A stretch of 64,000 bases of DNA from Ekhidna lutea (GTDB taxonomy: Bacteria; Bacteroidota; Bacteroidia; Cytophagales; Cyclobacteriaceae). The position numbers and the translations under genes are program-made. The stretch spans positions 186,001 through 250,000 of the forward strand of contig NZ_FZPD01000002.1 in NCBI RefSeq assembly GCF_900188325.1, in the 5' to 3' direction. The notes beneath the pieces were generated by a model. The model was not told the origin of the DNA. It made no database searches and saw nothing but the letters and a program-made list of their open reading frames with translations. Below are positions 1-64,000 of this stretch, one piece after another (positions within the stretch are counted from its first letter, which is position 1; each line of letters opens with the position of its first letter).

Positions 1-27
1 GTCAGTGGCCTGCCTTATTCAGTAGTC

Positions 28-56
28 ACCCTGAATTTATTTCAGGGTCTATTTTT
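28..56. terminator. Hairpin with T-rich tail, likely terminator of a gene left of the window
   Basis: Arms ACCCTGAA (28-35) and TTCAGGGT (41-48) are perfectly complementary around a 5-nt loop and are followed by CTATTTTT. The 'CTGAATTTATTTCAG' core is also a common dispersed palindrome in this phylum, and a related half-copy lies near 31030. It may therefore be a repeat fragment serving as a terminator. No gene precedes it inside the window. Confidence 0.45.
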
Positions 57-107
57 ACTTTTTAATTAACCGAGTGACGTAATTAAAGAAAATGCTAATA
101 TTACTTC

Positions 108-321
108 ATGGCCAAGCAAAAAATTCATGCAGAAGTAGGCTTGCCTGCCAGAGCACTTTGAGTATAAGATGGCGAAACAGAAAATACATGCCGAAGTAGG
201 CTTGCCTGCCGAAGCATTGAATAGAAGATGGCGAAACAGAAAATACATGCGGAGGTAGGCCTGCCTGCCGGAGCACTTTGAGCAGAAGATGGCAAAACAG
301 AAAATACATGCGGAGGTAGGG
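108..321 (+). repeat. Four tandem copies of the ligD start region (about 60-bp units)
   Basis: ATG codons at 108, 169, 228 and 289 each begin the same 33-nt block encoding MAKQKIHAEVG; spacing is 61, 59 and 61 bp. Only the last copy continues into ligD. The first three run into short ORFs: 108-161 (17 codons, ending LPARAL), 169-258 (29 codons) and 228-281 (17 codons, ending LPAGAL). The seven positions that vary among the four 33-nt blocks are all third codon positions and all synonymous. The rest of each unit carries TTGCCTGCC or CTGCCTGCC, half of a dispersed palindrome (compare 54910-54935). The leader could modulate ligD translation or be a relic of slippage; the sequence cannot decide. 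Confidence 0.85.
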
Positions 322-2604
322 AAACGGGTGATAGAGCTCTCAAATCTGGATAAGGTGCTCTATCCGGAGGATGAGATCGTAAAGGCCGAAATCATTGAGT
401 ATTACCTGAAGCTGGCACCCACCATCCTGAATCATATTCGAGGAAGGGCACTGTCCCTGGTGAGATATCCGGATGGGATTTATGGCGAGCAGTTTTTTCA
501 GAAGCACCGCCCGGACTGGACTCCCGATTGGATTGATTATAAAAGGCTGGGGCAGGAGCGAAAGAAAGAATATGTGGTAGCTAAAGAAGAAGCTACATTG
601 GTGTGGTTGGCGAATCTGGCTTGTCTGGAAATTCACCAGATTCATAGTTTCTCAGAACACAGTGACAAACCTGACTATATCGTGTATGATCTGGACCCAC
701 CTGAGGATGGCTCATTTCCACTGGAGGATCTGAAGCAAATCGCTTTCGCTCTCAAAGAACATCTGGAACGGTACAACTATCATGTGTTTGTGAAAACAAC
801 CGGTGGGAAAGGCCTGCATCTGGTCACACCCATAGAAGCTAAATACTCGTTTGAGGAATGCTTTCAAGCGGCTAAGAAGGTAGCCTCTGACTTCATCCAA
901 AAACACGATCAAACCACGCTTCACATCAAAAAAGAGGCACGAAAAGGACGGGTATTGGTGGATATCTATCGGAATCGACCCTCACAGACCATCGTTTGCC
1001 CCTATAGCCTGAGAGGAAAGGCTGGAGCCACCGCTTCAACACCCATTGAATGGGAAGAACTGGAGCAATTGAAAGACCTTAATCAGTGGAATATCAAAAC
1101 CACGCTGACGAGGGTAATGGAGGATGGAGATGCCTGGGAGCAGATCAGAGGTTGGGCAGTTCCTTTGCATACAGACAAGCGTGCAGTTGTAGCTAAGGAA
1201 TTGCCACCGAACAAGCGACACAAAACACCTGAGCAGCTTTCTGACTATGAAAAGAAAAGAGACTTCAACAAAACCCCTGAGCCTTTGCTCTCGGAAAATG
1301 AAGCACCTGGTAGCCGTTTCTGTATCCAAAGACATCATGCTTCACACTTGCATTATGATTTGAGACTGGAGCAAGATGGCATCCTGAAATCCTGGGCGAT
1401 TCCCAGGGGCATGCCTCCGGTTCCGGGAGTGAAAAGACTGGCAGTTCAAACCGAAGATCACCCGTTGAAGTATTTGACCTTTGAAGGAGAAATACCGAAA
1501 GGTGAATATGGTGGCGGAATGATGTGGGTGTATGCAACAGGTCGCTATGAAATCACCAAAGAGAAGAAACAGGGGTTTTATTTCCGCTTATCTGGCAAAC
1601 AACTAAGTGCTGAATACCGCATGCATTTGATGAAGGACAAGGAGTGGTTACTGGAGCGAGTGGATGTTCCTCAGCAAAATTTGTTGGATCAGGTCATGAA
1701 GCCTATGCTGGCGGACGCCTCTAAGCGTGTGCCTATTGGGGACTATTATTATGAGGTGAAGTGGGACGGCATCAGGGCGTTGATTTATTTAAATGAAGGT
1801 CAGCTCAAGATTTACAGTAGGAATGGAAATGACATTACGGAGCAGTTTCCGGAGTTGAATGTCCCTGAGCAGGCATTCCGAATCAATAATGCCATTTTTG
1901 ACAGTGAAATCGTTTGTCTGGATCAGGAAGGCAAAGCCAACTTCAAAAAGGTCATCAAACGTTTGATGAGCAAGAAGAACTTTGACTATGAGTCGAAGCG
2001 ATCTCCTGCTTATTGTTACTTGTTTGACTGCCTCTATCTGGATGGTCGTTCGTTGATGAACGACCCACAGGATCGGCGCAGATGGTGGATGATTGATTCA
2101 ACCCGGGTAGGAGAGACCAACTACCGCATCAGTCAGTCTGAAGAAGATGGCAGAGCATTGTTTGCTGCAGCAAAAGCTCATGGAATAGAAGGAATTGTGG
2201 CCAAACGGATAGATGCTCGCTATACACCCGGAAAACGAAGTGATGCATGGATAAAGGTGAAAGTGAAAGAAACAATGGATTGCTTCATCATTGGATTCAC
2301 TCAGGGAGAAGGAGAACGAGAACGGTCGTTTGGCTCGCTACAACTAGCAGAAGAAAAAGATGGAGAACTGGTTTACAGAGGAAGGGTAGGAACCGGTTTT
2401 GATGAAGCCTTACTTAAATCACTTACAAAACAGTTTATTGAACTAGTGTCAGCGGATAAACCTGTAGAAGGAGAGGTTCACGAAGAGAAAAAGACGGTTT
2501 GGTTAAAGCCTGAACTCATGTGTGAAGTGGAGTATTCGATGATAACAGATAATGGAACCTTTAGAGATCCTGTTTTTAAGAAGCTAGTTAATGACAGTGT
2601 TTAA
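289..2604 (+). CDS. ligD: DNA ligase D (NHEJ polymerase-phosphoesterase-ligase)
   Basis: Multifunctional ATP-dependent ligase of bacterial non-homologous end joining, 771 aa. Domains run in mycobacterial order: polymerase/primase (about residues 10-290, metal-binding D134 and D136 in YDLDPP), 3'-phosphoesterase (about 340-460, HYDLRLE with H355 and D357), then ligase with the nucleotidylation lysine K491 in EVKWDG and a C-terminal OB fold (about 480-771). The start at 289 is chosen because it is the only one of four duplicated ATGs whose frame stays open. The Ku partner is not in the window. The gene appears intact. The next gene starts 92 bp downstream on the same strand but is functionally unrelated. 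Confidence 0.95.
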   Translation: MAKQKIHAEVGKRVIELSNLDKVLYPEDEIVKAEIIEYYLKLAPTILNHIRGRALSLVRYPDGIYGEQFFQKHRPDWTPDWIDYKRLGQERKKEYVVAKEEATLVWLANLACLEIHQIHSFSEHSDKPDYIVYDLDPPEDGSFPLEDLKQIAFALKEHLERYNYHVFVKTTGGKGLHLVTPIEAKYSFEECFQAAKKVASDFIQKHDQTTLHIKKEARKGRVLVDIYRNRPSQTIVCPYSLRGKAGATASTPIEWEELEQLKDLNQWNIKTTLTRVMEDGDAWEQIRGWAVPLHTDKRAVVAKELPPNKRHKTPEQLSDYEKKRDFNKTPEPLLSENEAPGSRFCIQRHHASHLHYDLRLEQDGILKSWAIPRGMPPVPGVKRLAVQTEDHPLKYLTFEGEIPKGEYGGGMMWVYATGRYEITKEKKQGFYFRLSGKQLSAEYRMHLMKDKEWLLERVDVPQQNLLDQVMKPMLADASKRVPIGDYYYEVKWDGIRALIYLNEGQLKIYSRNGNDITEQFPELNVPEQAFRINNAIFDSEIVCLDQEGKANFKKVIKRLMSKKNFDYESKRSPAYCYLFDCLYLDGRSLMNDPQDRRRWWMIDSTRVGETNYRISQSEEDGRALFAAAKAHGIEGIVAKRIDARYTPGKRSDAWIKVKVKETMDCFIIGFTQGEGERERSFGSLQLAEEKDGELVYRGRVGTGFDEALLKSLTKQFIELVSADKPVEGEVHEEKKTVWLKPELMCEVEYSMITDNGTFRDPVFKKLVNDSV

Positions 2605-2672
2605 TGGATGAAATAGATCCTTGGTTTAACTTAGCAACTCAAAGATTTTAAGGCACTCTTAAGCCATTAACC

Positions 2673-2685
2673 TTCGTAGTACGAA
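2673..2685. promoter_or_regulatory. 13-bp palindrome upstream of the sulfotransferase gene
   Basis: TTCGTA (2673-2678) and TACGAA (2680-2685) form a perfect inverted repeat around one base, 11 bp before the ATG at 2697. It could be an operator or part of a promoter, since TTCG-type boxes recur near several starts here. No regulator is assigned. Confidence 0.25.
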
Positions 2686-2696
2686 CTGATCTCTCC

Positions 2697-3491
2697 ATGA
2701 ACATTAAGTTAGTTTCTTATCATCTTCTTGCTAATATTAAAACCGTCCCAAAATTCTTTTATCATAAGTTGAAGGGCAGGAAAATTGAAAAGCCGCCTGT
2801 TTTTATCGTTTGTGCAGCTCATAGTGGATCTACGCTGCTCATTAACATGCTTCAAAATCATCCGAATATTTACGGCATACCCGGAGAAAGTAAAATCACA
2901 AATCATCCTCTAACCCCGGTTATGATTCCTGTTTTTAATTATTTAACGATCGCTCACGGAAAAGAAAGGTGGATTGAAAAAACAGCTTCAAACGTGCACA
3001 GAATTGAAAAATTGCTGAAGTTTAAAGGGGCTAAAGTGTTGGTGATTAGAAGGGATGGAAGAAATGTGGCGCTATCCATAAAGAAGAGAACGGGCTCTAT
3101 CGTTAGAGGGATCAGAAGATGGGCCAATAACAATAGAGAGGCAGATCCATTTTTACAAGATCCACGAGTGCAGTTGGTGAAATATGAGAATTTGGTCGAA
3201 GATCCAGAAAAGGAATTAACATCGATCCTTAATTTTCTTGATGAAAGCTTTCATCCTAACTGTCTCAAGTATCACGAAAACACGCTGTACTATTTTGATA
3301 CTAAGGTTTCTCAACCACCCGATTCTTCTCGCGAAAATCTATATCAATATCGTAACTGGCAAATTAACCAGCCTATCTATGATAACCGCAACCAGTGGGA
3401 ATCTCTAACTGATGAGGATAAGGAAGTTGTTAAAGAAATAGGAGGTGAGCAGCTGATCGAATATGGATATGTTAAAAATAATGATTGGTGA
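2697..3491 (+). CDS. Sulfotransferase family protein
   Basis: Predicted PAPS-dependent sulfotransferase of 264 aa. The 5'-phosphosulfate-binding loop is visible at about residues 36-48 (FIVCAAHSGSTLL) and the 3'-phosphate-binding segment at about 115-128 (VLVIRRDGRNVALS). A late motif KYENLVEDPEKEL is typical of the family. There is no signal peptide, so it is cytosolic or loosely membrane-associated. The acceptor cannot be told from sequence: polysaccharide, lipid or small molecule are all possible. It sits alone between ligD and a convergent gene, with a shared terminator at 3501-3528. Confidence 0.8.
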   Translation: MNIKLVSYHLLANIKTVPKFFYHKLKGRKIEKPPVFIVCAAHSGSTLLINMLQNHPNIYGIPGESKITNHPLTPVMIPVFNYLTIAHGKERWIEKTASNVHRIEKLLKFKGAKVLVIRRDGRNVALSIKKRTGSIVRGIRRWANNNREADPFLQDPRVQLVKYENLVEDPEKELTSILNFLDESFHPNCLKYHENTLYYFDTKVSQPPDSSRENLYQYRNWQINQPIYDNRNQWESLTDEDKEVVKEIGGEQLIEYGYVKNNDW

Positions 3492-3500
3492 AACACAAAA

Positions 3501-3528
3501 AAAGCCACTCGAACATTCAAGTGGCTTT
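3501..3528. terminator. Bidirectional terminator
   Basis: AAAGCCACT (3501-3509) pairs with AGTGGCTTT (3520-3528). GAA/TTC extends the stem inward past one mismatch, leaving a short loop. A-rich sequence on the left and T-rich sequence on the right suit termination of both the + strand sulfotransferase gene and the - strand BNR-protein gene. Confidence 0.8.
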
Positions 3529-3550
3529 CTATTTCTTCCATTAGAATTAC

Positions 3551-6500
3551 TTACTCATCAATAAACTCTTCAAAGCTTTTGAATTCAATCATACTCATTC
3601 CTTTGCCTTCCATGTATTTTTCCATCTTCGGTACACGCTTGGATTGAATGTAACTAAAATCATTCTTAGCTTTTTCAAATCGTTCTTCAAGCAGATTTAA
3701 ATTGTCTAGCTCTGAAGCTGATGGTGCCTGAAAACCGCCAGCAATTTTTGCATATAGTGTCGCCAGCTTACCTCTAAGCTGTGGCTCAGCTGATGCAACA
3801 TAATTGTCGCCAGTGGTCACTACTAAGATTTCTTTGAGCTCATTCAAATCTTTGATCACTGCATCTGCTTCTTTACTACCTCCATTAGTTTTCACTTCTT
3901 CTGCCTTAGCAAGAATCTCATCAATTTGATAAACCATATATGCCAGCTGCTCAGACATATCATAAAGCTTAATTACTGTTTCATGATTGGCTTTTCTTTC
4001 TTCCTCAGTTATAGTCGACTTTGGATCATTTACTAAAGTCACTGTTGTTTCATGTCTGTCCTTGCCTTTATTCATCACAATCTTATAATCACCGGCAGGC
4101 ATCCGAGGAGAGGTGAAGCCACCAAATGCGAATGACTTACCTTTTGCAAGTTTAGGAGGACGAATTAACCCATTCCATGTAACCACGTTTATTCCTTTTG
4201 ACTTACCTGGTGAAAGCTCTGCAAGCTTCTTCCCACTCATGTCCTGAACCTCCATTGACATTTTACCGAAAATATGCTTCTTCTTCAGGTAATAAGTGAC
4301 TTTAACATCATTTGAGCCATTGGCACCCACAAATTCCATCTCAGTAGCTGTACCACCAAACGGGCTTGTTTCTTCTATTATAGCAGGCTTACTCTCAAAG
4401 AAATGAACGTCTTTAGCCAGTACTTCCTGTGTGATTTCCCGAAGGGGACTTATGTCATCAATAATAATCACGCCCCTGCCATGTGTACCCATCACAATGT
4501 CATTGGTCTTTTTCTGCATGTCAATGAAGTGGACAGCTACTGGTGGCATGTTATTGGTAAATTGACTCCAGTTTTTACCACCATTTACGGTAACGTACAG
4601 ACCAAACTCTGTTCCAAGGAAAAGTAAATCTTCATTTACAAAATCCTCTTGAAGATTACGAGCAAACCCATAAATCTCATCAGTTACAATGGAATTCCAG
4701 GATTGTCCAAAATCAGTGGTTTTATACACATAGGTATTCATATCTCCACTAGTGTGACCATCAAGTACTGCATAAGCAGTGCCTTCTCCATGTACACTTG
4801 CCTCAATATGATATACCCAGGTATTTGCAGGAACATCTCCAGGGAGATTCGTAGTTGTGTTTGTCCAGCTTTTACCACCATCTTTGGTTACCTGGATGTT
4901 TCCATCATCTGTCCCTACCCATATTACCTGCTGATTTACAGGCGATTCTGCGATTGTAAAAATCGTACAATGATTCTCTGCTCCAGAGTTATCTTTTGAT
5001 ATTCCGCCAGACTCTTCCTGGTTTTGTTTGGCTGGGTCATTGGTGGTCAAATCACTTGAAATAACCTCCCAGGTATTCCCCATATCTTCCGATCGGTGTA
5101 GATACTGGCTACCCATGTAAAAACGATCCGGCTGAGCTTCACTTACAGCCATTGGTGCATTCCAGTTGAACCTCAACTTGTCTTCGCCTTTAGTCTGAAG
5201 AGGCTGCACCGTTTTGGTTGACATGGTTTCCATGTCGTAGCGCCAAACGTTATCAGCTCCCTGCATTTCTGAATAAAGAATCTTTTTACCGGGGTGTTTC
5301 AATACCCTAAAGCCATCTCCGTAACCAACAACATTCCAATCACGAGCTTCTACACCGCCTGGTGAGGAAGAAGGCCCATACCATGATCCATTATCCTGCA
5401 GGCCGCCATAAACATTATATGGCTCCTCATTATCCACGCTTATGTGATAAAACTGCGAGAGTGGGAGGTTAGCTACGATTTCCATTGTGGTGCCGCCATC
5501 CCATGTCCGGTATACTCCACCATCAGTGCCCACATACATTCGATCTGAATTTTTGATGTCAAATAAAATATCATGAATATCAGCATGCATGTTGCCCATA
5601 CCTTTGAAGGTCTTTCCACCATCACGGCTGATAGAACCGAACAATCCAGCTTTAACCACTACGTCAGGGTTTTTTGGATCTATGACAATTCGTGAAAAGT
5701 AAAATGGACGAACAACCAATCCAAAATCACTGTTTAAGTGCTCCCAGTTTGCTCCGGCATCCGTGGATTTATAAAGACCTCTCTTATTTTCATCTTCTGT
5801 TTCCAATACAGCATACAGAATGTTATTATCTGAAGGAGCAACTGCAACAGCAATTCTGCCTAATTTTCCAGATGGAAAGCCATTATGAATTTTGTCCCAG
5901 GTTTTGCCTGCATCGGTGGATTTATACAATGCACTCTTTTCACCACCAGAGTTGAACCCCCAGCCGCTTCTTCTAAACTCCCACATGGAAGCATATAATG
6001 TATTCGGATCGTTTGGATCCATGATTACATCGCCACAACCCGTAGTTTCATCAATATATAATACCTTATCCCAGGTCTGGCCTCCATCTTCTGATTTGTA
6101 AACTCCTCTTTCATCACTATCTCCCCAGAGTGCGCCAAGTACGCCTACATACATGACATTGGTGTTCTCCGGGTTTATTTCAATGCTGCTTATGCGCTCA
6201 GATTTTTCAAATCCTACCTTGGTCCAGTTTACACCACCATCAACTGATTTGTAAAGACCATCACCAACAGAAACACTATTTCTGGTCCAAATTTCACCTG
6301 TACCTACCCAGATAATATTATCCGGATCTTGCGGATCAAGTTTAACTTTTCCAATTGATTGTGCATGATCATCAAAAATTGGTTGGAAGGAAGCTCCACC
6401 ATTAGCAGATTTCCAAACGCCACCGCCTGCTGAGCCTGCATAAACAATTCGATCATTGGTCGGATGTCCCTCAAGGTCGATAATACGCCCACTCATCAAG

Positions 6501-6625
6501 GCAGGACCTATGTGCCGTGCCTTCAAATCTCCAAAAAGCTGCTTTCCGCTTAATACGATCTCTTCCTGAGCTTGTCCCACAAACAGGAATGCACAGGCGA
6601 TTAGGTATAGATATATTCTTTTCAT
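3551..6625 (-). CDS. Secreted VPS10/sortilin-like BNR-repeat protein
   Basis: Large exported protein, 1024 aa, with an N-terminal signal peptide (MKRIYLYLIACAFLFVGQAQ). About eleven Asp-box (BNR) motifs of the type S-x-D-G-G-x-T-W fill residues 60-700, for example KSVDGGVNW, KSEDGGQTW, TKDGGKSW and TVNGGKNW. They predict one or two multi-bladed beta-propellers of the VPS10/sortilin-like class. The C-terminal 300 residues hold a beta-sandwich-like segment followed by a helical tail. There is no obvious type IX sorting tail. Catalytic activity is uncertain; such proteins are often annotated 'glycosyl hydrolase' without proof. It lies 18 bp downstream of the LolA-like gene, so the two are probably one operon. 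Confidence 0.85.
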   Translation of the reverse strand: MKRIYLYLIACAFLFVGQAQEEIVLSGKQLFGDLKARHIGPALMSGRIIDLEGHPTNDRIVYAGSAGGGVWKSANGGASFQPIFDDHAQSIGKVKLDPQDPDNIIWVGTGEIWTRNSVSVGDGLYKSVDGGVNWTKVGFEKSERISSIEINPENTNVMYVGVLGALWGDSDERGVYKSEDGGQTWDKVLYIDETTGCGDVIMDPNDPNTLYASMWEFRRSGWGFNSGGEKSALYKSTDAGKTWDKIHNGFPSGKLGRIAVAVAPSDNNILYAVLETEDENKRGLYKSTDAGANWEHLNSDFGLVVRPFYFSRIVIDPKNPDVVVKAGLFGSISRDGGKTFKGMGNMHADIHDILFDIKNSDRMYVGTDGGVYRTWDGGTTMEIVANLPLSQFYHISVDNEEPYNVYGGLQDNGSWYGPSSSPGGVEARDWNVVGYGDGFRVLKHPGKKILYSEMQGADNVWRYDMETMSTKTVQPLQTKGEDKLRFNWNAPMAVSEAQPDRFYMGSQYLHRSEDMGNTWEVISSDLTTNDPAKQNQEESGGISKDNSGAENHCTIFTIAESPVNQQVIWVGTDDGNIQVTKDGGKSWTNTTTNLPGDVPANTWVYHIEASVHGEGTAYAVLDGHTSGDMNTYVYKTTDFGQSWNSIVTDEIYGFARNLQEDFVNEDLLFLGTEFGLYVTVNGGKNWSQFTNNMPPVAVHFIDMQKKTNDIVMGTHGRGVIIIDDISPLREITQEVLAKDVHFFESKPAIIEETSPFGGTATEMEFVGANGSNDVKVTYYLKKKHIFGKMSMEVQDMSGKKLAELSPGKSKGINVVTWNGLIRPPKLAKGKSFAFGGFTSPRMPAGDYKIVMNKGKDRHETTVTLVNDPKSTITEEERKANHETVIKLYDMSEQLAYMVYQIDEILAKAEEVKTNGGSKEADAVIKDLNELKEILVVTTGDNYVASAEPQLRGKLATLYAKIAGGFQAPSASELDNLNLLEERFEKAKNDFSYIQSKRVPKMEKYMEGKGMSMIEFKSFEEFIDE

Positions 6626-6643
6626 ACTATTTAGATGAAATTC

Positions 6644-7408
6644 TTAGTTATCTCCTTCTTGTGGAAAAGCAAAAGTTGATTCGCTTACTTCAGGATTCAA
6701 TTCGATTGACTCAATGATAAGTGGCTGTGAAGGACCATCTTTTACCCCTTGAGTTAAAGAAAAAGGGAAGTATAGTCCATCTACCTCTTGGTAATCACTC
6801 ATTGTAGATCTGCCTATCGAACCTGCTTGTGGCCCTTGTTTTATTTCCTGATCAACTGCAAGAGGTACAAATGCTTCGGTATCGAAGTAATAGAAAGAAA
6901 CATCTTCTACTTCCTTTCCATCCATCATTCTAGGCTCCTTCGTCAATTTTACCTTATAAGTCTCGGCTCCTTCGATGGTTTCAGTACCCAACAACTCAGC
7001 TGTATAGCCTTTGTCTTTGTAGTTTAAGAATGAATCCGGAAAATCATTAGCGTCCAGCTTCATATTTTCTGTTGATTCTGCATCAGATTTTTCTGCCTTC
7101 ATTGATTGAAAGTTAGTACCCCAAAGCGTCTCTCCGTCATAAACGCCCTGTCTAAGAGTCATACCCTGAAAGGTGAATTGGGTATACTGTCTTCCGTCAG
7201 CTAGTTGTACGATTTCGAGGGGTATTTCCATCCCGCCCTGGTTTACTTTAGCGGTCATTTTAATGCCTTTCAGGTTAGCCCAGGCATCTTTGCCGCCGGT
7301 GTTTTCAAAGTAACCGTCAATAATTTCATCGACAGAAACATCTTGTGCTTGTGTGCTTGTAATCGCACATACTGCAATTGCTGCAAATAGTAGTTGGAAT
7401 TTTCTCAT
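6644..7408 (-). CDS. LolA-like periplasmic lipoprotein-sorting family protein
   Basis: Exported protein, 254 aa, signal peptide ending near residue 21 (ITSTQAQ). The rest is rich in beta strands with an opening helix containing GKDAW, which matches the LolA/LppX-like half-barrel fold known in Bacteroidota as 'outer membrane lipoprotein-sorting protein'. Such proteins bind lipid or lipoprotein acyl chains in the periplasm. It is the first gene of a two-gene operon with the BNR-repeat protein, so it may help that protein's delivery; this is inference. The 145-bp divergent gap to the response regulator contains an AATCGG...CCGATT inverted repeat. Confidence 0.7.
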   Translation of the reverse strand: MRKFQLLFAAIAVCAITSTQAQDVSVDEIIDGYFENTGGKDAWANLKGIKMTAKVNQGGMEIPLEIVQLADGRQYTQFTFQGMTLRQGVYDGETLWGTNFQSMKAEKSDAESTENMKLDANDFPDSFLNYKDKGYTAELLGTETIEGAETYKVKLTKEPRMMDGKEVEDVSFYYFDTEAFVPLAVDQEIKQGPQAGSIGRSTMSDYQEVDGLYFPFSLTQGVKDGPSQPLIIESIELNPEVSESTFAFPQEGDN

Positions 7409-7592
7409 ATTGAATTTTATTTAATAGCGTAATTTAGTGATTCAAAGTAGTTCTATTTACTCTTAGAAGTTAATCGGCATTATTGACCGATTGAACGGAA
7501 ATTCTGATATGATAATTAGTTACTCCTTTGAAATTTGATCAAAAAAAGCAATATTGTCAAGCAATTTTTCATACCAGCAAATGGAGAATACA

Positions 7593-7976
7593 ATGAAAAG
7601 AATCGTTTTAATCGATGACGATGAGACCACTAACTATCTCAACAAGTTGATTATTGAGCGCTCTGAATTAGTTGACGAAGTGATCTCTTTCGATTCAGCA
7701 GAGGACGCATTAAGATTTTTCAATGAACATAGAACAGAGGAAGATGAAGCTTTGGTCTTGTTGGATATAAATATGCCAATCATGAATGGGTGGCAGTTCC
7801 TCGACCATTACCAGGCTTTAAAAGATTCAGACTCAAATAAAATTGTTATTCTGACATCCAGCATCAATCCGGCAGATAAGCAGAAAGCTGAAGAAAAACG
7901 AATGATTCTTGATTATAAAGCAAAGCCATTATCTGTGGAGATGATTAGTGAATTGGTCACCAGTTATCTTAACTAA
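7593..7976 (+). CDS. Single-domain response regulator (CheY/Rcp1-like)
   Basis: Receiver domain only, 127 aa from the ATG at 7593. An in-frame ATG at 7581 or 7554 is possible, but homology-like sequence begins at MKRIVLIDDDE. Acidic pocket DDD at residues 8-10, phospho-acceptor Asp58 in LLDINMP, the T/S switch in ILTSS, and Lys in YKAKP are all present. The fold resembles Rcp1-type regulators that shuttle phosphate or act by protein contact. It converges on, and overlaps by 8 bp, the TPR-GAF histidine kinase on the other strand, its likely partner. Confidence 0.9.
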   Translation: MKRIVLIDDDETTNYLNKLIIERSELVDEVISFDSAEDALRFFNEHRTEEDEALVLLDINMPIMNGWQFLDHYQALKDSDSNKIVILTSSINPADKQKAEEKRMILDYKAKPLSVEMISELVTSYLN

Positions 7977-10380
7977 CTGGTAATATCTCTTTTGGAAACT
8001 CAAATGTGAAAGCCGAACCAATACCTTCCTCACTTTCTACTCTTACCCAACCATTGAGTGCATTTACTCTATTTTTAACGATGAATAAACCCATACCGCG
8101 TCCTTCTGTTTTAATATGAAACCTTTGATACATCTTAAAAATTTTGTCACCAAACTTATTCATATCCATTCCAAGACCATTGTCAGACACTTTAATATAG
8201 TGGTGTAGCTCGTCTTCGTAGCTTTGAATTTTGACTAATAACCTTTTATCAGGATCAGCAAACTTGATACTATTACTTAATATGTGATATAAAGCATCAG
8301 ATAGAAAAGGCTTATAAGTTTTGATTTTTTCAACTTGTAAATCTTGCTCAATAGTCATGCTTTGCGATTTGATTTCAGCTTTTAGAAGATCAAGAACTTC
8401 TTTGGTTAAGTGCTCAAGAGATAGAACCTTGAAGTCTGAAGGCTCTGGATCACTTTCATTGAGAACAGTGCTTAATTCTTTAATTACCTTATCAATCTTA
8501 TTTGAAGCTTTTCCAATTCTTGAGATAATTTCATTTGAATTTTTAATTCCATTACTGCTGTCTTGTAGCAGATCTGAAAATCCAATGATTTGGGTGAGCG
8601 GTTCTCTTAAATTATGGCTGATTACACTATTGAATTCCTGCAAGCTTGCATTTCTGCTTTTAAGTTTTTGAATTAACTCTTCCTTTTCAATTTCAAGTCT
8701 ATTTCCTCGGTGTTTTGCAATAGCTGCAACAATAAGATCTGCAAGTGAGCCAACGTATCGTTGCTCTTGAACATCCCATTCACGTATTTTCCCCCTGGTC
8801 ATTGTATAAGAAATAAAACCAACAAACTTAGAATCAATGATGATTGGGGCGTTCAAAATTGATTCAATTCCTGCATGTTTAAAGTACTTTTCATAAATAT
8901 CTGCAAGTCGTTCATCCTTACTTATTCGTGAAACAGCAACCGTTCTGTTTTTTAAGAAATCATCAAAAAATCGAGGAAATTCGTGACGTGAAAATTCTAC
9001 TGGAGGAATCTTCGGAACATTTTTCTTTTGAGTAATTGAGTGGAGAAATATTTCTTGTTTTTCATCATTCATTGCCCAATAGGTGGCACGATCACAGTAT
9101 AAAACTTCACTTGATAAATTGAGTAGGCTTTGCAGAAAAAAATCCAGATCTAAATCTCTCTTATTTAGCTCATTCGACAGTGAAAGTAGTGATTTTGTAA
9201 AACTAGATTCCATCTGAGCTTCTGACTGTAATCGCTGACGTTTTCGGTATTGAAAAGTAGATATACCTAAACCAATAACAATGAAAAAGGCTAGAATAAT
9301 AACAATGAGCCTGGCTTCTTCTTCTATCTTTCTTTGCTGTTGTTCCTGTCGAAGAAGTTTGTTTTCTGATTCAACAAGTTCAGCCTGTAAAGCGGCTTGC
9401 ATTTTTTCCACATTGGAAATGAATTCAGCATTTCTAATACTGTCATCCAGGTTTTTGTGCTTTTCAAGATAGATAGCAGCATTTGAAATATCATTTCTAT
9501 CCAAATGAAATTTATAAAGTTGATTGTATGTACTATTGAGTAGATCGTATGCATCAAAAGTCTTTGCTAGATTCTCACTAAGTTTCCAGTAGTAAAGGGC
9601 ACTATCAGACTCAGTTCTTCTATTCTTCAAGAAGTATTCCGCAATTTTCAGGTATGACTGGATTAAACCTCTTTGATGCCCTGCCTGCTCTCGACTCTCA
9701 ATCGATTTCCTCATTAGCTGGATGGCGGCATTAAAATTATTGCCTCTAAACTCACATTCTGCCAATCCAAAATATCCATAACCTTGACCTCTGAAATGAT
9801 TACTTTCTATTGCCAGGTCGAGGCAGTTTTTAAAATACATTTTTGCTGAATCAACCTTTCCCTGCATAAGACTTACTTCTCCAAGGTTGGAATAAATAAT
9901 GTCAGGTTTGAAATTTGGAAGCTCCTCATTCGCAATAGTTAGCGCTTTATTGAAATACTTAATACTTGAATCATACACCTCCTTTCTTCGATAAACTTCT
10001 CCTATGTTATTGTTTATCCGCATGTTATCCATTGGATACTGCTGTGGGTTATAGGATAGGGCCTTTAGGTAATGAGAAAGTGCCTGATCAGGGAGTCCAC
10101 TTATAAGAAAGCTGCTCCCTTTTATTATTGTCGCTCTTAACAGCCCTCTTTCATAGTTAATAGATTCTGCTACTGAAATTGCAAGATTATTGTAATAGGC
10201 TAGTTCTTGTGGATTTAAGAAGCCAAGTTGAAATGAGATTTCATTTGCTAAATCAACGTATAAACTATCCCGTTCATCATGCTCACTAAAAAGTGACTGA
10301 AGACTATCCAGTTTATGCTTCTGACTAACAGAGCCGAATAGGATGAACAAATACAAAAAAAGAAATAGAATTCCCTTCAT
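7969..10380 (-). CDS. TPR-GAF sensor histidine kinase
   Basis: Membrane-bound sensor kinase, 803 aa. It has a signal sequence, then TPR repeats exported to the periplasm (about residues 30-320), a coiled segment, one transmembrane helix (RLIVIILAFFIVIGLGIS, near 360), a cytoplasmic GAF domain (about 390-555), a HisKA dimer with phospho-acceptor H589 in SHNLREP, and a HATPase domain with N box LSNSIKFADP, DNGLGMD and GRGMGLFIV. No receiver domain is fused, which suits signalling to the convergent single-domain regulator. The gene starts only 36 bp from the divergent holA start. Confidence 0.9.
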   Translation of the reverse strand: MKGILFLFLYLFILFGSVSQKHKLDSLQSLFSEHDERDSLYVDLANEISFQLGFLNPQELAYYNNLAISVAESINYERGLLRATIIKGSSFLISGLPDQALSHYLKALSYNPQQYPMDNMRINNNIGEVYRRKEVYDSSIKYFNKALTIANEELPNFKPDIIYSNLGEVSLMQGKVDSAKMYFKNCLDLAIESNHFRGQGYGYFGLAECEFRGNNFNAAIQLMRKSIESREQAGHQRGLIQSYLKIAEYFLKNRRTESDSALYYWKLSENLAKTFDAYDLLNSTYNQLYKFHLDRNDISNAAIYLEKHKNLDDSIRNAEFISNVEKMQAALQAELVESENKLLRQEQQQRKIEEEARLIVIILAFFIVIGLGISTFQYRKRQRLQSEAQMESSFTKSLLSLSNELNKRDLDLDFFLQSLLNLSSEVLYCDRATYWAMNDEKQEIFLHSITQKKNVPKIPPVEFSRHEFPRFFDDFLKNRTVAVSRISKDERLADIYEKYFKHAGIESILNAPIIIDSKFVGFISYTMTRGKIREWDVQEQRYVGSLADLIVAAIAKHRGNRLEIEKEELIQKLKSRNASLQEFNSVISHNLREPLTQIIGFSDLLQDSSNGIKNSNEIISRIGKASNKIDKVIKELSTVLNESDPEPSDFKVLSLEHLTKEVLDLLKAEIKSQSMTIEQDLQVEKIKTYKPFLSDALYHILSNSIKFADPDKRLLVKIQSYEDELHHYIKVSDNGLGMDMNKFGDKIFKMYQRFHIKTEGRGMGLFIVKNRVNALNGWVRVESEEGIGSAFTFEFPKEILPVS

Positions 10381-10402
10381 TACAAATATCTAAGGTAGCG
10401 TT

Positions 10403-10410
10403 TACCTTTG
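10403..10410 (+). promoter_or_regulatory. TAnnTTTG box directly before holA
   Basis: TACCTTTG matches the Bacteroidota -7 consensus and ends 6 nt before the ATG at 10417. The whole divergent gap is 36 bp, so the promoter must lie here or inside the kinase gene. Transcription from this box would give a leaderless or nearly leaderless mRNA. No clear -33 TTG is visible. Confidence 0.35.
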
Positions 10411-10416
10411 GAAAAT

Positions 10417-11439
10417 ATGGCATCAGAATACACTGAAATCCTCAAGGACATCAATAGTGGAGTTTTTGCTCCGGTCTATTTTCTTCAGGGCGAAGAAACA
10501 TTTTTTATTGATAATATCATTGAAAAAATTGAAAATAACGCTTTAGAAGAATCTCAGAAAAGCTTTAACCAAGTTATCCTATATGGCAAAGATACTAACC
10601 TAACAGATGTCATTGGCGCTGCAAGACGTTACCCGATGATGGGTGAGCGACAAGTAGTTATTGTAAAAGAAGCTCAGGAAATGCGCGATTGGAGCAAGGA
10701 GGATAAGCAAACACTTGTGCTCAACTACCTGGAGAACCCGCTGGCTAGTACGATTTTGGTTTTTGGATATAAATATAAATCTGTAGACAAGCGAACCAAG
10801 TTTGGGAAAGCTATCGATAAGAAATCTGTTTTCTTAAACGCAAAAAAGCTTTATGACAATCAAGTTCCGGATTGGATAAAAGGGTATTGCAAGAGCAAAA
10901 AAATCAACATCCAGGATTCTGCTGTAATGATGCTCTCCGAAAATATAGGTAACAACCTGCAGCGACTTGCCAATGAAATTGAAAAGCTGCTTTTGAATCT
11001 GAAAGAGGGGGCTGAAATTGATTCAGCAATGATTCAACGATACGTTGGAATTAGCAAAGATTATAACATATTCGAACTGCAAAAAGCACTTAGTGCCATG
11101 AACAAACTGAAGGCACATAAAATCGCTGATTATTTTGCTGCAAACCCAAGTAACAATCCATTAGTTCTAACTATCTATAGCTTATTTAGTTACTTCAGCA
11201 AGTTATTGCTTATCCATCATTCATCAGACAAGAATGACCGCACAATAGCCTCGCTTATCGGTGTTAACCCATTTTTTGTGAAAGAATACTTACAAGCAGC
11301 AAGGAATTATCCTTTAGGCAAAGTGGTTCAAAACATCAAATACCTGCATGAAGCAGATATGCAGTCAAAAGGAATAGGATATGCTACAAAGAAAGAAGGT
11401 CCTGTACTTACCGAATTGGTATATAAATTGATGAACTAA
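10417..11439 (+). CDS. holA: DNA polymerase III delta subunit
   Basis: Clamp-loader subunit that opens the beta sliding clamp during replication, 340 aa from ATG 10417; a TTG at 10408 is in frame but less likely. The family opening is seen in PVYFLQGEETFFIDNIIEKI, with the AAA+-like fold following (GERQVVIVKEAQEM) and the C-terminal collar domain ending TELVYKLMN. Length matches the family. It is followed 32 bp downstream by the TPR protein gene on the same strand. Confidence 0.9.
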   Translation: MASEYTEILKDINSGVFAPVYFLQGEETFFIDNIIEKIENNALEESQKSFNQVILYGKDTNLTDVIGAARRYPMMGERQVVIVKEAQEMRDWSKEDKQTLVLNYLENPLASTILVFGYKYKSVDKRTKFGKAIDKKSVFLNAKKLYDNQVPDWIKGYCKSKKINIQDSAVMMLSENIGNNLQRLANEIEKLLLNLKEGAEIDSAMIQRYVGISKDYNIFELQKALSAMNKLKAHKIADYFAANPSNNPLVLTIYSLFSYFSKLLLIHHSSDKNDRTIASLIGVNPFFVKEYLQAARNYPLGKVVQNIKYLHEADMQSKGIGYATKKEGPVLTELVYKLMN

Positions 11440-11471
11440 CACAATTTCATTGTAAATATTCGTTCAACCTG

Positions 11472-14423
11472 ATGGTCAAAAACGTTAAAATTTTGCGAAT
11501 TCAAACGCTCCTTTTATTTGTACTTTTTACTTCTTCTGTGTTTGCCCAAAATTCAGTTAGTAAAAAAGATTTTTCAGGCCTGGAAGCCTTTGAAGCCTTT
11601 CAGGAGAGGCAGTATAGCCAGGTGAAAGAAGTTTTGGACGCTAAAAACGCGCTAACCACCGATGAGCAGATTCTCCTTAACCTCAGCCAATTAAAGACAG
11701 GGAATTCAAATGGCGATGCAATTGAAAAATGGCTGGTGAAAAACCCGAATCATCCGATGAGACCATTAGCATCGTTTCACCTGGGCGAATACTTTTTCTA
11801 TTCAAAAGATTCAATTAAGGCACAAAAATATTTGAAGGATGTTTCTCCATCTGAGCTATCCAAACGCGATAAAGCTTCCTATGGATTTGTTTATGGTGTC
11901 TTGCAACTGGAGGGTGAAAGATACAATAGTGCAAAAAACCTGTTTGGACTGGCAAAAAGCAATGGCTTTGATGACCAACTGATGCTTACCTATTATCAGT
12001 CATTTACTGAATATCATTTAGGGAATACAGATGAAGCGTTAGAAGGATTTCTCAAAGTGCAGGGTTCAGATACCTATGGCAATTCATCAAAGTTTTTCAT
12101 TGCTAAAATATGGTTGGAGCAAGGGAGAATCACTGAGGTTATTCAGCTGGCACAAAATGAAATTTCAGACACTAAATCAATAACAAATTCCGGATTTCAT
12201 CAATTGGTTGGAGAGGCATATGCATTGGAAAATAATGCTGCTAAAGCTGATGCTTACTTTGAACGAGCCATTCAATTACATCCTGAGAAGCCAAATGCAG
12301 CATTGTACTACCAGGCAGGTGTTTCCAAGTTTAAAATAGGAAACGAAAAAAAAGCAATTGAGTATCTGACCGAAGCAGGGATTCAAGGTGGTGAATACGC
12401 GCAGCTTAGCGCATTGCAATTAGGGCGATTATATGTAAAGGAAGGTCATTTCGAGAAAGCATTGACTGCATACATTGAATCTTCAGCCTCAACGAATGCA
12501 GCAATAAAAGAAGAATCTTACTTTCATGCAGCGAGTTTAAATGCCAAACTTGGATTTTATGCTGAGGCAATTAATTACGGCAATGATTATCTTAAAAGAT
12601 ATGGTGATAATAAGCGGGCAGAAGCTATTCAGGATTTGATAGCCCAATCATATCTAAAAACATCCAATTACGACCTGGCGATTGAGCAGCTTAGAAATGC
12701 CGGAATCTCAAATAATATTCAAAGAGAAGTATATCAGAAGGTTACATTTCAAAAGGCTATTCTTTCTTTCAACGATGCTGACTTTGTCGCAGCAAAAGAT
12801 TGGTTCAGAGAAAGTCTTAAGTATCCTTCTGATCAACAATTGAAAGATGAGTCAAACTATTATCTCGCTGAGTTGGCCTTAAGAGATAACAAATATGATC
12901 TGGCAATCACATTGTACAATCGACAATCCAAGGTTAACGACCTCTCAAGATATGGGTTGGGCTATGCCTATTATAATCAGGAGCAATACCAAAAAGCCAA
13001 GCAGTATTTTCAAGGTGTTAGAACCTCAGACCAAAAGGTTAATATGGATGCGAAAGTACGGCTTGCCGATTGCCACTATGCTACCAAGTCGTATCAGGAT
13101 GCGCTGAATCTTTATAATCAGCTGCTCTCTCAAATGAGCTCGCCTTACCTGTATTTTCAAAAAGGTTTGTGCTTAAAAAATCTAGGCAAAGGTAATGAAG
13201 CAATCAACGCATTTGAGCGTGTTTATGCAAACGCAGCATATGGAGCTCGTGCCCGGTTTCAATCGGGAATGATTCATTTTGAATCTGCTAAGTTTTCTGA
13301 AGCAATTCCGTATTTCACTTATATAATTACCAATCAATCAGCAGACCCTTTGGTGAGTGAATCATTATTAAATCGAGCCATTTGTTATAAAAACAATGGC
13401 CAATTAAAGGAATCTCAGCAAGATTTTGAACGAATCCTTCAGCAACATATTCAAAGCAATGCTGCTTTAAATGCAATTTTAGGTTTACAAGAGCTTGATC
13501 AGGCAGGACAGGAAATAAATAAACTCAGCAGTTTTATTGCGGCCTATAAAGAAGCCAATCCCGATAATGGAAGCCTGGAGTTAATAGAATTTGAAGCTGC
13601 CAAAAGATTGTATTTTGATTTTTCCTATCAGGCAGCCGCTGATGCTTTTGAAAAGTTTCTTGTTGACTATCCAGCAAGTGGAAACAAAACAGAGGCTAAA
13701 TACTATATCGCAGATTCATATTATAGAATTCAGGATTTTGAGCGTGCTCTTCCATTATTTGATGAGCTCAAATATGTTCGCAATGAACTAACAGGAAGGG
13801 TTTTAACAAGACTCGGGGATATCAATAGTAAATTAGGGAATGTCAAAGCTGCAGCAGATGCATACCAATTATTGATTGATCTAAGCTTGTCCGCCAAAGA
13901 TTCATATAACGCGAAGCAGGGATTGATGCAGCTGCATTATAATCATCAACAATTCAATAAAGCGATAGATTGGGCTAACAACATTATTGGGTCGGACTGG
14001 AAACCAATTAATGGCGAACAGGAAGCTTTACTTATAAAAGGAAGAAGCTGGTATCATCTCAGTAATTATGAGGAATCAATGCAGTCTTTTCAAAAGCTTT
14101 CAGAAGGAAAAGATGTATATGCTGCCGAATCAAATTATTTTCTTGGTTTAATAGCATTTGAAAAAGCTGAATATGATGAGTCGCTTAATCTATTGTTTGA
14201 CCTCAACGCCAATCTCGGCAGCTACACTGAATGGGTGGATCGATCATATCTGTTAATTGCTAAAAACTATCTTGCAAAAGATGAATTATTTCAGGCAAAA
14301 GCTACTTTAAGATCTATTATTGAACATGCTAAAATTCAAGAAGTTAAAAACGAAGCAACGAAATTGATAAACGAAATTGAAAGCAATACGCAAACCAACG
14401 ATTCCACTCAAAATAAAGAATAG
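11472..14423 (+). CDS. Exported tetratricopeptide-repeat protein
   Basis: 983 aa with a signal peptide (LLLFVLFTSSVFAQ) followed by TPR units through nearly the whole length, with recurring patterns such as GEAYALENNAAKADAYFERA and YYIADSYYRIQDFERALPLF. It is predicted to be a periplasmic or outer-membrane-associated scaffold. It is translationally tied to the barrel gene (1 nt between stop and the next ATG), and the gene order TPR, barrel, SPOR, ExbB, ExbD, TonB is recurrent in Cytophagales. This suggests a common envelope function. The individual biochemical role is unknown. Confidence 0.85.
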   Translation: MVKNVKILRIQTLLLFVLFTSSVFAQNSVSKKDFSGLEAFEAFQERQYSQVKEVLDAKNALTTDEQILLNLSQLKTGNSNGDAIEKWLVKNPNHPMRPLASFHLGEYFFYSKDSIKAQKYLKDVSPSELSKRDKASYGFVYGVLQLEGERYNSAKNLFGLAKSNGFDDQLMLTYYQSFTEYHLGNTDEALEGFLKVQGSDTYGNSSKFFIAKIWLEQGRITEVIQLAQNEISDTKSITNSGFHQLVGEAYALENNAAKADAYFERAIQLHPEKPNAALYYQAGVSKFKIGNEKKAIEYLTEAGIQGGEYAQLSALQLGRLYVKEGHFEKALTAYIESSASTNAAIKEESYFHAASLNAKLGFYAEAINYGNDYLKRYGDNKRAEAIQDLIAQSYLKTSNYDLAIEQLRNAGISNNIQREVYQKVTFQKAILSFNDADFVAAKDWFRESLKYPSDQQLKDESNYYLAELALRDNKYDLAITLYNRQSKVNDLSRYGLGYAYYNQEQYQKAKQYFQGVRTSDQKVNMDAKVRLADCHYATKSYQDALNLYNQLLSQMSSPYLYFQKGLCLKNLGKGNEAINAFERVYANAAYGARARFQSGMIHFESAKFSEAIPYFTYIITNQSADPLVSESLLNRAICYKNNGQLKESQQDFERILQQHIQSNAALNAILGLQELDQAGQEINKLSSFIAAYKEANPDNGSLELIEFEAAKRLYFDFSYQAAADAFEKFLVDYPASGNKTEAKYYIADSYYRIQDFERALPLFDELKYVRNELTGRVLTRLGDINSKLGNVKAAADAYQLLIDLSLSAKDSYNAKQGLMQLHYNHQQFNKAIDWANNIIGSDWKPINGEQEALLIKGRSWYHLSNYEESMQSFQKLSEGKDVYAAESNYFLGLIAFEKAEYDESLNLLFDLNANLGSYTEWVDRSYLLIAKNYLAKDELFQAKATLRSIIEHAKIQEVKNEATKLINEIESNTQTNDSTQNKE

Positions 14424-14424
14424 C

Positions 14425-16080
14425 ATGAGGTATCTTTTTCTGACGATATTAGTATTGATTTCCTCCTATGCAATTGGACAGCAGGTTGACACCACGCAAA
14501 CAAGTGGTGAAATAATCTCGGGGAAAGTTGTGATTGAAAAAGATAAAAAGATTCGACTTCCAAAGGGAGATAAGATATTCTTGCGAGGCGAGCTGAAATC
14601 ATTAGAGAATCAGTCAATACGAGTATCTTTCCAGGCGCAAGAACCTACGTTTGAATGGCCTGACTATAAGTCCGACGTGCCATTTAAGTCAACTGAAACT
14701 TCCTATCCGTTAGAACAGGTGCAAAATTTTGTGAAGTTGGGATATGGTAATTACAATTCTCCTTTGTTTAAAGCAGGACTATATCAGTCGTTTGGAGAGT
14801 TAGAAACACGAGCCAGACTAGGTTATGAAAGTTTTGCATCAGGACCTATTGGTGAAGAAAATAGTGGTAATGTCAATGCTGGTTTTGGCTTTTCAGCCTC
14901 CTATAATAGTAACAATCTCACTATAAGACCTTCATTCTCTTACGATAATTTCAAATACCACTTTTATGGGAACAATAACAGGGTCAATACAGGATTTAAT
15001 CCTGAAAATGCGGAAGAGGTTTCCTGGCGAGATTGGCAATTCTCCATTGATCTCTCAGGTGGCCAGGAAGGTGTCTCATATAAAATTCGACCCTTCTATA
15101 ATAGCACAAGCCAAATATTAGTTGATGCCGCTGATTTAAATAATGAGTCCATAGGAGGGGTCTCCGGCTCATTAAAAGTGAAAATTGATGATTCCTTTTC
15201 AGCAGAGTTAGGAATAGACGGAAAAAGTGGATCATATGACGGAGGTATTACCTACGATCGAAATCTATTAAATGTAAACCCATCAATAACCTATCAAAGT
15301 GAGGAACTTTCATTAAGTGCCGGGCTGGTAATATCCAGTGGCGAAACAAATGAAGCAACTGAAACGAGCTTATATCCAGATATTAACCTGACCTACGAGC
15401 TTTCAGATAGATGGTCTGTATATGGACTTGTATCTGGAGGAATGGAATGGAACGGATTATCTACTTTGTTGAATCAAAACGAATTTTTAGATGATTCGTT
15501 GGCGATTTCATTTACTGAAAACACAATTAAACTAGGCGGTGGATTAAAAGGAGCAATCCTTGAAAACATGCTTTTGGAGACAAGTGTAATTCACCGTTCA
15601 ACAAACGGCTTACCATTTTTTGTGTCTTCCACTGACTCAAGCAGGTTTATTTTGACCTATGATGCCAAAAAAGTGAGTGTATTAACATTTGCGTCAAAAC
15701 TTTCCTATATGCCCACAAACAATAGTAGCTACGGATTAAATCTTGAATTAAATGGTTATTCGCTTGAATCACTAGACCGTCCATGGCATATGCCAGCTTA
15801 TGAAATAGAAGCGTTTACGAGCCATAACATCAACGAGAAGCTTATTTTATCGGCGTTTTTGAACACGAAAGGGGGCATTCGTGGACCAGCCAATGTTGAT
15901 TTTGGCTATGTAAGTCTGCCGGCCTTCATTGATGTTGGTTTAGGTATGAAATATCTAATTACTCCACAGGCTTCTGCATTCATTGACGTAAATAATTTGT
16001 TGAATAATGAATACGAACGATATTTGGGGTACCCGACCCGAGGACTCGCTTTTAAAATTGGTGGTCAGTACCGATTCTGA
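14425..16080 (+). CDS. Outer-membrane beta-barrel protein (TonB-receptor-like)
   Basis: 551 aa from ATG 14425; an upstream in-frame ATG at 14377 lies inside the previous gene and precedes the signal peptide, so it was rejected. Signal peptide MRYLFLTILVLISSYAIGQQ, a short basic stretch, then repeated amphipathic strands to the C-terminal aromatic residue (GGQYRF). Strand sequences such as LFKAGLYQSFGELETRARLG are barrel-like. A late 'ASAFIDVNNLLNNEYERY' segment is characteristic of TonB-dependent receptor barrels, but no plug domain is evident at this length. It probably partners the upstream TPR protein and the downstream ExbBD-TonB motor. Confidence 0.75.
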   Translation: MRYLFLTILVLISSYAIGQQVDTTQTSGEIISGKVVIEKDKKIRLPKGDKIFLRGELKSLENQSIRVSFQAQEPTFEWPDYKSDVPFKSTETSYPLEQVQNFVKLGYGNYNSPLFKAGLYQSFGELETRARLGYESFASGPIGEENSGNVNAGFGFSASYNSNNLTIRPSFSYDNFKYHFYGNNNRVNTGFNPENAEEVSWRDWQFSIDLSGGQEGVSYKIRPFYNSTSQILVDAADLNNESIGGVSGSLKVKIDDSFSAELGIDGKSGSYDGGITYDRNLLNVNPSITYQSEELSLSAGLVISSGETNEATETSLYPDINLTYELSDRWSVYGLVSGGMEWNGLSTLLNQNEFLDDSLAISFTENTIKLGGGLKGAILENMLLETSVIHRSTNGLPFFVSSTDSSRFILTYDAKKVSVLTFASKLSYMPTNNSSYGLNLELNGYSLESLDRPWHMPAYEIEAFTSHNINEKLILSAFLNTKGGIRGPANVDFGYVSLPAFIDVGLGMKYLITPQASAFIDVNNLLNNEYERYLGYPTRGLAFKIGGQYRF

Positions 16081-16140
16081 CCCTAATATTTCCTAATAAT
16101 GAATTTTATTTTATCTTGGTTCGGTCAATAACACATACCT

Positions 16141-17325
16141 ATGGCAACAGACGATAAGAACACAGACAAAGACCAGGACGATTTTTTCGGTGATGATGAG
16201 GATTTCGGTCTACCAGAGTTGGATTATGAAGCACTGGACGATGACGACTCTGATGATCAGCCGGAAGAAAAGAAAGAAGAAGTAAAAGAAGAGCCTGTAG
16301 AAGAGGCTCCTGCTGAAGAACCGCAAGCAGAGGCTGAGGAGAAAGTAGAAGAAGAAATTCAGGCTGAGGATGACTCTGTCTTTGAAAGTGAGTCAATGGA
16401 TAGTGAAATGGATGATGAAGAGATTCCTGATCAGGTAACAGATGAGGAGCTGGAAGCATCATTGAGCGATGAAGGAATGGAAATGGATATGGACATGGAA
16501 ATGCCTGATCCTTCATCAGAGGATGATTCAGACGATATCTCAGATGAGGCGATGGATGAATTTTACGAAGAGGAGTCGTTTGACGATTTCGAAGCGGACA
16601 TGGGTGAGGATGATGGTGATGAAATCTCAGATTCAGTATTTGATAGTGATGTGTTGGATGAAGATGAGTTCGCACAGTTTGAAAAAGAACTGATGGATTC
16701 AGAAGAGGAAAATATCTCTGATATGCCAACATTTAAGTCCGACGATGGTGCAGGACAGAATAAATCCAAGTTTGCCAAAGTTGTCATTTTTGGAATTATC
16801 ATTTTTGCTGCTCTTGGAGCCATATTCATGTTTGCATATGAAGGAGGCGATGAAGAAAAACAACCTGTAGCTGAGAGGCCGGTTCAAAAACCTGTACAGA
16901 AGAAACCTGTTGAGAAAAAGCCGGAACCACAGGAAACTCAATCAGCAAATGATGAAGCAGCAAATACCCAGGCGGATGAGGTTGCTGCAAATACTCAAGC
17001 TCAAGCAGCCGCACCTTCTAGACCTGCTAATAATAATAACCGGTCAAATCAGGTAGCTCAAACACCAGGAACAGTGAATGCGTTAGCGGCCAGAACCGGA
17101 AATGCTTTTATCATAATCGGAAGCTTTTTAGATGGTGACATGGCAATGGATTATGCAAATAAGCTGGCTGGCCAAGGCAAGAGTCCTTCGATCATTCCAC
17201 CTTTTGGTAATGCGGTGACTCATCGTGTCGCAATTCGAGGATACGGATCTATTGCGCAGGCGCAAAACGCACTTGAAGGATTCAAAGGGGAATTCGGCCA
17301 GGATATCTGGATTCTAAAATACTAA
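16141..17325 (+). CDS. SPOR-domain protein with long acidic N-terminus
   Basis: 394 aa. Residues 1-200 are extremely rich in Asp and Glu and low in complexity. One transmembrane helix follows (VVIFGIIIFAALGAIFMFAY, about 219-238), then a Lys/Pro/Gln/Ala-rich linker and a C-terminal SPOR domain (about 320-394, NAFIIIGSFLDGDMAMDYA ... DIWILKY). SPOR domains bind denuded peptidoglycan glycan strands, so the topology is cytoplasmic acidic tail and periplasmic SPOR. It lies between the barrel gene and exbB, 60 bp and 78 bp away, as part of the same envelope cluster. Confidence 0.85.
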   Translation: MATDDKNTDKDQDDFFGDDEDFGLPELDYEALDDDDSDDQPEEKKEEVKEEPVEEAPAEEPQAEAEEKVEEEIQAEDDSVFESESMDSEMDDEEIPDQVTDEELEASLSDEGMEMDMDMEMPDPSSEDDSDDISDEAMDEFYEEESFDDFEADMGEDDGDEISDSVFDSDVLDEDEFAQFEKELMDSEEENISDMPTFKSDDGAGQNKSKFAKVVIFGIIIFAALGAIFMFAYEGGDEEKQPVAERPVQKPVQKKPVEKKPEPQETQSANDEAANTQADEVAANTQAQAAAPSRPANNNNRSNQVAQTPGTVNALAARTGNAFIIIGSFLDGDMAMDYANKLAGQGKSPSIIPPFGNAVTHRVAIRGYGSIAQAQNALEGFKGEFGQDIWILKY

Positions 17326-17403
17326 AGCACTAAACCGATAGTTTATACGTTCAGTCTGTTTGAGTGGAAACCCATTCATTGTACTTCAAGATAAAAAGAA
17401 CAT

Positions 17404-18081
17404 ATGCTTATTAGTGTTATGCAAGACCCTGTAATTGAGGGTCTGGAATCAGAAGAATCGATTTCTCTTTTAGAACTGTTAACGAATGGTGGATATATGA
17501 TGATCCCCATTTTGTTACTGTGGATGGTCGCAATCTACATTTTTGTAGAACGTACACGAACGCTCAGTGCAGCTGCCAAAACACCTGAATCATTCAAAGA
17601 TCAAATTAGATCCATGGTTATTGCCGGAGATATCAGCGGTGCTTTGATGTTGTGTAGCAAAACAGATACACCAGTGGCCAGAATGATCGAAAAAGGAATC
17701 AGTCGTATTGGCAATCCACTAAAAAACATTGAGGTTAGTATCGAGAATGTAGGTAAGCTAGAAATCTACAGATTAGAAAAGAACTTAAATCTTTTAGCTA
17801 CCATTTCCGGTGCTGCCCCAATGATCGGTTTTCTGGGAACAGTTACAGGAATGATTCAGGCCTTTATCGCTATTGCCCAAGAAGAGGGTGCTGTAAGTCC
17901 GAAATTATTGTCTTCAGGCATTTACGAAGCGATGATAACCACTGCAGCTGGACTGTTTGTGGGTATCCTGGCATACCTGGGATATAATTACCTGGTTTCG
18001 AAAGTTGGAAAAGTGATCCACACTATGGAGTCTAACGTTATAGACTTTATTGACCTGCTTCAAGAACCAAAAAAGCAGTAA
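17404..18081 (+). CDS. exbB: ExbB/TolQ/MotA-type proton channel subunit
   Basis: 225 aa inner-membrane motor subunit. Three transmembrane helices are visible: near residue 33 (MMIPILLLWMVAIYIFVE), about 125-155 (ISGAAPMIGFLGTVTGMIQAF) and about 180-200 (TTAAGLFVGILAYLGYNYL). The GTVTGMI and TTAAGL segments are the family's signature helices lining the proton path. It energises TonB and outer-membrane receptors with ExbD, whose start lies 1 nt after this stop. A second in-frame ATG at 17419 is a possible start. Confidence 0.9.
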   Translation: MLISVMQDPVIEGLESEESISLLELLTNGGYMMIPILLLWMVAIYIFVERTRTLSAAAKTPESFKDQIRSMVIAGDISGALMLCSKTDTPVARMIEKGISRIGNPLKNIEVSIENVGKLEIYRLEKNLNLLATISGAAPMIGFLGTVTGMIQAFIAIAQEEGAVSPKLLSSGIYEAMITTAAGLFVGILAYLGYNYLVSKVGKVIHTMESNVIDFIDLLQEPKKQ

Positions 18082-18082
18082 T

Positions 18083-18472
18083 ATGGACTTGAAATCAAAA
18101 CATAAGGTGAATGCAAGCTTCAGCATGTCATCAATGACGGATATCATCTTTCTGTTATTGATCTTCTTTATGCTTACGGCTTCCTTTATTACGCCTTCAG
18201 GCCTCCCTGTAAACTTACCTTCTTCTAAATCGTCTGAGATTGTAATGCAGAAGGTCAGTGTTACGATCACGAAAGACCTCAGCTATTTTGTAAATAACAA
18301 GCGAGTGAATCGTTCCAGCCTGGAAACTGTTTTAAGAACAAACCTGACCGAGAAAGAAGGAATTGTTGTATTGCATTGTGATGCAGCTGTTCCGGTAGAG
18401 CGATTAGTTGAAGTGGCTGGCATAGCCACAGCATTGAAAGCAAAAGTTTCGATTGCAACGAAACCTGAGTGA
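18083..18472 (+). CDS. exbD: ExbD/TolR-type biopolymer transport protein
   Basis: 129 aa from ATG 18083; an earlier in-frame ATG at 18050 lies inside exbB. One transmembrane helix (IIFLLLIFFMLTASF) is preceded by the essential Asp in SMTDIIFL, the proton-translocating residue of ExbD/TolR. A periplasmic domain follows. Its stop codon overlaps the start of the TonB-like gene by one base (TGATG), so translational coupling is likely. Confidence 0.9.
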   Translation: MDLKSKHKVNASFSMSSMTDIIFLLLIFFMLTASFITPSGLPVNLPSSKSSEIVMQKVSVTITKDLSYFVNNKRVNRSSLETVLRTNLTEKEGIVVLHCDAAVPVERLVEVAGIATALKAKVSIATKPE

Positions 18473-19278
18473 TGGACGAAAGAGAAAAAAAAGAAGAACG
18501 AAATAAGCGTATTGGTTGGCTGACATCCATCGGTGTTCAACTGATTTTGCTTGTTTTATTCTACTTTATAGTAGCATGGAAAGAGCCATTTCCGCCTATT
18601 CCAGAGTACGGCATTGAGCTGGGTTTTACTACTTCAGCGGGTGCACCAAGCACGTCTGCTCCGGCGCAACAAGCACCACCTACAGATGAACCAACCGAGG
18701 AAGTGGAAGAGTCGACAGAAGAATCTGCTGAGGCAGAACAGGAAACTACAGATTCAGAGCAAGTAGAAGAGCAACCTGTAACTCCAAGCGAGGTAGAATC
18801 ATCCGTTCCGGTTGAGGAAACGAAAGCAGAAGAACCAGAGGCTGTAGTTGAGGAGAAAGAAGAGGTAGATTCAAGGGCTGTCATGAACCCATCTGATACC
18901 GAGTTAGACCAGACAAGTGATAATCCCTCTGAAGGTGAGGAGGAAGAAAAGGAAGTGGATCAGCGGGCCATTTACGGTAGCCAGGGGACCAATACAGGCG
19001 ATGCTGAGGGGGCTAACCTTGCACTTTCAGGATGGGTTTGGGACTTTAAGCCCAAGCCAGATGATCAATCAGACGATTCAGGTAAAATAGTATATCGAAT
19101 AGTAGTTGACCAGGATGGGTATCTGGTAAAAATCGAAACAATAACATCTACAGTATCTCCAACAGTGGAGCGTAAGTATAGACAGGCAGTAGAAAAACTT
19201 ACGTTTAGTAAAACAGCCGATTATAAAACAGCTCCTGTATCGTCCGGAACCATCACGTTTATTATTAAATCCAGATGA
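18472..19278 (+). CDS. TonB-like energy transducer
   Basis: 268 aa from ATG 18472. A GTG at 18469 is in frame, but the ATG overlapping the exbD stop is preferred. Short cytoplasmic basic segment, one transmembrane helix (LTSIGVQLILLVLFYFIVAW), a long Pro/Glu/Thr-rich periplasmic linker (about residues 55-170), then a C-terminal TonB-like alpha/beta domain (about 190-268, GKIVYRIVVDQDGYLVKIET). It transmits proton-motive force from ExbB/ExbD to an outer-membrane receptor, plausibly the barrel encoded at 14425. The final codon overlaps folC by 4 bp (ATGA). Confidence 0.85.
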   Translation: MDEREKKEERNKRIGWLTSIGVQLILLVLFYFIVAWKEPFPPIPEYGIELGFTTSAGAPSTSAPAQQAPPTDEPTEEVEESTEESAEAEQETTDSEQVEEQPVTPSEVESSVPVEETKAEEPEAVVEEKEEVDSRAVMNPSDTELDQTSDNPSEGEEEEKEVDQRAIYGSQGTNTGDAEGANLALSGWVWDFKPKPDDQSDDSGKIVYRIVVDQDGYLVKIETITSTVSPTVERKYRQAVEKLTFSKTADYKTAPVSSGTITFIIKSR

Positions 19279-20492
19279 CCTACGAGGAAACGCTCGAGTA
19301 TCTTTTTACTCGATTGCCCATGTATCAGCGTGTGGGAAAAATTGCCTATAAAAAGGATTTGACAAACACTCTTCAGTTGATGGATTATCTTGGCAACCCG
19401 CACCATAAATTTAAAAGTATACATATAGCAGGCACTAATGGAAAAGGTACCAGTGCCCATGGCATTTCGGCCATTTTGCAAACCGCAGGTTACAAGACCG
19501 GGTTATATACTTCACCTCACCTTAAAAGCTTTACAGAACGCATTCGTATTGATGGAATAGAGGTTAATGAGCAATTTGTGGTTGATTTCGTGGAACGAAT
19601 AAGGCCATCAATCGATAAAATCAACCCTTCCTTTTTCGAAATTACGGTGGCTATGGCATTTGAATACTTCGCCTCACAAAAGGTAGATATTGCTGTTGTG
19701 GAAACCGGACTTGGCGGAAGACTTGATAGCACCAATGTGATTATTCCTGAAGTGTGTTTAATTACAAATATTGGATACGACCATATGGACATGCTTGGTG
19801 ATACCCTTGAAAAAATTGCTGCTGAGAAATCGGGGATCATAAAAAAACATGTTCCAGTTATAATAGGAGAGACGCTTCCGGAAACCGCTCCCATTTTTGA
19901 AAAAATTGCGAAAAATAATGGTGCGAAACTCATTAAAGCAGGAATATCAGATTGGAAGCCAAAAAAGCTCACACCGAATTACCTGCAAAAAAACATGGGG
20001 GGAATTGAGTCGGTAATTCAGGAATTGGTCAGACAAGGCTGGAACATTACATCTGCTGATATTAATGAGGGCGTTGAGCATATGAATGAACTGACCGGAC
20101 TTAAAGGCAGATTGCAGGTAATAGACGAGAATCCATTAGTGATTGCCGATGTAAGCCATAATGCAGAGGGGATAAAATCACTATTTGAGCAAATCACTCA
20201 GATTACTGAGGGCAAGCTGCATCTCATTTTTGGCAGTGTGAAAGACAAAGATTTAACCCCAATATTTTCGCTATTCCCAAATGATGCGATGATTTATTGG
20301 ACACAATCACAGGTACCCAGAGCCTTATCAATGGAAGAATTAGCGATTCAGGGAGTCGTGAATGGAATAGATGGAGAATGCTTTCTTAATGTAAACGAAG
20401 CAATAAATCACGCCAGAGAAAAAGCAGGTATTCAGGACACCATTCTAGTTACCGGTAGCACTTTTATTGTCGCCGAGATAAATGAATTATAG
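19275..20492 (+). CDS. folC: Dihydrofolate synthase / folylpolyglutamate synthase
   Basis: 405 aa Mur-ligase-family enzyme that glutamylates dihydropteroate and folates. The ATP-binding loop HIAGTNGKGTSAHGISAIL (about residues 50-68), the YTSPHL motif, and the later DVSHNAEG stretch are all present, and length is normal. It is the last gene of the exbB-exbD-tonB operon, with an ATGA overlap, an arrangement seen in other Bacteroidota. The 110 bp after it contain no feature I can support. Confidence 0.92.
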   Translation: MTYEETLEYLFTRLPMYQRVGKIAYKKDLTNTLQLMDYLGNPHHKFKSIHIAGTNGKGTSAHGISAILQTAGYKTGLYTSPHLKSFTERIRIDGIEVNEQFVVDFVERIRPSIDKINPSFFEITVAMAFEYFASQKVDIAVVETGLGGRLDSTNVIIPEVCLITNIGYDHMDMLGDTLEKIAAEKSGIIKKHVPVIIGETLPETAPIFEKIAKNNGAKLIKAGISDWKPKKLTPNYLQKNMGGIESVIQELVRQGWNITSADINEGVEHMNELTGLKGRLQVIDENPLVIADVSHNAEGIKSLFEQITQITEGKLHLIFGSVKDKDLTPIFSLFPNDAMIYWTQSQVPRALSMEELAIQGVVNGIDGECFLNVNEAINHAREKAGIQDTILVTGSTFIVAEINEL

Positions 20493-20603
20493 CCGAACGT
20501 AAAAAATTATACTTTGATCGTTCAATCATGGCCACTCAAATAATAATGCATATTTCAACTTTATTATGCCCTAGATTGCAATAATTACAGGGCGAACCAT
20601 AAG

Positions 20604-22487
20604 ATGAAATCAAAAGCTTATCTATCGTTATTCATAATAGCTGCTTTACTGTTTAATGGCCATTCACAACCGCTAGACACTGCGAATTTTAACAAACTGC
20701 GAAAAACTGCATTCGGCCTTTACGGAAAAGATGCGAGTGAAATGCTGCGGATAGGACTCGGGATGAAAAGAATAGCCTCTAGCAATAACTATGAGGTAGG
20801 GTTAGCGGCTAGCTTTAATATTATTGGTCTTTCCAGGCTAAGTGTTAGCGATCATCAATCATCACTGGAAAATTTTCTTGAAGCACTCAAAATATATGAA
20901 AACCTTGAGGATCAGAAGAATATTGCCAATATGCTAAGCAATATTGGTGTGGTGTACTATTATCTTGATGACCACAATAGTTCACTTGAATATCATAAAA
21001 AGGCCTATGAAATACGAATGACCCTCAGTGACAGCAAGAGTCTGGCTAAATCTCTCAACAACCTTGGGATAGCATATGTAAACCTTGGTGATTACGATGA
21101 TGCATTGAATTACTATCAAGCGGCCAAAGAAATTAAGTCAGAATTAAAAGACACAACTGGTCTTTCAAATACACTTAACAATATTGGAAGGGTATACATG
21201 CTAAAGGAGGATTATGAGCCAGCCCTAGACTATTTTGAGCAGAGCCTACGTATGGACAGTACCCTTGGCAATTCGTTTGGTGTTGCTACCTCATTATTGA
21301 ATATTGGTGACATTCAACTAAAAAAGAAAAGATTCAAACAAGCTAAGTCGACATTAAGACAAGCAATTGGCTTAGCAGAAAGTCAGAGTGCTTTGCAAAT
21401 TCAAATGCTGGCTTATGAAAAGCTTTCTCAACTGTATAAGCAAGTGGGGAATTATGCTGAGGCTTTGTATGCTAACGAAAAGTTTCTATCACTTAATGAC
21501 AGTATTAATGATATCGAAATCAAGCGTGAAATAGCCTCACTTGAGGCCAGATATGATAACGACAAGATATTGCTTGAAAACTCAATGTTGTCGCTAACGA
21601 ATGAAAAGAATGAATTGGCTATTGATAAGCAGAAAAACCTAATCCTAACCCTATCTGCGGTTGGTGGATTGCTTCTCATTCTCCTATTCAACACCTTAAG
21701 GCTTTATCAGTTTAAATCAAGGGCGGCAATGATTGAAAAGAGTCGTAATGAGGAAATAGCTTCAAAAAACGCATTGATTTCAACTCAAAATAAAGACCTT
21801 AAGCAACTCAATGTGTCAAAAAACAACATCATTGCTGTATTAGCCCATGATGTTAAGTCTCCTTTGAATGACGTGAAAGCTATGATCCAACTTGCATCTG
21901 AGGAAGACTTATCGGACGATGAACTGAAAACCTATCTAAATTTAGTGCTAAAAAAATCGGAGAATGTAAGCAACCTGATTTTCAATGTATTGGACTGGGC
22001 TCAAAGTCAGGCTCAAGGCTTTCATATGCATGTTGATGAACAAAAGCTACACAGTATTGTCAAAAATCAAATTAACTTTTTTGAGTCAAGTGCTGGCGAA
22101 AAGGACATTAGATTAATAAATGATGTCAAGAGTGACGTTGTGGTCATGTCAGATAGTAATGTCCTTAATGTGATATGCAGAAACTTAATCTCCAATGCCA
22201 TCAAGTTTACCCCAAAAGGAGGGAAAATTGAGATTGGTTGTAGAAAAGATGATGGCAATGTTTGGGTTTATGTGAAAGACTCTGGTGTTGGGATGACAGA
22301 AGAAGAAATAGATAAAATCCTAAAGTCTGAAAGCTTTTCGAAAACCGGAACGAACGAAGAAATAGGACATGGATTAGGGCTTATGCTGGTAAAAGAATTT
22401 ACTTTGAAACTGGGCGGCTCATTAGACATTTCGAGCCACCCCGGGGAAGGTTCAGAGTTTAAGTTTTCTATTCCGACACCTTCTTAA
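20604..22487 (+). CDS. TPR sensor histidine kinase
   Basis: 627 aa. Signal peptide (YLSLFIIAALLFNGHSQP), six or so TPR units in the periplasm (about residues 80-300, with NIGVVYYYLDDHNSSLEYHKK and its variants), one transmembrane helix (LILTLSAVGGLLLILLFNTL, about 345-365), coiled coil, HisKA with H415 in LAHDVKSP, and HATPase with ICRNLISNAIKFTP, DSGVGM and GHGLGLMLV. No partner regulator is adjacent, so it is an orphan kinase. It converges on the secreted-protein gene with a 4-bp overlap. Confidence 0.9.
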   Translation: MKSKAYLSLFIIAALLFNGHSQPLDTANFNKLRKTAFGLYGKDASEMLRIGLGMKRIASSNNYEVGLAASFNIIGLSRLSVSDHQSSLENFLEALKIYENLEDQKNIANMLSNIGVVYYYLDDHNSSLEYHKKAYEIRMTLSDSKSLAKSLNNLGIAYVNLGDYDDALNYYQAAKEIKSELKDTTGLSNTLNNIGRVYMLKEDYEPALDYFEQSLRMDSTLGNSFGVATSLLNIGDIQLKKKRFKQAKSTLRQAIGLAESQSALQIQMLAYEKLSQLYKQVGNYAEALYANEKFLSLNDSINDIEIKREIASLEARYDNDKILLENSMLSLTNEKNELAIDKQKNLILTLSAVGGLLLILLFNTLRLYQFKSRAAMIEKSRNEEIASKNALISTQNKDLKQLNVSKNNIIAVLAHDVKSPLNDVKAMIQLASEEDLSDDELKTYLNLVLKKSENVSNLIFNVLDWAQSQAQGFHMHVDEQKLHSIVKNQINFFESSAGEKDIRLINDVKSDVVVMSDSNVLNVICRNLISNAIKFTPKGGKIEIGCRKDDGNVWVYVKDSGVGMTEEEIDKILKSESFSKTGTNEEIGHGLGLMLVKEFTLKLGGSLDISSHPGEGSEFKFSIPTPS

Positions 22488-23005
22488 TCCTCTCCTAAGT
22501 GTAAATGATGAATATGTTCATCAATAAGGTCGATTTGTTTGGTGATTTCAACTACATACTTTTTCAGTTCATCTTCTAGTACTTTTACTTCCTTTTTGTA
22601 CTCAGGTCCTTTTTCTCTCCCCAGGTTATTTTCAATTTCATTGTAGGTATTGCACTCCTTATGGATGAATCTTCTGAAGGATTTAGTGGTGTACTCACTT
22701 TCGAGCGTTTTTATATCATCAAGTGTTTCTTTGGCTTCCGGATCTTCATTCTCAGCAAATTTTCGAGTTACGATACCATAAAGCAATGTATCATAGTGAT
22801 GAATCTCATCAAGCATACCAATAATTTTCTTTCTGTAAACGGATTCCCCACAAAAACTGCCCAACCCTTCATATGTTTGCAGTTTTTCAGCTTCATTGTC
22901 CCAGCTTATGGTCAAGTCATCAACCGCTTTTACAATTTCGGCCTCACTCTGGGCAAAGGAGGATAGGGTGAAAATCATGGCACAGGAGAGAAGAGTCAGT
23001 TTCAT
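22484..23005 (-). CDS. Exported helical protein of unknown function
   Basis: 173 aa with signal peptide (LLSCAMIFTLSSFAQS). The mature part is charged and helical with long heptad-like stretches and a His-rich end (DEHIHHLHLGED) that could bind metal. Two cysteines (CGESVYRKK and KECNTYNE) might form a disulfide in the periplasm. I do not recognise a family. It is divergent from trmB, separated by only 32 bp, and convergent with the kinase gene. Confidence 0.65.
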   Translation of the reverse strand: MKLTLLSCAMIFTLSSFAQSEAEIVKAVDDLTISWDNEAEKLQTYEGLGSFCGESVYRKKIIGMLDEIHHYDTLLYGIVTRKFAENEDPEAKETLDDIKTLESEYTTKSFRRFIHKECNTYNEIENNLGREKGPEYKKEVKVLEDELKKYVVEITKQIDLIDEHIHHLHLGED

Positions 23006-23037
23006 AGTAAGTGAGTTTTAGTTGAACAGTTAATACA

Positions 23038-23694
23038 TTGGGTAAAAAGAATAAGTTAGCGAAGTTTTCTGAAAATATGACAAGTAAAAATGTCATTGAA
23101 CAAGGAAAACCAATCTTCGAAACCATTCAGGGCAACTGGACAGATTTCTTCGGTAATAATAATCAAATCGTCGTAGAATTGGCTTGTGGATGGGGGGAAT
23201 ACACCATTTCATTGGCAGAAAAATTTGCTGATAAGAACTTTATCGGAATTGATATAAAAGGTGATCGTATTTGGAAGGGAAGTCAATATGCCCTAAAGAA
23301 CGGTCTTACTAATGTGGCTTTTTTACGCATTCACATTATAGAAATACTGGATTTGTTTGGTGAAAATGAATTGGATGAAATTTGGTTAACGTTCCCTGAC
23401 CCCAGGCCAAAAGATAGAGACGAAAAACATAGACTTTCCAATAAATCATTTCTGGAGAAATATCGGCACATTTTAAAACCGGATGGGTGGTTCAGGTTTA
23501 AAACTGACAATACGGAGCTGTTTGAGTACACTTTGCAGGTACTTACAGATTTCAAGATTAAGGATCATGAATTCACCTTCGATTTGTATAACTCACCCTT
23601 GATGGATGAGCATCACGGGATCAAAACAAAATACGAACGTATCTGGACCGAGAAGGGAGAGAAGATTAAGTATATGAAGTTTCGGTTTGCTTAA
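23038..23694 (+). CDS. trmB: tRNA (guanine-N7-)-methyltransferase
   Basis: SAM-dependent enzyme making m7G46 in tRNA variable loops, 218 aa. The start is the TTG at 23038, because the GKKNKLAKF segment it opens is the conserved N-terminus of the family; the first ATG (23077) would delete it. SAM-binding VELACGWGEYTISLAEKF, IGIDIKGDR, and the catalytic TFPDPRPKDR motif are visible. It is a single gene, overlapping the opposing membrane-protein gene by 4 bp at the 3' end. Confidence 0.93.
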   Translation: MGKKNKLAKFSENMTSKNVIEQGKPIFETIQGNWTDFFGNNNQIVVELACGWGEYTISLAEKFADKNFIGIDIKGDRIWKGSQYALKNGLTNVAFLRIHIIEILDLFGENELDEIWLTFPDPRPKDRDEKHRLSNKSFLEKYRHILKPDGWFRFKTDNTELFEYTLQVLTDFKIKDHEFTFDLYNSPLMDEHHGIKTKYERIWTEKGEKIKYMKFRFA

Positions 23695-24143
23695 TGCATC
23701 TTTCTTTCACACCAATCGATGGGGGAGAAAAGCAGGCAAGCCAGATGTGTATGTTTACCCGAAAACATCGCTGGAATTGTCATGACCTCACAGCCAGGGT
23801 CGGCTCGAACAGCTGCTAGTACTAAGGAAACCGATAGAAAGGTTAAAGCTCCTGTAGCAGCAGGTCCTCCATACCCAATAATAAATACCGCTAATAATGG
23901 TCCAAAAGCCAATGCAGCCCCTAGTATACGATCCACTTTTGGTGTAAATCGAATAATAGCGAAATGAAGAAGAGCATAAATAGCAAGAAGGCCGGCAGCC
24001 CATGTCAGTCTTATTAGCATTCCCTCCCAAGTAACATCACGATACACTGGCCATACTTCTGTAACAAAGAATATTCCAAGGAGGAACCTAAATATTCGAC
24101 CTAACATGCGTGCTTTGTAATCTGGTTTTGAATCTTCACCCAT
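23691..24143 (-). CDS. Small inner-membrane protein, last gene of the mercury-type operon
   Basis: 150 aa if started at the ATG at 24143 (MGEDSKPDYKARMLGR). The alternative ATG at 24185 would overlap the preceding gene by 37 bp. There are about four hydrophobic helices (IFRFLLGIFFVTEVWPVY, WAAGLLAIYALLHFAI, LGAALAFGPLLAVFIIGY, TGALTFLSVSLVLAAV) and a Cys-containing C-terminus (DPGCEVM, HLACLLFSPIDWCERK). The conserved-looking Cys residues and its place after merTP suggest a metal-linked membrane role. I do not recognise a characterised family. Confidence 0.65.
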   Translation of the reverse strand: MGEDSKPDYKARMLGRIFRFLLGIFFVTEVWPVYRDVTWEGMLIRLTWAAGLLAIYALLHFAIIRFTPKVDRILGAALAFGPLLAVFIIGYGGPAATGALTFLSVSLVLAAVRADPGCEVMTIPAMFSGKHTHLACLLFSPIDWCERKMH

Positions 24144-24148
24144 CTTCT

Positions 24149-24361
24149 TTAGCAATTGCAGGTTCCATTTTGCACCGGTGGACATTTCTTAGTTCCATAA
24201 CTACAATACACACAACAATCACCCTGTTTCGGTTTAATCACTTCTCGGCAGCTTTCACACTCATAGAAGTACTGGCAAGCATCTGTCGGCATGGTTTCTT
24301 CTTTCTGATGTCCGCAGTTAGGGCAGGCGATGATTGACTCTAATGTTATTTCTTTTTCCAT
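24149..24361 (-). CDS. GDCCVYC-type small zinc-ribbon protein
   Basis: 70 aa from the ATG at 24361. Ten cysteines are arranged as CPNC, C, CESC, GDCCVYCSYGTKKCPP and a terminal CNC. This is the 'GDCCVxC' small-protein family often found beside mercury transporters in diverse bacteria. Several cysteine pairs predict a zinc ribbon or soft-metal site. It overlaps neither neighbour; its start is 8 bp after the DinB stop and its stop lies 5 bp before the membrane-protein gene. A scavenging or metallochaperone role for Hg is inference from context. Confidence 0.8.
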   Translation of the reverse strand: MEKEITLESIIACPNCGHQKEETMPTDACQYFYECESCREVIKPKQGDCCVYCSYGTKKCPPVQNGTCNC

Positions 24362-24369
24362 TTGATTGA

Positions 24370-24885
24370 TCAATTAATGGCAGGTCTTATTTCTTCTTTT
24401 TTTGCAGAAAACAAATACCATAAGTAATCCATATTAGTATCACGAGGATGTAGATCCTCTTTGCTTTTCCCCATCATCCGGAGCATTGTAAGGATCTGTC
24501 CTTTATGATGTATGGTATGGAGTGAAGCATCCAGGTAAATGTGTTTTGCTTGGACTCTTTGATTTCCAGCCAGAGGAAGTGCTATAAGACCTTGTTCTTT
24601 GGTCATTAGCCTTTCAAGCTCTTGAAGGTCTTTCTTCCATAAAGAAATTAGTTCGGTTCTTGACAAACCTGATTTATCAGGAAATCCATCTATTTGTTCT
24701 TTTCTTAGCAAGGCAATGAAATATTCGTAAATGCTTATTATGTGAGATGCCTTGGATCGGATATTCCCAGATAAAGCATTGAATTCCTTATTGTAGTCTT
24801 CATCTGAAATGTTTTCAAGAATGTTGATGATCTTCAAATCACTCCATTTCATGTAAGACCATATATCATTAATGCCGAAGTTCAT
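24370..24885 (-). CDS. DinB-family four-helix protein
   Basis: 171 aa of the DinB/YfiT metal-binding helical bundle family. The three-His pattern of the family is present: H48 in SKASHII, and H123 with H127 in HTIHHKG. Many relatives are thiol transferases using bacillithiol or similar cofactors, but the substrate is unknown here. Start and stop overlap neighbours: the ATG shares an ATGA with the merTP stop. Co-transcription with a mercury transporter suggests a thiol-linked detoxification role (inference). Confidence 0.75.
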   Translation of the reverse strand: MNFGINDIWSYMKWSDLKIINILENISDEDYNKEFNALSGNIRSKASHIISIYEYFIALLRKEQIDGFPDKSGLSRTELISLWKKDLQELERLMTKEQGLIALPLAGNQRVQAKHIYLDASLHTIHHKGQILTMLRMMGKSKEDLHPRDTNMDYLWYLFSAKKEEIRPAIN

Positions 24886-25535
24886 TTGAGCTTTTTTTTT
24901 GAATCAATTGCCTTGTATCCGGTCTTATTAATTGCTTCAATAATCGTCTGAACCTCGATGATTTCGGAATTGTATTTTACCTGAGTTGTACCTTCTTCGT
25001 ATGAAGCTTTCACTTCATAAATCCCTTCTAGCTGATTTACAGCTTTGTTTACATGTGCTTCACAGCCTGCACACGTCATTCCCTTAACATCCAGAACAAT
25101 CTTGTCTGTTTTGGTTGAGTCTTGTTCAAAGAAAGCTGCAGGTGTCTGACTTCCGCCATTAGAATAGAAAATATGAGCATAGCTTGGAAACGAAAGCATC
25201 AATCCTGCAAATACAGTTATGATTCCTAAGAATTTTTTTGATTGCCAGAAAGATGGTTGCTTACCTGTTTCACATTCACATGCTATTTCCTCGGCTGTTC
25301 TGGGTCTAAGTTTCTGATACCAGGCAAAACCTAAAATACCAATAGTTAATACTATCAGATAAGGCCTGAATGGTTCCATCCAGGAAAAAGTGGCTGCAAT
25401 GCCACCAATACCAGCCAGCAATGAAAACACAGGTGTGATGCAGCATAGTGATGCTACAATTGCTGCAAACAGCCCGGCACTGGCACTTTTTGAAGATAGA
25501 CTTGTCTGCCGGGAGGTATGATTTGTCGTATTCAT
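24882..25535 (-). CDS. merTP: MerT-MerP fusion mercury transporter
   Basis: 217 aa fusion of a MerT-like membrane protein and a MerP-like HMA domain. Transmembrane helices surround the Cys pair C31-C32 (SLCCITPV). A cytoplasmic loop has C86 and C88 (ACECE). A third helix leads to the C-terminal HMA domain (about 146-210) with GMTCAGC at 152-158. This is the cysteine relay by which Hg(II) is passed across the inner membrane. No mercuric reductase gene is in the window, so the operon alone would import or sense Hg. It is coupled by ATGA overlaps to arsR upstream and the DinB gene downstream. Confidence 0.88.
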   Translation of the reverse strand: MNTTNHTSRQTSLSSKSASAGLFAAIVASLCCITPVFSLLAGIGGIAATFSWMEPFRPYLIVLTIGILGFAWYQKLRPRTAEEIACECETGKQPSFWQSKKFLGIITVFAGLMLSFPSYAHIFYSNGGSQTPAAFFEQDSTKTDKIVLDVKGMTCAGCEAHVNKAVNQLEGIYEVKASYEEGTTQVKYNSEIIEVQTIIEAINKTGYKAIDSKKKLK

Positions 25536-25906
25536 GAGATTGTTTCTTTTTGATTTTGCTGTAGCAAGCCATCCAACACTGGTTTGATAATCTGGATATT
25601 GGTTTCTACCAGAGAATAGAAGACGGTTTGGCCTACTTTCTTGTCTTTGACAAGCTTTCTGTCTTTTAGCTTACGTAAATGTTGTGAAACTCCTCCTACG
25701 GATATATCCAGGATATCACTTAGATCACAAGGACACATTTTTCCTTCTTTGTGTAATAGAAAGAGAATTTTCAATCTCATTGAGTTTCCTGAAAGATTGA
25801 ATATCTGAGTTGCTTGATCAAGTTGATCATCAATTTGATTCAGTGATTCCTTGCATTCCTTAATTTGGACGGGATCCGCCAATACTCTTATACAGGTCTT
25901 GCTCAT
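25532..25906 (-). CDS. ArsR/SmtB-family metalloregulator
   Basis: 124 aa winged-helix repressor. The helix-turn-helix is ILDISVGGVSQHLRKLKDRK, with the wing VGQTVFYSL. Metal-site candidates are C58 and C60 in the CPCDL motif plus N-terminal C5 and C18, an arrangement like the alpha3N site of CadC-type sensors for soft metals. It is the first gene of the five-gene - strand operon; the operator candidate at 25915-25934 lies 8 bp upstream of its ATG. Hg(II) is the likely inducer, inferred from the merTP neighbour. Confidence 0.88.
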   Translation of the reverse strand: MSKTCIRVLADPVQIKECKESLNQIDDQLDQATQIFNLSGNSMRLKILFLLHKEGKMCPCDLSDILDISVGGVSQHLRKLKDRKLVKDKKVGQTVFYSLVETNIQIIKPVLDGLLQQNQKETIS

Positions 25907-25914
25907 CTTTTAAT

Positions 25915-25934
25915 GTTTTAGCAATTACTAAAAC
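25915..25934. promoter_or_regulatory. ArsR-type operator palindrome
   Basis: GTTTTAG (25915-25921) and CTAAAAC (25928-25934) are perfect inverted arms around CAATTA. The core TTTAGCAATTACTAAA closely resembles known ArsR/SmtB-family operators. It lies just upstream of the arsR-like start on the - strand, so autoregulation is expected. Confidence 0.7.
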
Positions 25935-25987
25935 GTAAAGATGCCGAGGTAAGTTCAGTATTTAAGTAAATTCTAAAATATAATAGA

Positions 25988-26698
25988 TTATCTATACTCC
26001 GGATTCTCAAAATTCCATCGAGTGCCATCATCCCAGTCTTTCCTACTATTTCCATAAGTTGGATACCCATCATTCTCTTTCAACATCTTGGCGAGATGCA
26101 TGAGGTTATAGGTCATGAATGTCGTATTCCGATTCGTAAAAGCATTTTCATACGCTTTTGCTTCTTTATCCATGTAACTAGGTCCCGGACCGGCTTCACC
26201 GATCCATCCACAATCAGCTTGCGGCGGTATAGAATAGCCTAAGTGCTGTAGGGCATATAGCATGCTCATGGCACAGTGCTTTATCCCATCTTCATTGCCG
26301 GTGATCACACATCCACCGACTTTCCCATAGTAGATGTATTGGCCTTTATCGTTTTGCTTTCCACTCATTCCATACAGTCGCTCGATCAGCTTAGTGGCTA
26401 CAGAAGATTTTTCACCTAGCCAGATAGGCGTTCCAATGATCAAAATATCTGCTTTCATCACCATATCATAAATTCCTGGAAATTCATCCGAGTCATATCC
26501 ATGTTCAGTCATGTCAGGGTAGACGCCATAAGGCACCTCATGGTCTACAAACCGAAGGTACTCTACCGAGACTCGCTCTTTCTCCATGATATCCATGGAT
26601 ACCTGCATCAGGCCTTGTGTATGGCTTTGACGTGGCGATTTTTTAAGGGTGCAATTGACGAAAAGTGCAGTTAGGGAGGAGAAATCAGGCTTGCTCAT
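25988..26698 (-). CDS. Flavodoxin-fold NAD(P)H-dependent oxidoreductase
   Basis: 236 aa of the NADPH-dependent FMN reductase/WrbA-like group. The FMN phosphate loop follows the first strand (TALFVNCTLKKSPRQSHT), with the conserved ILIIGTPIWLGEKSS segment near residue 88 and GGCVITGNEDG near 128 completing the flavin site. Likely cytosolic reductase of quinones or other acceptors. It stands alone, divergent from the ABC ATPase gene. Substrate cannot be inferred. Confidence 0.8.
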   Translation of the reverse strand: MSKPDFSSLTALFVNCTLKKSPRQSHTQGLMQVSMDIMEKERVSVEYLRFVDHEVPYGVYPDMTEHGYDSDEFPGIYDMVMKADILIIGTPIWLGEKSSVATKLIERLYGMSGKQNDKGQYIYYGKVGGCVITGNEDGIKHCAMSMLYALQHLGYSIPPQADCGWIGEAGPGPSYMDKEAKAYENAFTNRNTTFMTYNLMHLAKMLKENDGYPTYGNSRKDWDDGTRWNFENPEYR

Positions 26699-26771
26699 GT
26701 TTTGATTAAGATAAAATGTGATCTTTGCGCTTCATTTATAAACTGATTGGTCAGATCAGTGTTATTAAATC

Positions 26772-27716
26772 GTGTCCTTTCTAAAGTTACAAAATATACA
26801 GAAGAGCTACTCTCAGGAGAGAAAAGCATTTGCTTGCCCATCCCTCGAAATCAGTAAAGGTGGGAAGGTTGGGATCGCTGGAGAAACCGGATCCGGTAAG
26901 TCAACGCTTTTGAAAATCATTGCAGGACTGGAAAAGCCGGATGAGGGAGAGGTATTCATGGATAATGAATCCGTTTATCCAAAACTCGACCGATTAATTC
27001 CTGGTCATCCGGAGATTGCCTATTTGTCTCAATCATTCGAGTTACCCAAATTCATTAAAGTAATCGAGTTTCTTCACTCAAGTTCAATCGAGGAAGAAAG
27101 GTTTGATCAGATTACAAGACTTTGCCGGGTAAAAGGGCTACTGGATAAAGACACATTCGCTTTATCGGGAGGGGAGCGACAAAGAGTAGCATTGGCGAAA
27201 GTGATCCTAAAAGAACCCGTTGTACTCTTATTAGATGAGCCGTATTCCAACCTGGACCCTCATCACGAGCGAATCATCAAGGAGGTGATTAGGGACATCA
27301 GTAAGGAAACTGATGCAACCATCCTTATGGTTTCACACGACCCTTCGGATCTGCTGCCCTGGGCGGATAAAGTACTTATCCTAAAGGATGGAGAGATCGC
27401 TCAAATCGGCGCACCTAAGGAAGTGTACTATAAGCCGGTCAATGAATATACAGCAGGGCTTTTTGGTGATTTTCAAAAGCTGGATGGAAGTAAATGGTCA
27501 TCATTAAAGCAGGATTTGATCGTAAGACCAGAGCAGCTCACACTTAATAATCACGGCAAGACAGGAGAAGTGCAGGCAGTTTATTTTCATGGAAACCATG
27601 AGCTAATTGAGGTGAAAACAGACAATGAAACCATCCAGGCACTAGCTTCTCCCGGCACCTATCAAAAAGGTGACAAAGTTGGTGTAAGTATAAAACTTAG
27701 CGATTATCCAAAATAG
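26772..27716 (+). CDS. Orphan ABC transporter ATPase with TOBE-like tail
   Basis: 314 aa beginning at a GTG. Walker A GETGSGKST (residues 37-45), Q-loop AYLSQSF, signature LSGGERQRVALAK, Walker B VVLLLDEPYSNLD and switch His in MVSHD are all intact. A C-terminal extension (about 240-314, RPEQLTL ... VGVSIKL) resembles the TOBE domain of PotA/CysA/MalK-type importers. No permease or binding protein is adjacent, so its partner is elsewhere or it serves several. The 3' end overlaps the convergent response-regulator gene by 20 bp. Confidence 0.85.
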   Translation: MSFLKLQNIQKSYSQERKAFACPSLEISKGGKVGIAGETGSGKSTLLKIIAGLEKPDEGEVFMDNESVYPKLDRLIPGHPEIAYLSQSFELPKFIKVIEFLHSSSIEEERFDQITRLCRVKGLLDKDTFALSGGERQRVALAKVILKEPVVLLLDEPYSNLDPHHERIIKEVIRDISKETDATILMVSHDPSDLLPWADKVLILKDGEIAQIGAPKEVYYKPVNEYTAGLFGDFQKLDGSKWSSLKQDLIVRPEQLTLNNHGKTGEVQAVYFHGNHELIEVKTDNETIQALASPGTYQKGDKVGVSIKLSDYPK

Positions 27717-28371
27717 CGTTAAGCGCCTGATCGCGGTAGGTTCTACTTACAGGAAGTTTACTATCCTTAATAATTACCTGATTGCCTTCCAGTGCATTCA
27801 CATGATTCTTATTGATCACATACTGTTTATGAATCTGTACAAATGACGATGGCAGGCTGTCCACGACCGATTTAAGTGTAGTATGAGTAATTAGTCTGGT
27901 TTCTTTGAGTTGCAGGATCACATAGTTCTGCATGGATTCCAGAAATAAAATGTCCTCATATCGGACTTTTTCCATTCGTTTGTCGGTCTTTACAAAGAAG
28001 GAATCCTGACTGCCCTGAAATAGCATTTTTGCCTTTTCTGTTGCTTTTAAAAAACGATCAAAAGAGATAGGCTTCATGAGGTAATCCACCACATCCAATT
28101 CAAAGCCTTCCAAAGCATACTGATCATAGGCAGTTGTGAAAATTACTTTGGGCGGATTCTTGAGACTCTTCACAAAATCAAGACCGGTCAGGTGCGGCAT
28201 TTGAATGTCAAGGAATAATAGATCAGGTTTAAGTTCTTCCAATTCATGTAGTAGGTCCAATGCAGAGCTAAAGGAGCCTATATGGGTGAGGTAGGGTATT
28301 TTTACCAAGTACCCTTCGATTCCGGACCTTGCAAGAGGCTCATCATCTACGATGCAACATTTGATGGTCAT
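27697..28371 (-). CDS. LytTR-type response regulator
   Basis: 224 aa. Receiver domain with DDEP at 9-12, phospho-acceptor D55 in FLDIQMP, and switch residues in FTTAYD; then a LytTR DNA-binding domain (about 125-224, with MQNYVILQL and PVSRTYRDQAL). It is a transcription factor of the LytR/AlgR class. It forms an operon with the upstream LytS-like kinase through a 4-bp ATGA overlap. Target genes cannot be inferred; the divergent acyltransferase region is a candidate only by proximity. Confidence 0.9.
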   Translation of the reverse strand: MTIKCCIVDDEPLARSGIEGYLVKIPYLTHIGSFSSALDLLHELEELKPDLLFLDIQMPHLTGLDFVKSLKNPPKVIFTTAYDQYALEGFELDVVDYLMKPISFDRFLKATEKAKMLFQGSQDSFFVKTDKRMEKVRYEDILFLESMQNYVILQLKETRLITHTTLKSVVDSLPSSFVQIHKQYVINKNHVNALEGNQVIIKDSKLPVSRTYRDQALNAILDNR

Positions 28372-29399
28372 TGGATAGGTAGTTTAAGCACAACTTCAAA
28401 AGTATGTTCTCTATCGAGAATCTCTAAGTCATAATTTTGATGATAGAGTAAGTCAAGTCTTCTTCGAAGGTTATTCAATCCAATTCCGGATCGACTGGCA
28501 TCATCCGTTTTTACTGCCCTCTTAGAATTAAAAACAGTAAACACCACATATCCGCTTTCTTCTTTCAGTTTTATTTCAATTAATGGTTTCGATCCTTCTA
28601 CATACTTAAAAGCGTTCTCTACAAGTGGAATGATTAGGTGGGGATAGATTTTGCCTTTGATTTCTTTTAGATCCATTCTAAGCTGCATTCGATCGTCCTT
28701 TCGTACTTTGTGCACTTCTGAATAGAGTTTGATGAATTCTATTTCTTTTGAAATATCCACTAATTTCTGCTGGTCCTGGTATAAGCTGTATCGAAGCAAT
28801 TCCGAGAGTTTTTCTACACTTTTCTTAGCCTCAGGTACACTTTGATCCATCTGGAAATAAATATTGTTTAATCCATTGAAAAGGAAGTGCGGGCTGAACT
28901 GCTCTTTCAGAAAATTTAATTCTGAGTTTAATCGATCATTCTCAATTTGTTGCAACTTGATCTTACTCTGGACGAAAGCCTGAACATAGAAATTCCCTCG
29001 ACGAATAGTAAAGTAGAGTACAATGTAAAGTGTTGGAATTATATTGATCTGAACAAAATCACTCAGAGAAAGGCCGTCATCAGTTACAGCTGCCATGGGA
29101 ATTATGGTGCAATTGACTACCAAAAGAGCTACTCCAATGACATTGAGTAATTCCTTGCTGAAACGTTTGAGTGTAATCTCAGAGGCATCATTGATAAAGT
29201 ACTTTCTTTCCTGTCTTTTTATGATGGATGTAAAAAGATAGCCTACAAGAATGACCCCAAAAATTTCAATGATATTGACATAGAGAGGCCGTTCCCAGAA
29301 CTTAAAGCCCTTGCCCATGGTATCATTCACCACGCGCAAGGTGCCATAAATAATGAATCCGTATAGGGCAGGAAATATCTTAGGCCACAGGTTTTTCAT
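28368..29399 (-). CDS. LytS/YehU-type sensor histidine kinase
   Basis: 343 aa with four predicted transmembrane helices in residues 8-135 and a short linker, then the atypical His_kinase domain with phospho-acceptor H171 in EQFSPHFLFNGLNN. The ATPase domain shows PLVENAFKYVEG and SGIGLNNLRRRLDLLY. Length and layout match the Bacteroidota LytS-like kinases paired with LytTR regulators. It is first in a two-gene operon. The 178-bp gap upstream to the acyltransferase gene shows no feature I can assign. Confidence 0.9.
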   Translation of the reverse strand: MKNLWPKIFPALYGFIIYGTLRVVNDTMGKGFKFWERPLYVNIIEIFGVILVGYLFTSIIKRQERKYFINDASEITLKRFSKELLNVIGVALLVVNCTIIPMAAVTDDGLSLSDFVQINIIPTLYIVLYFTIRRGNFYVQAFVQSKIKLQQIENDRLNSELNFLKEQFSPHFLFNGLNNIYFQMDQSVPEAKKSVEKLSELLRYSLYQDQQKLVDISKEIEFIKLYSEVHKVRKDDRMQLRMDLKEIKGKIYPHLIIPLVENAFKYVEGSKPLIEIKLKEESGYVVFTVFNSKRAVKTDDASRSGIGLNNLRRRLDLLYHQNYDLEILDREHTFEVVLKLPIQ

Positions 29400-29577
29400 T
29401 TATGTTTTAGTAAAATAAATTTCTTGAATTCAATAACCTAAAACCTGTCTTTTCGACGATAGGAGAAATCTTTATTATTAGGTAAGAAATCCTTTGAATA
29501 GTAGACCGTCTTACATTGAACATAGATATCTCATTGCATTCGATATGACAGGTTTTTGTTCTTTTTGGGTCAAATAA

Positions 29578-30756
29578 TCAGGCAGCTTTAAACTCTGCTC
29601 GCTCTTCCAATTTAGTAAAGTCTTTTTGTTTCTCCTTTTTCGGAAGCTCTTTCACTCCAAAAAGGAAACGCATTATCCGAAAAGGACGAATGAAGTATTC
29701 ATATCCTGCAACGGATAGAATAAAACTAATTGTGCTTACAAATAAGTACTTCGCCAAAATCCCTTCATCTACTAACGTGACGATGTAATATCCAATGATG
29801 ATAATGATGGTCTGGTGCAGAATATAAAATGGATATATCGCACGGTTTGCATATGCCAAAATAGGGTGAGGCTTATTCAAATACCTTTTACCAAGTGAAA
29901 GCATCGACAATAGCCACAGCCAGCCGGAAACAGCTAATAGTATCAGGTAAAGTGTTTCACTAATACCTTCCAACTCAACTCTGTTCCATCGAAAGTAATT
30001 CAGAATGATCGTACTATGAAGAGCCAACCCTACCAGGTTTCGAGTGTCTGATTCAATGCGCTTCCACATGGCAGGAGTGATTCCGGCAAAGTATCCGGCA
30101 AGAAAAAAACTGCCCCAATAAGTCATCCAGCCCCAGTCTCCAATTAGCGCATTTGTGCGGTTGGTATATACAGTGAAAGTCACATAAATAAGGACCGTTG
30201 GTACTATTAGTAATACATATGAAATCCACGAATGCTTTTCGATGAGTCGATTAAGGTAGTTTTTAACTTTGTCTTTTCTAAGCCACAAGAATAGAGGAAG
30301 CAAAACAGCTGAATAGATAAACAAGTACAAAACAAACCACATGTGGTGCCAGGACAGATTACCCTCAGGGTAAGGTGTCATTTCAAAGATGGTAGGCCAG
30401 AAAGAAGCATAACTCATCGTTGCACCATTAAATAATCGTTCAAAAAATACTTGAGGGGGTACAATGACAATCATTGCAAAGATCAATGGAACCATCAGTC
30501 GGTTGTTTCTTTCTTTCAGGTACTTCCATGGTGATCGCTTTCTAAGTGCGAGATATGTGCCATAACCGGAAATAAAGAATAGAAGAGGCATTCTGAATCT
30601 GCTGAGCCAGAAATTAAATTCCAGCCACAAATAGCTGAGTTCGTCATTTTTAATGTGCCAGTCCCACTCAGCGGTAAAGATCATCGCTGTGTGGAAGTAC
30701 AATACCAGGATAATCGCAATCACCCTAAGCCAGTCAATGTCGTGTCGTCGTTCCAT
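29578..30756 (-). CDS. Acyltransferase-3 family membrane protein
   Basis: 392 aa, about ten transmembrane helices. The N-terminal RRHDIDWLRVIAIILVLYFH carries the acyltransferase-3 hallmark of a basic residue, Asp and a helix ending in the essential His. It resembles Bacteroidota proteins annotated as glucan-modifying or O-acetylating enzymes. It probably transfers acyl groups from the cytoplasmic side to an extracytoplasmic glycan. Single gene. It ends with a basic tail (KELPKKEKQKDFTK) and a short helical end. Confidence 0.85.
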   Translation of the reverse strand: MERRHDIDWLRVIAIILVLYFHTAMIFTAEWDWHIKNDELSYLWLEFNFWLSRFRMPLLFFISGYGTYLALRKRSPWKYLKERNNRLMVPLIFAMIVIVPPQVFFERLFNGATMSYASFWPTIFEMTPYPEGNLSWHHMWFVLYLFIYSAVLLPLFLWLRKDKVKNYLNRLIEKHSWISYVLLIVPTVLIYVTFTVYTNRTNALIGDWGWMTYWGSFFLAGYFAGITPAMWKRIESDTRNLVGLALHSTIILNYFRWNRVELEGISETLYLILLAVSGWLWLLSMLSLGKRYLNKPHPILAYANRAIYPFYILHQTIIIIIGYYIVTLVDEGILAKYLFVSTISFILSVAGYEYFIRPFRIMRFLFGVKELPKKEKQKDFTKLEERAEFKAA

Positions 30757-31086
30757 AATTTTTGAGTTTTATGGAATCGAAAGTGATGTGATCTAAATAG
30801 GTGATGAAATTTAGTTGACGACTGACAGGATTCTGTTGATGACCCGCATAGAAAAGTGGGAGTCTCAAAAGTTGGATGACATTACAAATAGTATAATTCG
30901 CTATGAAAATTACCTTAATTAAACACCCCTATAATCCCCTCAAGGGGATATTCCCCCTTTGAATAGGCGAGTATTTATAGCCCATGTAGTCGTCTAACCA
31001 CTTTGAGTGGTGGGACGACTGAGTATTGTCATGCTGAATTTATTTCTGCAACTGCAAGATTACGGATGTATATAAATAAGGAACAA
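30757..31086. other. Non-coding gap with palindromic repeat fragments
   Basis: About 330 bp without a convincing gene. It contains a tight ATCCCCT/AGGGGAT palindrome (30934-30949), a strong hairpin at 30988-31020 and a 'GTCATGCTGAATTTATTTC' segment (about 31028-31046), half of a dispersed palindrome common in the phylum. This looks like a landing zone for small repeats downstream of the DUF-type gene and upstream of the acyltransferase gene. Confidence 0.6.
30988..31020. repeat. Palindromic hairpin
   Basis: Outer arms AGTCGTC (30988-30994) and GACGACT (31014-31020), a 2x2 internal mismatch, then inner arms ACCACT and AGTGGT around TTG. It could form a 13-bp interrupted stem in DNA or RNA. 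It may act as terminator for the - strand operon or be a dispersed repeat. Confidence 0.55.
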
Positions 31087-31341
31087 TCAGTTGATTGATC
31101 CCATTACACGCTCCATGAATTCGTTCATAGCTTCTTTCTTAGGTTTGCCTTCCTTAATGGCTTTTGCCACTTCAAGAGAGCCATAGAAATTGGACAGTAA
31201 CTCACCAATGACGTCCAGCTCCTCATCTTTAATACCCTTGGCTTCAGCCATGTGTTCCAGCAGTTCAACAGCCTCTACCACATAATCCTCATCATTCTGC
31301 TCGATGAAATCAAGGGTATGCTTAATTATTGGTAATCGCAT
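31087..31341 (-). CDS. Small acidic protein paired with thioredoxin (copy 1)
   Basis: 84 aa helical acidic protein. It overlaps the upstream thioredoxin gene by 20 bp and is paralogous in position and character to the 80-aa protein at 37023. Both begin with a short MxxPxIKxxxxx segment and end in a basic REYTGRVRNSIS/MERVMGSIN-type tail. I believe NCBI calls this family DUF6952, but could not verify it. Function unknown; its constant pairing with thioredoxin suggests a redox or peroxide-stress adaptor. Confidence 0.7.
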   Translation of the reverse strand: MRLPIIKHTLDFIEQNDEDYVVEAVELLEHMAEAKGIKDEELDVIGELLSNFYGSLEVAKAIKEGKPKKEAMNEFMERVMGSIN

Positions 31342-31633
31342 CTAGTATTTCTTTTATGTTGTCCTCTTTATTTCCGGCGTTGCTTGCAACCAGCTGACCA
31401 CCTTTAAATCCGGCAAATGTTGGAAGGTTTTTGACTTCTGCCAATGCACGGGAGTTTGGTAGTTTTTCAGCATCTACATAGATAAATTTCACTCCCTCAT
31501 TTTCACCTGCCAATCTTCTGAATTTTGGTTTTACCAATCGGCAATTCCCACACCACGCTGCTCCGTATTGTACAATTACCTGATCGTTTTCCTCGATCAC
31601 ATTTGCTAAGTTATCTTCTGTTAAATCTATCAT
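31322..31633 (-). CDS. Thioredoxin-family protein, CGNCR active site
   Basis: 103 aa single-domain thioredoxin fold without signal peptide. The redox site is WCGNC (about residues 27-31), and cis-Pro appears in NLPTFAGF. The CxxC followed by Arg is unlike the classical WCGPCK. The gene is divergent from the OxyR-like regulator, 80 bp away. It is probably controlled by it and translated with the small partner gene it overlaps. Confidence 0.88.
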   Translation of the reverse strand: MIDLTEDNLANVIEENDQVIVQYGAAWCGNCRLVKPKFRRLAGENEGVKFIYVDAEKLPNSRALAEVKNLPTFAGFKGGQLVASNAGNKEDNIKEILDAITNN

Positions 31634-31713
31634 TGCGTTATTGTTTATTTGAATTTGACGCGAAGTTGTGATATGATATATTTATGACTTTAATAAGGTT
31701 ATTAAATATTCTT

Positions 31714-32655
31714 ATGAATCTACAGCAACTGGAGTACGCGCTGACATTGGAGCGACTAGGATCTTTCACTCATGCCGCAAAGTCACTGGGAATGACCCAA
31801 CCGGCGCTTAGTCTTCAAATCAAAAACCTGGAGAATGAAATCGGGATATCCCTTTTTGACCGCTCCAAATCGAAAATAGAGCCTACTGAACAAGGACTCA
31901 AGTTTCTTTTACGTGCCGGTGAGATCGTTTCAGCTAGTAAGCAATTGAAAGCTTATGCCATTAGCCTGGGCAATGAATTTGAAGGCGTACTCAAATTAGG
32001 TGTGATCCCCACGCTTTCTCCATTCCTTATTCCAATGTTTATCGATGACTTCACCAATAAATACCCGGCAATTACCATAGAGGTGCATGAGCAGCTGACG
32101 GAGCAAATCCTCCATCAAATCAGACTTGGTGAACTTGATGGCGGGATCATTTCCACACCCATAGAGCGACAAGGAATTGCAGTGAACCCGCTATTTTATG
32201 AGTCATTCTTTCTCTACAAGAATGATGAGTTGTTTGAGTCATCAGAAAGCTACAGCATTTCCAATATTGAAATAGAAAACTTGTGGTTGTTGGAGGAAGG
32301 TAACTGCTTTAGAGATCAGGTAAATGATATCTGTTCATACAAAAACATTAAATCTACTACCAAGCTAAAGTATCTGTGCAGCAGTATTGACTCATTGATT
32401 CGAATGGTTGATCATTATGGAGGAGCTACCATTCTTCCGGAATTGACCACTCTGAGTCTCGAATCTGATCAGGAAAAGCACCTGGCTGTTTTAGACGATA
32501 AAATCAGGGAAATTGGCTTTGTCAGCAGAAAACTTAGTGGAAAAGAACATCTTTTTGATGCTTTAATAAACACGATCAAAGAAAGCATACCCGCTCGAAT
32601 GAAAGATAGAGGTGGGAGAGAGGTGGTAGATCCGGGGATTACCGTTGATTGGTGA
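31714..32655 (+). CDS. oxyR: OxyR-like hydrogen-peroxide-sensing LysR regulator
   Basis: 313 aa from ATG 31714; the ATG at 31684 would add ten residues before the conserved MNLQQLEYALTLE start. N-terminal winged HTH (SFTHAAKSLGMTQPALSLQI), then the substrate-binding-like domain. The peroxide-sensing pair is present as C198 and C207 in GNCFRDQVNDIC, nine residues apart as in E. coli C199/C208. It is divergent from the thioredoxin pair, the expected target. The C-terminus ends directly against the convergent exonuclease gene. Confidence 0.88.
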   Translation: MNLQQLEYALTLERLGSFTHAAKSLGMTQPALSLQIKNLENEIGISLFDRSKSKIEPTEQGLKFLLRAGEIVSASKQLKAYAISLGNEFEGVLKLGVIPTLSPFLIPMFIDDFTNKYPAITIEVHEQLTEQILHQIRLGELDGGIISTPIERQGIAVNPLFYESFFLYKNDELFESSESYSISNIEIENLWLLEEGNCFRDQVNDICSYKNIKSTTKLKYLCSSIDSLIRMVDHYGGATILPELTTLSLESDQEKHLAVLDDKIREIGFVSRKLSGKEHLFDALINTIKESIPARMKDRGGREVVDPGITVDW

Positions 32656-33162
32656 TTAAAACAAAGTGCCCGTCTTTGGTAAGGCCTGACGTCTCAGGTG
32701 CATCAAATAAAGCTGAGCGCATGCATGAGCATCGCTGTAAGCATCATGATGATTGAGTTGGATCTTGTACTTTTTACTCAGATAGGCAAGTCCTCGCCTG
32801 TAAATAACTCGCGTGCATCGTACTTCAAAATCTGGTTGGACGATATCATAGTATGCCAGGCTGTTCCTTAGGCAGTTGACATCAAAATTGGCATTATGAG
32901 CCACGACCACCTGATCTTCAATTAAATGCCTAAAGTCAAACCACACTTCTTCAAAAAGTGGTGCGTCTGCTGTGTCCTCCGGTTTTATACCATGAACCTC
33001 GATATTCTTATAGAAGTATTCATTCTTTGGGGGTTGAATCAGTCTATTTACTTTTTCAACAATCTCCCCGTTCTCCATTCGCACGATCCCTACCTGGCAA
33101 ACACTCGCCGGGTTCCACGTAGCTGTTTCGAAATCAAGTGCTGAGTAAGACTCCAGAGGCAT
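32656..33162 (-). CDS. DEDDh 3'-5' exonuclease (PolC/DnaQ-like)
   Basis: 168 aa single-domain exonuclease. Exo I motif ALDFETA, Exo II HNANFD, and Exo III HDAYSDAHACA with the catalytic His and Asp identify the DEDDh class. Stand-alone enzymes of this kind act in proofreading, repair or RNA processing. Its stop abuts that of oxyR with no gap, so the two genes converge completely. Confidence 0.88.
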   Translation of the reverse strand: MPLESYSALDFETATWNPASVCQVGIVRMENGEIVEKVNRLIQPPKNEYFYKNIEVHGIKPEDTADAPLFEEVWFDFRHLIEDQVVVAHNANFDVNCLRNSLAYYDIVQPDFEVRCTRVIYRRGLAYLSKKYKIQLNHHDAYSDAHACAQLYLMHLRRQALPKTGTLF

Positions 33163-33396
33163 GGGATAAAACTAATCAATGATACGCAAGCATATCAGTG
33201 CCAGTATCGAATATTCAGGTTAATATTTTTCAAATTCATTGCATTCTTTGCGCCTTTCTGATTCAATTGGATATCAGCGATACAATTTATTCCATTTTAT
33301 CCTTGATTAGCATTACTTCATCTAACAAGAACTAACATTCGTAGTTTTATAGGTTTATATGTCGGATTATGGCTTAATCCTTTCATGCATGACCTA

Positions 33397-33404
33397 TATT
33401 TTTG
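33397..33404 (+). promoter_or_regulatory. TAnnTTTG box before the SBP-kinase gene
   Basis: TATTTTTG matches the -7 consensus, 19 nt before ATG 33424. This supports 33424 rather than the in-frame ATG at 33385, which would lie upstream of the box. A -33 TTG is not obvious. The rest of the 260-bp gap (33163-33423) is A+T-rich with no gene. Confidence 0.3.
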
Positions 33405-33423
33405 GTACAATCAATCAGCACAA

Positions 33424-35193
33424 ATGCGAAAGCAATTCATTTTGATCTTTTTACTTGTAATGGGTTTCCAGACAGGTTACGCCAATGGAGATAGCTGGAA
33501 TAAAATAGTGAGCGAAGGCAAGGGAGTGGTTAAGTTTTACTGGTATCCCAACAATGTCATCATTGCAAATTCAAGGGATATTATAGATGGCATAGAGCAT
33601 GACCTGGCTGTTTCTTTTGTATCATACCTTGAAGCTATGTATAACGTTGACATTGAGCTACAGTGGATTGAAACCAAAAGCTTTGACGAGGTAATGAATA
33701 CAGTAAAAGATGGCTCTGGAGGCACATTCGGAGCTTCTTCCATATCTATTACTCCTAATAGAAGTAGGGTTTATAATTTCACTGAACCATACATGGCAGA
33801 TGTTGCCGTTTTGGTATCTAATGCCAGCATGCCTATTGCGCTATCAGAAAGTCAACTTGCTAGTATTTTGAAAGAAAGCTCTGCCGTTTCAATTCGGAAT
33901 ACTACCCTGGTGGAATCGCTTCAAAAGCTGAAAGGTCAACTTGACATAACGTTTGATATTAGGTATGTCAAAAACAGTGGGAACATTATTGATTATATAA
34001 ATGATAACCCCAACACATTTGGTTATGTGGATATAGCAAATTTTTTGGTGGCGATAGAAAGTAGCTCTAATGTTAAAAGACAGTTTCTTTTTCCTGTGAA
34101 ACTTGAAGGACTGGCAATGGTTTTTCCTAAAAATAGTGATTGGACTATTCCGGTGAACGACTACTTCAATAGTGCCCGGTTCCAGGAGGACCGACAAGAA
34201 ATCATCACCAAGTTTCTGGGATCCAATGCAACCGAAATCATCAACCGAATCTCTAAGACGGCAGAAATGGGACCTCTCGAAGAGATAGTGCTTTCTAATA
34301 GGGAAAAGGAAGCCCAGTACGAAATGCTTTTAGAAGCCGCCCGAAAAGATCAGGAATCAACTAAACTTACTACAATACTCAGTTCCATAATTGCGGTTGC
34401 TTTGGTGGTGATTCTGTTAGTTTTTTTACTCTATAAGATTAAATCTCGGAATAATGAGCAGCTCTTGGAACAACAAAAGATGATTGAGGAACGAAATAGT
34501 CAACTACGCTCAATCAATGAGGAAAAGAACAACCTTATTCAGGTATTAGCTCACGACCTTAGATCACCCATATCAAATATTTTAAATGGCTCACAGATTA
34601 TCCAGGAGAGAGAAAATCTCTCTGACGATGGAAGTAAAATCATTGGGTTCATTATTCAGTCATCGGAAAAACTAAATAAGCTCATTGATAAAATACTGGA
34701 TGTAGATGCTATAGAAACTGGTCGTCATAATGTCCAGTTGGAATCATTTCCTATCCATCAGATTATTTCAAGAGCCCTGGAGGACAATTCAGCGAAAGCA
34801 AAAACCAAGAACATCACTCTTTCAGAGGATATTTCTACCGACTTGAATGTGAAAGCGGACAAAGTTTATACCACTCAGGTTATAGATAACTTATTATCAA
34901 ATGCAATCAAGTACAGTGATGAAGAAACTACTGTCGAAATAAGCGCAATGATTGTCAATGATATGATAAGAATTTCAGTAAAAGACCAAGGACCTGGCTT
35001 ATCAGAGGACGACCAGAAGAAAATATTCAGGAAGTATCAACGATTGAGTGCCAAACCAACAAAAGGCGAAGAGTCTTTAGGCTTGGGTCTTTCTATTGTC
35101 AAGCTCTTTACGGAACGAATGGGAGGGTTTGTTACATTCGATACAAAGTTAGGACAAGGCACTACCTTTCATGTCTCACTAAGAAAGGGTTGA
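33424..35193 (+). CDS. Hybrid periplasmic solute-binding sensor histidine kinase
   Basis: 589 aa from ATG 33424. Signal peptide (FILIFLLVMGFQTGYANG), then a bacterial extracellular solute-binding family 3-like domain (about 25-265; DGIEHDLAVSFVSYLE, FTEPYMADVAVLV). One transmembrane helix (about 318-340, LTTILSSIIAVALVVILLVF), a coiled coil, HisKA with H377 in LAHDLRSP, and HATPase (IDNLLSNAIKYSD, DQGPGLS, LGLGLSIV) follow. The layout is BvgS/EvgS-like without the phosphorelay domains. It probably senses a small amino-acid-like ligand. No regulator gene is adjacent. Confidence 0.88.
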   Translation: MRKQFILIFLLVMGFQTGYANGDSWNKIVSEGKGVVKFYWYPNNVIIANSRDIIDGIEHDLAVSFVSYLEAMYNVDIELQWIETKSFDEVMNTVKDGSGGTFGASSISITPNRSRVYNFTEPYMADVAVLVSNASMPIALSESQLASILKESSAVSIRNTTLVESLQKLKGQLDITFDIRYVKNSGNIIDYINDNPNTFGYVDIANFLVAIESSSNVKRQFLFPVKLEGLAMVFPKNSDWTIPVNDYFNSARFQEDRQEIITKFLGSNATEIINRISKTAEMGPLEEIVLSNREKEAQYEMLLEAARKDQESTKLTTILSSIIAVALVVILLVFLLYKIKSRNNEQLLEQQKMIEERNSQLRSINEEKNNLIQVLAHDLRSPISNILNGSQIIQERENLSDDGSKIIGFIIQSSEKLNKLIDKILDVDAIETGRHNVQLESFPIHQIISRALEDNSAKAKTKNITLSEDISTDLNVKADKVYTTQVIDNLLSNAIKYSDEETTVEISAMIVNDMIRISVKDQGPGLSEDDQKKIFRKYQRLSAKPTKGEESLGLGLSIVKLFTERMGGFVTFDTKLGQGTTFHVSLRKG

Positions 35194-35194
35194 C

Positions 35195-35986
35195 TTAATT
35201 TTCTGTTATTTCAATTTGATCGCACGTACCAACAAAAGGAACACCTTCCGTATAGAAGGCATATGTAATCAAGCCAACATAAACTTCCGAACCGAATGTT
35301 GGAGCTTCACCAGGCATATTGCCGGTACCATTGTATAATATCCATTCATCTTGTTGGTTAGCAAGGTTTAAGTTGGGAGTTTGCCAGGATACCGTGATCG
35401 TTCGATCTTCATTGCCTACGATACGAATATCAGCTCGTCCCTCTGATACTGTGTTGGCTCCAATGTCATTCACCGACGAAGATCCATTTAAGGTGTTCTT
35501 ACCTTCAATTGTAAAGCCGGTATTTCCTCTGTGACCAACTACCACATGAGCAGAATTGGGATCTGATAGCTCAAGGACATGTACTTGAACTCCGGCAAAA
35601 TTGTACTGCTCACCTTCATGAGCAGGAGCAATTTGAGAATCAGTTAAGGTTCCTATACCAATATTTCTTGCAATAAACTCAAAAGGAAAGCTTACACGTT
35701 TAGCATCTAGTCTTCCTTGTTCTTCATTAAAATGCAAGGTTTGATTTTGTGAATTTTCAGTTAATTCAGCTTTATAACGGCCTTCAAAGCGTTGAACATT
35801 AGGCAGAGCAGAAGCATTGTTTGTTGTATAATCTATTAAATCACCTGATCCATCAAACGTATCAATGAAGGTGTCGTCATTCGTATCAATTGGATCGTCA
35901 TCGGGTAAAGCATCATCTCCATCATTGCTTGAGCATGAAAACAATATTGCAATCAAAATGAAGAGCGATAAAAGTGTGCGCAGCAT
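35195..35986 (-). CDS. Putative surface lipoprotein, beta-rich
   Basis: 263 aa with a lipobox (ILFSC) followed by a Ser/Asn/Asp linker of the type that routes Bacteroidota lipoproteins to the cell surface. The mature domain is beta-rich and opens with FIDTFDGSGDLIDYTTNNAS. It resembles a concanavalin/laminin-G-like jelly roll but no catalytic motif is visible. Two late Cys (FVGTCDQIEI and the lipid Cys) are present. Function unknown. It converges on the kinase gene with a 1-bp gap. Confidence 0.65.
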   Translation of the reverse strand: MLRTLLSLFILIAILFSCSSNDGDDALPDDDPIDTNDDTFIDTFDGSGDLIDYTTNNASALPNVQRFEGRYKAELTENSQNQTLHFNEEQGRLDAKRVSFPFEFIARNIGIGTLTDSQIAPAHEGEQYNFAGVQVHVLELSDPNSAHVVVGHRGNTGFTIEGKNTLNGSSSVNDIGANTVSEGRADIRIVGNEDRTITVSWQTPNLNLANQQDEWILYNGTGNMPGEAPTFGSEVYVGLITYAFYTEGVPFVGTCDQIEITEN

Positions 35987-36013
35987 GGTAGTAACGTTTT
36001 GTTGATTTTAAAG

Positions 36014-36619
36014 TTAATCTTCTTCTATCAACTCTAAAACGTCCATAATCTGTCCATAGTCTTTATATCCCGGTCGATCTTCTTCAGTAGCTTCAAGTGC
36101 GAGCCCGGGATAGTTGCCCATGTTCTTATCCTCTGCTATTCCGTACCCTTTCAGAAGTTTAAGGTTCCCGTTGTAGTATCCAATTTGACTATCAATCTGA
36201 TCGGTAAGAGTAGAATTACTGGATTGAACTACCACCATTTTCACCAGTTCATCCAAATAACTAAGATTCGATTTTAACTTGGATAATTCATTTTCATCTT
36301 CAATTGAAAGCCTGAATATGATAGGTTTTCCAAGAAGGTGAACCTGCTCGACCAAATCCAACGAATGAATTTCTACATAATCAACAGGATATTTTTTGAC
36401 TGACTCTTTTATTTGATTCAGGTCTGCTCCATGAAATTCTCCCGCAAACTTAACGCCAGCGACCCATTCGGTTATTTCCTTAAAATCCTCTTCACTTACC
36501 TGTGAATCTGATGTCGGGTCAATATTAAACCCAAGTACATCAACCATCATTCCTGCACAATAACGAGCATCGGATAGGTTGCTAATGTTGCTGATTTTAA
36601 CGAAAGTTTTGAGCGCCAT
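36014..36619 (-). CDS. TrpF-like TIM-barrel protein, catalytically degenerate
   Basis: 201 aa from the ATG at 36619; the ATG at 36667 adds a non-conserved leader that runs into the divergent gap. The opening VKISNISNLSDARYCAG mirrors the phosphoribosylanthranilate isomerase pattern VKICGIT...DA, but the catalytic Cys is Ser10. The later Asp-containing strand is also not recognisable. It is therefore probably not a tryptophan enzyme. The gene is divergent from the second thioredoxin pair. Role unknown. Confidence 0.6.
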   Translation of the reverse strand: MALKTFVKISNISNLSDARYCAGMMVDVLGFNIDPTSDSQVSEEDFKEITEWVAGVKFAGEFHGADLNQIKESVKKYPVDYVEIHSLDLVEQVHLLGKPIIFRLSIEDENELSKLKSNLSYLDELVKMVVVQSSNSTLTDQIDSQIGYYNGNLKLLKGYGIAEDKNMGNYPGLALEATEEDRPGYKDYGQIMDVLELIEED

Positions 36620-36707
36620 GGTCTGAAATGATTTTCTCTCGCAAAGAAAGCCAACACTTCGAAACATTTTGAATTAATTTGCTGTTTTGCATCAAAAACA
36701 TTCAAGA

Positions 36708-37022
36708 ATGGCAGTAGAGCTTAAGACAGACGAAAATTTTCAGGATACGCTAAAAAGCAATGATAAAGTGGTTGTAAAATACTTTGCAGACTGGTGTGGA
36801 AGCTGTCGTTTATTTGCACCAAAGTTTCGCAGGCTTTCTGAAGATGATCGCTTCTCTGATGTTACGTTTTTAGATGTTAATGCGGAAAATAGCCCTGAAG
36901 CAAGGAAGCTTGCTGGCGTTACTAATTTGCCATATTTTGCAGCTTTCAAAAATGGTGAACTAGTGGGTGGACAAGCCACCAGTAAAGAAGATTCTGTCGT
37001 TGACCTAATAAGCGAACTTTAA
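36708..37022 (+). CDS. Thioredoxin-family protein, CGSCR active site
   Basis: 104 aa from ATG 36708; a TTG at 36687 is in frame but upstream of the fold. Active site WCGSC in YFADWCGSCRLF, cis-Pro in NLPYFAAF. It is closely related to the copy at 31322 (both followed by Arg and sharing PKFRRL). It is immediately followed, with no gap, by the small partner gene. This duplicated pair has no OxyR beside it. Confidence 0.88.
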   Translation: MAVELKTDENFQDTLKSNDKVVVKYFADWCGSCRLFAPKFRRLSEDDRFSDVTFLDVNAENSPEARKLAGVTNLPYFAAFKNGELVGGQATSKEDSVVDLISEL

Positions 37023-37265
37023 ATGAAAATACCAGCCATAAAACAGCTTGTAGAGCAGTACACAAAAGAAGATTTGGAAAATGCTGAGGCTGCAATAGCC
37101 GCTGAGCAACAGCCAAACATTGAAATTCCGGGTGATGACGAAGGAGAACAATTGACGCATGCATATGCTGCGATACAGATTATGCAAAGCATGGAAGAAA
37201 ACGGAGTTGATTTCAAAACAGCATTACGTGAGTACACCGGAAGAGTGAGAAACTCAATTTCTTGA
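37023..37265 (+). CDS. Small acidic protein paired with thioredoxin (copy 2)
   Basis: 80 aa helical protein whose ATG directly follows the thioredoxin stop (TAAATG), so translation is coupled. It is the counterpart of the 84-aa protein at 31087. It opens with MKIPAIKQLVEQYT and closes with a basic tail. Function unknown; the conserved pairing implies that it acts with or on the thioredoxin. Confidence 0.7.
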   Translation: MKIPAIKQLVEQYTKEDLENAEAAIAAEQQPNIEIPGDDEGEQLTHAYAAIQIMQSMEENGVDFKTALREYTGRVRNSIS

Positions 37266-37335
37266 TCGGAATCGTTTGCGTGGAAAAGCAGTTCACCAAG
37301 ATGTTTCAGTAGGTGTGTGTCGCTATTTTTGACTA

Positions 37336-39741
37336 ATGCGAACACCCCTCATCATTTTCTTCTTATTATCCTTCTTTGCCATTCAAGCCCAAAGTGTCTC
37401 AATCACTTTTGAGGTTAATATGTCCTACCAAATACAGCAGGCGAATTTTGACCCTGAAAATGAATTTGTAGACATAGCTGGAACCTTCAATGAATGGGGT
37501 TCAACACTGAATAAACTGAATGATTCTGACGGTGATAGTATTTGGTCAGTTACTATTCAAGGATTTAGCAACGGACAAAACATAGAGTTTAAGTTTAGAT
37601 ACAATGGACAATGGGATGATCGGGAAGAATTTCCGGGAGCAGGCAATAACCGAACCCACATTGTCGGCTCAAGCGACGAAACACTTTCATTCTGGTATAA
37701 CGATGAAGAACCTGCAACAGGTCCGGCGGTAGCTAATATCGGGTCATCATCTTCATTTACTTATGTAGGTGGATCCATCCTCTTTTCAGATGAATCAAAA
37801 GGTCAGATAGACGATGTAGAATGGGTTTTTGAGGGAGGTACACCCAACACCTCTGTGGAAAGTAATGTTTCTGTAACCTATGACACTCCAGGCACTTATG
37901 ATGTCACACTTAGAGTATCCAATAGCTTTTCAGAAGATGAGAAAATCTTACAAGACTTTATTAAAGTAGAAGAGCAATCCACTGAAGATTTGGCTTGGTG
38001 GAACGAAACCACCTTCTATGAAATATTTGTTAGAAGTTTCTATGATAGTGATGGTGATGGAATAGGAGATTTTAACGGAATAACCGAAAAACTGGATTAT
38101 CTAAATGATGGCGATCCTACAACTTCAACTGACTTAGGGGTAGAAGGTATTTGGTTAATGCCAATTCATGATTCTCCAAGTTATCACGGATACGATGTAA
38201 ACGATTACCGATCCATTAATCCGGATTACGGTTCAATTGATGACTTCAAAAACTTCCTGGATGAAGCACATAAAAGAGGAATTAAAGTCATTATTGATTT
38301 AGTATTGAATCACTCATCCACAGAAACAGACTGGTTTAAGGAATCTCAATCTTCACCAAGTTCTGCTAAAAGAAACTGGTATCGCTGGTCTGACTCAAAA
38401 CCCTCATATTCAGGGCCGTGGGGTCAGAATGTTTGGCATGGCAGTAGCAGTCCCTATTACTATGGATTGTTTTGGGGTGGTATGCCCGACCTGAATTATG
38501 AAGAACCTGCATTAAAGGAAGAGATGTTTGATATTACAAGATTTTGGCTGGAAGAAATTGGAATCGATGGTTATCGACTTGATGCAGTTAAATATATCTA
38601 TGAAGATGGCAATCAGTTGGAAGACTTACCTGAAACGCATGCCTTTTGGAGAGAATGGGTTGCAATAACCAAACAATCCAATCCGGATGCCTTGTCTGTA
38701 GGAGAGGCATGGACAAGCACAGAAAAAGTAGTGCCTTATGTCGTAAATGATGGGTTAGATTTTTGTTTTGAATTTGATCTAAGTTCAGCGATGTTGAACA
38801 GTGTAAAAACCGGAGATGCTTACCATGTAAGCAATCAAATAAACAAAGTCATCAACAGCTATCCTTATTATCAATTTGCATCATTTGCCACTAATCACGA
38901 TCAAAACAGAATCATGGATGAGTTGTCTTCTGATGAAGATAAGGTCAAGCTAATTGCAGCAACATACCTTACCTTACCGGGAGTGCCTTTTGTTTATTAC
39001 GGTGAGGAGGTTGGAATGCTGGGAAGCAAGCCAGATGAAAATATCCGACGACCTATGTCCTGGAGCAATGCTTCTCATGCTGGTTTTTCAGAGAGCTCTC
39101 CATGGAATGCACCTTCTGATAACTATTCGACACATAATGTAGAAGTAGCAAAGCAGGATGGAAGCTCATTATTTAATTGGTACCGACGGTTAATTAATTT
39201 GAGGAACAATGAAGTGGCATTACAAAAAGGAGTGTACCGTGAAATTGTTACAAAAAATGCTTCAGTTTTGGCCTTCTGGAGGGAGTTTGAAGATGATCAA
39301 TTATTGATAATGATTAACTATGGTGATACTCAAGCTACAGAAACGATTTCAACATCAGAATTAAATCCTATGGACGAAAATCAAGCAATGGTTGACTATT
39401 TAGATGCATCAACACGGATAGATGTGTCGAACATTTCAAGCTTTGATCTTAAACTTTCGGCCAATCAGGTACGAATTCTTCAACCTGGATCTCTCACTTT
39501 AAGCACGAAAGTGAGAGACAATCTAACTGTATTTCCAAATCCAACCTCTAATCAGTTGTATTTAGAAAACATTCAGGTGCCTTTTTACTATCAATTGATG
39601 GACATCAAGGGAAGGGTTATTAGAAGTGAATCAAACCAAACCAACCGGTTAATTGATGTCTCTGATCTTGCTACTGGTACGTATCTTCTCAAGCTAATTG
39701 ACAGAGATAGTAAAAGCACAGTCAAGGTTCAAATAAATTGA
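37336..39741 (+). CDS. Secreted alpha-amylase (GH13) with starch-binding, PKD and T9SS domains
   Basis: 801 aa multidomain enzyme. Signal peptide, an N-terminal CBM-like beta domain (about 20-125, FVDIAGTFNEWGSTLNKL), a PKD-type domain (about 130-215), GH13 catalytic barrel (about 220-640) with nucleophile D416 in GYRLDAVKY, acid/base E457 in VGEAW, and D522 in TNHDQ. A C-terminal type IX secretion sorting domain (about 725-801, VFPNPTSNQLYL ... GTYLLKL) marks export to the surface. It probably degrades starch or glycogen outside the cell. It is 70 bp downstream of the thioredoxin pair but functionally separate. A TAnnTTTG box (37324-37331) ends 4 nt before the ATG. Confidence 0.92.
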   Translation: MRTPLIIFFLLSFFAIQAQSVSITFEVNMSYQIQQANFDPENEFVDIAGTFNEWGSTLNKLNDSDGDSIWSVTIQGFSNGQNIEFKFRYNGQWDDREEFPGAGNNRTHIVGSSDETLSFWYNDEEPATGPAVANIGSSSSFTYVGGSILFSDESKGQIDDVEWVFEGGTPNTSVESNVSVTYDTPGTYDVTLRVSNSFSEDEKILQDFIKVEEQSTEDLAWWNETTFYEIFVRSFYDSDGDGIGDFNGITEKLDYLNDGDPTTSTDLGVEGIWLMPIHDSPSYHGYDVNDYRSINPDYGSIDDFKNFLDEAHKRGIKVIIDLVLNHSSTETDWFKESQSSPSSAKRNWYRWSDSKPSYSGPWGQNVWHGSSSPYYYGLFWGGMPDLNYEEPALKEEMFDITRFWLEEIGIDGYRLDAVKYIYEDGNQLEDLPETHAFWREWVAITKQSNPDALSVGEAWTSTEKVVPYVVNDGLDFCFEFDLSSAMLNSVKTGDAYHVSNQINKVINSYPYYQFASFATNHDQNRIMDELSSDEDKVKLIAATYLTLPGVPFVYYGEEVGMLGSKPDENIRRPMSWSNASHAGFSESSPWNAPSDNYSTHNVEVAKQDGSSLFNWYRRLINLRNNEVALQKGVYREIVTKNASVLAFWREFEDDQLLIMINYGDTQATETISTSELNPMDENQAMVDYLDASTRIDVSNISSFDLKLSANQVRILQPGSLTLSTKVRDNLTVFPNPTSNQLYLENIQVPFYYQLMDIKGRVIRSESNQTNRLIDVSDLATGTYLLKLIDRDSKSTVKVQIN

Positions 39742-39870
39742 TTTGACGATCAGCCGACACTGACTTCAAGTTTTCCTTGTAAATCCACAAGCATACAATC
39801 TTTCGTATGATAATTAAACTAGTTTAGCTGGCGAGAATATTTAGCTCTCACGACATTACAAATAATTCCT

Positions 39871-40842
39871 ATGGAAGCATATTTAGATACCACAAAAGAC
39901 ATTTATAAGAGAGCAGCAGAAACCCCAGATGTAGGGCTTTGCTGTACTACTACACCAATCTGGGCTTTCCCCGGACTTGATATCCCAAAGATCATGCAGC
40001 AGATGAATTACGGCTGTGGTAGTACGGTACACCCAAGAGACTTGATCAACGATCCAAAGATTTTATATGTTGGCGTAGGCGGAGGAATGGAACTGTTGCA
40101 GTTTTCGTACTTCAGCAGACAAAAAGAAGGTGTAGTAGGAGTAGACGTAGTAGATGAAATGCTTGAAGCATGTGAAAGGAATTTCAAGGAGGCAGAACAA
40201 ACGAATGATTGGTTCCAATCGGATTTTGTCAGCTTGAGAAAAGGTGATGCACTTAACCTGCCAGTAGAGGATTCATCCATTGATGTAGCTGCCCAGAATT
40301 GTCTCTTCAACATCTTTCATGAAGAGGACTTAAAGAAAGCACTTAAGGAAATGTACAGGGTTCTGAAACCACATGGCAGATTGGTATTATCTGACCCGAT
40401 CAGTGAGGATGTCATGCCTGAAAACCTTAAAAATGATCCTGAATTGAGGGGACTATGCCTAAGTGGCGCCCTTCCACTCAAGCAATACATTGACATGATT
40501 ACTGAGGTTGGATTTGGAACAGTTGAAATAAGAGCCAAACGTCCTTATCGCATTCTCGATTCTAAACATTATGATACAGATCAGCCGATTCATATTGAAA
40601 GTGTAGAAGTATGCGCGATAAAAGATCCAATGCCGGAAGATGGTCCTTGTGTTTTCACAGGCCGTACAGCTATCTACACAGGAGACAAAGAATACTTTGA
40701 TGATCACGCAGGGCATGTATTGATGTACAATCAACCATTATCTGTGTGCGATAAGACAGCCGGGAATTTGCAAGCAACAGGTAGTGAAGACATCTATGTT
40801 AGCGAGAGCACCTTCTTTTACGATGGGGGAGGTTGTTGTTAA
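39871..40842 (+). CDS. arsM: Arsenite methyltransferase ArsM (arsenosugar type)
   Basis: 323 aa SAM-dependent methyltransferase. SAM loop ILYVGVGGGMELL (about 64-76) and the arsenite-binding cysteines C24/C25 (GLCCTT), C49 (NYGCGS), C144 (AQNCLFN) and C196 (GLCLSGAL) are conserved. The C-terminus ends in YDGGGCC, typical of the Bacteroidota/cyanobacterial ArsM linked to arsenosugar synthesis. It methylates As(III), typically as a glutathione or other thiol complex. The radical-SAM partner ArsS is absent; instead an MBOAT gene starts 18 bp downstream, so the two are probably one operon. Confidence 0.88.
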   Translation: MEAYLDTTKDIYKRAAETPDVGLCCTTTPIWAFPGLDIPKIMQQMNYGCGSTVHPRDLINDPKILYVGVGGGMELLQFSYFSRQKEGVVGVDVVDEMLEACERNFKEAEQTNDWFQSDFVSLRKGDALNLPVEDSSIDVAAQNCLFNIFHEEDLKKALKEMYRVLKPHGRLVLSDPISEDVMPENLKNDPELRGLCLSGALPLKQYIDMITEVGFGTVEIRAKRPYRILDSKHYDTDQPIHIESVEVCAIKDPMPEDGPCVFTGRTAIYTGDKEYFDDHAGHVLMYNQPLSVCDKTAGNLQATGSEDIYVSESTFFYDGGGCC

Positions 40843-40860
40843 TTAAATAGTAACCACTAA

Positions 40861-41988
40861 ATGCAAGTACTTCTAATTTATGTTCTAATTGGGGCAATAA
40901 CAGTTGGTATTTATTGGGCAGTAAAGGAAGAACTTCAACCATTTGTCGTCATAGCTGGAAGTGTTGTTTTCTTTTCATTACATGATGTATTTTCCCTACT
41001 AATACTTGCAACAACGAGTATCATTACATTTTACCTGTTAAGACGAGGATCAGGAAGGAATTTCTATTTCAGCTTAAGTTTCATTCTTCTTAGCTTCCTG
41101 TTTATCATTTTCAAGGTTGGCGTAACAATTGAAGAAGGCTCCTTCAGTGCATCTCTTCCGCTTGGGATGTCTTTCTATCTTTTTCGGTTACTTCATTATG
41201 CCATTGAATCATTCAAGGGGAATTTGCGAAATACAGACCTGAAGTCATTCATGACCTTCATGTTTTTTCTTCCGGTAATGATTATTGGCCCAATCATCAG
41301 ACTTGGAGACTGGTCCAAAGAAATGAAACGAAGGAGATGGAATCCCGAGCTGTTTTCCAATGGAATGGAACGGATTCTGTTTGGGTTTTTAAAAATTACC
41401 TTCCTTGGAAACTTCTTAGTAAATGCAAAACTTTCCACTTTCATTCGATCTTTTGAAGATGAGCAATCCTGGATTGTAAACTATTTAGAGTGCTTTCAAT
41501 ACACAGCAAATTCATATCTGCAGTTTGCAGGTTATTCAGATATTGCAGTTGGTCTATCAATGCTTTTTGGTATCCGTATTATGGAAAACTTCCGTTTCCC
41601 TTTTCTGGCTACTGATATTAATGATTTTTGGAAAAGGTGGCATATATCCCTTTCTAATTGGTGTAGAGATTATATTTTTATGCCCGTCGCTTCGTTTTCA
41701 AGGCTTACATGGCTTGCCATTATTGCATCTATGCTTGTGCTTGGACTTTGGCATGAATTATCAGTGCGATACATTCTCTGGGGATCGTTTCATGGGGTAG
41801 GAATTGTAATTTGGAACTTGCAGGATAAGTATTTTGGCAGAAAACTATCTGATGGAGCAATGAAGATTTATTCAATATTTGGAAGAATAATCACACTTCA
41901 TTTCGTCATTTTTAGCTTTGCCTTTGTGAAGGAAGAATCAGTCAGCGAATCTTTTAGAATTTTATTGATACTTGTTGGACTTGACTAA
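40861..41988 (+). CDS. MBOAT-family O-acyltransferase (DltB/AlgI-like)
   Basis: 375 aa polytopic membrane protein. Conserved MBOAT residues are seen in FWKRWHISLSNWCRDYIF (H261) and GLWHEL (H298, the catalytic His position). Length is closer to DltB (about 400) than AlgI (about 470-500). It would transfer an acyl group across the inner membrane. The gene lies 18 bp after arsM and its stop abuts the start of a 47-codon gene whose product resembles DltX. Substrate unknown; an arsenolipid or envelope modification linked to ArsM is only inference. Confidence 0.85.
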   Translation: MQVLLIYVLIGAITVGIYWAVKEELQPFVVIAGSVVFFSLHDVFSLLILATTSIITFYLLRRGSGRNFYFSLSFILLSFLFIIFKVGVTIEEGSFSASLPLGMSFYLFRLLHYAIESFKGNLRNTDLKSFMTFMFFLPVMIIGPIIRLGDWSKEMKRRRWNPELFSNGMERILFGFLKITFLGNFLVNAKLSTFIRSFEDEQSWIVNYLECFQYTANSYLQFAGYSDIAVGLSMLFGIRIMENFRFPFLATDINDFWKRWHISLSNWCRDYIFMPVASFSRLTWLAIIASMLVLGLWHELSVRYILWGSFHGVGIVIWNLQDKYFGRKLSDGAMKIYSIFGRIITLHFVIFSFAFVKEESVSESFRILLILVGLD

Positions 41989-42132
41989 ATGACTATTTAC
42001 ACGTTTTTCACACGCTTCTTTAACAAAAAGATTGCCGGTTTTCTGACGGCAATCACATACCTGATTATGTTGCTTATCATCTGGTATTTTATAGGTGTTG
42101 AAGAAGGTGATTTCAGGTATTTGAATTATTAA
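41989..42132 (+). CDS. 47-aa membrane micropeptide, DltX-like
   Basis: ATG follows the MBOAT stop directly (TAAATG). The product has a basic N-terminus (FFNKKIAG), one transmembrane helix (LTAITYLIMLLIIWYFIG) and a short acidic tail ending FRYLNY. DltX, the obligate micropeptide partner of DltB, has the same size, topology and an FxYxxF-type end, and its terminal Tyr is thought to carry the acyl group. The match in position, topology and terminal motif supports a real gene despite its size. It was missed by ordinary length cut-offs. Confidence 0.7.
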   Translation: MTIYTFFTRFFNKKIAGFLTAITYLIMLLIIWYFIGVEEGDFRYLNY

Positions 42133-42569
42133 TAGGCAATATTCTAAAAACAGTTGCAGTATTTCTACTTTGCCTATAATCACCTTCATGTTAATTGTTT
42201 TGTATATAAAATTGTCCTATCATCTTTAATCCCAAACAAGGTGATCAGCGTATTCTAAAGTATTAGAAAAGGTTAAAACTTCCGTTGCGTTAAATATTTC
42301 ATTTGAATTTTAAAAGCCTGCAGAAGGTTCCTTGATTTCAATTTCTTCACTTTTCTAAATGAAAAGGTGATGAATAACAATCAGGTTAAATACCTTCTCG
42401 AATAAGGAAACACGGAAACACCATGCGGTAGTAAGGAATGTAACCAGGAAGGAAGGAGAGCAGCAAATAATCTCTCCGATTTTTAGAAACAATTGATTGT
42501 AGTTATGTGTTAATTCTGAAAGATAGAACCAAAAATCATAAGAGTGTGTTTGCATTAACTTCTAAGTAA
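42133..42569. other. Non-coding gap
   Basis: About 440 bp without a supported gene. The middle (42361-42490) holds a purine-rich, hairpin-containing segment listed separately. The flanks are A+T-rich and contain nothing else I can name. Confidence 0.6.
42361..42490 (+). ncRNA. Candidate structured RNA (low confidence)
   Basis: A purine-rich block unlike its A+T-rich surroundings contains repeated GGAAACAC (42406 region), GGAAGGAAGG, several short stems (AGGT/ACCT, CCTT/AAGG) and a terminal hairpin GGAGAG (42455-42460)/CTCTCC (42472-42477) followed by GATTTTT. The end resembles an intrinsic terminator on the + strand. I do not recognise an RNA family; SRP, 6S, tmRNA and RNase P signatures do not fit. 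It might also be a dispersed repeat. Confidence 0.3.
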
Positions 42570-42599
42570 TTGTCAATCCGAATTGTCTAACTAACTTCG
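42570..42599 (+). promoter_or_regulatory. Promoter of the SRAP gene (TTG-N19-TAACTTCG)
   Basis: TTG at 42570-42572 is followed after 19 nt by TAACTTCG (42592-42599), one base off the Bacteroidota -33/-7 consensus TTG-N17-23-TAnnTTTG. The box ends 4 nt before the GTG at 42604, implying a leaderless transcript. Confidence 0.45.
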
Positions 42600-42603
42600 C
42601 ATT

Positions 42604-43350
42604 GTGAGTCACGATATTTCCCATTCTACCAAAAATGCCAAACTATATGCCAAACGCTATGGAAACACAGATATGTGGGAAGAGGCGCTAGAAGAAAGCA
42701 TTCCCTACTATCACGTTTCCGGAATGGATGAACCAGATCTTCCAGTCATACTGAACGAAGATCCTGAAAATGTCAATTTCGTGCATTGGCCATTTATGCC
42801 ATTTGAATTTGCACCCAAGATTAATGGCAAGCCTATGAAAACCCTTCACGCGAGAGACGATAGGATTTTTACAGAAAAAAGTATTTATCGGGGTGCTGCA
42901 GAATCTAGAAGATGCCTGGTGATGCTGGATGGTTTTTTTGATGAGTATAAGAAGGGTGATAAGACATTCCCTTTCTATATCCAACTGAAAACCAAAGAAC
43001 CCTTTATGGTTGGCGGATTGTGGCAAACATTTACAGATCCTGTCGATGAAGTGGAAACGAACACGGTAACATTGGTCACAGGACCTGCTAATAAGGAAGT
43101 AGCCTGGGTTCGTAATGAGGAGCCTTACACTCCTGAGTCCCGGATGATGTTCATCGTTGATAAAAAGGACGATGAAACCTGGTTACATGGAAGTCCGGAG
43201 GAAGCCAAAGCCTTGATCAAACCATTTCCCGACGGAAAGCTCGACTATTATCCATGTCAGCCACTGAAAACGGTCAAAAGACTGCACCGGTTTTATTTAG
43301 GAAATGTGCCCTCATTGCTAGAGAAAAGGCACTACAAGGAATTGGACTGA
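42604..43350 (+). CDS. SRAP-domain (YedK/HMCES-like) protein lacking catalytic residues
   Basis: 248 aa beginning GTG. The fold of the SOS-response-associated peptidase family is evident (SRRCLVMLDGFF ... PFYIQLK, GLWQTF, RMMFIVDKKDD). SRAP proteins normally expose Cys2 and use it to crosslink abasic sites; here residue 2 is Ser (AGT). The catalytic Glu of GFYEW is Asp113 in GFFDEY, and the usual IHxRMP His is replaced (WVRNEEP, about R170). The NARAET DNA-binding motif reads HARDDR. It is thus a degenerate member that may still bind single-stranded DNA. It stands alone, converging on greB. Confidence 0.75.
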   Translation: MSHDISHSTKNAKLYAKRYGNTDMWEEALEESIPYYHVSGMDEPDLPVILNEDPENVNFVHWPFMPFEFAPKINGKPMKTLHARDDRIFTEKSIYRGAAESRRCLVMLDGFFDEYKKGDKTFPFYIQLKTKEPFMVGGLWQTFTDPVDEVETNTVTLVTGPANKEVAWVRNEEPYTPESRMMFIVDKKDDETWLHGSPEEAKALIKPFPDGKLDYYPCQPLKTVKRLHRFYLGNVPSLLEKRHYKELD

Positions 43351-43455
43351 TTCAATGAGTACGTGGCAAGCTACCTTGCTGCGCGGATAGCCCGACCAAG
43401 CTAGAAATTAGTTAAAAAATGATCCTGTAATAGTCTGAGATCTATTTTGGTTAAC

Positions 43456-43971
43456 CTACTTCTGATACGCTATTTTAAGAATTTTCCATACAAAATCACC
43501 CATTTTGGTATTAACTACCACCTCATCTCCAACCGTTTTATTAAGCAACGATTTAGCCATGGGGGAGTCCATGGATATATAATCTTTATTACCGATGAGT
43601 TCTTCGTAACCTACAATCCGAAATCGCTTTTGAAGACCTTTCGCTTCGTTTTTGATTTCAACCCATGCACCAAACATCACTTTTCCCTCTTGATTTGGGT
43701 GGTAGTCTACAACTTTTAAGTTGTCAATACATTTACTCAGATAGCGTATGCGACTATCAATTTCTCGAAGACGCTTTTTGTTGTAATGGTAATCGGCATT
43801 TTCTGAACGATCTCCCAAACTTGCGGCCCATGAGACCTTCGCGGTAATGTCCGGACGTTCAACTCGCCACAAGTGATCGTGTTCGTCCCTTAACTTTTGC
43901 ATGCCTTCGGGAGTAATCAATTGCGAGCGGATTATTTTGGGAAGTGTTGATTCTGGAATTTTTCGCCTCAT
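43456..43971 (-). CDS. greB: Transcription elongation factor GreB
   Basis: 171 aa from the ATG at 43971; a second ATG two codons earlier is possible. N-terminal coiled coil with the conserved tip SLGDRSENADYHYNKKRLREID and a C-terminal FKBP-like domain (GAWVEIKNEA ... SPMAKSLLNKTVGDEVVV). It rescues backtracked RNA polymerase by stimulating transcript cleavage. The N-terminal leader (RRKIPESTLPKIIRSQ) is longer than in E. coli but common in Bacteroidota. Confidence 0.9.
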   Translation of the reverse strand: MRRKIPESTLPKIIRSQLITPEGMQKLRDEHDHLWRVERPDITAKVSWAASLGDRSENADYHYNKKRLREIDSRIRYLSKCIDNLKVVDYHPNQEGKVMFGAWVEIKNEAKGLQKRFRIVGYEELIGNKDYISMDSPMAKSLLNKTVGDEVVVNTKMGDFVWKILKIAYQK

Positions 43972-44081
43972 AATCAATGATCTTGTTTTGAAAACGTTCG
44001 CAAGTTATATAATGATGGATCGTTTGTTTATGCAGAGCAATCCCGCCAGATCTTTATCCATTTACTAGATAGGCTTGAAGA

Positions 44082-44213
44082 TTAAGAAACTACTTTTTTG
44101 ATTTTATTAAGTGCAGCTCTTTTTTGACGTAGCTTCTCCTTTTGAGTGAGAGATCGCTCCAGTCGATCCTTTTTCAACTCATCAAATGAACTATATAATT
44201 GTATAGAAGCCAT
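44082..44213 (-). CDS. Possible 43-aa helical basic protein
   Basis: ATG at 44213, stop TAA at 44084. The product starts MASIQLYSSFDELKKDRLER and continues as a Lys/Arg-rich helix ending NKIKKVVS. The LYxSFxE opening resembles small Bacteroidota proteins found before toxin-like nucleotidyltransferases, but no partner is present. The amphipathic composition argues for coding, but it could be a remnant. Confidence 0.4.
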   Translation of the reverse strand: MASIQLYSSFDELKKDRLERSLTQKEKLRQKRAALNKIKKVVS

Positions 44214-44337
44214 GGAGCAAATGTAATTACGAATAATAGGTATTCAAACGCAATTGTGTGTATGATGTTCTTTGTAGGAAATATCATATTAAATAGCAAT
44301 ATGAGGGGTAAGACCGAGACATGTAAGCTTATTGTAA

Positions 44338-44345
44338 TAAATTTG
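44338..44345 (+). promoter_or_regulatory. TAnnTTTG box upstream of the Kelch lipoprotein gene
   Basis: TAAATTTG matches the -7 consensus, 52 nt before the TTG start at 44398. No clear -33 element is seen at the usual spacing. Confidence 0.25.
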
Positions 44346-44397
44346 TTTTAGGCAAATTGTTTTAAGATAAGTATCACATTAAATCACAACTACTGTT

Positions 44398-45633
44398 TTG
44401 AAAAACATTCTATTAATCTTCATTTTAATTTTAGTAATTCAAGGGTGTACCGATGATGAAGAGGTCATCTTCTCTCCTGAAATAACATTTATATCTCCTT
44501 TCATAACCCCTGAACAAATTGATGATTGGTTTGAAGTGAAATGCAATATTATTATAGAAGATGCCACCTCAGTTGAAGTATTGACGTCAGGCATTATTTT
44601 ATCTAAGGAATCAAACCCTACAATCGAGGCTGATAATGTCATCATTTCGATAGATTCTAGTAACGTCAATAGAAAAATATCCGCTGGAACTACCATTGAA
44701 ACTCGCGCTGAGAATTTAGACCTAAATTCAATATACTTTGTTAAAGTATTTGTCAAACTGGGCAATAATGAAGTTTTATACGGTCAAGAGTTTAGTATTA
44801 CTACATCAAAAGGTGATTTCTGGGTCGAGCTAAATTATCCTGAGCAATATAAATACCTTGATAGACCAATAAGAGTTGCACATGAAGGTAAGTATTTCTA
44901 TGGTATAGGAATGGATGATGGTGTGAACAGATCGTGGCATTCTTACAATACACAAAGTGGCATATGGACGGAGTTGAGCTCATATCCAGGTACCGGCGGA
45001 TTTGACGGAACTGCATTTGTTATTAATGATAAAATATATGTAACTGCTTTTTCACACAGTAAGGAAACCTGGGAATACGATACTGAACTTGATCTATGGA
45101 CTCAGAAAAGTGATTTACCTGTTATGGAATATGGAGGATTTTTCTCTTTTTCTTACAACAATGAAGGTTATGTTGGAGGGGGGTATGGCAACAACCAAGT
45201 TTGGAAATTTAATCCCTCCGATGAATCGAATGGTTCGGATGTAAGAGGAAATCCACTAGGAAAGTGGCATCAATTAGCGGATCATCCAAATTTTGAATTT
45301 TCCAGATCGCAAGGATTTGCTATGGGCAATAAAAAGTACGTTCTTAGTAAAAGCAGAATTTTCGAGTATGATATAGAAGGGGATGATTGGTCGTTGATTA
45401 CAATCAGTCCATTTAATTTTGGATTACCATTTGGTATTGATAATACCATATATATCGTTGGCGAAAATGATGTGAGAACATATAATCTGGATTCTTCTGA
45501 ATGGAGTACCCTGGGTTCATCGCCTTACAGTAATTATGTGAGGTTGGTATATGCTGATGCCTTTATTATTGGAGGTGCCGTATACATAGGGGATTTTGCC
45601 AGTTTTTATCGATACATTCCTTTAGTGGAGTGA
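44398..45633 (+). CDS. Kelch-repeat surface lipoprotein
   Basis: 411 aa, start TTG at 44398. There is no ATG before the signal sequence, and the lipobox (LVIQGC, Cys17) fits this start. Acidic residues TDDEE follow the lipid Cys, a surface-export type signal. An Ig-like or fibronectin-like region (about 25-135) precedes Kelch blades (about 140-411) with repeats such as YDTELDLWTQKSDLPVMEYG and YDIEGDDWSLI. Predicted beta-propeller, possibly glycan- or protein-binding. Noticeably A+T-rich compared with upstream genes, which suggests acquisition. Confidence 0.78.
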   Translation: MKNILLIFILILVIQGCTDDEEVIFSPEITFISPFITPEQIDDWFEVKCNIIIEDATSVEVLTSGIILSKESNPTIEADNVIISIDSSNVNRKISAGTTIETRAENLDLNSIYFVKVFVKLGNNEVLYGQEFSITTSKGDFWVELNYPEQYKYLDRPIRVAHEGKYFYGIGMDDGVNRSWHSYNTQSGIWTELSSYPGTGGFDGTAFVINDKIYVTAFSHSKETWEYDTELDLWTQKSDLPVMEYGGFFSFSYNNEGYVGGGYGNNQVWKFNPSDESNGSDVRGNPLGKWHQLADHPNFEFSRSQGFAMGNKKYVLSKSRIFEYDIEGDDWSLITISPFNFGLPFGIDNTIYIVGENDVRTYNLDSSEWSTLGSSPYSNYVRLVYADAFIIGGAVYIGDFASFYRYIPLVE

Positions 45634-45761
45634 ACCTCAATAGTCTCAAAGTAAATCTGAATGCTAAATAGCAATATGATACGATATTCAATCGTTCATA
45701 GCTATTTATCCTACGCGGACTGAAATAATGTCTATTATTGGTAACACATAATGTGTTCGTT

Positions 45762-45910
45762 GATGGCCTGCGTTATGTCTGGCCCGACCGTAGCGTCGGG
45801 GTTAATATAGCTTTGGGTTCAGGGTGGGATTAATAGTTTAGGGGGATCGAGCACTCTTCCATCTTTTTAAGGCATGGGAGTGAGGTTGCTAAAAACTGAA
45901 TGTATGCAGC
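45762..45910. repeat. Repeat element E0 (right-end fragment)
   Basis: GATGGCCTGCGTTATGT (45762-45778) and GTTAATATAGCTT (from 45801), with GGGATTAATAGTTTAGGG and GAGCACTCTT, match the right ends of E1 and E2. Here the TTATGTTAA core is split by about 23 nt containing CCCGAC (45783-45788) and GTCGGG (45795-45800), a small palindrome. It marks the left edge of the sucrose module. No left half of the element is found upstream, so E0 is truncated. The rest of the gap, 45634-45958, contains a TAAATAGC...GCTATTTA inverted repeat. Confidence 0.75.
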
Positions 45911-45958
45911 TATCACACTAAATCCCTACTTAATTTGCAGGTAATACTTACTTAGTTC

Positions 45959-46987
45959 TTACGTGCTTCCTCTTTTGATCAAGTGGGTGTCAAGTACTAT
46001 TTGTTTAGAACCAAACATGTGATTAGGATCCTTTTTTCTTAGTTCAATATCTTCAATAAGTAGCTTTGCTGCAGTTTCTCCAATTTCATATCCGGGTTGA
46101 TGGATGGTGGTTAATGGTGGCTGTGAAACCTGTGCAATTTGAGAATCACTAAAACCAACAATTTTCATGTCTTCAGGGATATTCAATTTTGCATCCTTTA
46201 ATGCATTCAGGGCACCAACACCCACCTGATCCGTAACTGCAAATATTCCATCTGGGGGTTTAGGTAGTTTTAATAACTCCTTACAAAATTGATACCCTTC
46301 ATCATATACAACTTCTGTACATTCTTTAACTAGCGAAGGATCAAACACCATATTGGCTTCAATTAATGCCTTTTTATATCCTTCAAACCTTCCAATGGAA
46401 TTCAAGGGTTTTTTGGGACCCCTGATGTGAGCGATCCGTTGACAACCCGAATCAATAAGATGCTTTGTTGCATTATAACCACCTAAGCAATCGTCAATGG
46501 TTACTTTATTGCAATGAAATTTATTGTCTACTTTGTCAAACATGACAACTGGAATATCATATTCTTTAAGAATGTCAAAGTGCTTTGTGCCCTTAGTTTC
46601 ATTAGTTAATGAGACTAAAACTCCATCAACCTTGGTGCTAAATAATAAGTTCACCTGCTTCTTCTCCATTTCCAGCCTATTATTCGAAAGAGTTATAAGC
46701 ACTCGATAGCCATTTGACTCAGCGTGGTTCATTATGCCATTGATTACACTAGAAAAGAAATAATGGACAATTTCAGGTATAATCAGTCCGATGGTCTTTG
46801 ATCCCTTTCCTCGAAGTGCAACTGCTTGGGAGTCTGGTTGATAATTCAATTTTTTTGCTAATGCGTGAACCTTCTTTTTCGTATCCTCACTGATGTCGGG
46901 ATAATCTTTTAATGCTTTGGATACCGTTGTAACGGTGATTCCAAGCTTTTCAGCAATGTCTTTGAGAGTAATTCTATGTTTAGTCAT
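45959..46987 (-). CDS. LacI-family regulator of the sucrose cluster
   Basis: 342 aa. N-terminal HTH (LKDIAEKLGITVTTVSKALK) with hinge helix LAKKLNYQPDSQAVALRG, then the periplasmic-binding-protein-like effector domain (IGLIIPEIVHYFFSSVI, FAVTDQVGVGALNAL). It is divergent from the sucrose-uptake operon, with the candidate operator at 47077-47088 between them. It is predicted to repress the operon until sucrose or a derivative binds. Confidence 0.9.
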   Translation of the reverse strand: MTKHRITLKDIAEKLGITVTTVSKALKDYPDISEDTKKKVHALAKKLNYQPDSQAVALRGKGSKTIGLIIPEIVHYFFSSVINGIMNHAESNGYRVLITLSNNRLEMEKKQVNLLFSTKVDGVLVSLTNETKGTKHFDILKEYDIPVVMFDKVDNKFHCNKVTIDDCLGGYNATKHLIDSGCQRIAHIRGPKKPLNSIGRFEGYKKALIEANMVFDPSLVKECTEVVYDEGYQFCKELLKLPKPPDGIFAVTDQVGVGALNALKDAKLNIPEDMKIVGFSDSQIAQVSQPPLTTIHQPGYEIGETAAKLLIEDIELRKKDPNHMFGSKQIVLDTHLIKRGST

Positions 46988-47076
46988 ATATCGCTGTTCC
47001 GAAATTTACGGTAAAACCCACACATTGCTATTTAGAATGATTCTAAATTAAAATTTTTTGATATAGCGAAATGGAT

Positions 47077-47088
47077 AACGTTAACGTT
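47077..47088. promoter_or_regulatory. Candidate LacI-family operator
   Basis: AACGTTAACGTT is a perfect palindrome with central symmetry and CG dinucleotides in each half, the usual style of LacI-family sites. It lies in the divergent gap between the lacI-type gene and the TonB receptor gene, about 100 bp before the latter. Binding is inferred. Confidence 0.5.
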
Positions 47089-47177
47089 TTCGTTCACATA
47101 TAATGTTTCTATCTATTGTTTTAGTCCTGCTAAACACAATAAATTTTCAAATAATTTCAATCTGAACGCTCTTTTTT

Positions 47178-49940
47178 ATGAATACTTCAATTGTAGCCAA
47201 ATATTATAAGGACAATATGAGATATTCAAAAATTAGAGAACGAAACAAAATGACAATGAAAACAATATTAATCACAAACCCATCTCATACCTTCCTTAGA
47301 TTGATAGGTATGATTGTAGTTTTTCTAGGGTGCATTGCAAGCACTTTTGCGCAAACCCAAATTTCAGGAACCATCACAGACGAGACTGGTGAAGCAATTC
47401 CTGGTGTAACAGTAGTTATTCAGGGGACTTCTCAAGGAAGTGTCACAGGAATAGATGGAACTTACGCGTTTTCAACTAGTTTAAGTGGAGACTATGTATT
47501 AAGTATCTCATTTGTAGGCTATAAAACAATTTTACAGCCAGTGACATTAGGATCTGGCGATGTGAGTCAGGACTTCCAGTTAGAACTTGACATGATAGGT
47601 TTGGATGAGGTAGTAGTTACAGGTGTTGTAAACCCTAAATCTAAGCTGGAATCAAGTGTTTCTGTTACTACATTAAATCCAAAGACAATTGTACAGTCTG
47701 CCCCAAGAACAACGGCAGAAATATTCAGAACCATTCCGGGTATTAAGGCTGAAGCTTCTGCAGGTGATGGCAATACCAATATTACCGTTCGTGGTGTCCC
47801 AATATCTGCTGGTGGATCAAGGTACCTTCAACTTCAAGAAGATGGTCTCCCTGTGCTTCTTTACGGCGATATTGCATTTAGCACACAAGATCAATACGTA
47901 AGAGCAGATCAGACAATTGCTCGAATTGAAGCCATTAGAGGTGGGTCAGCAGCGACAACTACAAGTAATGGACCTGCCGGTATTATCAACTTCATTTCTA
48001 AAAACGGGAGTGTTGAAGGAGGAAGTGTTGGGACCTCATTCGGTGTTAACTACAATTCAATAAGAACAGATTTTGAATACGGATCTCCGATTGGCAACAA
48101 CACATCCTTTCATATTGGTGGATTTTTCAGACAGGGTGAGGGTCCTAGAAATGCGAATCACACCGTCAATCAAGGAGGACAGATCAAGGCAAATCTGACC
48201 AAGTACTTCGATAAAGGTTTAGCAAGAGTATATTATAAAATGCTCAATGACAGAACCGCAGCGTATATGCCTATGCCCATCCAAGTGAGTGGGACAAACT
48301 CAGACCCAACATGGGAATCTGTTCCTGGGTTTGATGCTGTGTCCAATGGTTTACAAACTCCTTTTTTCCAACAAAATTTTGGGCTAGGACCTGATGGAAA
48401 TGCAAGAAATGTTGATATTTCTGATGGACTTCATACCAATACGCATACAGTTGGCGCATACCTTGAGTTCGATCTTCCAAATGATTGGACCATCTCAAGC
48501 AATTCACGTATGGCATTTAATAGTGGCCGTTTTGTGGCTCCTTTTACTGCTCAGGTGGGAACTACCGCAAGCATTGTAGAGCCTATTTTAATAGCAAACG
48601 GAGATACAACTGCAGCAGGTGCCGTTTTGCCATACACAATGAATAGAGTTGCAAATGGAAGCACATTTAGTGATACTCCAAACGGTCTTATTCAGCGCAT
48701 CCATTTGTTCGATGTAGAACTTGAGAATTTCAACAATTTCATGAGTGATACACAACTCAAGAAGTCTTTTGGAGAGCTTGGGGTTACTTTTGGCCTTTTC
48801 AAGTCGTATCAAAATATAGAGATGTCTTGGCTGTGGAACACTTACCTGATGGAAGTTGGTGAAGATGCTGATCTGGTAAATGTTAATGCCAATGGAGCTG
48901 ATGTAACCGATGACGGACTGGTTAATTATGGAGTGCCATTATGGGGTAACTGCTGTACTGGTAAATACAATACGAATTACGATGTGACAGCTCCATATCT
49001 AAGTGCATCTTACGAAGTATCCGATGATTTAAACATTGATGCGAGTGTTAGATATGATAAAGTGAGGGTTGCGGGCTTGGTCACACCAAGTCAGCAAGTA
49101 GCGAACTTTGATATCAATGGAAACGGCACAATAGATGCTCCAGAAAGAAGTGTTTCTCGCGTAGACAATGCTAATGCTAAGATTGTTAATTACTCTTATG
49201 ACTATGTCAGTTATTCTTTTGGCGCAAACTATCTACTATCCTCAGATAATGCCGTATTTGGACGTGTCAGTCAGGGATATGTCGGCAATGGAGAACGAGC
49301 AACGTGGCATCAGGGTGGACCTTATCTGGAAAATGGAGCTCCTAAGAACTCACTGTTTCAAGCGGAAGTAGGATATAAAAAACGATTTAATAATGGAGGT
49401 CTTTTTGTTACAGGATTCTATGCTAAAACAGAAGAAGAAGCAGGTGTTGAGGCTACCACTCAGCGTGTTTTGAGTAATGATTACCGATCATATGGATTAG
49501 AAATTGAGAGTAATTTCAGGTTCAATGCCCTTGATTTTAGAAGTGCAATCACTTATGTAGATGCAGAAATTGTAGATAATGATGGAAACACCAATATCGG
49601 GAATACACCCAGGAGACAACCTGCATTGCAATACAATTTGCTGCCTTCTTATAATTTCTCTGGTGGTCATGCCATCGGGCTTAGCTTAATTGGACAGACA
49701 AAAGCATATGCTCAGGATAATAACGATTTAATCATGCCAGGGTACATGATTGTCAATGCCTATGTGGCAGCCCAACTTTCTCAAGGCTTGGTATTCTCCT
49801 TAAATGCTAACAATCTGACTAATACCATTGGTATTACAGAATCAGAGGAAGGATCGATCACTGAGAATGCAACGAATTACATTCGAGCCAGGTCAATTGC
49901 CGGAAGATCAATAATGGCCAGTCTCAATCTTACGTTCTAA
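47178..49940 (+). CDS. TonB-dependent outer-membrane receptor, probably for sucrose
   Basis: 920 aa from ATG 47178; ATGs at 47250 and 47256 directly precede the signal peptide (IGMIVVFLGCIASTFAQ) and may be the true start. Carboxypeptidase-regulatory-like domain (about 62-135, ISGTITDETGEAIPGVTVVI), plug domain (about 150-270, with RTIPGIKAEASAGDGNTNIT) and 22-stranded barrel ending in ASLNLTF. It lacks the length of SusC and no SusD gene follows. As first gene of the sucrose operon, it should carry the disaccharide across the outer membrane. A hairpin terminator separates it from sucrose phosphorylase. Confidence 0.88.
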   Translation: MNTSIVAKYYKDNMRYSKIRERNKMTMKTILITNPSHTFLRLIGMIVVFLGCIASTFAQTQISGTITDETGEAIPGVTVVIQGTSQGSVTGIDGTYAFSTSLSGDYVLSISFVGYKTILQPVTLGSGDVSQDFQLELDMIGLDEVVVTGVVNPKSKLESSVSVTTLNPKTIVQSAPRTTAEIFRTIPGIKAEASAGDGNTNITVRGVPISAGGSRYLQLQEDGLPVLLYGDIAFSTQDQYVRADQTIARIEAIRGGSAATTTSNGPAGIINFISKNGSVEGGSVGTSFGVNYNSIRTDFEYGSPIGNNTSFHIGGFFRQGEGPRNANHTVNQGGQIKANLTKYFDKGLARVYYKMLNDRTAAYMPMPIQVSGTNSDPTWESVPGFDAVSNGLQTPFFQQNFGLGPDGNARNVDISDGLHTNTHTVGAYLEFDLPNDWTISSNSRMAFNSGRFVAPFTAQVGTTASIVEPILIANGDTTAAGAVLPYTMNRVANGSTFSDTPNGLIQRIHLFDVELENFNNFMSDTQLKKSFGELGVTFGLFKSYQNIEMSWLWNTYLMEVGEDADLVNVNANGADVTDDGLVNYGVPLWGNCCTGKYNTNYDVTAPYLSASYEVSDDLNIDASVRYDKVRVAGLVTPSQQVANFDINGNGTIDAPERSVSRVDNANAKIVNYSYDYVSYSFGANYLLSSDNAVFGRVSQGYVGNGERATWHQGGPYLENGAPKNSLFQAEVGYKKRFNNGGLFVTGFYAKTEEEAGVEATTQRVLSNDYRSYGLEIESNFRFNALDFRSAITYVDAEIVDNDGNTNIGNTPRRQPALQYNLLPSYNFSGGHAIGLSLIGQTKAYAQDNNDLIMPGYMIVNAYVAAQLSQGLVFSLNANNLTNTIGITESEEGSITENATNYIRARSIAGRSIMASLNLTF

Positions 49941-49967
49941 ATAGTTGGTTGATACATTGATTTGATA

Positions 49968-49990
49968 GGGTGGCTTAGCCACCCTTTTTT
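49968..49990 (+). terminator. Intra-operon terminator/attenuator
   Basis: GGGTGGC (49968-49974) and GCCACCC (49978-49984) form a perfect 7-bp stem with a 3-nt loop, followed by TTTTTT. It ends 6 nt before the sucrose-phosphorylase ATG, so it lies inside the operon. It probably lowers downstream expression relative to the receptor gene or protects the receptor mRNA 3' end. Confidence 0.8.
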
Positions 49991-49996
49991 ACCACT

Positions 49997-51481
49997 ATGA
50001 ATAACAAGGTTCAATTAATTACCTATGCGGACAGGTTTGGTGATGGTGATATAGCCAGCCTTCATCGTCTTGTTAAGCAGGAACTGTCAGATGTAGTTAA
50101 AGGGATACATTTACTCCCATTTTTCTTTCCAATTGACGGAGCTGATGCTGGATATGATCCGCATGACAATAGGGTTGTAGATGCACGCTTAGGTTCCTGG
50201 AATGATGTTCAAAATTTGTCGAATGATTTTCCGACTATTGTTGATTTGATCATCAATCATGTTTCGGACAAGTCAAAGGAATTTCAGGATGTTCTCGAGA
50301 AAGGTAGCAAATCTGAATACTTTGAACTCTTCCTTACTAAAGATAAGGTTTTTGGAGGCCTACCGAATGAAGAAGATATAGATAAAATTTACAGGCCCAG
50401 ACCTAATAGACCTTTCTCCCTAAGGAGACTGGAAAGCGGGGAGCATATAGAGTTCTGGACAACTTTCAGCCACAAACAGATTGACGTTGATATGTATTCT
50501 GAACAAGGCCAAGAATATGTCAATTCGGTTTTAGAAGTATTTGCAGAAAATGGAATCAAAACCATCAGGCTTGATGCCGTTGGGTACGCAATAAAAAAGG
50601 CAGGCACTTCATGTTTCATGATACCCGAAACGTATAGTTTCATAGAGAAGGTTGTAGAAAAAGCTCACAAGCATGGTATTGAGGTGTTGGTTGAGATTCA
50701 TGCTCATTATGATGAACAAATCAAGATTGCCAAATACACTGATTATGTCTATGATTTTGCATTACCGCCACTTGTTTTGCATAGTATCATTTCACAGAAT
50801 TTTGATCGCTTAAAACATTGGTGGTCTATTAGTCCAAGGAATTGTATTACGGTGCTGGATACGCATGATGGAATAGGGGTGATGGACGTTGCTTCCAATG
50901 GGAATAAAGAGGGCTTACTGAGTAACGAAGAACTGGATAAGCTGGTAGAAACTATTCATGAAAACTCAAAAGGACAAAGCCAAAAAGCAACCGGAGCTGC
51001 AGCCTCCAACCTGGACCTTTATCAGGTAAACTGTACGTATTATGATGCTTTGGCAAGAGATGATAGAAAATACCTTGTGGCACGCGCAATTCAATTATTC
51101 AGTCCGGGTATTCCTCAGATTTATTACATGGGTTTATTGGCCGGTACTAACGACATGGATCTGCTATCAAACACGAATGTAGGAAGGGATATAAATAGGA
51201 GCTATTACAGTTCAGATGAAGTCAGGGAAAGGTTGAGGCAACCTGTTGCAAAAGCCTTATTTCGATTGATAAAATTTCGAAATGAGCATCCATCTTTTCA
51301 AGGTGAATTTCAATTGGAAGAAAGTGATTCTGAAGTGCTGCATGTATCTTGGAAGCATGGCAAATTCATATCTGAATTAAAAGTGGACTTACACAATGGA
51401 ATTTTTTCCATCTCATATGAAGATGGGAATAATACCGAATTTCTGAATTTTCAAGAAATAGAAGCTAAGAGTGATGTTTAA
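49997..51481 (+). CDS. Sucrose phosphorylase
   Basis: 494 aa GH13_18 enzyme converting sucrose plus phosphate into glucose 1-phosphate and fructose. The N-terminal LITYADRFGDG and LLPFFFPIDGADAGYDPHD are diagnostic. Nucleophile D193 (IRLDAVGY), acid/base E233 (LVEIHAHY) and D291 (LDTHDGIGVMD) align with the B. adolescentis enzyme (192/232/290). The GRDINRSYY loop is conserved. No signal peptide: it acts in the cytoplasm after uptake by the MFS protein. Its stop overlaps the MFS gene by 8 bp. Confidence 0.95.
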   Translation: MNNKVQLITYADRFGDGDIASLHRLVKQELSDVVKGIHLLPFFFPIDGADAGYDPHDNRVVDARLGSWNDVQNLSNDFPTIVDLIINHVSDKSKEFQDVLEKGSKSEYFELFLTKDKVFGGLPNEEDIDKIYRPRPNRPFSLRRLESGEHIEFWTTFSHKQIDVDMYSEQGQEYVNSVLEVFAENGIKTIRLDAVGYAIKKAGTSCFMIPETYSFIEKVVEKAHKHGIEVLVEIHAHYDEQIKIAKYTDYVYDFALPPLVLHSIISQNFDRLKHWWSISPRNCITVLDTHDGIGVMDVASNGNKEGLLSNEELDKLVETIHENSKGQSQKATGAAASNLDLYQVNCTYYDALARDDRKYLVARAIQLFSPGIPQIYYMGLLAGTNDMDLLSNTNVGRDINRSYYSSDEVRERLRQPVAKALFRLIKFRNEHPSFQGEFQLEESDSEVLHVSWKHGKFISELKVDLHNGIFSISYEDGNNTEFLNFQEIEAKSDV

Positions 51482-52910
51482 GAAACCAAGACTTAATTTC
51501 TGGCAAATCTGGAACATGAACGTAGGATTCTTCGGCATCCAATTCAGTTTTGGTCTCCAGCAAACGGCCGTGAATCCAATCTTCTCCTTTTTAGGTGCCG
51601 ATCATGCTGATTTACCGCTACTAAATCTTGCCGGACCCGTAACAGGCCTGATTATTCAACCAATCATTGGTGCAATTTCTGATAAGACCTGGATACCTGG
51701 CTGGGGTAGGAGAAAGCCGTTCTTCATGATAGGAGCCATTTTGGCCAGCCTATGCCTTTTTGCATTTCCATATAGTTCTGAATTATGGTTTGCTGTTGGG
51801 CTGCTGTGGATTCTTGATGTGGGCAATAACACCGCAATGGAACCCTACCGTGCGTTTGTTGGTGATAAATTGGCGGATGACCAACTTACCTATGGGTTTC
51901 AAATGCAAAGCTTATTTGTTGGCGCTGGTATTACGTTAGCCAATTTCTCCATCTTTATGTTCCAGGATTGGTTTAGCGATCCAAGCGTGAGTTCAAGTAT
52001 CTGCGACCCTACTGGTGAGACTGTTTCATCTATTCCTACCTGGGTATACTATTCATTTTTTCTAGGCGCTATCGCTTCAATTATTACAACAGTATGGACG
52101 GTAGTTACTACCCCGGCCATTCCTCCGTCTGAGAAGCAATTAGCTGAATTAAAAGAATTTAACAGCAAGCCGTTTGGGACAAGGATTTCGGAACCATTCA
52201 AAGAAATTGTGGGGGCGATTGGTGACATGCCAAAGTTGCTAAAGGATCTCTCGCTTGTTTACCTGTTCCAGTGGTATGCACTTTTTATCTATTGGCAGTT
52301 CATAACGCCCATGTTGAGAAGAAGCATGTTTGGAATTAGCAATGAAGACATAACGAAACTTGAAGGCATTAAAGAAACCTGCATGGCAGGCGGTGACATT
52401 ATTCCAGCAGATTTGGGATTTGCAGAGCGCATACAAAACATGTCTGAACAAGCATTGGCTCAAACAGGCCTGATGAACGGAACTTACAATTTTGTAACGA
52501 TGATAGTAGCCTTGGCTCTTGTGCCGATCGCAGCTAAAGTTGGAAACAAGCTAGTGTACGTTACCAGCCTTTTTCTTACAGGAATTGCCATGTTTATGCT
52601 ACCATTTATTCAAGATCAATGGTTATTACTTTTTCCAATGATTCTATTTGGTATAGGATGGGCGACCATGATGGGTGTGCCATACTCCATGGTTTCTAAG
52701 GTGATACCTCAGGAAAGGAGAGGAGTTTATATGGGGATTGTCAACATGATGATAGTCATCCCAATGTTCATTCAAACCCTTTCATTTGGACCTATTGTAA
52801 AGCACTTGCTAAATGACAACCCGATCAATGCCATTCTGTTTGCAGGAACTTCATTTTTAATTGCGGGATTTTTAGCGTTGAGGCTTAAAGTTTCAAATCA
52901 ATATTTATGA
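51474..52910 (+). CDS. MFS sugar/proton symporter (SUT/SLC45-like)
   Basis: 478 aa from ATG 51474; a GTG one codon earlier is also in frame. About twelve transmembrane helices. The signature WGRRKPFF after helix 2-3 (GAISDKTWIPGWGRRKP) and the LDVGNNTAMEPYRAFVGD stretch identify the glycoside-pentoside/SLC45-like sucrose and maltose transporters. It should import sucrose across the inner membrane. The gene is coupled by overlaps to the phosphorylase upstream and the glutaredoxin downstream (ATGA). Confidence 0.88.
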   Translation: MFKKPRLNFWQIWNMNVGFFGIQFSFGLQQTAVNPIFSFLGADHADLPLLNLAGPVTGLIIQPIIGAISDKTWIPGWGRRKPFFMIGAILASLCLFAFPYSSELWFAVGLLWILDVGNNTAMEPYRAFVGDKLADDQLTYGFQMQSLFVGAGITLANFSIFMFQDWFSDPSVSSSICDPTGETVSSIPTWVYYSFFLGAIASIITTVWTVVTTPAIPPSEKQLAELKEFNSKPFGTRISEPFKEIVGAIGDMPKLLKDLSLVYLFQWYALFIYWQFITPMLRRSMFGISNEDITKLEGIKETCMAGGDIIPADLGFAERIQNMSEQALAQTGLMNGTYNFVTMIVALALVPIAAKVGNKLVYVTSLFLTGIAMFMLPFIQDQWLLLFPMILFGIGWATMMGVPYSMVSKVIPQERRGVYMGIVNMMIVIPMFIQTLSFGPIVKHLLNDNPINAILFAGTSFLIAGFLALRLKVSNQYL

Positions 52911-53230
52911 GCCTAAAGAAATTAACCTTTCTCGCATTGATATTCTTTGCATTTGCCTTTGCATCCATGCAGACCAATAAGGTGGTTATTTATGGAAGTG
53001 ATTCATGCAATCATTGTATTGATCTTAAAAAGGATTTAGATAGTGCAAAAATCGAATATCAGTTTCACGATGTAGAGCAAAATAAGGAGAAAGAGAGTGA
53101 AATGATTGCTGTTTTGAATAAACATCGGAGCGATGGATATGTCACATTTCCATTGGTGGAAATTAACGGGGAAAAGTTAATCAATGGGGCCACTTTGGTT
53201 TTAATTAAAGAAGCGCTAAAGGAAGACTAG
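52907..53230 (+). CDS. Exported glutaredoxin-like protein
   Basis: 107 aa with a signal peptide (LTFLALIFFAFAFASMQ) followed by a glutaredoxin fold; redox site CNHC in SDSCNHCIDL, cis-Pro in VTFPLVEING. A periplasmic glutaredoxin is unexpected in a sugar operon, but its start overlaps the MFS stop and fructokinase starts 3 bp after its end. It may maintain cysteines of the receptor or periplasmic partners (inference). Confidence 0.8.
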   Translation: MSLKKLTFLALIFFAFAFASMQTNKVVIYGSDSCNHCIDLKKDLDSAKIEYQFHDVEQNKEKESEMIAVLNKHRSDGYVTFPLVEINGEKLINGATLVLIKEALKED

Positions 53231-53233
53231 CAA

Positions 53234-54103
53234 ATGAACATTCTTGTTTTCGGTGAAATACTGTGGGACATCATTGAGGAGAAAGAACACCTTGGCGGAG
53301 CGCCATTAAACTTTGCTGCGCATACCGCTCAATTAGGAAATAATCCCTCCATTATTTCAGCTATCGGGAGAGACCGGCTAGGAACACAGGCCTTGCAAGA
53401 ACTTTCCAAACTATCAATTGATACGCAGTTTGTTCAGGTTTTAAAAGAAACACCAACAGGCACAGTACAGGTTAAGTTAGATAATGGGCAACCACGGTAT
53501 GAAATCATTGAAAAAGTTGCCTACGATTACATTAGTTTTGATGAAATTGACACCCGTTTATTGAGTGAATATGACGTCTTTTATTTTGGCACCTTAGCTC
53601 AAAGAAGTCGAGAAAGTCGTGATACGCTTGCCAAACTATTTGTCCATGGCTCTTTCCAGCATATATTTTGTGATTTAAACCTACGTAAAGGTTGTTATTC
53701 CACTGAAACGATCACTTCATCTATTGAACAATGCACCATTTTAAAGTTGAATGATGAAGAGGTTGAGGTGGTCTCGAGCCTGGTATTTGATAGCAAGTCA
53801 GGTGATCCATCAGAATTTTGGAAATTGGTTAAGGATCGATTTCCGAATGTTGAAATAATGATTGTCACGCTTGGGAAGGAAGGATGTCAGATTATGACAA
53901 AGGATGTTGATCTACACATTCCGGCTGAACCTTGTCAAGTGAAGGATACCATCGGAGCTGGGGATGCGTTTTCTGCAGCTTTTGTAAGTGACTATTTAAC
54001 GCATGGGGATCTAACGCTTGCAGGTCAAAAAGCAAACAAGGTTGCAGCTTTTGTAGCATCTTCCAACGGGGCAATACCTCAATTACCAGCTGATTTTTTG
54101 TAG
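53234..54103 (+). CDS. Fructokinase (PfkB family)
   Basis: 289 aa ribokinase-family sugar kinase. GGAPLNFA near the N-terminus (substrate-binding) and the C-terminal DTIGAGDAFSAAF motif with the catalytic Asp are present. In this cluster it would phosphorylate the fructose released by sucrose phosphorylase to fructose 6-phosphate. It is the last gene of the sucrose module; repeat element E1 begins 24 bp after its stop. Confidence 0.92.
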   Translation: MNILVFGEILWDIIEEKEHLGGAPLNFAAHTAQLGNNPSIISAIGRDRLGTQALQELSKLSIDTQFVQVLKETPTGTVQVKLDNGQPRYEIIEKVAYDYISFDEIDTRLLSEYDVFYFGTLAQRSRESRDTLAKLFVHGSFQHIFCDLNLRKGCYSTETITSSIEQCTILKLNDEEVEVVSSLVFDSKSGDPSEFWKLVKDRFPNVEIMIVTLGKEGCQIMTKDVDLHIPAEPCQVKDTIGAGDAFSAAFVSDYLTHGDLTLAGQKANKVAAFVASSNGAIPQLPADFL

Positions 54104-54216
54104 TTGCCAATAGTTAGGTTTAGGATCTTTATTATGTTAAGTAGAATCTCATTTACGTGCTGGAAAGGCAAAATACCGAGAGTGCGGCGATTTGTGTTGG
54201 GAGTGATTATTTTACT

Positions 54217-54390
54217 CATACGCACAAGGCATGCGCACAGCCTCTCGTGAATCTCACTGCGTTCGATTTATCTCATACGCTCAGGCATGCCGCACAACCC
54301 CTCGTGAACCTCACTGTGTTCGATTTATCTCATACGCTGAGGCATGCGCTTAATCCCTCGTGATTCTCGCAAGCTCGAATTGACCTAGAT
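54217..54390. repeat. 57-bp tandem repeats inside E1
   Basis: CATACGC...GGCATGC units begin at 54217, 54274 and 54331 (period exactly 57 bp). Each contains CCTCGTGAA-like and TTCGATTTATCT segments; the third is partial and diverging. A fourth degenerate copy lies near 54978-55040. Because 57 is divisible by three, a spurious open frame runs through them. E2 and E3 lack this block. Confidence 0.75.
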
Positions 54391-54465
54391 TTTGTTTCGG
54401 GCGTCTGCCAAAATCACGTGTAGGCCATGTGGGATGGCTGGATTGATTTTGGCTTGATTTCTTTG

Positions 54466-54496
54466 TTTACTTTCTTCATCTAAGGAAGAAAGTAAA
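54466..54496. repeat. E1 copy of the conserved hairpin
   Basis: TTTACTTTCTTC (54466-54477) and GAAGAAAGTAAA (54485-54496) form a perfect 12-bp stem with loop ATCTAAG. The stems in E2 and E3 differ by paired changes. Confidence 0.85.
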
Positions 54497-55118
54497 AGCC
54501 CAGCGGCTCGAGCGGGATTGAGCGTGAATGATTCATCCAGCGAATGAATCTAGCGAGAAGACAGGCTGTAGCGCTAGACGAACACAGAGCCAATCTAAAT
54601 CATCACAACAGACTTATACTTCGACAGGCTCAGCATGACAGTCTGTTTTGTTGTTCGCCAAATGGCTTGTGCTGTGAGCCAAACAGAGCGGTGGCCTGGC
54701 AAGTGTTCCCGACGTTTCGTAACGTTCTATATTAAAGTATTCAGAATCAATGGCTAGGAACTAATCAAATATTCGAATCTCGTGCATTAGAAAGTCGGGA
54801 TCTCTTGCATTTGGGCTGGTCATCCGCCATCTGGCGGAAAATGCGGGTGGGCTGAAAGCTATTAATAGGCGCTGGGCCAGGGCAAAGGTGTGCGATGGAA
54901 TCGTGCGCCTGTCTGCCGACAGGCAGGCTGGCCGAGCGGCTACCGAAACCTCGGCCCGGTTAATATAACGGCTAATTACTCATACCCACTGGCATGCGCT
55001 CAAAAGCCCTCGTGAATCTCAGCAAAGCTTCGATTTATATAACACCTCAGCTAGAAGCTCTGAACCCAAAAGGTCATCACTCAAAAACGTGCACGTCAAA
55101 ATTCCCTGCGATAGCAGG

Positions 55119-55220
55119 TTAACATAATATCATTATATAATCTAAGCTGACAGATATTCGTCAAACAGCGCAGCAGTAATAAATAACAGCTTTGTTATAT
55201 AATGGCCTGCGTTATGTTAA
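55119..55220. repeat. 102-bp nested inverted repeat, E1 copy
   Basis: Nested arms TTAACATAA/TTATGTTAA, CATTATATAA/TTATATAATG and AGCTG/CAGCT enclose a 37-nt centre (ACAGATATTCGTCAAACAGC...). Unpaired spacers are unequal between left and right sides. It is almost identical to 59220-59321 and of identical length. A separate small hairpin, CCTGC-GATA-GCAGG, sits immediately to its left. The layout recalls integron attC sites, but the canonical GTTRRRY core is not matched. Confidence 0.85.
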
Positions 55221-55383
55221 TGTAGCTTAGGGATTGAGGGGAGGGACTAATCATTTTTCTTTAAAGAGGGGGGAGAAAAGAGTTTTTCATTAGGGCAGGG
55301 TAGACACACTCTTTTGACATCTTGGGTCTTAGCGTTAGATTAGAGCGGATGACAAATGTGTGTGGCTCTTGTGTAGGCCTAGT

Positions 55384-55983
55384 TTAAATCCATCTTCTAA
55401 CCTGTAATTTATAACCCAAATAATCTTGACCTTGAACACTTTCAAGATATTCTTCTTCAAGTCGAACCTGCGTCTGAATAGTCACAAATGTCACGTGTAG
55501 AATAGAGAAACTAAGGATGTTCGGAATAATCAGAAAGGTTCCTAAATAGGAAATGAGAACTCCTAGAAAAATTGGATTTCGAGAATATTTGAACAACCCA
55601 TTGCTAATTAATTCGGTCTTCTCATTGTAGTCAATACCAATCCTCCATGATTTAGACATTTGATATTGTGCAATGCTCGTCCAAAGGAATGAAATAACGA
55701 GAAGAATCAATCCTATGGTTTTAAGCCAATCAATTTCCAAGTATTGAATAGGCACTAGATAAGAATACCAAGGTAAATAAAAAGAATAGATTCCAATGGA
55801 AACCCAAGTGCCAAGCACCATCAATTTATACACACGACCGATATAATCGTGAGCTTTTCCCGTATTGCCAAAAACAAAAGGATTAACCCCTGTTTGCTTC
55901 CATAATATGACAGATCTTAAAACAAAAACCAGCAATAAATAGAGTAGGGTAGCAATGGGTAAAAATATTTGATAAAAAGTCAT
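55384..55983 (-). CDS. ICMT-like integral membrane methyltransferase
   Basis: 199 aa with about five transmembrane helices. The C-terminal half has the isoprenylcysteine carboxyl-methyltransferase/phospholipid-methyltransferase pattern: NGLFKYSRNPIFLG then RLEEEYL...YLGYKLQVRRWI. In bacteria such proteins methylate lipids or unknown membrane substrates. It follows the TonB receptor gene by 5 bp on the - strand and is likely co-transcribed. Its link to metal uptake is unexplained. Confidence 0.78.
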   Translation of the reverse strand: MTFYQIFLPIATLLYLLLVFVLRSVILWKQTGVNPFVFGNTGKAHDYIGRVYKLMVLGTWVSIGIYSFYLPWYSYLVPIQYLEIDWLKTIGLILLVISFLWTSIAQYQMSKSWRIGIDYNEKTELISNGLFKYSRNPIFLGVLISYLGTFLIIPNILSFSILHVTFVTIQTQVRLEEEYLESVQGQDYLGYKLQVRRWI

Positions 55984-55988
55984 AATTA

Positions 55989-58148
55989 TTAAAGTTCTAA
56001 AATGAGTCCGGCATTGATAATTCGTCCATCAGTTGGAGCCCAGAGTTCCGGAAAATCAGGTTTCAAGTGCGTATCAATTTGGAAATCTTCCAATTTGTGC
56101 TGCCTGGTATCCGTGAAGTTCTCGAAATTGATATATAGGCTCAGTTTATTGATCTTACGCATGACCATGAAACCCATCATCCAATAATCATCGGTTTGTG
56201 TTCGATCATTTCTGAATTGTGATCCAGTATAGTAGGCTTCATATCCAATTCGCCATTTGTCTTCCACTTCATACATCAGTACTGAACCTATATTATGTTT
56301 TGGAGTAAGCGGTTTTTGCTCATTCAGATTATCGTACTTTAATCGAGTATTGATTAAAGCATAATTGGCAAATAGCTTGAAATCACGATAGCCCAGCTTG
56401 ATATTAGTTTCTATGCCTTGGCTAGTAATTGGCCCATCCGCATTTTCATAAAAGAATTGACCCTCATTATTCTCAAGGAACACCATTGCATCATTCAGTC
56501 TAGTATAGAAAAAGAGTTGATTGATAGACAATGTCCAGTCATCACCAAGTAATGTCTTGTAGTTGATGTCTAAATTTCCACCAACGGAGCGTTCGGCTTT
56601 TGTACTGGTACTGATAGGCAAAATCCCTTGATAGGTCAGGTTTTCGGCATCTTCTGTAAAGATAGTTGGGAGCTTGTAACCTAATCCACCACCGATACGG
56701 GTTGACCAAGAATCATTGATTTTCCGAAGAATTGAAAGTCGTGGTAAGGCAAAGAAACCATAGTCCAGATCATAGTCAAATCTCAAACCTGTTTCCAGTG
56801 TATATTTTTCAGAAAAATCAAACGTGTTTTGTGTAAAGGCTCCATAAGTCGTGTAGCTATAATCACGTTCTAGCGAATCAAATGGATTCTCATCAAACTT
56901 ATCGGTGTACAGGTTCAATCCTGAAATCCAATTGGATCGAGAGGTGCCATAGTTATAGGCCACCTCACTAAAAGATGACCATTGCTTGCCCATAAATATG
57001 AAATCAGGTTCTGTAATCTCACGCTCGAAATAAGTAAGACTATTTTTGATGCTGATCGACCTATTTTCATCAATTTGATTTTGATAAGTTAGTTGATAAG
57101 AAAATCTATCAGATTCATTTTCCTCAGTGAATTGATGGATGCCGTTTTCATCATTATTTATCACTTCCATATCGCCACCTAACCGATTTTCAAGTGTACT
57201 ATTGAGTGTCAAACGTAAACTTGATTTTTCATCCGGGTAATAGAAAATCGAGGGATTCAAAGTTAAGCTTCTGATTCTTGGAATATCGCTAAAATCATCA
57301 TTATTGGGGTCGTACGCTTCCTGGCGATTAGCTGAAGCATAGAATGTGAGTCCAAATTTGTTGAATCGCTCGGCATAGAATCCGTTGAACGTGGTTCCCA
57401 AAGCTTGAGTTTGATCAACCATCAATCGAAGCTTTCTTTCTTCTTCTTGAGGCGTGTAAGTAACCAAATTGATTAAACCTGCAATCGCACCCCCTCCAAA
57501 TAGTGTAGAGTTACTTCCCTTAATCACTTCCACCTGTCTCAAGTCCAATGGAGGTATTTGCATGATACTTAGCCCACTAGAAAATCCACCGAATAGGGGA
57601 AAGCCGTCTTTCAGAATTTGGGTGTACCGTCCATCCAAACCTTGTATTCTGATACTTTGATTGGCTGAACTAGCCGATGTTTGCTGCATCTGAATACCTG
57701 TGCTTTCACGCAACACCATAGCAATATTGGAGGATTTCATGATGGCTTTTTCTTCCAATTCCTCTGAGCTTATGGCCTCTATTCGAGTTGGGATGTCGTC
57801 AATGGTTCTGCTGCTCCGAGTAGATGTTACAATGACTTCTTCAAGTTCCTCACCTTCAACTAATTCAATAATTTGAACATCGTTCAAAGGGAAAATATAT
57901 GTTTGTTTGAATGGGCGATAACCCACAAAAGAAACAGAAACCTGAATGGTATCGGTTTCAATATTGGGTATCTCGACATGACCATTTAAGTCTGTAACGG
58001 CTCCAATAGTTTTACTGATTTTCACCGTTGCTCCTAATAGGGGCTCGTTTTCTTCCTTATCTATGACATGGGCTTTAAATGTATTTTGAGCTTGTGCTAA
58101 TGAACCCAAAATGAACGATAGTAAGCAGATTATTATATATTTCATCAA
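55989..58148 (-). CDS. TonB-dependent receptor, probably metal or metallophore uptake
   Basis: 719 aa. Signal peptide (IIICLLSFILGSLAQAQ), carboxypeptidase-like domain (about 22-105), TonB box region (EEVIVTSTRSSR), plug (about 115-225, QQTSASSANQSIRIQGLDGR) and a barrel ending RIINAGLILEL. Size and plug motifs resemble siderophore or metal receptors rather than SusC. A perfect palindrome lies 42-63 bp upstream, after the fur-family stop, so regulation by that protein is likely. The metal is not deducible. Confidence 0.88.
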   Translation of the reverse strand: MMKYIIICLLSFILGSLAQAQNTFKAHVIDKEENEPLLGATVKISKTIGAVTDLNGHVEIPNIETDTIQVSVSFVGYRPFKQTYIFPLNDVQIIELVEGEELEEVIVTSTRSSRTIDDIPTRIEAISSEELEEKAIMKSSNIAMVLRESTGIQMQQTSASSANQSIRIQGLDGRYTQILKDGFPLFGGFSSGLSIMQIPPLDLRQVEVIKGSNSTLFGGGAIAGLINLVTYTPQEEERKLRLMVDQTQALGTTFNGFYAERFNKFGLTFYASANRQEAYDPNNDDFSDIPRIRSLTLNPSIFYYPDEKSSLRLTLNSTLENRLGGDMEVINNDENGIHQFTEENESDRFSYQLTYQNQIDENRSISIKNSLTYFEREITEPDFIFMGKQWSSFSEVAYNYGTSRSNWISGLNLYTDKFDENPFDSLERDYSYTTYGAFTQNTFDFSEKYTLETGLRFDYDLDYGFFALPRLSILRKINDSWSTRIGGGLGYKLPTIFTEDAENLTYQGILPISTSTKAERSVGGNLDINYKTLLGDDWTLSINQLFFYTRLNDAMVFLENNEGQFFYENADGPITSQGIETNIKLGYRDFKLFANYALINTRLKYDNLNEQKPLTPKHNIGSVLMYEVEDKWRIGYEAYYTGSQFRNDRTQTDDYWMMGFMVMRKINKLSLYINFENFTDTRQHKLEDFQIDTHLKPDFPELWAPTDGRIINAGLILEL

Positions 58149-58189
58149 TGACGTATTGCCTAAATGTTTAATTACAATGCAATACTATG

Positions 58190-58211
58190 AAATAGGTTAT
58201 GCAACCTATTT
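58190..58211. promoter_or_regulatory. Candidate Fur-family operator
   Basis: AAATAGGTT (58190-58198) and AACCTATTT (58203-58211) are perfect arms around ATGC, in the 70-bp gap between the fur-family stop and the TonB receptor start. It would place a repressor directly on the receptor promoter. Confidence 0.6.
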
Positions 58212-58218
58212 GCAAAGT

Positions 58219-58620
58219 TTAGGGGCAGTTTGCACAAGTGCCCTTGTACACCATACTGGCACTTGCCGCTCTAAACCCTGATGGGATATGTGTTTGAGGT
58301 ATTTTAGATCCTGTTAGGCAGTATGTTTCTCCACACTTTACACAATGAAAATGAATATGCTGGTCTTGTGGTTCGCATTCACATCCTTCTTCACACAGGG
58401 CATATTTCACTGCGCCCGTACCGTCATCTATGCTGTGTATGAGTTTCTTATCTTCAAATGTTTTAAGCGTTCGATAAAGAGTGGCTTTATCCGCACGCTC
58501 AAACTTAGCCTCAAGATCAGTGAGACTAATAGCGGCACCCGTTTCTACCAACTTTTTTAATACCAACAATCGCATAGTTGTTGGTTTAATATCGCGTCCG
58601 GCTAATTTCTTTTCAAGCAT
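58219..58620 (-). CDS. Fur-family metalloregulator (Fur/Zur type)
   Basis: 133 aa. Winged helix in residues 10-85 (ATLYRTLKTFEDKKLIH). The regulatory site HIHFHCVKCGETYC carries the His cluster and the first CxxC, and a second structural pair is CANC at the end; an extra Cys pair (CEEGCEC) precedes it. These four cysteines suggest the structural Zn site of Fur/Zur. First gene of the - strand module with the TonB receptor and ICMT-like gene. Zn or Fe as co-repressor is undecided. Confidence 0.88.
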   Translation of the reverse strand: MLEKKLAGRDIKPTTMRLLVLKKLVETGAAISLTDLEAKFERADKATLYRTLKTFEDKKLIHSIDDGTGAVKYALCEEGCECEPQDQHIHFHCVKCGETYCLTGSKIPQTHIPSGFRAASASMVYKGTCANCP

Positions 58621-58768
58621 TTACAAAGAAACAAATAAAGGCAGATAAAAGCTCAATATTATGTTAAGTAACGTCATTCTTCGTATAGGCGGGTTGGCCT
58701 GGCAAAATACCCGGGCGTGGGTTGGCCTTTGTGCGGCTGATAGGTGATTATTTTGGCTAGATTTTTTG

Positions 58769-58797
58769 CTTCCTTTTTTATCAATGAAAAAAGGAAG
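58769..58797. repeat. E2 copy of the conserved hairpin
   Basis: CTTCCTTTTTT (58769-58779) and AAAAAAGGAAG (58787-58797) around ATCAATG. Relative to E3, two base pairs change on both arms together (T-A to C-G and A-T to C-G), preserving the stem. Confidence 0.85.
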
Positions 58798-59219
58798 TGC
58801 CTGCCCGGCATGAGGGCATCAAGCGAACGCCATACGAAAACAAATCAATCAATTTGTGAGCTACACGATCTACGATACGGTGGGTCGGGAAAACACAAGT
58901 GTTCCTGACGTTCTGTAACGTTATATTTCAACGTAATCTATACCAATGGTCAGTGACCATTCAAATATTCGATTCTCAGCAATCAGGAAGTCAGGATCTG
59001 TTGTGTGTGCGGTTGGAGAAAAACTCTTTGAGGGTTGGCCAAAAAAGAAAAATTATTAGGCGCTTGGGATCAGGGCACGGCTAAGCGCTGGTTGAGGCGC
59101 TGGCCCGAGCGGCTACTTAATATAACGTCTAATTATATAACACCTCAGCTAGAAGCACAATCTAAAAACTTAAACTTTAGAAGCACTACACGTCAATACT
59201 CGCCGGCCTAGATGCCGGC

Positions 59220-59321
59220 TTAACATAATATCATTATATAATCTAAGCTGACAGATATTCTTCAAACAGCGCAGCAGTAACAAATAACAGCTTTGTTATA
59301 TAATGTCCTGCGTTATGTTAA
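59220..59321. repeat. 102-bp nested inverted repeat, E2 copy
   Basis: Same architecture and length as 55119-55220: TTAACATAA (59220-59228)/TTATGTTAA (59313-59321), CATTATATAA (59232-59241)/TTATATAATG (59296-59305), AGCTG (59246-59250)/CAGCT (59288-59292). The centre differs from E1 at only two positions. Confidence 0.85.
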
Positions 59322-59550
59322 TATAGCTTCGGTTTCAGGGGCGGGATTAATAGTTTAGGGTTTGGTCTTTTTTCGTCCTTACAAGCAGTCACTTAATTTC
59401 AGGTAGTCACGAGCACTCTTTCAACTTTTAAGGATAGGATGGAGGGAAGTAAAAGGTGAATGTGTGCGGAATATATAAAACGGTTCTGTATTTTTCATTT
59501 ATGTTCTTAAATTGTAGTTTTTATTATTTAGATAACTCAGAACAGATTAA

Positions 59551-60375
59551 ATGAAGCCATTTTTAAGATGGGCTGGCGGCAAAAATTGGCTAGTAAAACA
59601 TATTGATTCAATCGTCGACTTGAATCATTTTAATAGTTACCATGAATTATTTCTTGGCGGAGGATCAATCTTTTTTCATCTAAATCATACTAATCAGGTT
59701 TTCTTATCAGATTTAAATGGTGCCCTAATTAATACCTACACACAGGTTAGAGATAATGTTGAGGATGTCATTAACTACCTATATACTTATACAAATAGCG
59801 AGGAATTCTATTACCAAATAAGACCGATTCAATTTGATGATCCAACAGAACAAGCTGCTCAGTTTATTTATTTAAATCAAACGTCATTTAACGGGATTTA
59901 CAGAGTAAATCTTAATGGCATATATAATGTTCCATACGGTCGAAGAACTAAAGATTTCATACAGGCAGATTTGTTAAGAGAGGCATCAATTAAACTGCAA
60001 GGTGTAAACTTAGAGGCTGGACCTTTTTATGATTTTTCAAATAATATCCAGGAAGGAGATTTAGTATTTCTAGATCCACCATATACCATTACACATAATA
60101 ATAATGGCTTCATTAAATATAATGAGCACCTATTTTCGGAAGAAGATCAAAGAGGATTGTCGAAATTCATTCAACAAATAATTGAGGTAGGAGCATACTA
60201 TATCTTGACTAATGCCGCCCATCACGATATACAAACAATATTTCATCATAACCCTCCCATAACTTTATCCCGAGCAAGTTTGATTGGAGGGAAGCAGGCA
60301 AACAGAGGAAAATATGATGAATTTTTATTCACCAATATAGAAACTGAATTTATTACCGAAAACAGAAGTAAATAG
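59551..60375 (+). CDS. Dam-type DNA adenine-N6 methyltransferase
   Basis: 274 aa class alpha (D12) methyltransferase. SAM-binding motif FLRWAGGK (residues 4-11), FLGGGSIFFHL, and catalytic DPPY at 175-178 are intact, and YIYLNQTSFNGIYRVN is typical of Dam/M.DpnIIA. Target is probably GATC or a related site, not provable from sequence. It opens a three-gene operon, 9 bp before the nuclease-DGQHR gene, and so may protect host DNA from it. A+T-rich compared with the core region. Complete, not a solitary fragment. Confidence 0.9.
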   Translation: MKPFLRWAGGKNWLVKHIDSIVDLNHFNSYHELFLGGGSIFFHLNHTNQVFLSDLNGALINTYTQVRDNVEDVINYLYTYTNSEEFYYQIRPIQFDDPTEQAAQFIYLNQTSFNGIYRVNLNGIYNVPYGRRTKDFIQADLLREASIKLQGVNLEAGPFYDFSNNIQEGDLVFLDPPYTITHNNNGFIKYNEHLFSEEDQRGLSKFIQQIIEVGAYYILTNAAHHDIQTIFHHNPPITLSRASLIGGKQANRGKYDEFLFTNIETEFITENRSK

Positions 60376-60384
60376 GATCCACCA

Positions 60385-62679
60385 ATGCTTATTACTGAAG
60401 ATAAAAAAATTGAACTTTTTGGAAGACTCGTTACTGCTGGAGAGTTAAAAAAAGAGTTAAATAAACGTAACAAGGAGTTTGAATATGAAAGTATTCCAAA
60501 AAAGCATATAGATGATTACCTCGATGATGGATGGGAATTAGAAAGAGAGTTTAAAACAAAATTTAAGGTAAAAAAGGAAAAGCCTCACGATATTAAGTTT
60601 GAGGATAAAGTTTGGTCAGTAATGGCTAAACTTGGATTTCAGTTTCTTAATCGTGACAGAAACTTTCATTTACCCTATGACAAAAATGGCAATTCTCAGC
60701 AAATTGATGTTTTTGCAAAGGACAATGAGTCCATCATAATTATTGAATGCAAAGCAGCTAAAACAAACACTCAGGGAAATTTCAAGGAGCCATTAGAGGC
60801 GATGAAAGAAAAAATCAATGGATTAAGGACTTATGCTCAATCCCTGTTTCCTGAGTCTAAACTTAAGTTTAAATTCATTTTTGCGACTGAGAATTATGCA
60901 GTTGGTAACAAAGATCTTGAGCGTATTCGTGATATAGGAGGTATAGGCCATAATGTTGGTGTACATTTTGATGAAGAAGCGATTCAATATTATGATGAAA
61001 TGTTCAAGCAAATTGGACTGGCAGCTCGATATCAATTGCTAGGATCTTTATTCGCAGGTCAAGACATTCCTGAACTCGATAACGAAATACCTGCCATAAG
61101 AGGCAAAATGGGTAAACATACCTACTACTCATTTTCAATAGAACCAGAAAAGCTTCTAAAAATCGGTTATGTTCTTCATCGGAATAAAGCAAATAGGCAT
61201 ATGATGCCCACTTATCAAAGAATAATTAAAAAATCAAGACTTAAGGCTATACATGAATTTATCGATGGTGATTCAAAAGGATACTTCCCCAATTCAATTA
61301 TAATAAGCATTGATACAAACAATAAGAAGCTTGATTTTGTAAAAGCAAATACTCAGGCATCATCATCAATAGCATCAATAGGAATTTTGAAAATTCCTAA
61401 GAGATATAGATCAGCTTATATAATAGACGGGCAACATCGGTTATATGGATACGCAAATTCTATATATAAGTCTTCTAATTCTATACCGGTAGTGGCTTTT
61501 GTTGATTTAGATAGAACTGAGCAAGTGAAATTGTTCATGGAAATAAACAAGAATCAAAAAGCTGTACCAAAAAATCTAAGAAATACTTTGGAAGCAGATT
61601 TACTCTGGACTTCTAAGAGTTACACTGAGCAGATGGAAGCTTTGAGATCCAGAATTTCAATCGAACTTGGTGAGAATAGAAATTCACCATTGTTTGATCG
61701 AATCATGACAGGTGAGAATAAAAAAACAACTACACGCTGCATAAAGATCGATTATGTTAAGCGAGCGTTAAAGCGGTCCAATTTTTTAGGTCATGTAACA
61801 AAAAATAAAATTGAGAAACTGGGCACATTTTATAAAGGAGATCTCGATCTAGCGTATGATCGTCTTGTAGACTATTTGATCAAGTGTCTTAATTATTTGT
61901 CCTCTTATATTGAGGAAGAGTGGGAAAAAGGAGAGGAAGGAATAGCAACAATCAACAAAGGACTTTATGCACAGATAATGATATTGAGCGATATTGTTGA
62001 TCATATTTATTCAAAGGGTATATGCGAACCAAATGACTCAGTCTCATCTCTTTTTGAAGAGTCCAAGCCTTTCATTGATCCAATCATTCACTTTTATAAT
62101 GATCTTACTCAAGAGCAATCTGATGATTTGAGAAAAAGATATGGCTCAAGTGGAGACACTAAATATTGGAGAACACTCCAAAGCGCAATAAAAGATACAT
62201 ACAATGAATTTGAGCCTGAAGGACTTGATGATTATCTAAAAAAGGAGGAAAAAGAATTTAACGAGAAATCATTTGCAATAATTAGAGACCTGGAACAATA
62301 CTTCAAAGTTGATGCACGAGAAAGATTGGAATCGAGATTTGATAAGAATTGGTGGAAAAAAGGGGTACCTAAGGATGTATATGATAGGGCAGGCTCACTA
62401 GCAAATGAAAAAAACAGAGAAATTGAAAATGTTGAAGATGAGGTAGAGCCATGGGATTGTCTCAACTTAATCGACTACAGAAAGATTGCTCTAAAAAATT
62501 GGCAAGACTGCTTTGATAAAGCATACACAATGCCAGACCATACCAAGGGAAATAAGGAGGATAAAACTAAATGGATGGTAAAGCTTGGTGAGATAAGAAA
62601 TAAGAACTTTCATAGTTATATCGTATCTGAGGAAGAGTATGATTTCTTAGTATCTCTTAAAGAATGGCTCTTGCAGTAA
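60385..62679 (+). CDS. PD-(D/E)XK nuclease - DGQHR - HEPN/Swt1-like fusion protein
   Basis: 764 aa. A Mrr-like nuclease domain (about 60-190) shows QIDVFAKD (D108) and IIIIECKA (E121, K123), the PD-(D/E)XK pattern. A DGQHR domain (about 215-560) has its signature at 348-352 (IIDGQHRLYGYA) and MEINKNQKAVP, as in DndB-like and ParB-related proteins. The C-terminal part (about 690-764) ends with LGEIRNKNFHSYIVSEEEYD, whose R738-x4-H743 and surrounding pattern match the HEPN/Swt1 RNase-like tail. No ATPase motor is visible. It is flanked 9 bp upstream by the methylase and 6 bp downstream by the RES gene. I know of no described system with this combination. Confidence 0.78.
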   Translation: MLITEDKKIELFGRLVTAGELKKELNKRNKEFEYESIPKKHIDDYLDDGWELEREFKTKFKVKKEKPHDIKFEDKVWSVMAKLGFQFLNRDRNFHLPYDKNGNSQQIDVFAKDNESIIIIECKAAKTNTQGNFKEPLEAMKEKINGLRTYAQSLFPESKLKFKFIFATENYAVGNKDLERIRDIGGIGHNVGVHFDEEAIQYYDEMFKQIGLAARYQLLGSLFAGQDIPELDNEIPAIRGKMGKHTYYSFSIEPEKLLKIGYVLHRNKANRHMMPTYQRIIKKSRLKAIHEFIDGDSKGYFPNSIIISIDTNNKKLDFVKANTQASSSIASIGILKIPKRYRSAYIIDGQHRLYGYANSIYKSSNSIPVVAFVDLDRTEQVKLFMEINKNQKAVPKNLRNTLEADLLWTSKSYTEQMEALRSRISIELGENRNSPLFDRIMTGENKKTTTRCIKIDYVKRALKRSNFLGHVTKNKIEKLGTFYKGDLDLAYDRLVDYLIKCLNYLSSYIEEEWEKGEEGIATINKGLYAQIMILSDIVDHIYSKGICEPNDSVSSLFEESKPFIDPIIHFYNDLTQEQSDDLRKRYGSSGDTKYWRTLQSAIKDTYNEFEPEGLDDYLKKEEKEFNEKSFAIIRDLEQYFKVDARERLESRFDKNWWKKGVPKDVYDRAGSLANEKNREIENVEDEVEPWDCLNLIDYRKIALKNWQDCFDKAYTMPDHTKGNKEDKTKWMVKLGEIRNKNFHSYIVSEEEYDFLVSLKEWLLQ

Positions 62680-62685
62680 TTCAAT

Positions 62686-63564
62686 ATGAACGATTCTTTA
62701 GCATATCTAAGAGATGTCAGAGATCGCTTACAATATGTAGACTATGATATGATCTATGCCAGTATTGTAGATCTAAAAGATAAGTTTGTACCAACAGCTA
62801 GACTCAAAAAAGGACATATAATTGACCGTGTGAGGATTAACAGGGAAGGGGAGATTTTTACAAAAATTGAAGATGTCAGTTATATTCATGATAAGGAAGT
62901 ATTGGAAAACCATGTTGGATTTGGTCGAGCTAATCTACCCGGTGAAGCGGTATTTTATGGATCAATCATTTCTAAAAATGTACCGCACCCAAGGGTTGTT
63001 GCTTATTTTGAAACCTCTGAATTAGTTAAAAATCTCAATGACAAAGATATTGTTGAAGAGAAATTCACTCTATCTAGATGGAGAGTGACCAAGGATATAG
63101 AAGTCCTTGAAATGATCTTTTCAGATGAAGCCCTTAAAGTGAATGAATATGTCCAGATGTCATTAGAGGATAAACTTACTAATCTAGAAACGTCATCTCT
63201 TAAGGAACACGCTATCGATCAAGGTAAATTCTTCAGCAATGAGTTTGCTCGAACTGATGTTAAAAATGGAGAAGAGTATAAATACAAAATAACAGCAGCA
63301 TATATGAATTATATATGTAAAAAGATGGGGCTTGGAGGGATAACTTATCCGAGTGTCCCAACTGAGTTCAAAGGACAAAATGTGGCGTTATATCCCCAAG
63401 TAGTTGATAATTGTTTAGACCTTGAAACAGTTGGTCTGTTTCAGTTTAAAGGAAAAGACGTAGAAAATTTGATTTATATGCTAAAATATTGTCAAGATTT
63501 TGGCGAAGGTCATAAAGATTTCAAATGGCTTGATTATCAGGATGGCATCAAGATCTTTGATTAA
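62686..63564 (+). CDS. RES-domain-like protein (putative NAD-degrading toxin fold)
   Basis: 292 aa. GFGRANLPGEAVFYGS (78-93) followed by YFETSE (E109), and GITYPSVPTEFKGQNVALYP (S223), reproduce the R-E-S pattern of RES-domain proteins (compare the GRWNPPG...LY.S...E and VPSA...N..NP patterns). RES toxins degrade NAD+, so an abortive-infection effector is plausible. The N-terminal 45 residues are helical; the rest is unassigned. No adjacent Xre antitoxin is found, unlike toxin-antitoxin RES pairs. The ATG is 6 bp after the fusion gene's stop; E3 follows its own stop by 1 bp. Confidence 0.6.
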   Translation: MNDSLAYLRDVRDRLQYVDYDMIYASIVDLKDKFVPTARLKKGHIIDRVRINREGEIFTKIEDVSYIHDKEVLENHVGFGRANLPGEAVFYGSIISKNVPHPRVVAYFETSELVKNLNDKDIVEEKFTLSRWRVTKDIEVLEMIFSDEALKVNEYVQMSLEDKLTNLETSSLKEHAIDQGKFFSNEFARTDVKNGEEYKYKITAAYMNYICKKMGLGGITYPSVPTEFKGQNVALYPQVVDNCLDLETVGLFQFKGKDVENLIYMLKYCQDFGEGHKDFKWLDYQDGIKIFD

Positions 63565-63565
63565 G

Positions 63566-63739
63566 TATTATGTTAAGTAGAATCCAATCTTCGTCCAGGC
63601 GGGCTGGTATGGCAAAATACCGGGGGTGCGGTTGGTGGTGTGTTGGGAGTGATTATTTTGCCTAGATTTTTTGTTTACTTTTTTATCAATGAAAAAAGTA
63701 AAAGCCTAGCGGCTTAAGCGATCACTTAAAAGCATAAAA
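63566..63739. repeat. Repeat element E3 (left part only seen)
   Basis: Starts ATTATGTTAAGTAGAATCC and reads GGCAAAATACC, GTGTTGGGAGTGATTATTTT, CTAGATTTTTTG, then the hairpin at 63674-63702 and AGCC-TAGC-GGCT. Unlike E1 and E2, the shared sequence stops after GGCTTAAGCG, and a new ORF begins at 63740. Either E3 is truncated by this gene or its remainder lies beyond the gene and outside the window. Confidence 0.8.
63674..63702. repeat. E3 copy of the conserved hairpin
   Basis: TTTACTTTTTT (63674-63684) and AAAAAAGTAAA (63692-63702) around ATCAATG, a perfect 11-bp stem. It differs from E1 and E2 by paired substitutions. Confidence 0.85.
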
Positions 63740-64000
63740 ATGGGTAACAACAAGGAAACAATCTATTCAAAATTTATAGGTAAACTGGAAAACACTATAA
63801 AAGAAGAGTACTACTTTGAGGCTGCTTGGGTTGAATATGTAATACTAGAAGACAGGTTGGTTTCTTTATTAGAAAGCACAGGTGGAGCCGGAAGTGTAAG
63901 GATGATGGGTCCAAAGATCGGCGAAATCAAATCCAGAATGAGTAGCTATGCTTTTTTAAAAGGAAATATGGAAGCTGATGATTTGATTCCGAGACTAGAG
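63740..64000 (+). CDS. Unrecognised helical protein, partial at window end
   Basis: 87 codons from the ATG at 63740 to the window edge, still open. Helical and charged: starts MGNNKETIYSKFIGKLENTI, then YYFEAAWVEYVILEDRLVSL, a GGAGS loop and a basic MGPKIGEIKSRM helix. The AAWVEYVILEDRL helix recalls HEPN-like or other helical-bundle proteins, but the defining motif would lie further downstream. It starts inside the region expected to be E3, so it may be cargo inserted in the repeat. Confidence 0.6.
   Translation, partial: MGNNKETIYSKFIGKLENTIKEEYYFEAAWVEYVILEDRLVSLLESTGGAGSVRMMGPKIGEIKSRMSSYAFLKGNMEADDLIPRLE

Follow-up and report, generated by a model that had tools for sequence, protein, structure and literature searches.

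The DltB-like MBOAT and the 47-residue micropeptide encoded behind arsM in this stretch of DNA quite probably form the tail end of an operon of five genes for envelope acylation, which would have been split by a chromosomal inversion and would work by a Dlt-like mechanism in which arsenic is not involved. The acylation set looks like a relative of the Gram-positive Dlt system that has been little described, and on gene order the presence of arsM beside it looks accidental, a product of that inversion. The window that was analysed is the whole stretch of 64,000 nucleotides (C6:186001-250000, C6 being its contig), and feature coordinates are counted within it unless they are prefixed with C6.

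The arsM-MBOAT junction

The coordinates of the locus (Table 1) agree with the gene order reported in a first-pass annotation, namely arsM, 18 bp, the MBOAT gene and a 47-residue open reading frame that ends FRYLNY and abuts the MBOAT with a gap of 0. The arsenosugar-type identity assigned there to ArsM is upheld by NCBIfam NF038099 (AsSugarArsM), which scores 562.3 bits against a cut-off of 400, and the protein ends in YDGGGCC. The statement that dltA, dltC, dltD and arsS are absent holds for the neighbourhood but fails genome-wide, as C6 carries a ligase-carrier fusion, an SGNH-like protein and arsS, the last at C6:734201-735238, outside the window (TIGR04167, 444.6 bits, cut-off 300).

Table 1 Features of the arsM, MBOAT and micropeptide stretch (window coordinates)
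Feature	Position	Strand	Basis
arsM, arsenosugar-type arsenite methyltransferase, 323 aa	39871..40842	+	NF038099, 562.3 bits
Spacer, 18 bp, with left breakpoint of the putative inversion	40843..40860	.	Synteny, spacer alignment
DltB-like MBOAT, 375 aa, proposed transmembrane acyltransferase loading the micropeptide	40861..41988	+	PF03062
H298 codon, proposed catalytic histidine, in GLWH	41752..41754	+	Invariant in alignment A6
Micropeptide, 47 aa, single helix, proposed acyl shuttle working like DltX	41989..42132	+	11/11 clade loci
Y44 codon, proposed acyl-accepting tyrosine, F-x-Y motif	42118..42120	+	Invariant in 11/11 peptides

The same annotation had suggested that the pair might act on an arsenic-containing lipid or glycan. 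A functional operon of ArsM, MBOAT and peptide with that role could draw on the common strand, the 18-bp distance and the lack of an intervening gene, which suggest present co-transcription, and on arsS, with which an arsenosugar could be made. Both arsM and arsS of arsenosugar biosynthesis are encoded by the window's genome, tied to the acylation genes solely by the junction considered here. Against such an operon, an MBOAT adjoins ArsM in one of 30 ArsM loci of the order, that one being the window itself, and in none of the other 29 (flanks of approximately 0.9-1.5 kb per side were surveyed, with arsS identified by eye, and two more ArsM genomes of the order that yielded no locus were left out). 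Likewise, no MBOAT lies beside arsM in any of the four other arsM-bearing congeners, and no ArsM match was found in the remaining clade MBOAT loci within their available sequence. The anticipated linkage of MBOAT and peptide to arsM was therefore not borne out, and a single inversion would account for the junction unique to the window. Acylation of an arsenic lipid by the MBOAT was rejected on synteny, and the arsenic operon is considered highly improbable.

Gene order in related genomes points to the origin of the junction. In all four other arsM-bearing congeners mnmA directly follows arsM (mnmA was called by profile in two of these and in the window's genome). In the window's genome mnmA is 58.7 kb from arsM, behind genes for a methyltransferase-ligase, a ligase-carrier fusion and an SGNH-like protein that occupy C6:285686-291230, outside the window; in two congeners and in Cytophaga aurantiaca the same three genes sit immediately before MBOAT and peptide. 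The partner junction is the 92-bp spacer between the SGNH gene and mnmA (C6:285594-285685), which aligns nearly end-to-end with the spacer that separates arsM from mnmA in congener G005. The heptamer CCACTAA is common to both spacers of the window's genome, the longest strings shared there being 7 bp. Reversal of a single inversion of approximately 58.7 kb would recover both ancestral neighbourhoods. Such an inversion, with breaks in the two spacers, would have cut the five-gene operon in two, moving genes 4 and 5 (MBOAT and peptide) behind arsM and genes 1 to 3 before mnmA, and the arsM-MBOAT junction would exist because of this single event. On gene order alone, a true inversion and an assembly error look the same, and the former is what we infer. 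An erroneous join, foreign to the living strain, would be compatible with a junction that rests on one assembly and is unique among the loci seen. Misjoins, however, usually need longer repeats than are present here, where the flanks of approximately 600 bp around the two breakpoints share no exact match of at least 11 bp, direct or inverted, and an assembly error appears unlikely.

Compatible with a split operon is the tentative possibility that MBOAT and peptide are now driven from the arsM promoter and tied to arsM control. The 18-bp spacer, the conserved residues retained by both proteins and the lack of a TAnnTTTG site, a promoter element of the Bacteroidota type, from arsM to the MBOAT start are in favor of such capture. 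Its probability is lowered by a scan of positions 39601-39870 upstream of arsM, where no TAnnTTTG site was found either. A terminator-like stem overlapping the arsM end also speaks against capture, though such stems occur near chance (3 against 1.9 expected), and the promoter scan is likewise at chance level (9 sites against 9.3 expected).

The MBOAT and its micropeptide

The MBOAT scores 73.7 bits against the PF03062 cut-off of 27, and its sole NCBIfam match is to DltB (TIGR04091) at 176 bits, far under the cut-off of 375. Its closest solved relative is DltB (phmmer E 2.7e-28), and its structural model superimposes on DltB 8jem with a VIA-align Z of 34.5 and an rmsd of 3.3 Å over 362 residues. 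H298, to which the first-pass annotation had drawn attention, is present, and neither it nor W297 varies across the 40 rows of alignment A6. The family score, the conserved histidine and the DltB-like fold place the protein in the MBOAT superfamily, and the TIGR04091 score places it outside the DltB equivalog. Its C-terminal end reads RILLILVGLD, without a shuttle motif of its own. In a midpoint-rooted tree of 49 hand-picked rows, 27 of them fused-motif MBOATs, the window's MBOAT falls in a clade of 13 rows (support 100/100) that includes two alphaproteobacterial sequences and is separate from the two DltB rows and the 27 fused-motif rows, with a long-branch warning attached to the grouping of DltB with L116/L119. 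Identity to the window's MBOAT is as low as 33% among the 11 loci of the close clade.

Conservation of the small reading frame next to the MBOAT, on which the original proposal depended, was found throughout the close clade. All 11 distinct loci encode, directly after the MBOAT, a peptide of 45-49 residues with an F-x-Y end that starts between -19 and +13 bp from the MBOAT stop. Both F42 and Y44 are invariant in the 11 peptides, and the final residue varies (Y, W, L or I). The terminal tyrosine had been put forward as the key residue; because Y44 of FRY44LNY is invariant and the last position is variable, Y44 is instead the candidate shuttle residue. A reading frame that is untranslated, leaving the MBOAT to act alone, would be consistent with the lack of any family model above cut-off for the peptide. 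Length, position and F-x-Y end are nevertheless kept in all 11 loci across MBOATs down to 33% identity, and this reading is very improbable.

Membership of the peptide in the DltX family was examined by profile and rejected. The DltX model PF12459 matched none of the 11 clade peptides at E up to 10, nor the peptide in a scan of the window's genome, and scored above cut-off in the Bacillus subtilis and Lactococcus lactis controls. Comparison of the peptide profile with one Niallia DltX (L180) by hhalign gave a probability of 0.6%, both being too short for a strong test; L180 was named without model support, on the grounds that it opens a dlt-like operon and ends in NYIYNDF. No DltX was found among 38 genomes in the order of one Exiguobacterium genome, and the peptide had no match among PDB sequences. 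When MBOAT and peptide were modelled as a fusion with AlphaFold from alignment A7, in which the peptide rows are aligned well, helix 389-410 formed a block with pLDDT of approximately 75-87 and the tail 413-423 stayed below 50. With alignment A6, which lacks peptide rows, mean pLDDT was 87.4 and the peptide was mostly below 60. The tail bearing the motif tyrosine was under pLDDT 50 in both models.

Partner genes and a proposed acyl shuttle

The five-gene order comprises a methyltransferase-AMP ligase fusion (gene 1), a ligase with a putative C-terminal carrier (gene 2), an SGNH-like protein (gene 3), the MBOAT and the micropeptide, and it is complete in two congeners and Cytophaga aurantiaca. 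In the window's genome genes 1 to 3 encode 950, 614 and 284 residues. The aligned clade ligases have H-x-D-G in 9 of 9 sequences where both DltA rows have FDLSVM, so the ligase lacks the D-alanine-type motif of the Dlt pathway, and among the 25 of 108 NCBIfam matches listed the ligases match acyl-CoA-ligase types. The carrier site GW[DN]S[LMF] is present in the same nine ligases, as GWNSL in the window's genome, and PF00550 (cut-off 20.8) gives the carrier domain 15.4 bits there, 24.1 bits in L046 and 25.7 bits in G005. The SGNH-like proteins are so named by analogy, from S61, D258 and H261 conserved in alignment A3 and, for L045, L046, L121 and L042, by eye. Three of them matched no Pfam family and two, including that of the window's genome, no NCBIfam family; a profile of four against the PDB returned five matches, none credible (best E 0.2). 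Of the 10 other clade loci, 9 have an SGNH-like gene, and the copy in the window's genome is 58 kb from the MBOAT. At L041, whose contig starts 1.3 kb before the MBOAT, no SGNH-like gene was found.

By analogy with Dlt and PatAB, from which the whole mechanism is drawn, acyl transfer included, the gene-2 ligase would adenylate a carboxylic acid and charge its own carrier domain. The MBOAT would carry the acyl group across the membrane, with H298 helping to place it on Y44, and the flexible peptide tail would deliver it to the SGNH serine, from where the SGNH protein would esterify an envelope acceptor. The micropeptide is a probable acyl carrier that would use a tyrosine, and arsenic would play no part, save for possible co-transcription of genes 4 and 5 with arsM. 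For Dlt and PatAB the acyl-tyrosine shuttle is published, with the acyl-tyrosine intermediate shown in PatA, in a 2025 paper (PMC12148441).

Like Dlt (DltX-DltA-DltB-DltC-DltD), the system has a motif-less DltB-like MBOAT, a separate single-helix microprotein with an F-x-Y end, an AMP ligase, a candidate phosphopantetheine carrier and a putative SGNH-type partner. The whole system might be a D-alanylation pathway that has diverged, together with its DltX, since the peptide matches DltX in size, topology and end, the MBOAT has the DltB-like fold, and ligase, carrier, MBOAT and SGNH-like protein mirror DltA, DltC, DltB and DltD. The failure of PF12459, the low hhalign probability in a comparison too short to be strong, H-x-D-G in place of FDLSVM and the separation of the MBOAT clade from the two DltB rows speak against this descent, which we judge rather improbable. 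Further differences set the systems apart. Here the ligase is fused to the putative carrier and accompanied by an extra methyltransferase-ligase, the peptide gene follows the MBOAT rather than heading the operon as in the Niallia dlt operon, and the hosts are Bacteroidota and other Gram-negatives. The earlier suggestion that an MBOAT-micropeptide pair operates outside the D-alanyl-teichoic-acid pathway is supported by the conservation of the pair alongside an AMP ligase-carrier protein and an SGNH-like protein, the acyl transfer itself being presumed. PatAB, AlgI-type and other MBOAT-SGNH pairs share with this system an MBOAT, an SGNH partner, putative here, and a shuttle motif of the F-x-Y kind. 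In those pairs the MBOAT bears the motif at its own C-terminus and PatA takes acetyl-CoA as donor; here the motif lies on a separate peptide and a putative carrier domain is present.

Separate and fused shuttle motifs

Among 117 MBOAT genes, counted after removal of five duplicate loci and of reading frames under 300 residues, a DltX-like reading frame adjoins 16 of the 20 without a C-terminal FxYxxF-type motif of their own and none of the 97 with one. Ends resembling F-x-Y-x-x-F counted as an own motif, as did a looser version, and the pattern for the peptides was set once the loci had been inspected; the Fisher p of 2.4e-16 is overstated, the rows being related. The four motif-less MBOATs without a matching peptide are the second copy at L048, L055, L091 and L119. 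The L055 reading frame reaches the contig end, L119 has a masked stretch, and at L091 a peptide exists that ends NVYVDVRGQ. Among loci taken from the search for related loci, an AMP ligase is nearby in 11 of the 12 separate-peptide loci that reach 9 kb and in 3 of the 52 fused-type loci that reach 12 kb (L049, which is too short, L119 and L055 were excluded). The lone separate-peptide locus without a ligase, L041, is at a contig end. Loci related in architecture occur in Thioploca, Rhodobacteraceae, Phycisphaerales and Anaerolineales, with a motif-less MBOAT, an adjoining peptide (ending FRYQVF, FRYQNF, FQYEGF or WIYQGF) and an AMP ligase nearby; unlike here, the peptide gene precedes the MBOAT and the partner genes are different. 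Altogether, separate-peptide loci were found in Bacteroidota, Planctomycetota, Pseudomonadota and Chloroflexota.

The acylation system is rare and patchy in the genomes sampled. Counting the window's genome, 3 of the 10 genomes examined for the genus have gene 1, and an MBOAT this similar to the window's (E <= 1e-55) occurs in 3 of the 395 genomes sampled across the phylum. Relatives of the MBOAT occur in 136 plasmid records, all below 60% identity, and of the three plasmid regions inspected one, from Sulfitobacter (L181), carries a related ligase-SGNH-MBOAT-peptide set and two carry dlt operons.

These loci may represent a third MBOAT acyl-transfer lineage in Gram-negative phyla, apart from Dlt and the motif-fused AlgI/PatA types, with a free tyrosine-tailed micropeptide and a carrier donor. 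Under the accompanying rule a carrier donor would go with a separate peptide and an acyl-CoA donor with a fused shuttle. We regard the chances of a third lineage, with this rule, as evenly balanced. In the comparison of the two types of locus the gene sought was the AMP ligase, and three fused loci with a ligase, all from Exiguobacterium (L076, L080 and L102), are contrary to the rule. Other microproteins may already have been mentioned by Schultz et al. in 2023. The 2025 paper states that MBOAT/SGNH pathways other than Dlt have no microprotein of this kind, and the separate-peptide loci look like exceptions to that statement (PMC12148441).

The tidy 18-bp arrangement with arsM may be an inversion scar, which is a warning to compare gene order with that of relatives before deducing function from a neighbour. 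If the proposed lineage is real, DltX-like shuttle peptides would not be restricted to Gram-positive D-alanylation and would recur in four phyla, where they are easily overlooked because their genes have approximately 45 codons. The loci would then provide a test set for acyl movement by membrane proteins and for a possible rule linking peptide architecture to acyl donor.

The MBOAT gene, its peptide and the operon of the relatives

The MBOAT gene behind arsM and the 47-codon ORF adjoining it are genuine genes. DltB is the curated model nearest to the MBOAT (176 bits, well under the family cut-off of 375), the nearest solved structure by sequence (E 2.7e-28) and the nearest fold (Foldseek E 3.3e-14; VIA-align Z 34.5, rmsd 3.3 A over 362 residues), followed in fold by human PORCN (VIA-align Z 33.0). 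Three further MBOATs of equal size (48%, 41% and 39% identity) came from a search of 59 genomes, the organism's own included: one each in the congeners G003 and G005 and in Cytophaga aurantiaca (G051). All three occupy the fourth place in a set of five genes, which is likely the original operon of the MBOAT and peptide in the window. Further such loci, some of them truncated where the contig or locus stops, were found in MAGs (five Bacteroidota, one Planctomycetota) and in genome G059; at one of them, L045, an SGNH-like gene lies behind the peptide. At the MAG locus L041 (1-1450) the start of the MBOAT ORF nearly repeats the first bases of the contig, so this N-terminus is probably an assembly artefact.

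Features of the window, of the five-gene operon in G003, G005 and G051, and of the own genome outside the window (C6 is the contig; L037 is a locus on the own genome)
Feature	Position	Strand	Description
arsM	39871-40842	+	arsenosugar ArsM family NF038099, 562.3 bits against a cut-off of 400
MBOAT gene	40861-41988	+	18 bp behind arsM; starts at C6:226861
47-codon ORF	41989-42132	+	0 bp behind MBOAT gene
Operon gene 1			932-962 aa; weak methyltransferase match and AMP-ligase domain
Operon gene 2			613-617 aa; AMP ligase, carrier domain at C-terminus
Operon gene 3			294-308 aa; SGNH-like protein
Operon gene 4			MBOAT
Operon gene 5			peptide of 45-46 aa with FRYLDY, FNYMGW or FNYIYY at its end
SGNH-like gene	C6:285692-286540		only place found in own genome with the G003 SGNH-like protein
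Methyltransferase-ligase	L037:12379-15231	-	950 aa, part of operon; N-terminal CPNC/CNHC zinc-binding-like stretch (by eye), C-terminal AMP-ligase domain; weak methyltransferase match is in its relatives

A probable inversion behind the arsM junction

The remaining operon genes are present elsewhere on the same contig. Next to the SGNH-like gene, two minus-strand genes encode the methyltransferase-ligase and a ligase-carrier fusion of 614 aa; the gene that comes immediately after the SGNH-like one is mnmA. ArsM occurs in five of the ten genomes of the genus, own included, and in all four other bearers the gene after arsM corresponds to one near C6 285.6 kb in the own genome; profile matching of three proteins (own, G005 and the congener G006) identified this gene as mnmA, and the own copy shares 85-94% identity with those of the four relatives. 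Reversing the 58,733 bp between both junctions places arsM before mnmA and the SGNH-like gene before the MBOAT, which are the relatives' arrangements. Apart from roughly ten bases at its start, the 92-bp SGNH-mnmA spacer aligns with the arsM-mnmA spacer of G005. Both CCACTAA and TAATTAA are common to the two own spacers; since TAATTAA is shared too and the spacers are AT-rich, a 7-bp match fits an inversion but is weak by itself. Comparison of the flanks leaves a repeat-driven misassembly a small chance, and the lack of any exact match of at least 11 bp between the flanks of both junctions argues against it. An inversion most likely accounts for the arsM-MBOAT junction, judged from gene order and spacers. 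Upstream of mnmA in five genomes (spacers of L152-L155 and L037) is a strongly conserved stretch that, read as an ORF of six codons, (start)-[C/Y]-K-P-W-L-stop, might encode a leader peptide.

The first-pass annotation had suggested a possible tie of the MBOAT to arsenic, which gene order did not support: among 30 examined ArsM loci of the order, the window included, the MBOAT adjoins arsM only in the window, and mnmA takes that place in the four congeners. ArsM (E <= 1e-60) was found in 32 of 241 genomes of the order, with an arsS-like ORF just before arsM at many of the 30 loci (by eye), as arsS is in G005. Together arsM and arsS are arsenosugar synthesis genes, and because arsS lies 507 kb from arsM in the window genome, the pair is present there without any MBOAT. 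Capture of the MBOAT and peptide by the arsM promoter after the inversion is rather unlikely, its odds lowered by a promoter-motif scan before arsM that found none. On the present sequence comparisons, arsM and the MBOAT most likely became neighbours by chance when the genome was rearranged.

Separate peptides and fused motifs

A published account (PMC12148441) places acyl transfer on the Tyr of an FxYxxF motif, carried by DltX in Dlt and by the MBOAT itself in PatA; according to the same account, a DltX-like microprotein is missing from other MBOAT/SGNH pathways. This statement led us to survey the split arrangement among 117 MBOAT genes in examined loci. A C-terminal motif of their own was present in 97, none of which has an adjacent DltX-like ORF, while 16 of the 20 lacking the motif have one. 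The peptide is conserved next to MBOAT genes without the motif: in eleven of the 16, which are distinct close relatives (the clade), it lies downstream of the MBOAT, and in five, from Rhodobacteraceae, Phycisphaerales, Caulobacteraceae, Thioploca and Anaerolineales, upstream of it. Ligase-carrier, SGNH-like and MBOAT genes also occur together with a peptide of variant end on a plasmid of Sulfitobacter and in a MAG of Novosphingobium. A 49-row tree sets off these two MBOATs and the clade (13 in total) by a branch with support 100/100, and the 27 fused MBOATs likewise. The five-gene system is uncommon: an MBOAT as near to the window's (E <= 1e-55) occurs in three of 395 genomes of the phylum sample, own included, and gene 1 in three of the ten genomes of the genus. 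The plasmid location of the Sulfitobacter pontiacus set (L181) and an IS110 transposase, which follows its MBOAT after about 2.4 kb, suggest horizontal movement. An upstream micropeptide and MBOAT stand beside an AMP ligase at L047, L048 and L054, with a decarboxylase-like ORF also in the latter two (by eye); we regard these loci as a second family of free-shuttle systems.

The eleven clade peptides align over 45-49 residues, with only Y4, F42 and Y44 invariant. The first-pass annotation had named the terminal Tyr; the final position is Y, W, L or I and Y44 is present in all eleven, so by analogy with the published motif Y44 would be the shuttle residue instead.

Acyl donors and the proposed shuttle

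All nine aligned clade ligases contain the carrier site GW[DN]S[LMF]; in place of the FDLSVM motif of two DltA proteins they show H-x-D-G. The NCBIfam matches listed for the own ligase are of acyl-CoA-ligase types, and its carrier domain scores 15.4 against PF00550, under the cut-off of 20.8; small separate carriers were confirmed by the same Pfam model near L047, L054 and L119. An AMP ligase lies near 11 of 12 loci with a separate peptide versus three of 52 fused-type loci, in a non-random sample whose fused-type loci were checked for ligases only. Together with the carrier site, this suggests a rule by which a free peptide goes with a carrier donor and a fused motif with a CoA donor. The three fused-type loci with an AMP ligase, all from Exiguobacterium (L076, L080 and L102), run counter to it; their MBOATs end in FIYGGF or FVYGGF and stand directly behind a 468-aa AMP-ligase relative.

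Two structures were predicted with the MBOAT joined to the peptide, the stop codon being read as glycine. The MBOAT was predicted confidently (whole-chain mean pLDDT 87.4 and 85.3), and when the alignment included peptide rows, the peptide formed a short helix and a long helix (389-410), followed by a tail containing FRYLNY that was predicted at low confidence. A shuttle would require such a tail to be mobile, although the low score itself is no proof of mobility. In the proposed mechanism the MBOAT and peptide would form an acyl-Tyr shuttle pair with ligase-carrier and SGNH-like proteins, and they probably act as such with those now encoded 58 kb away.
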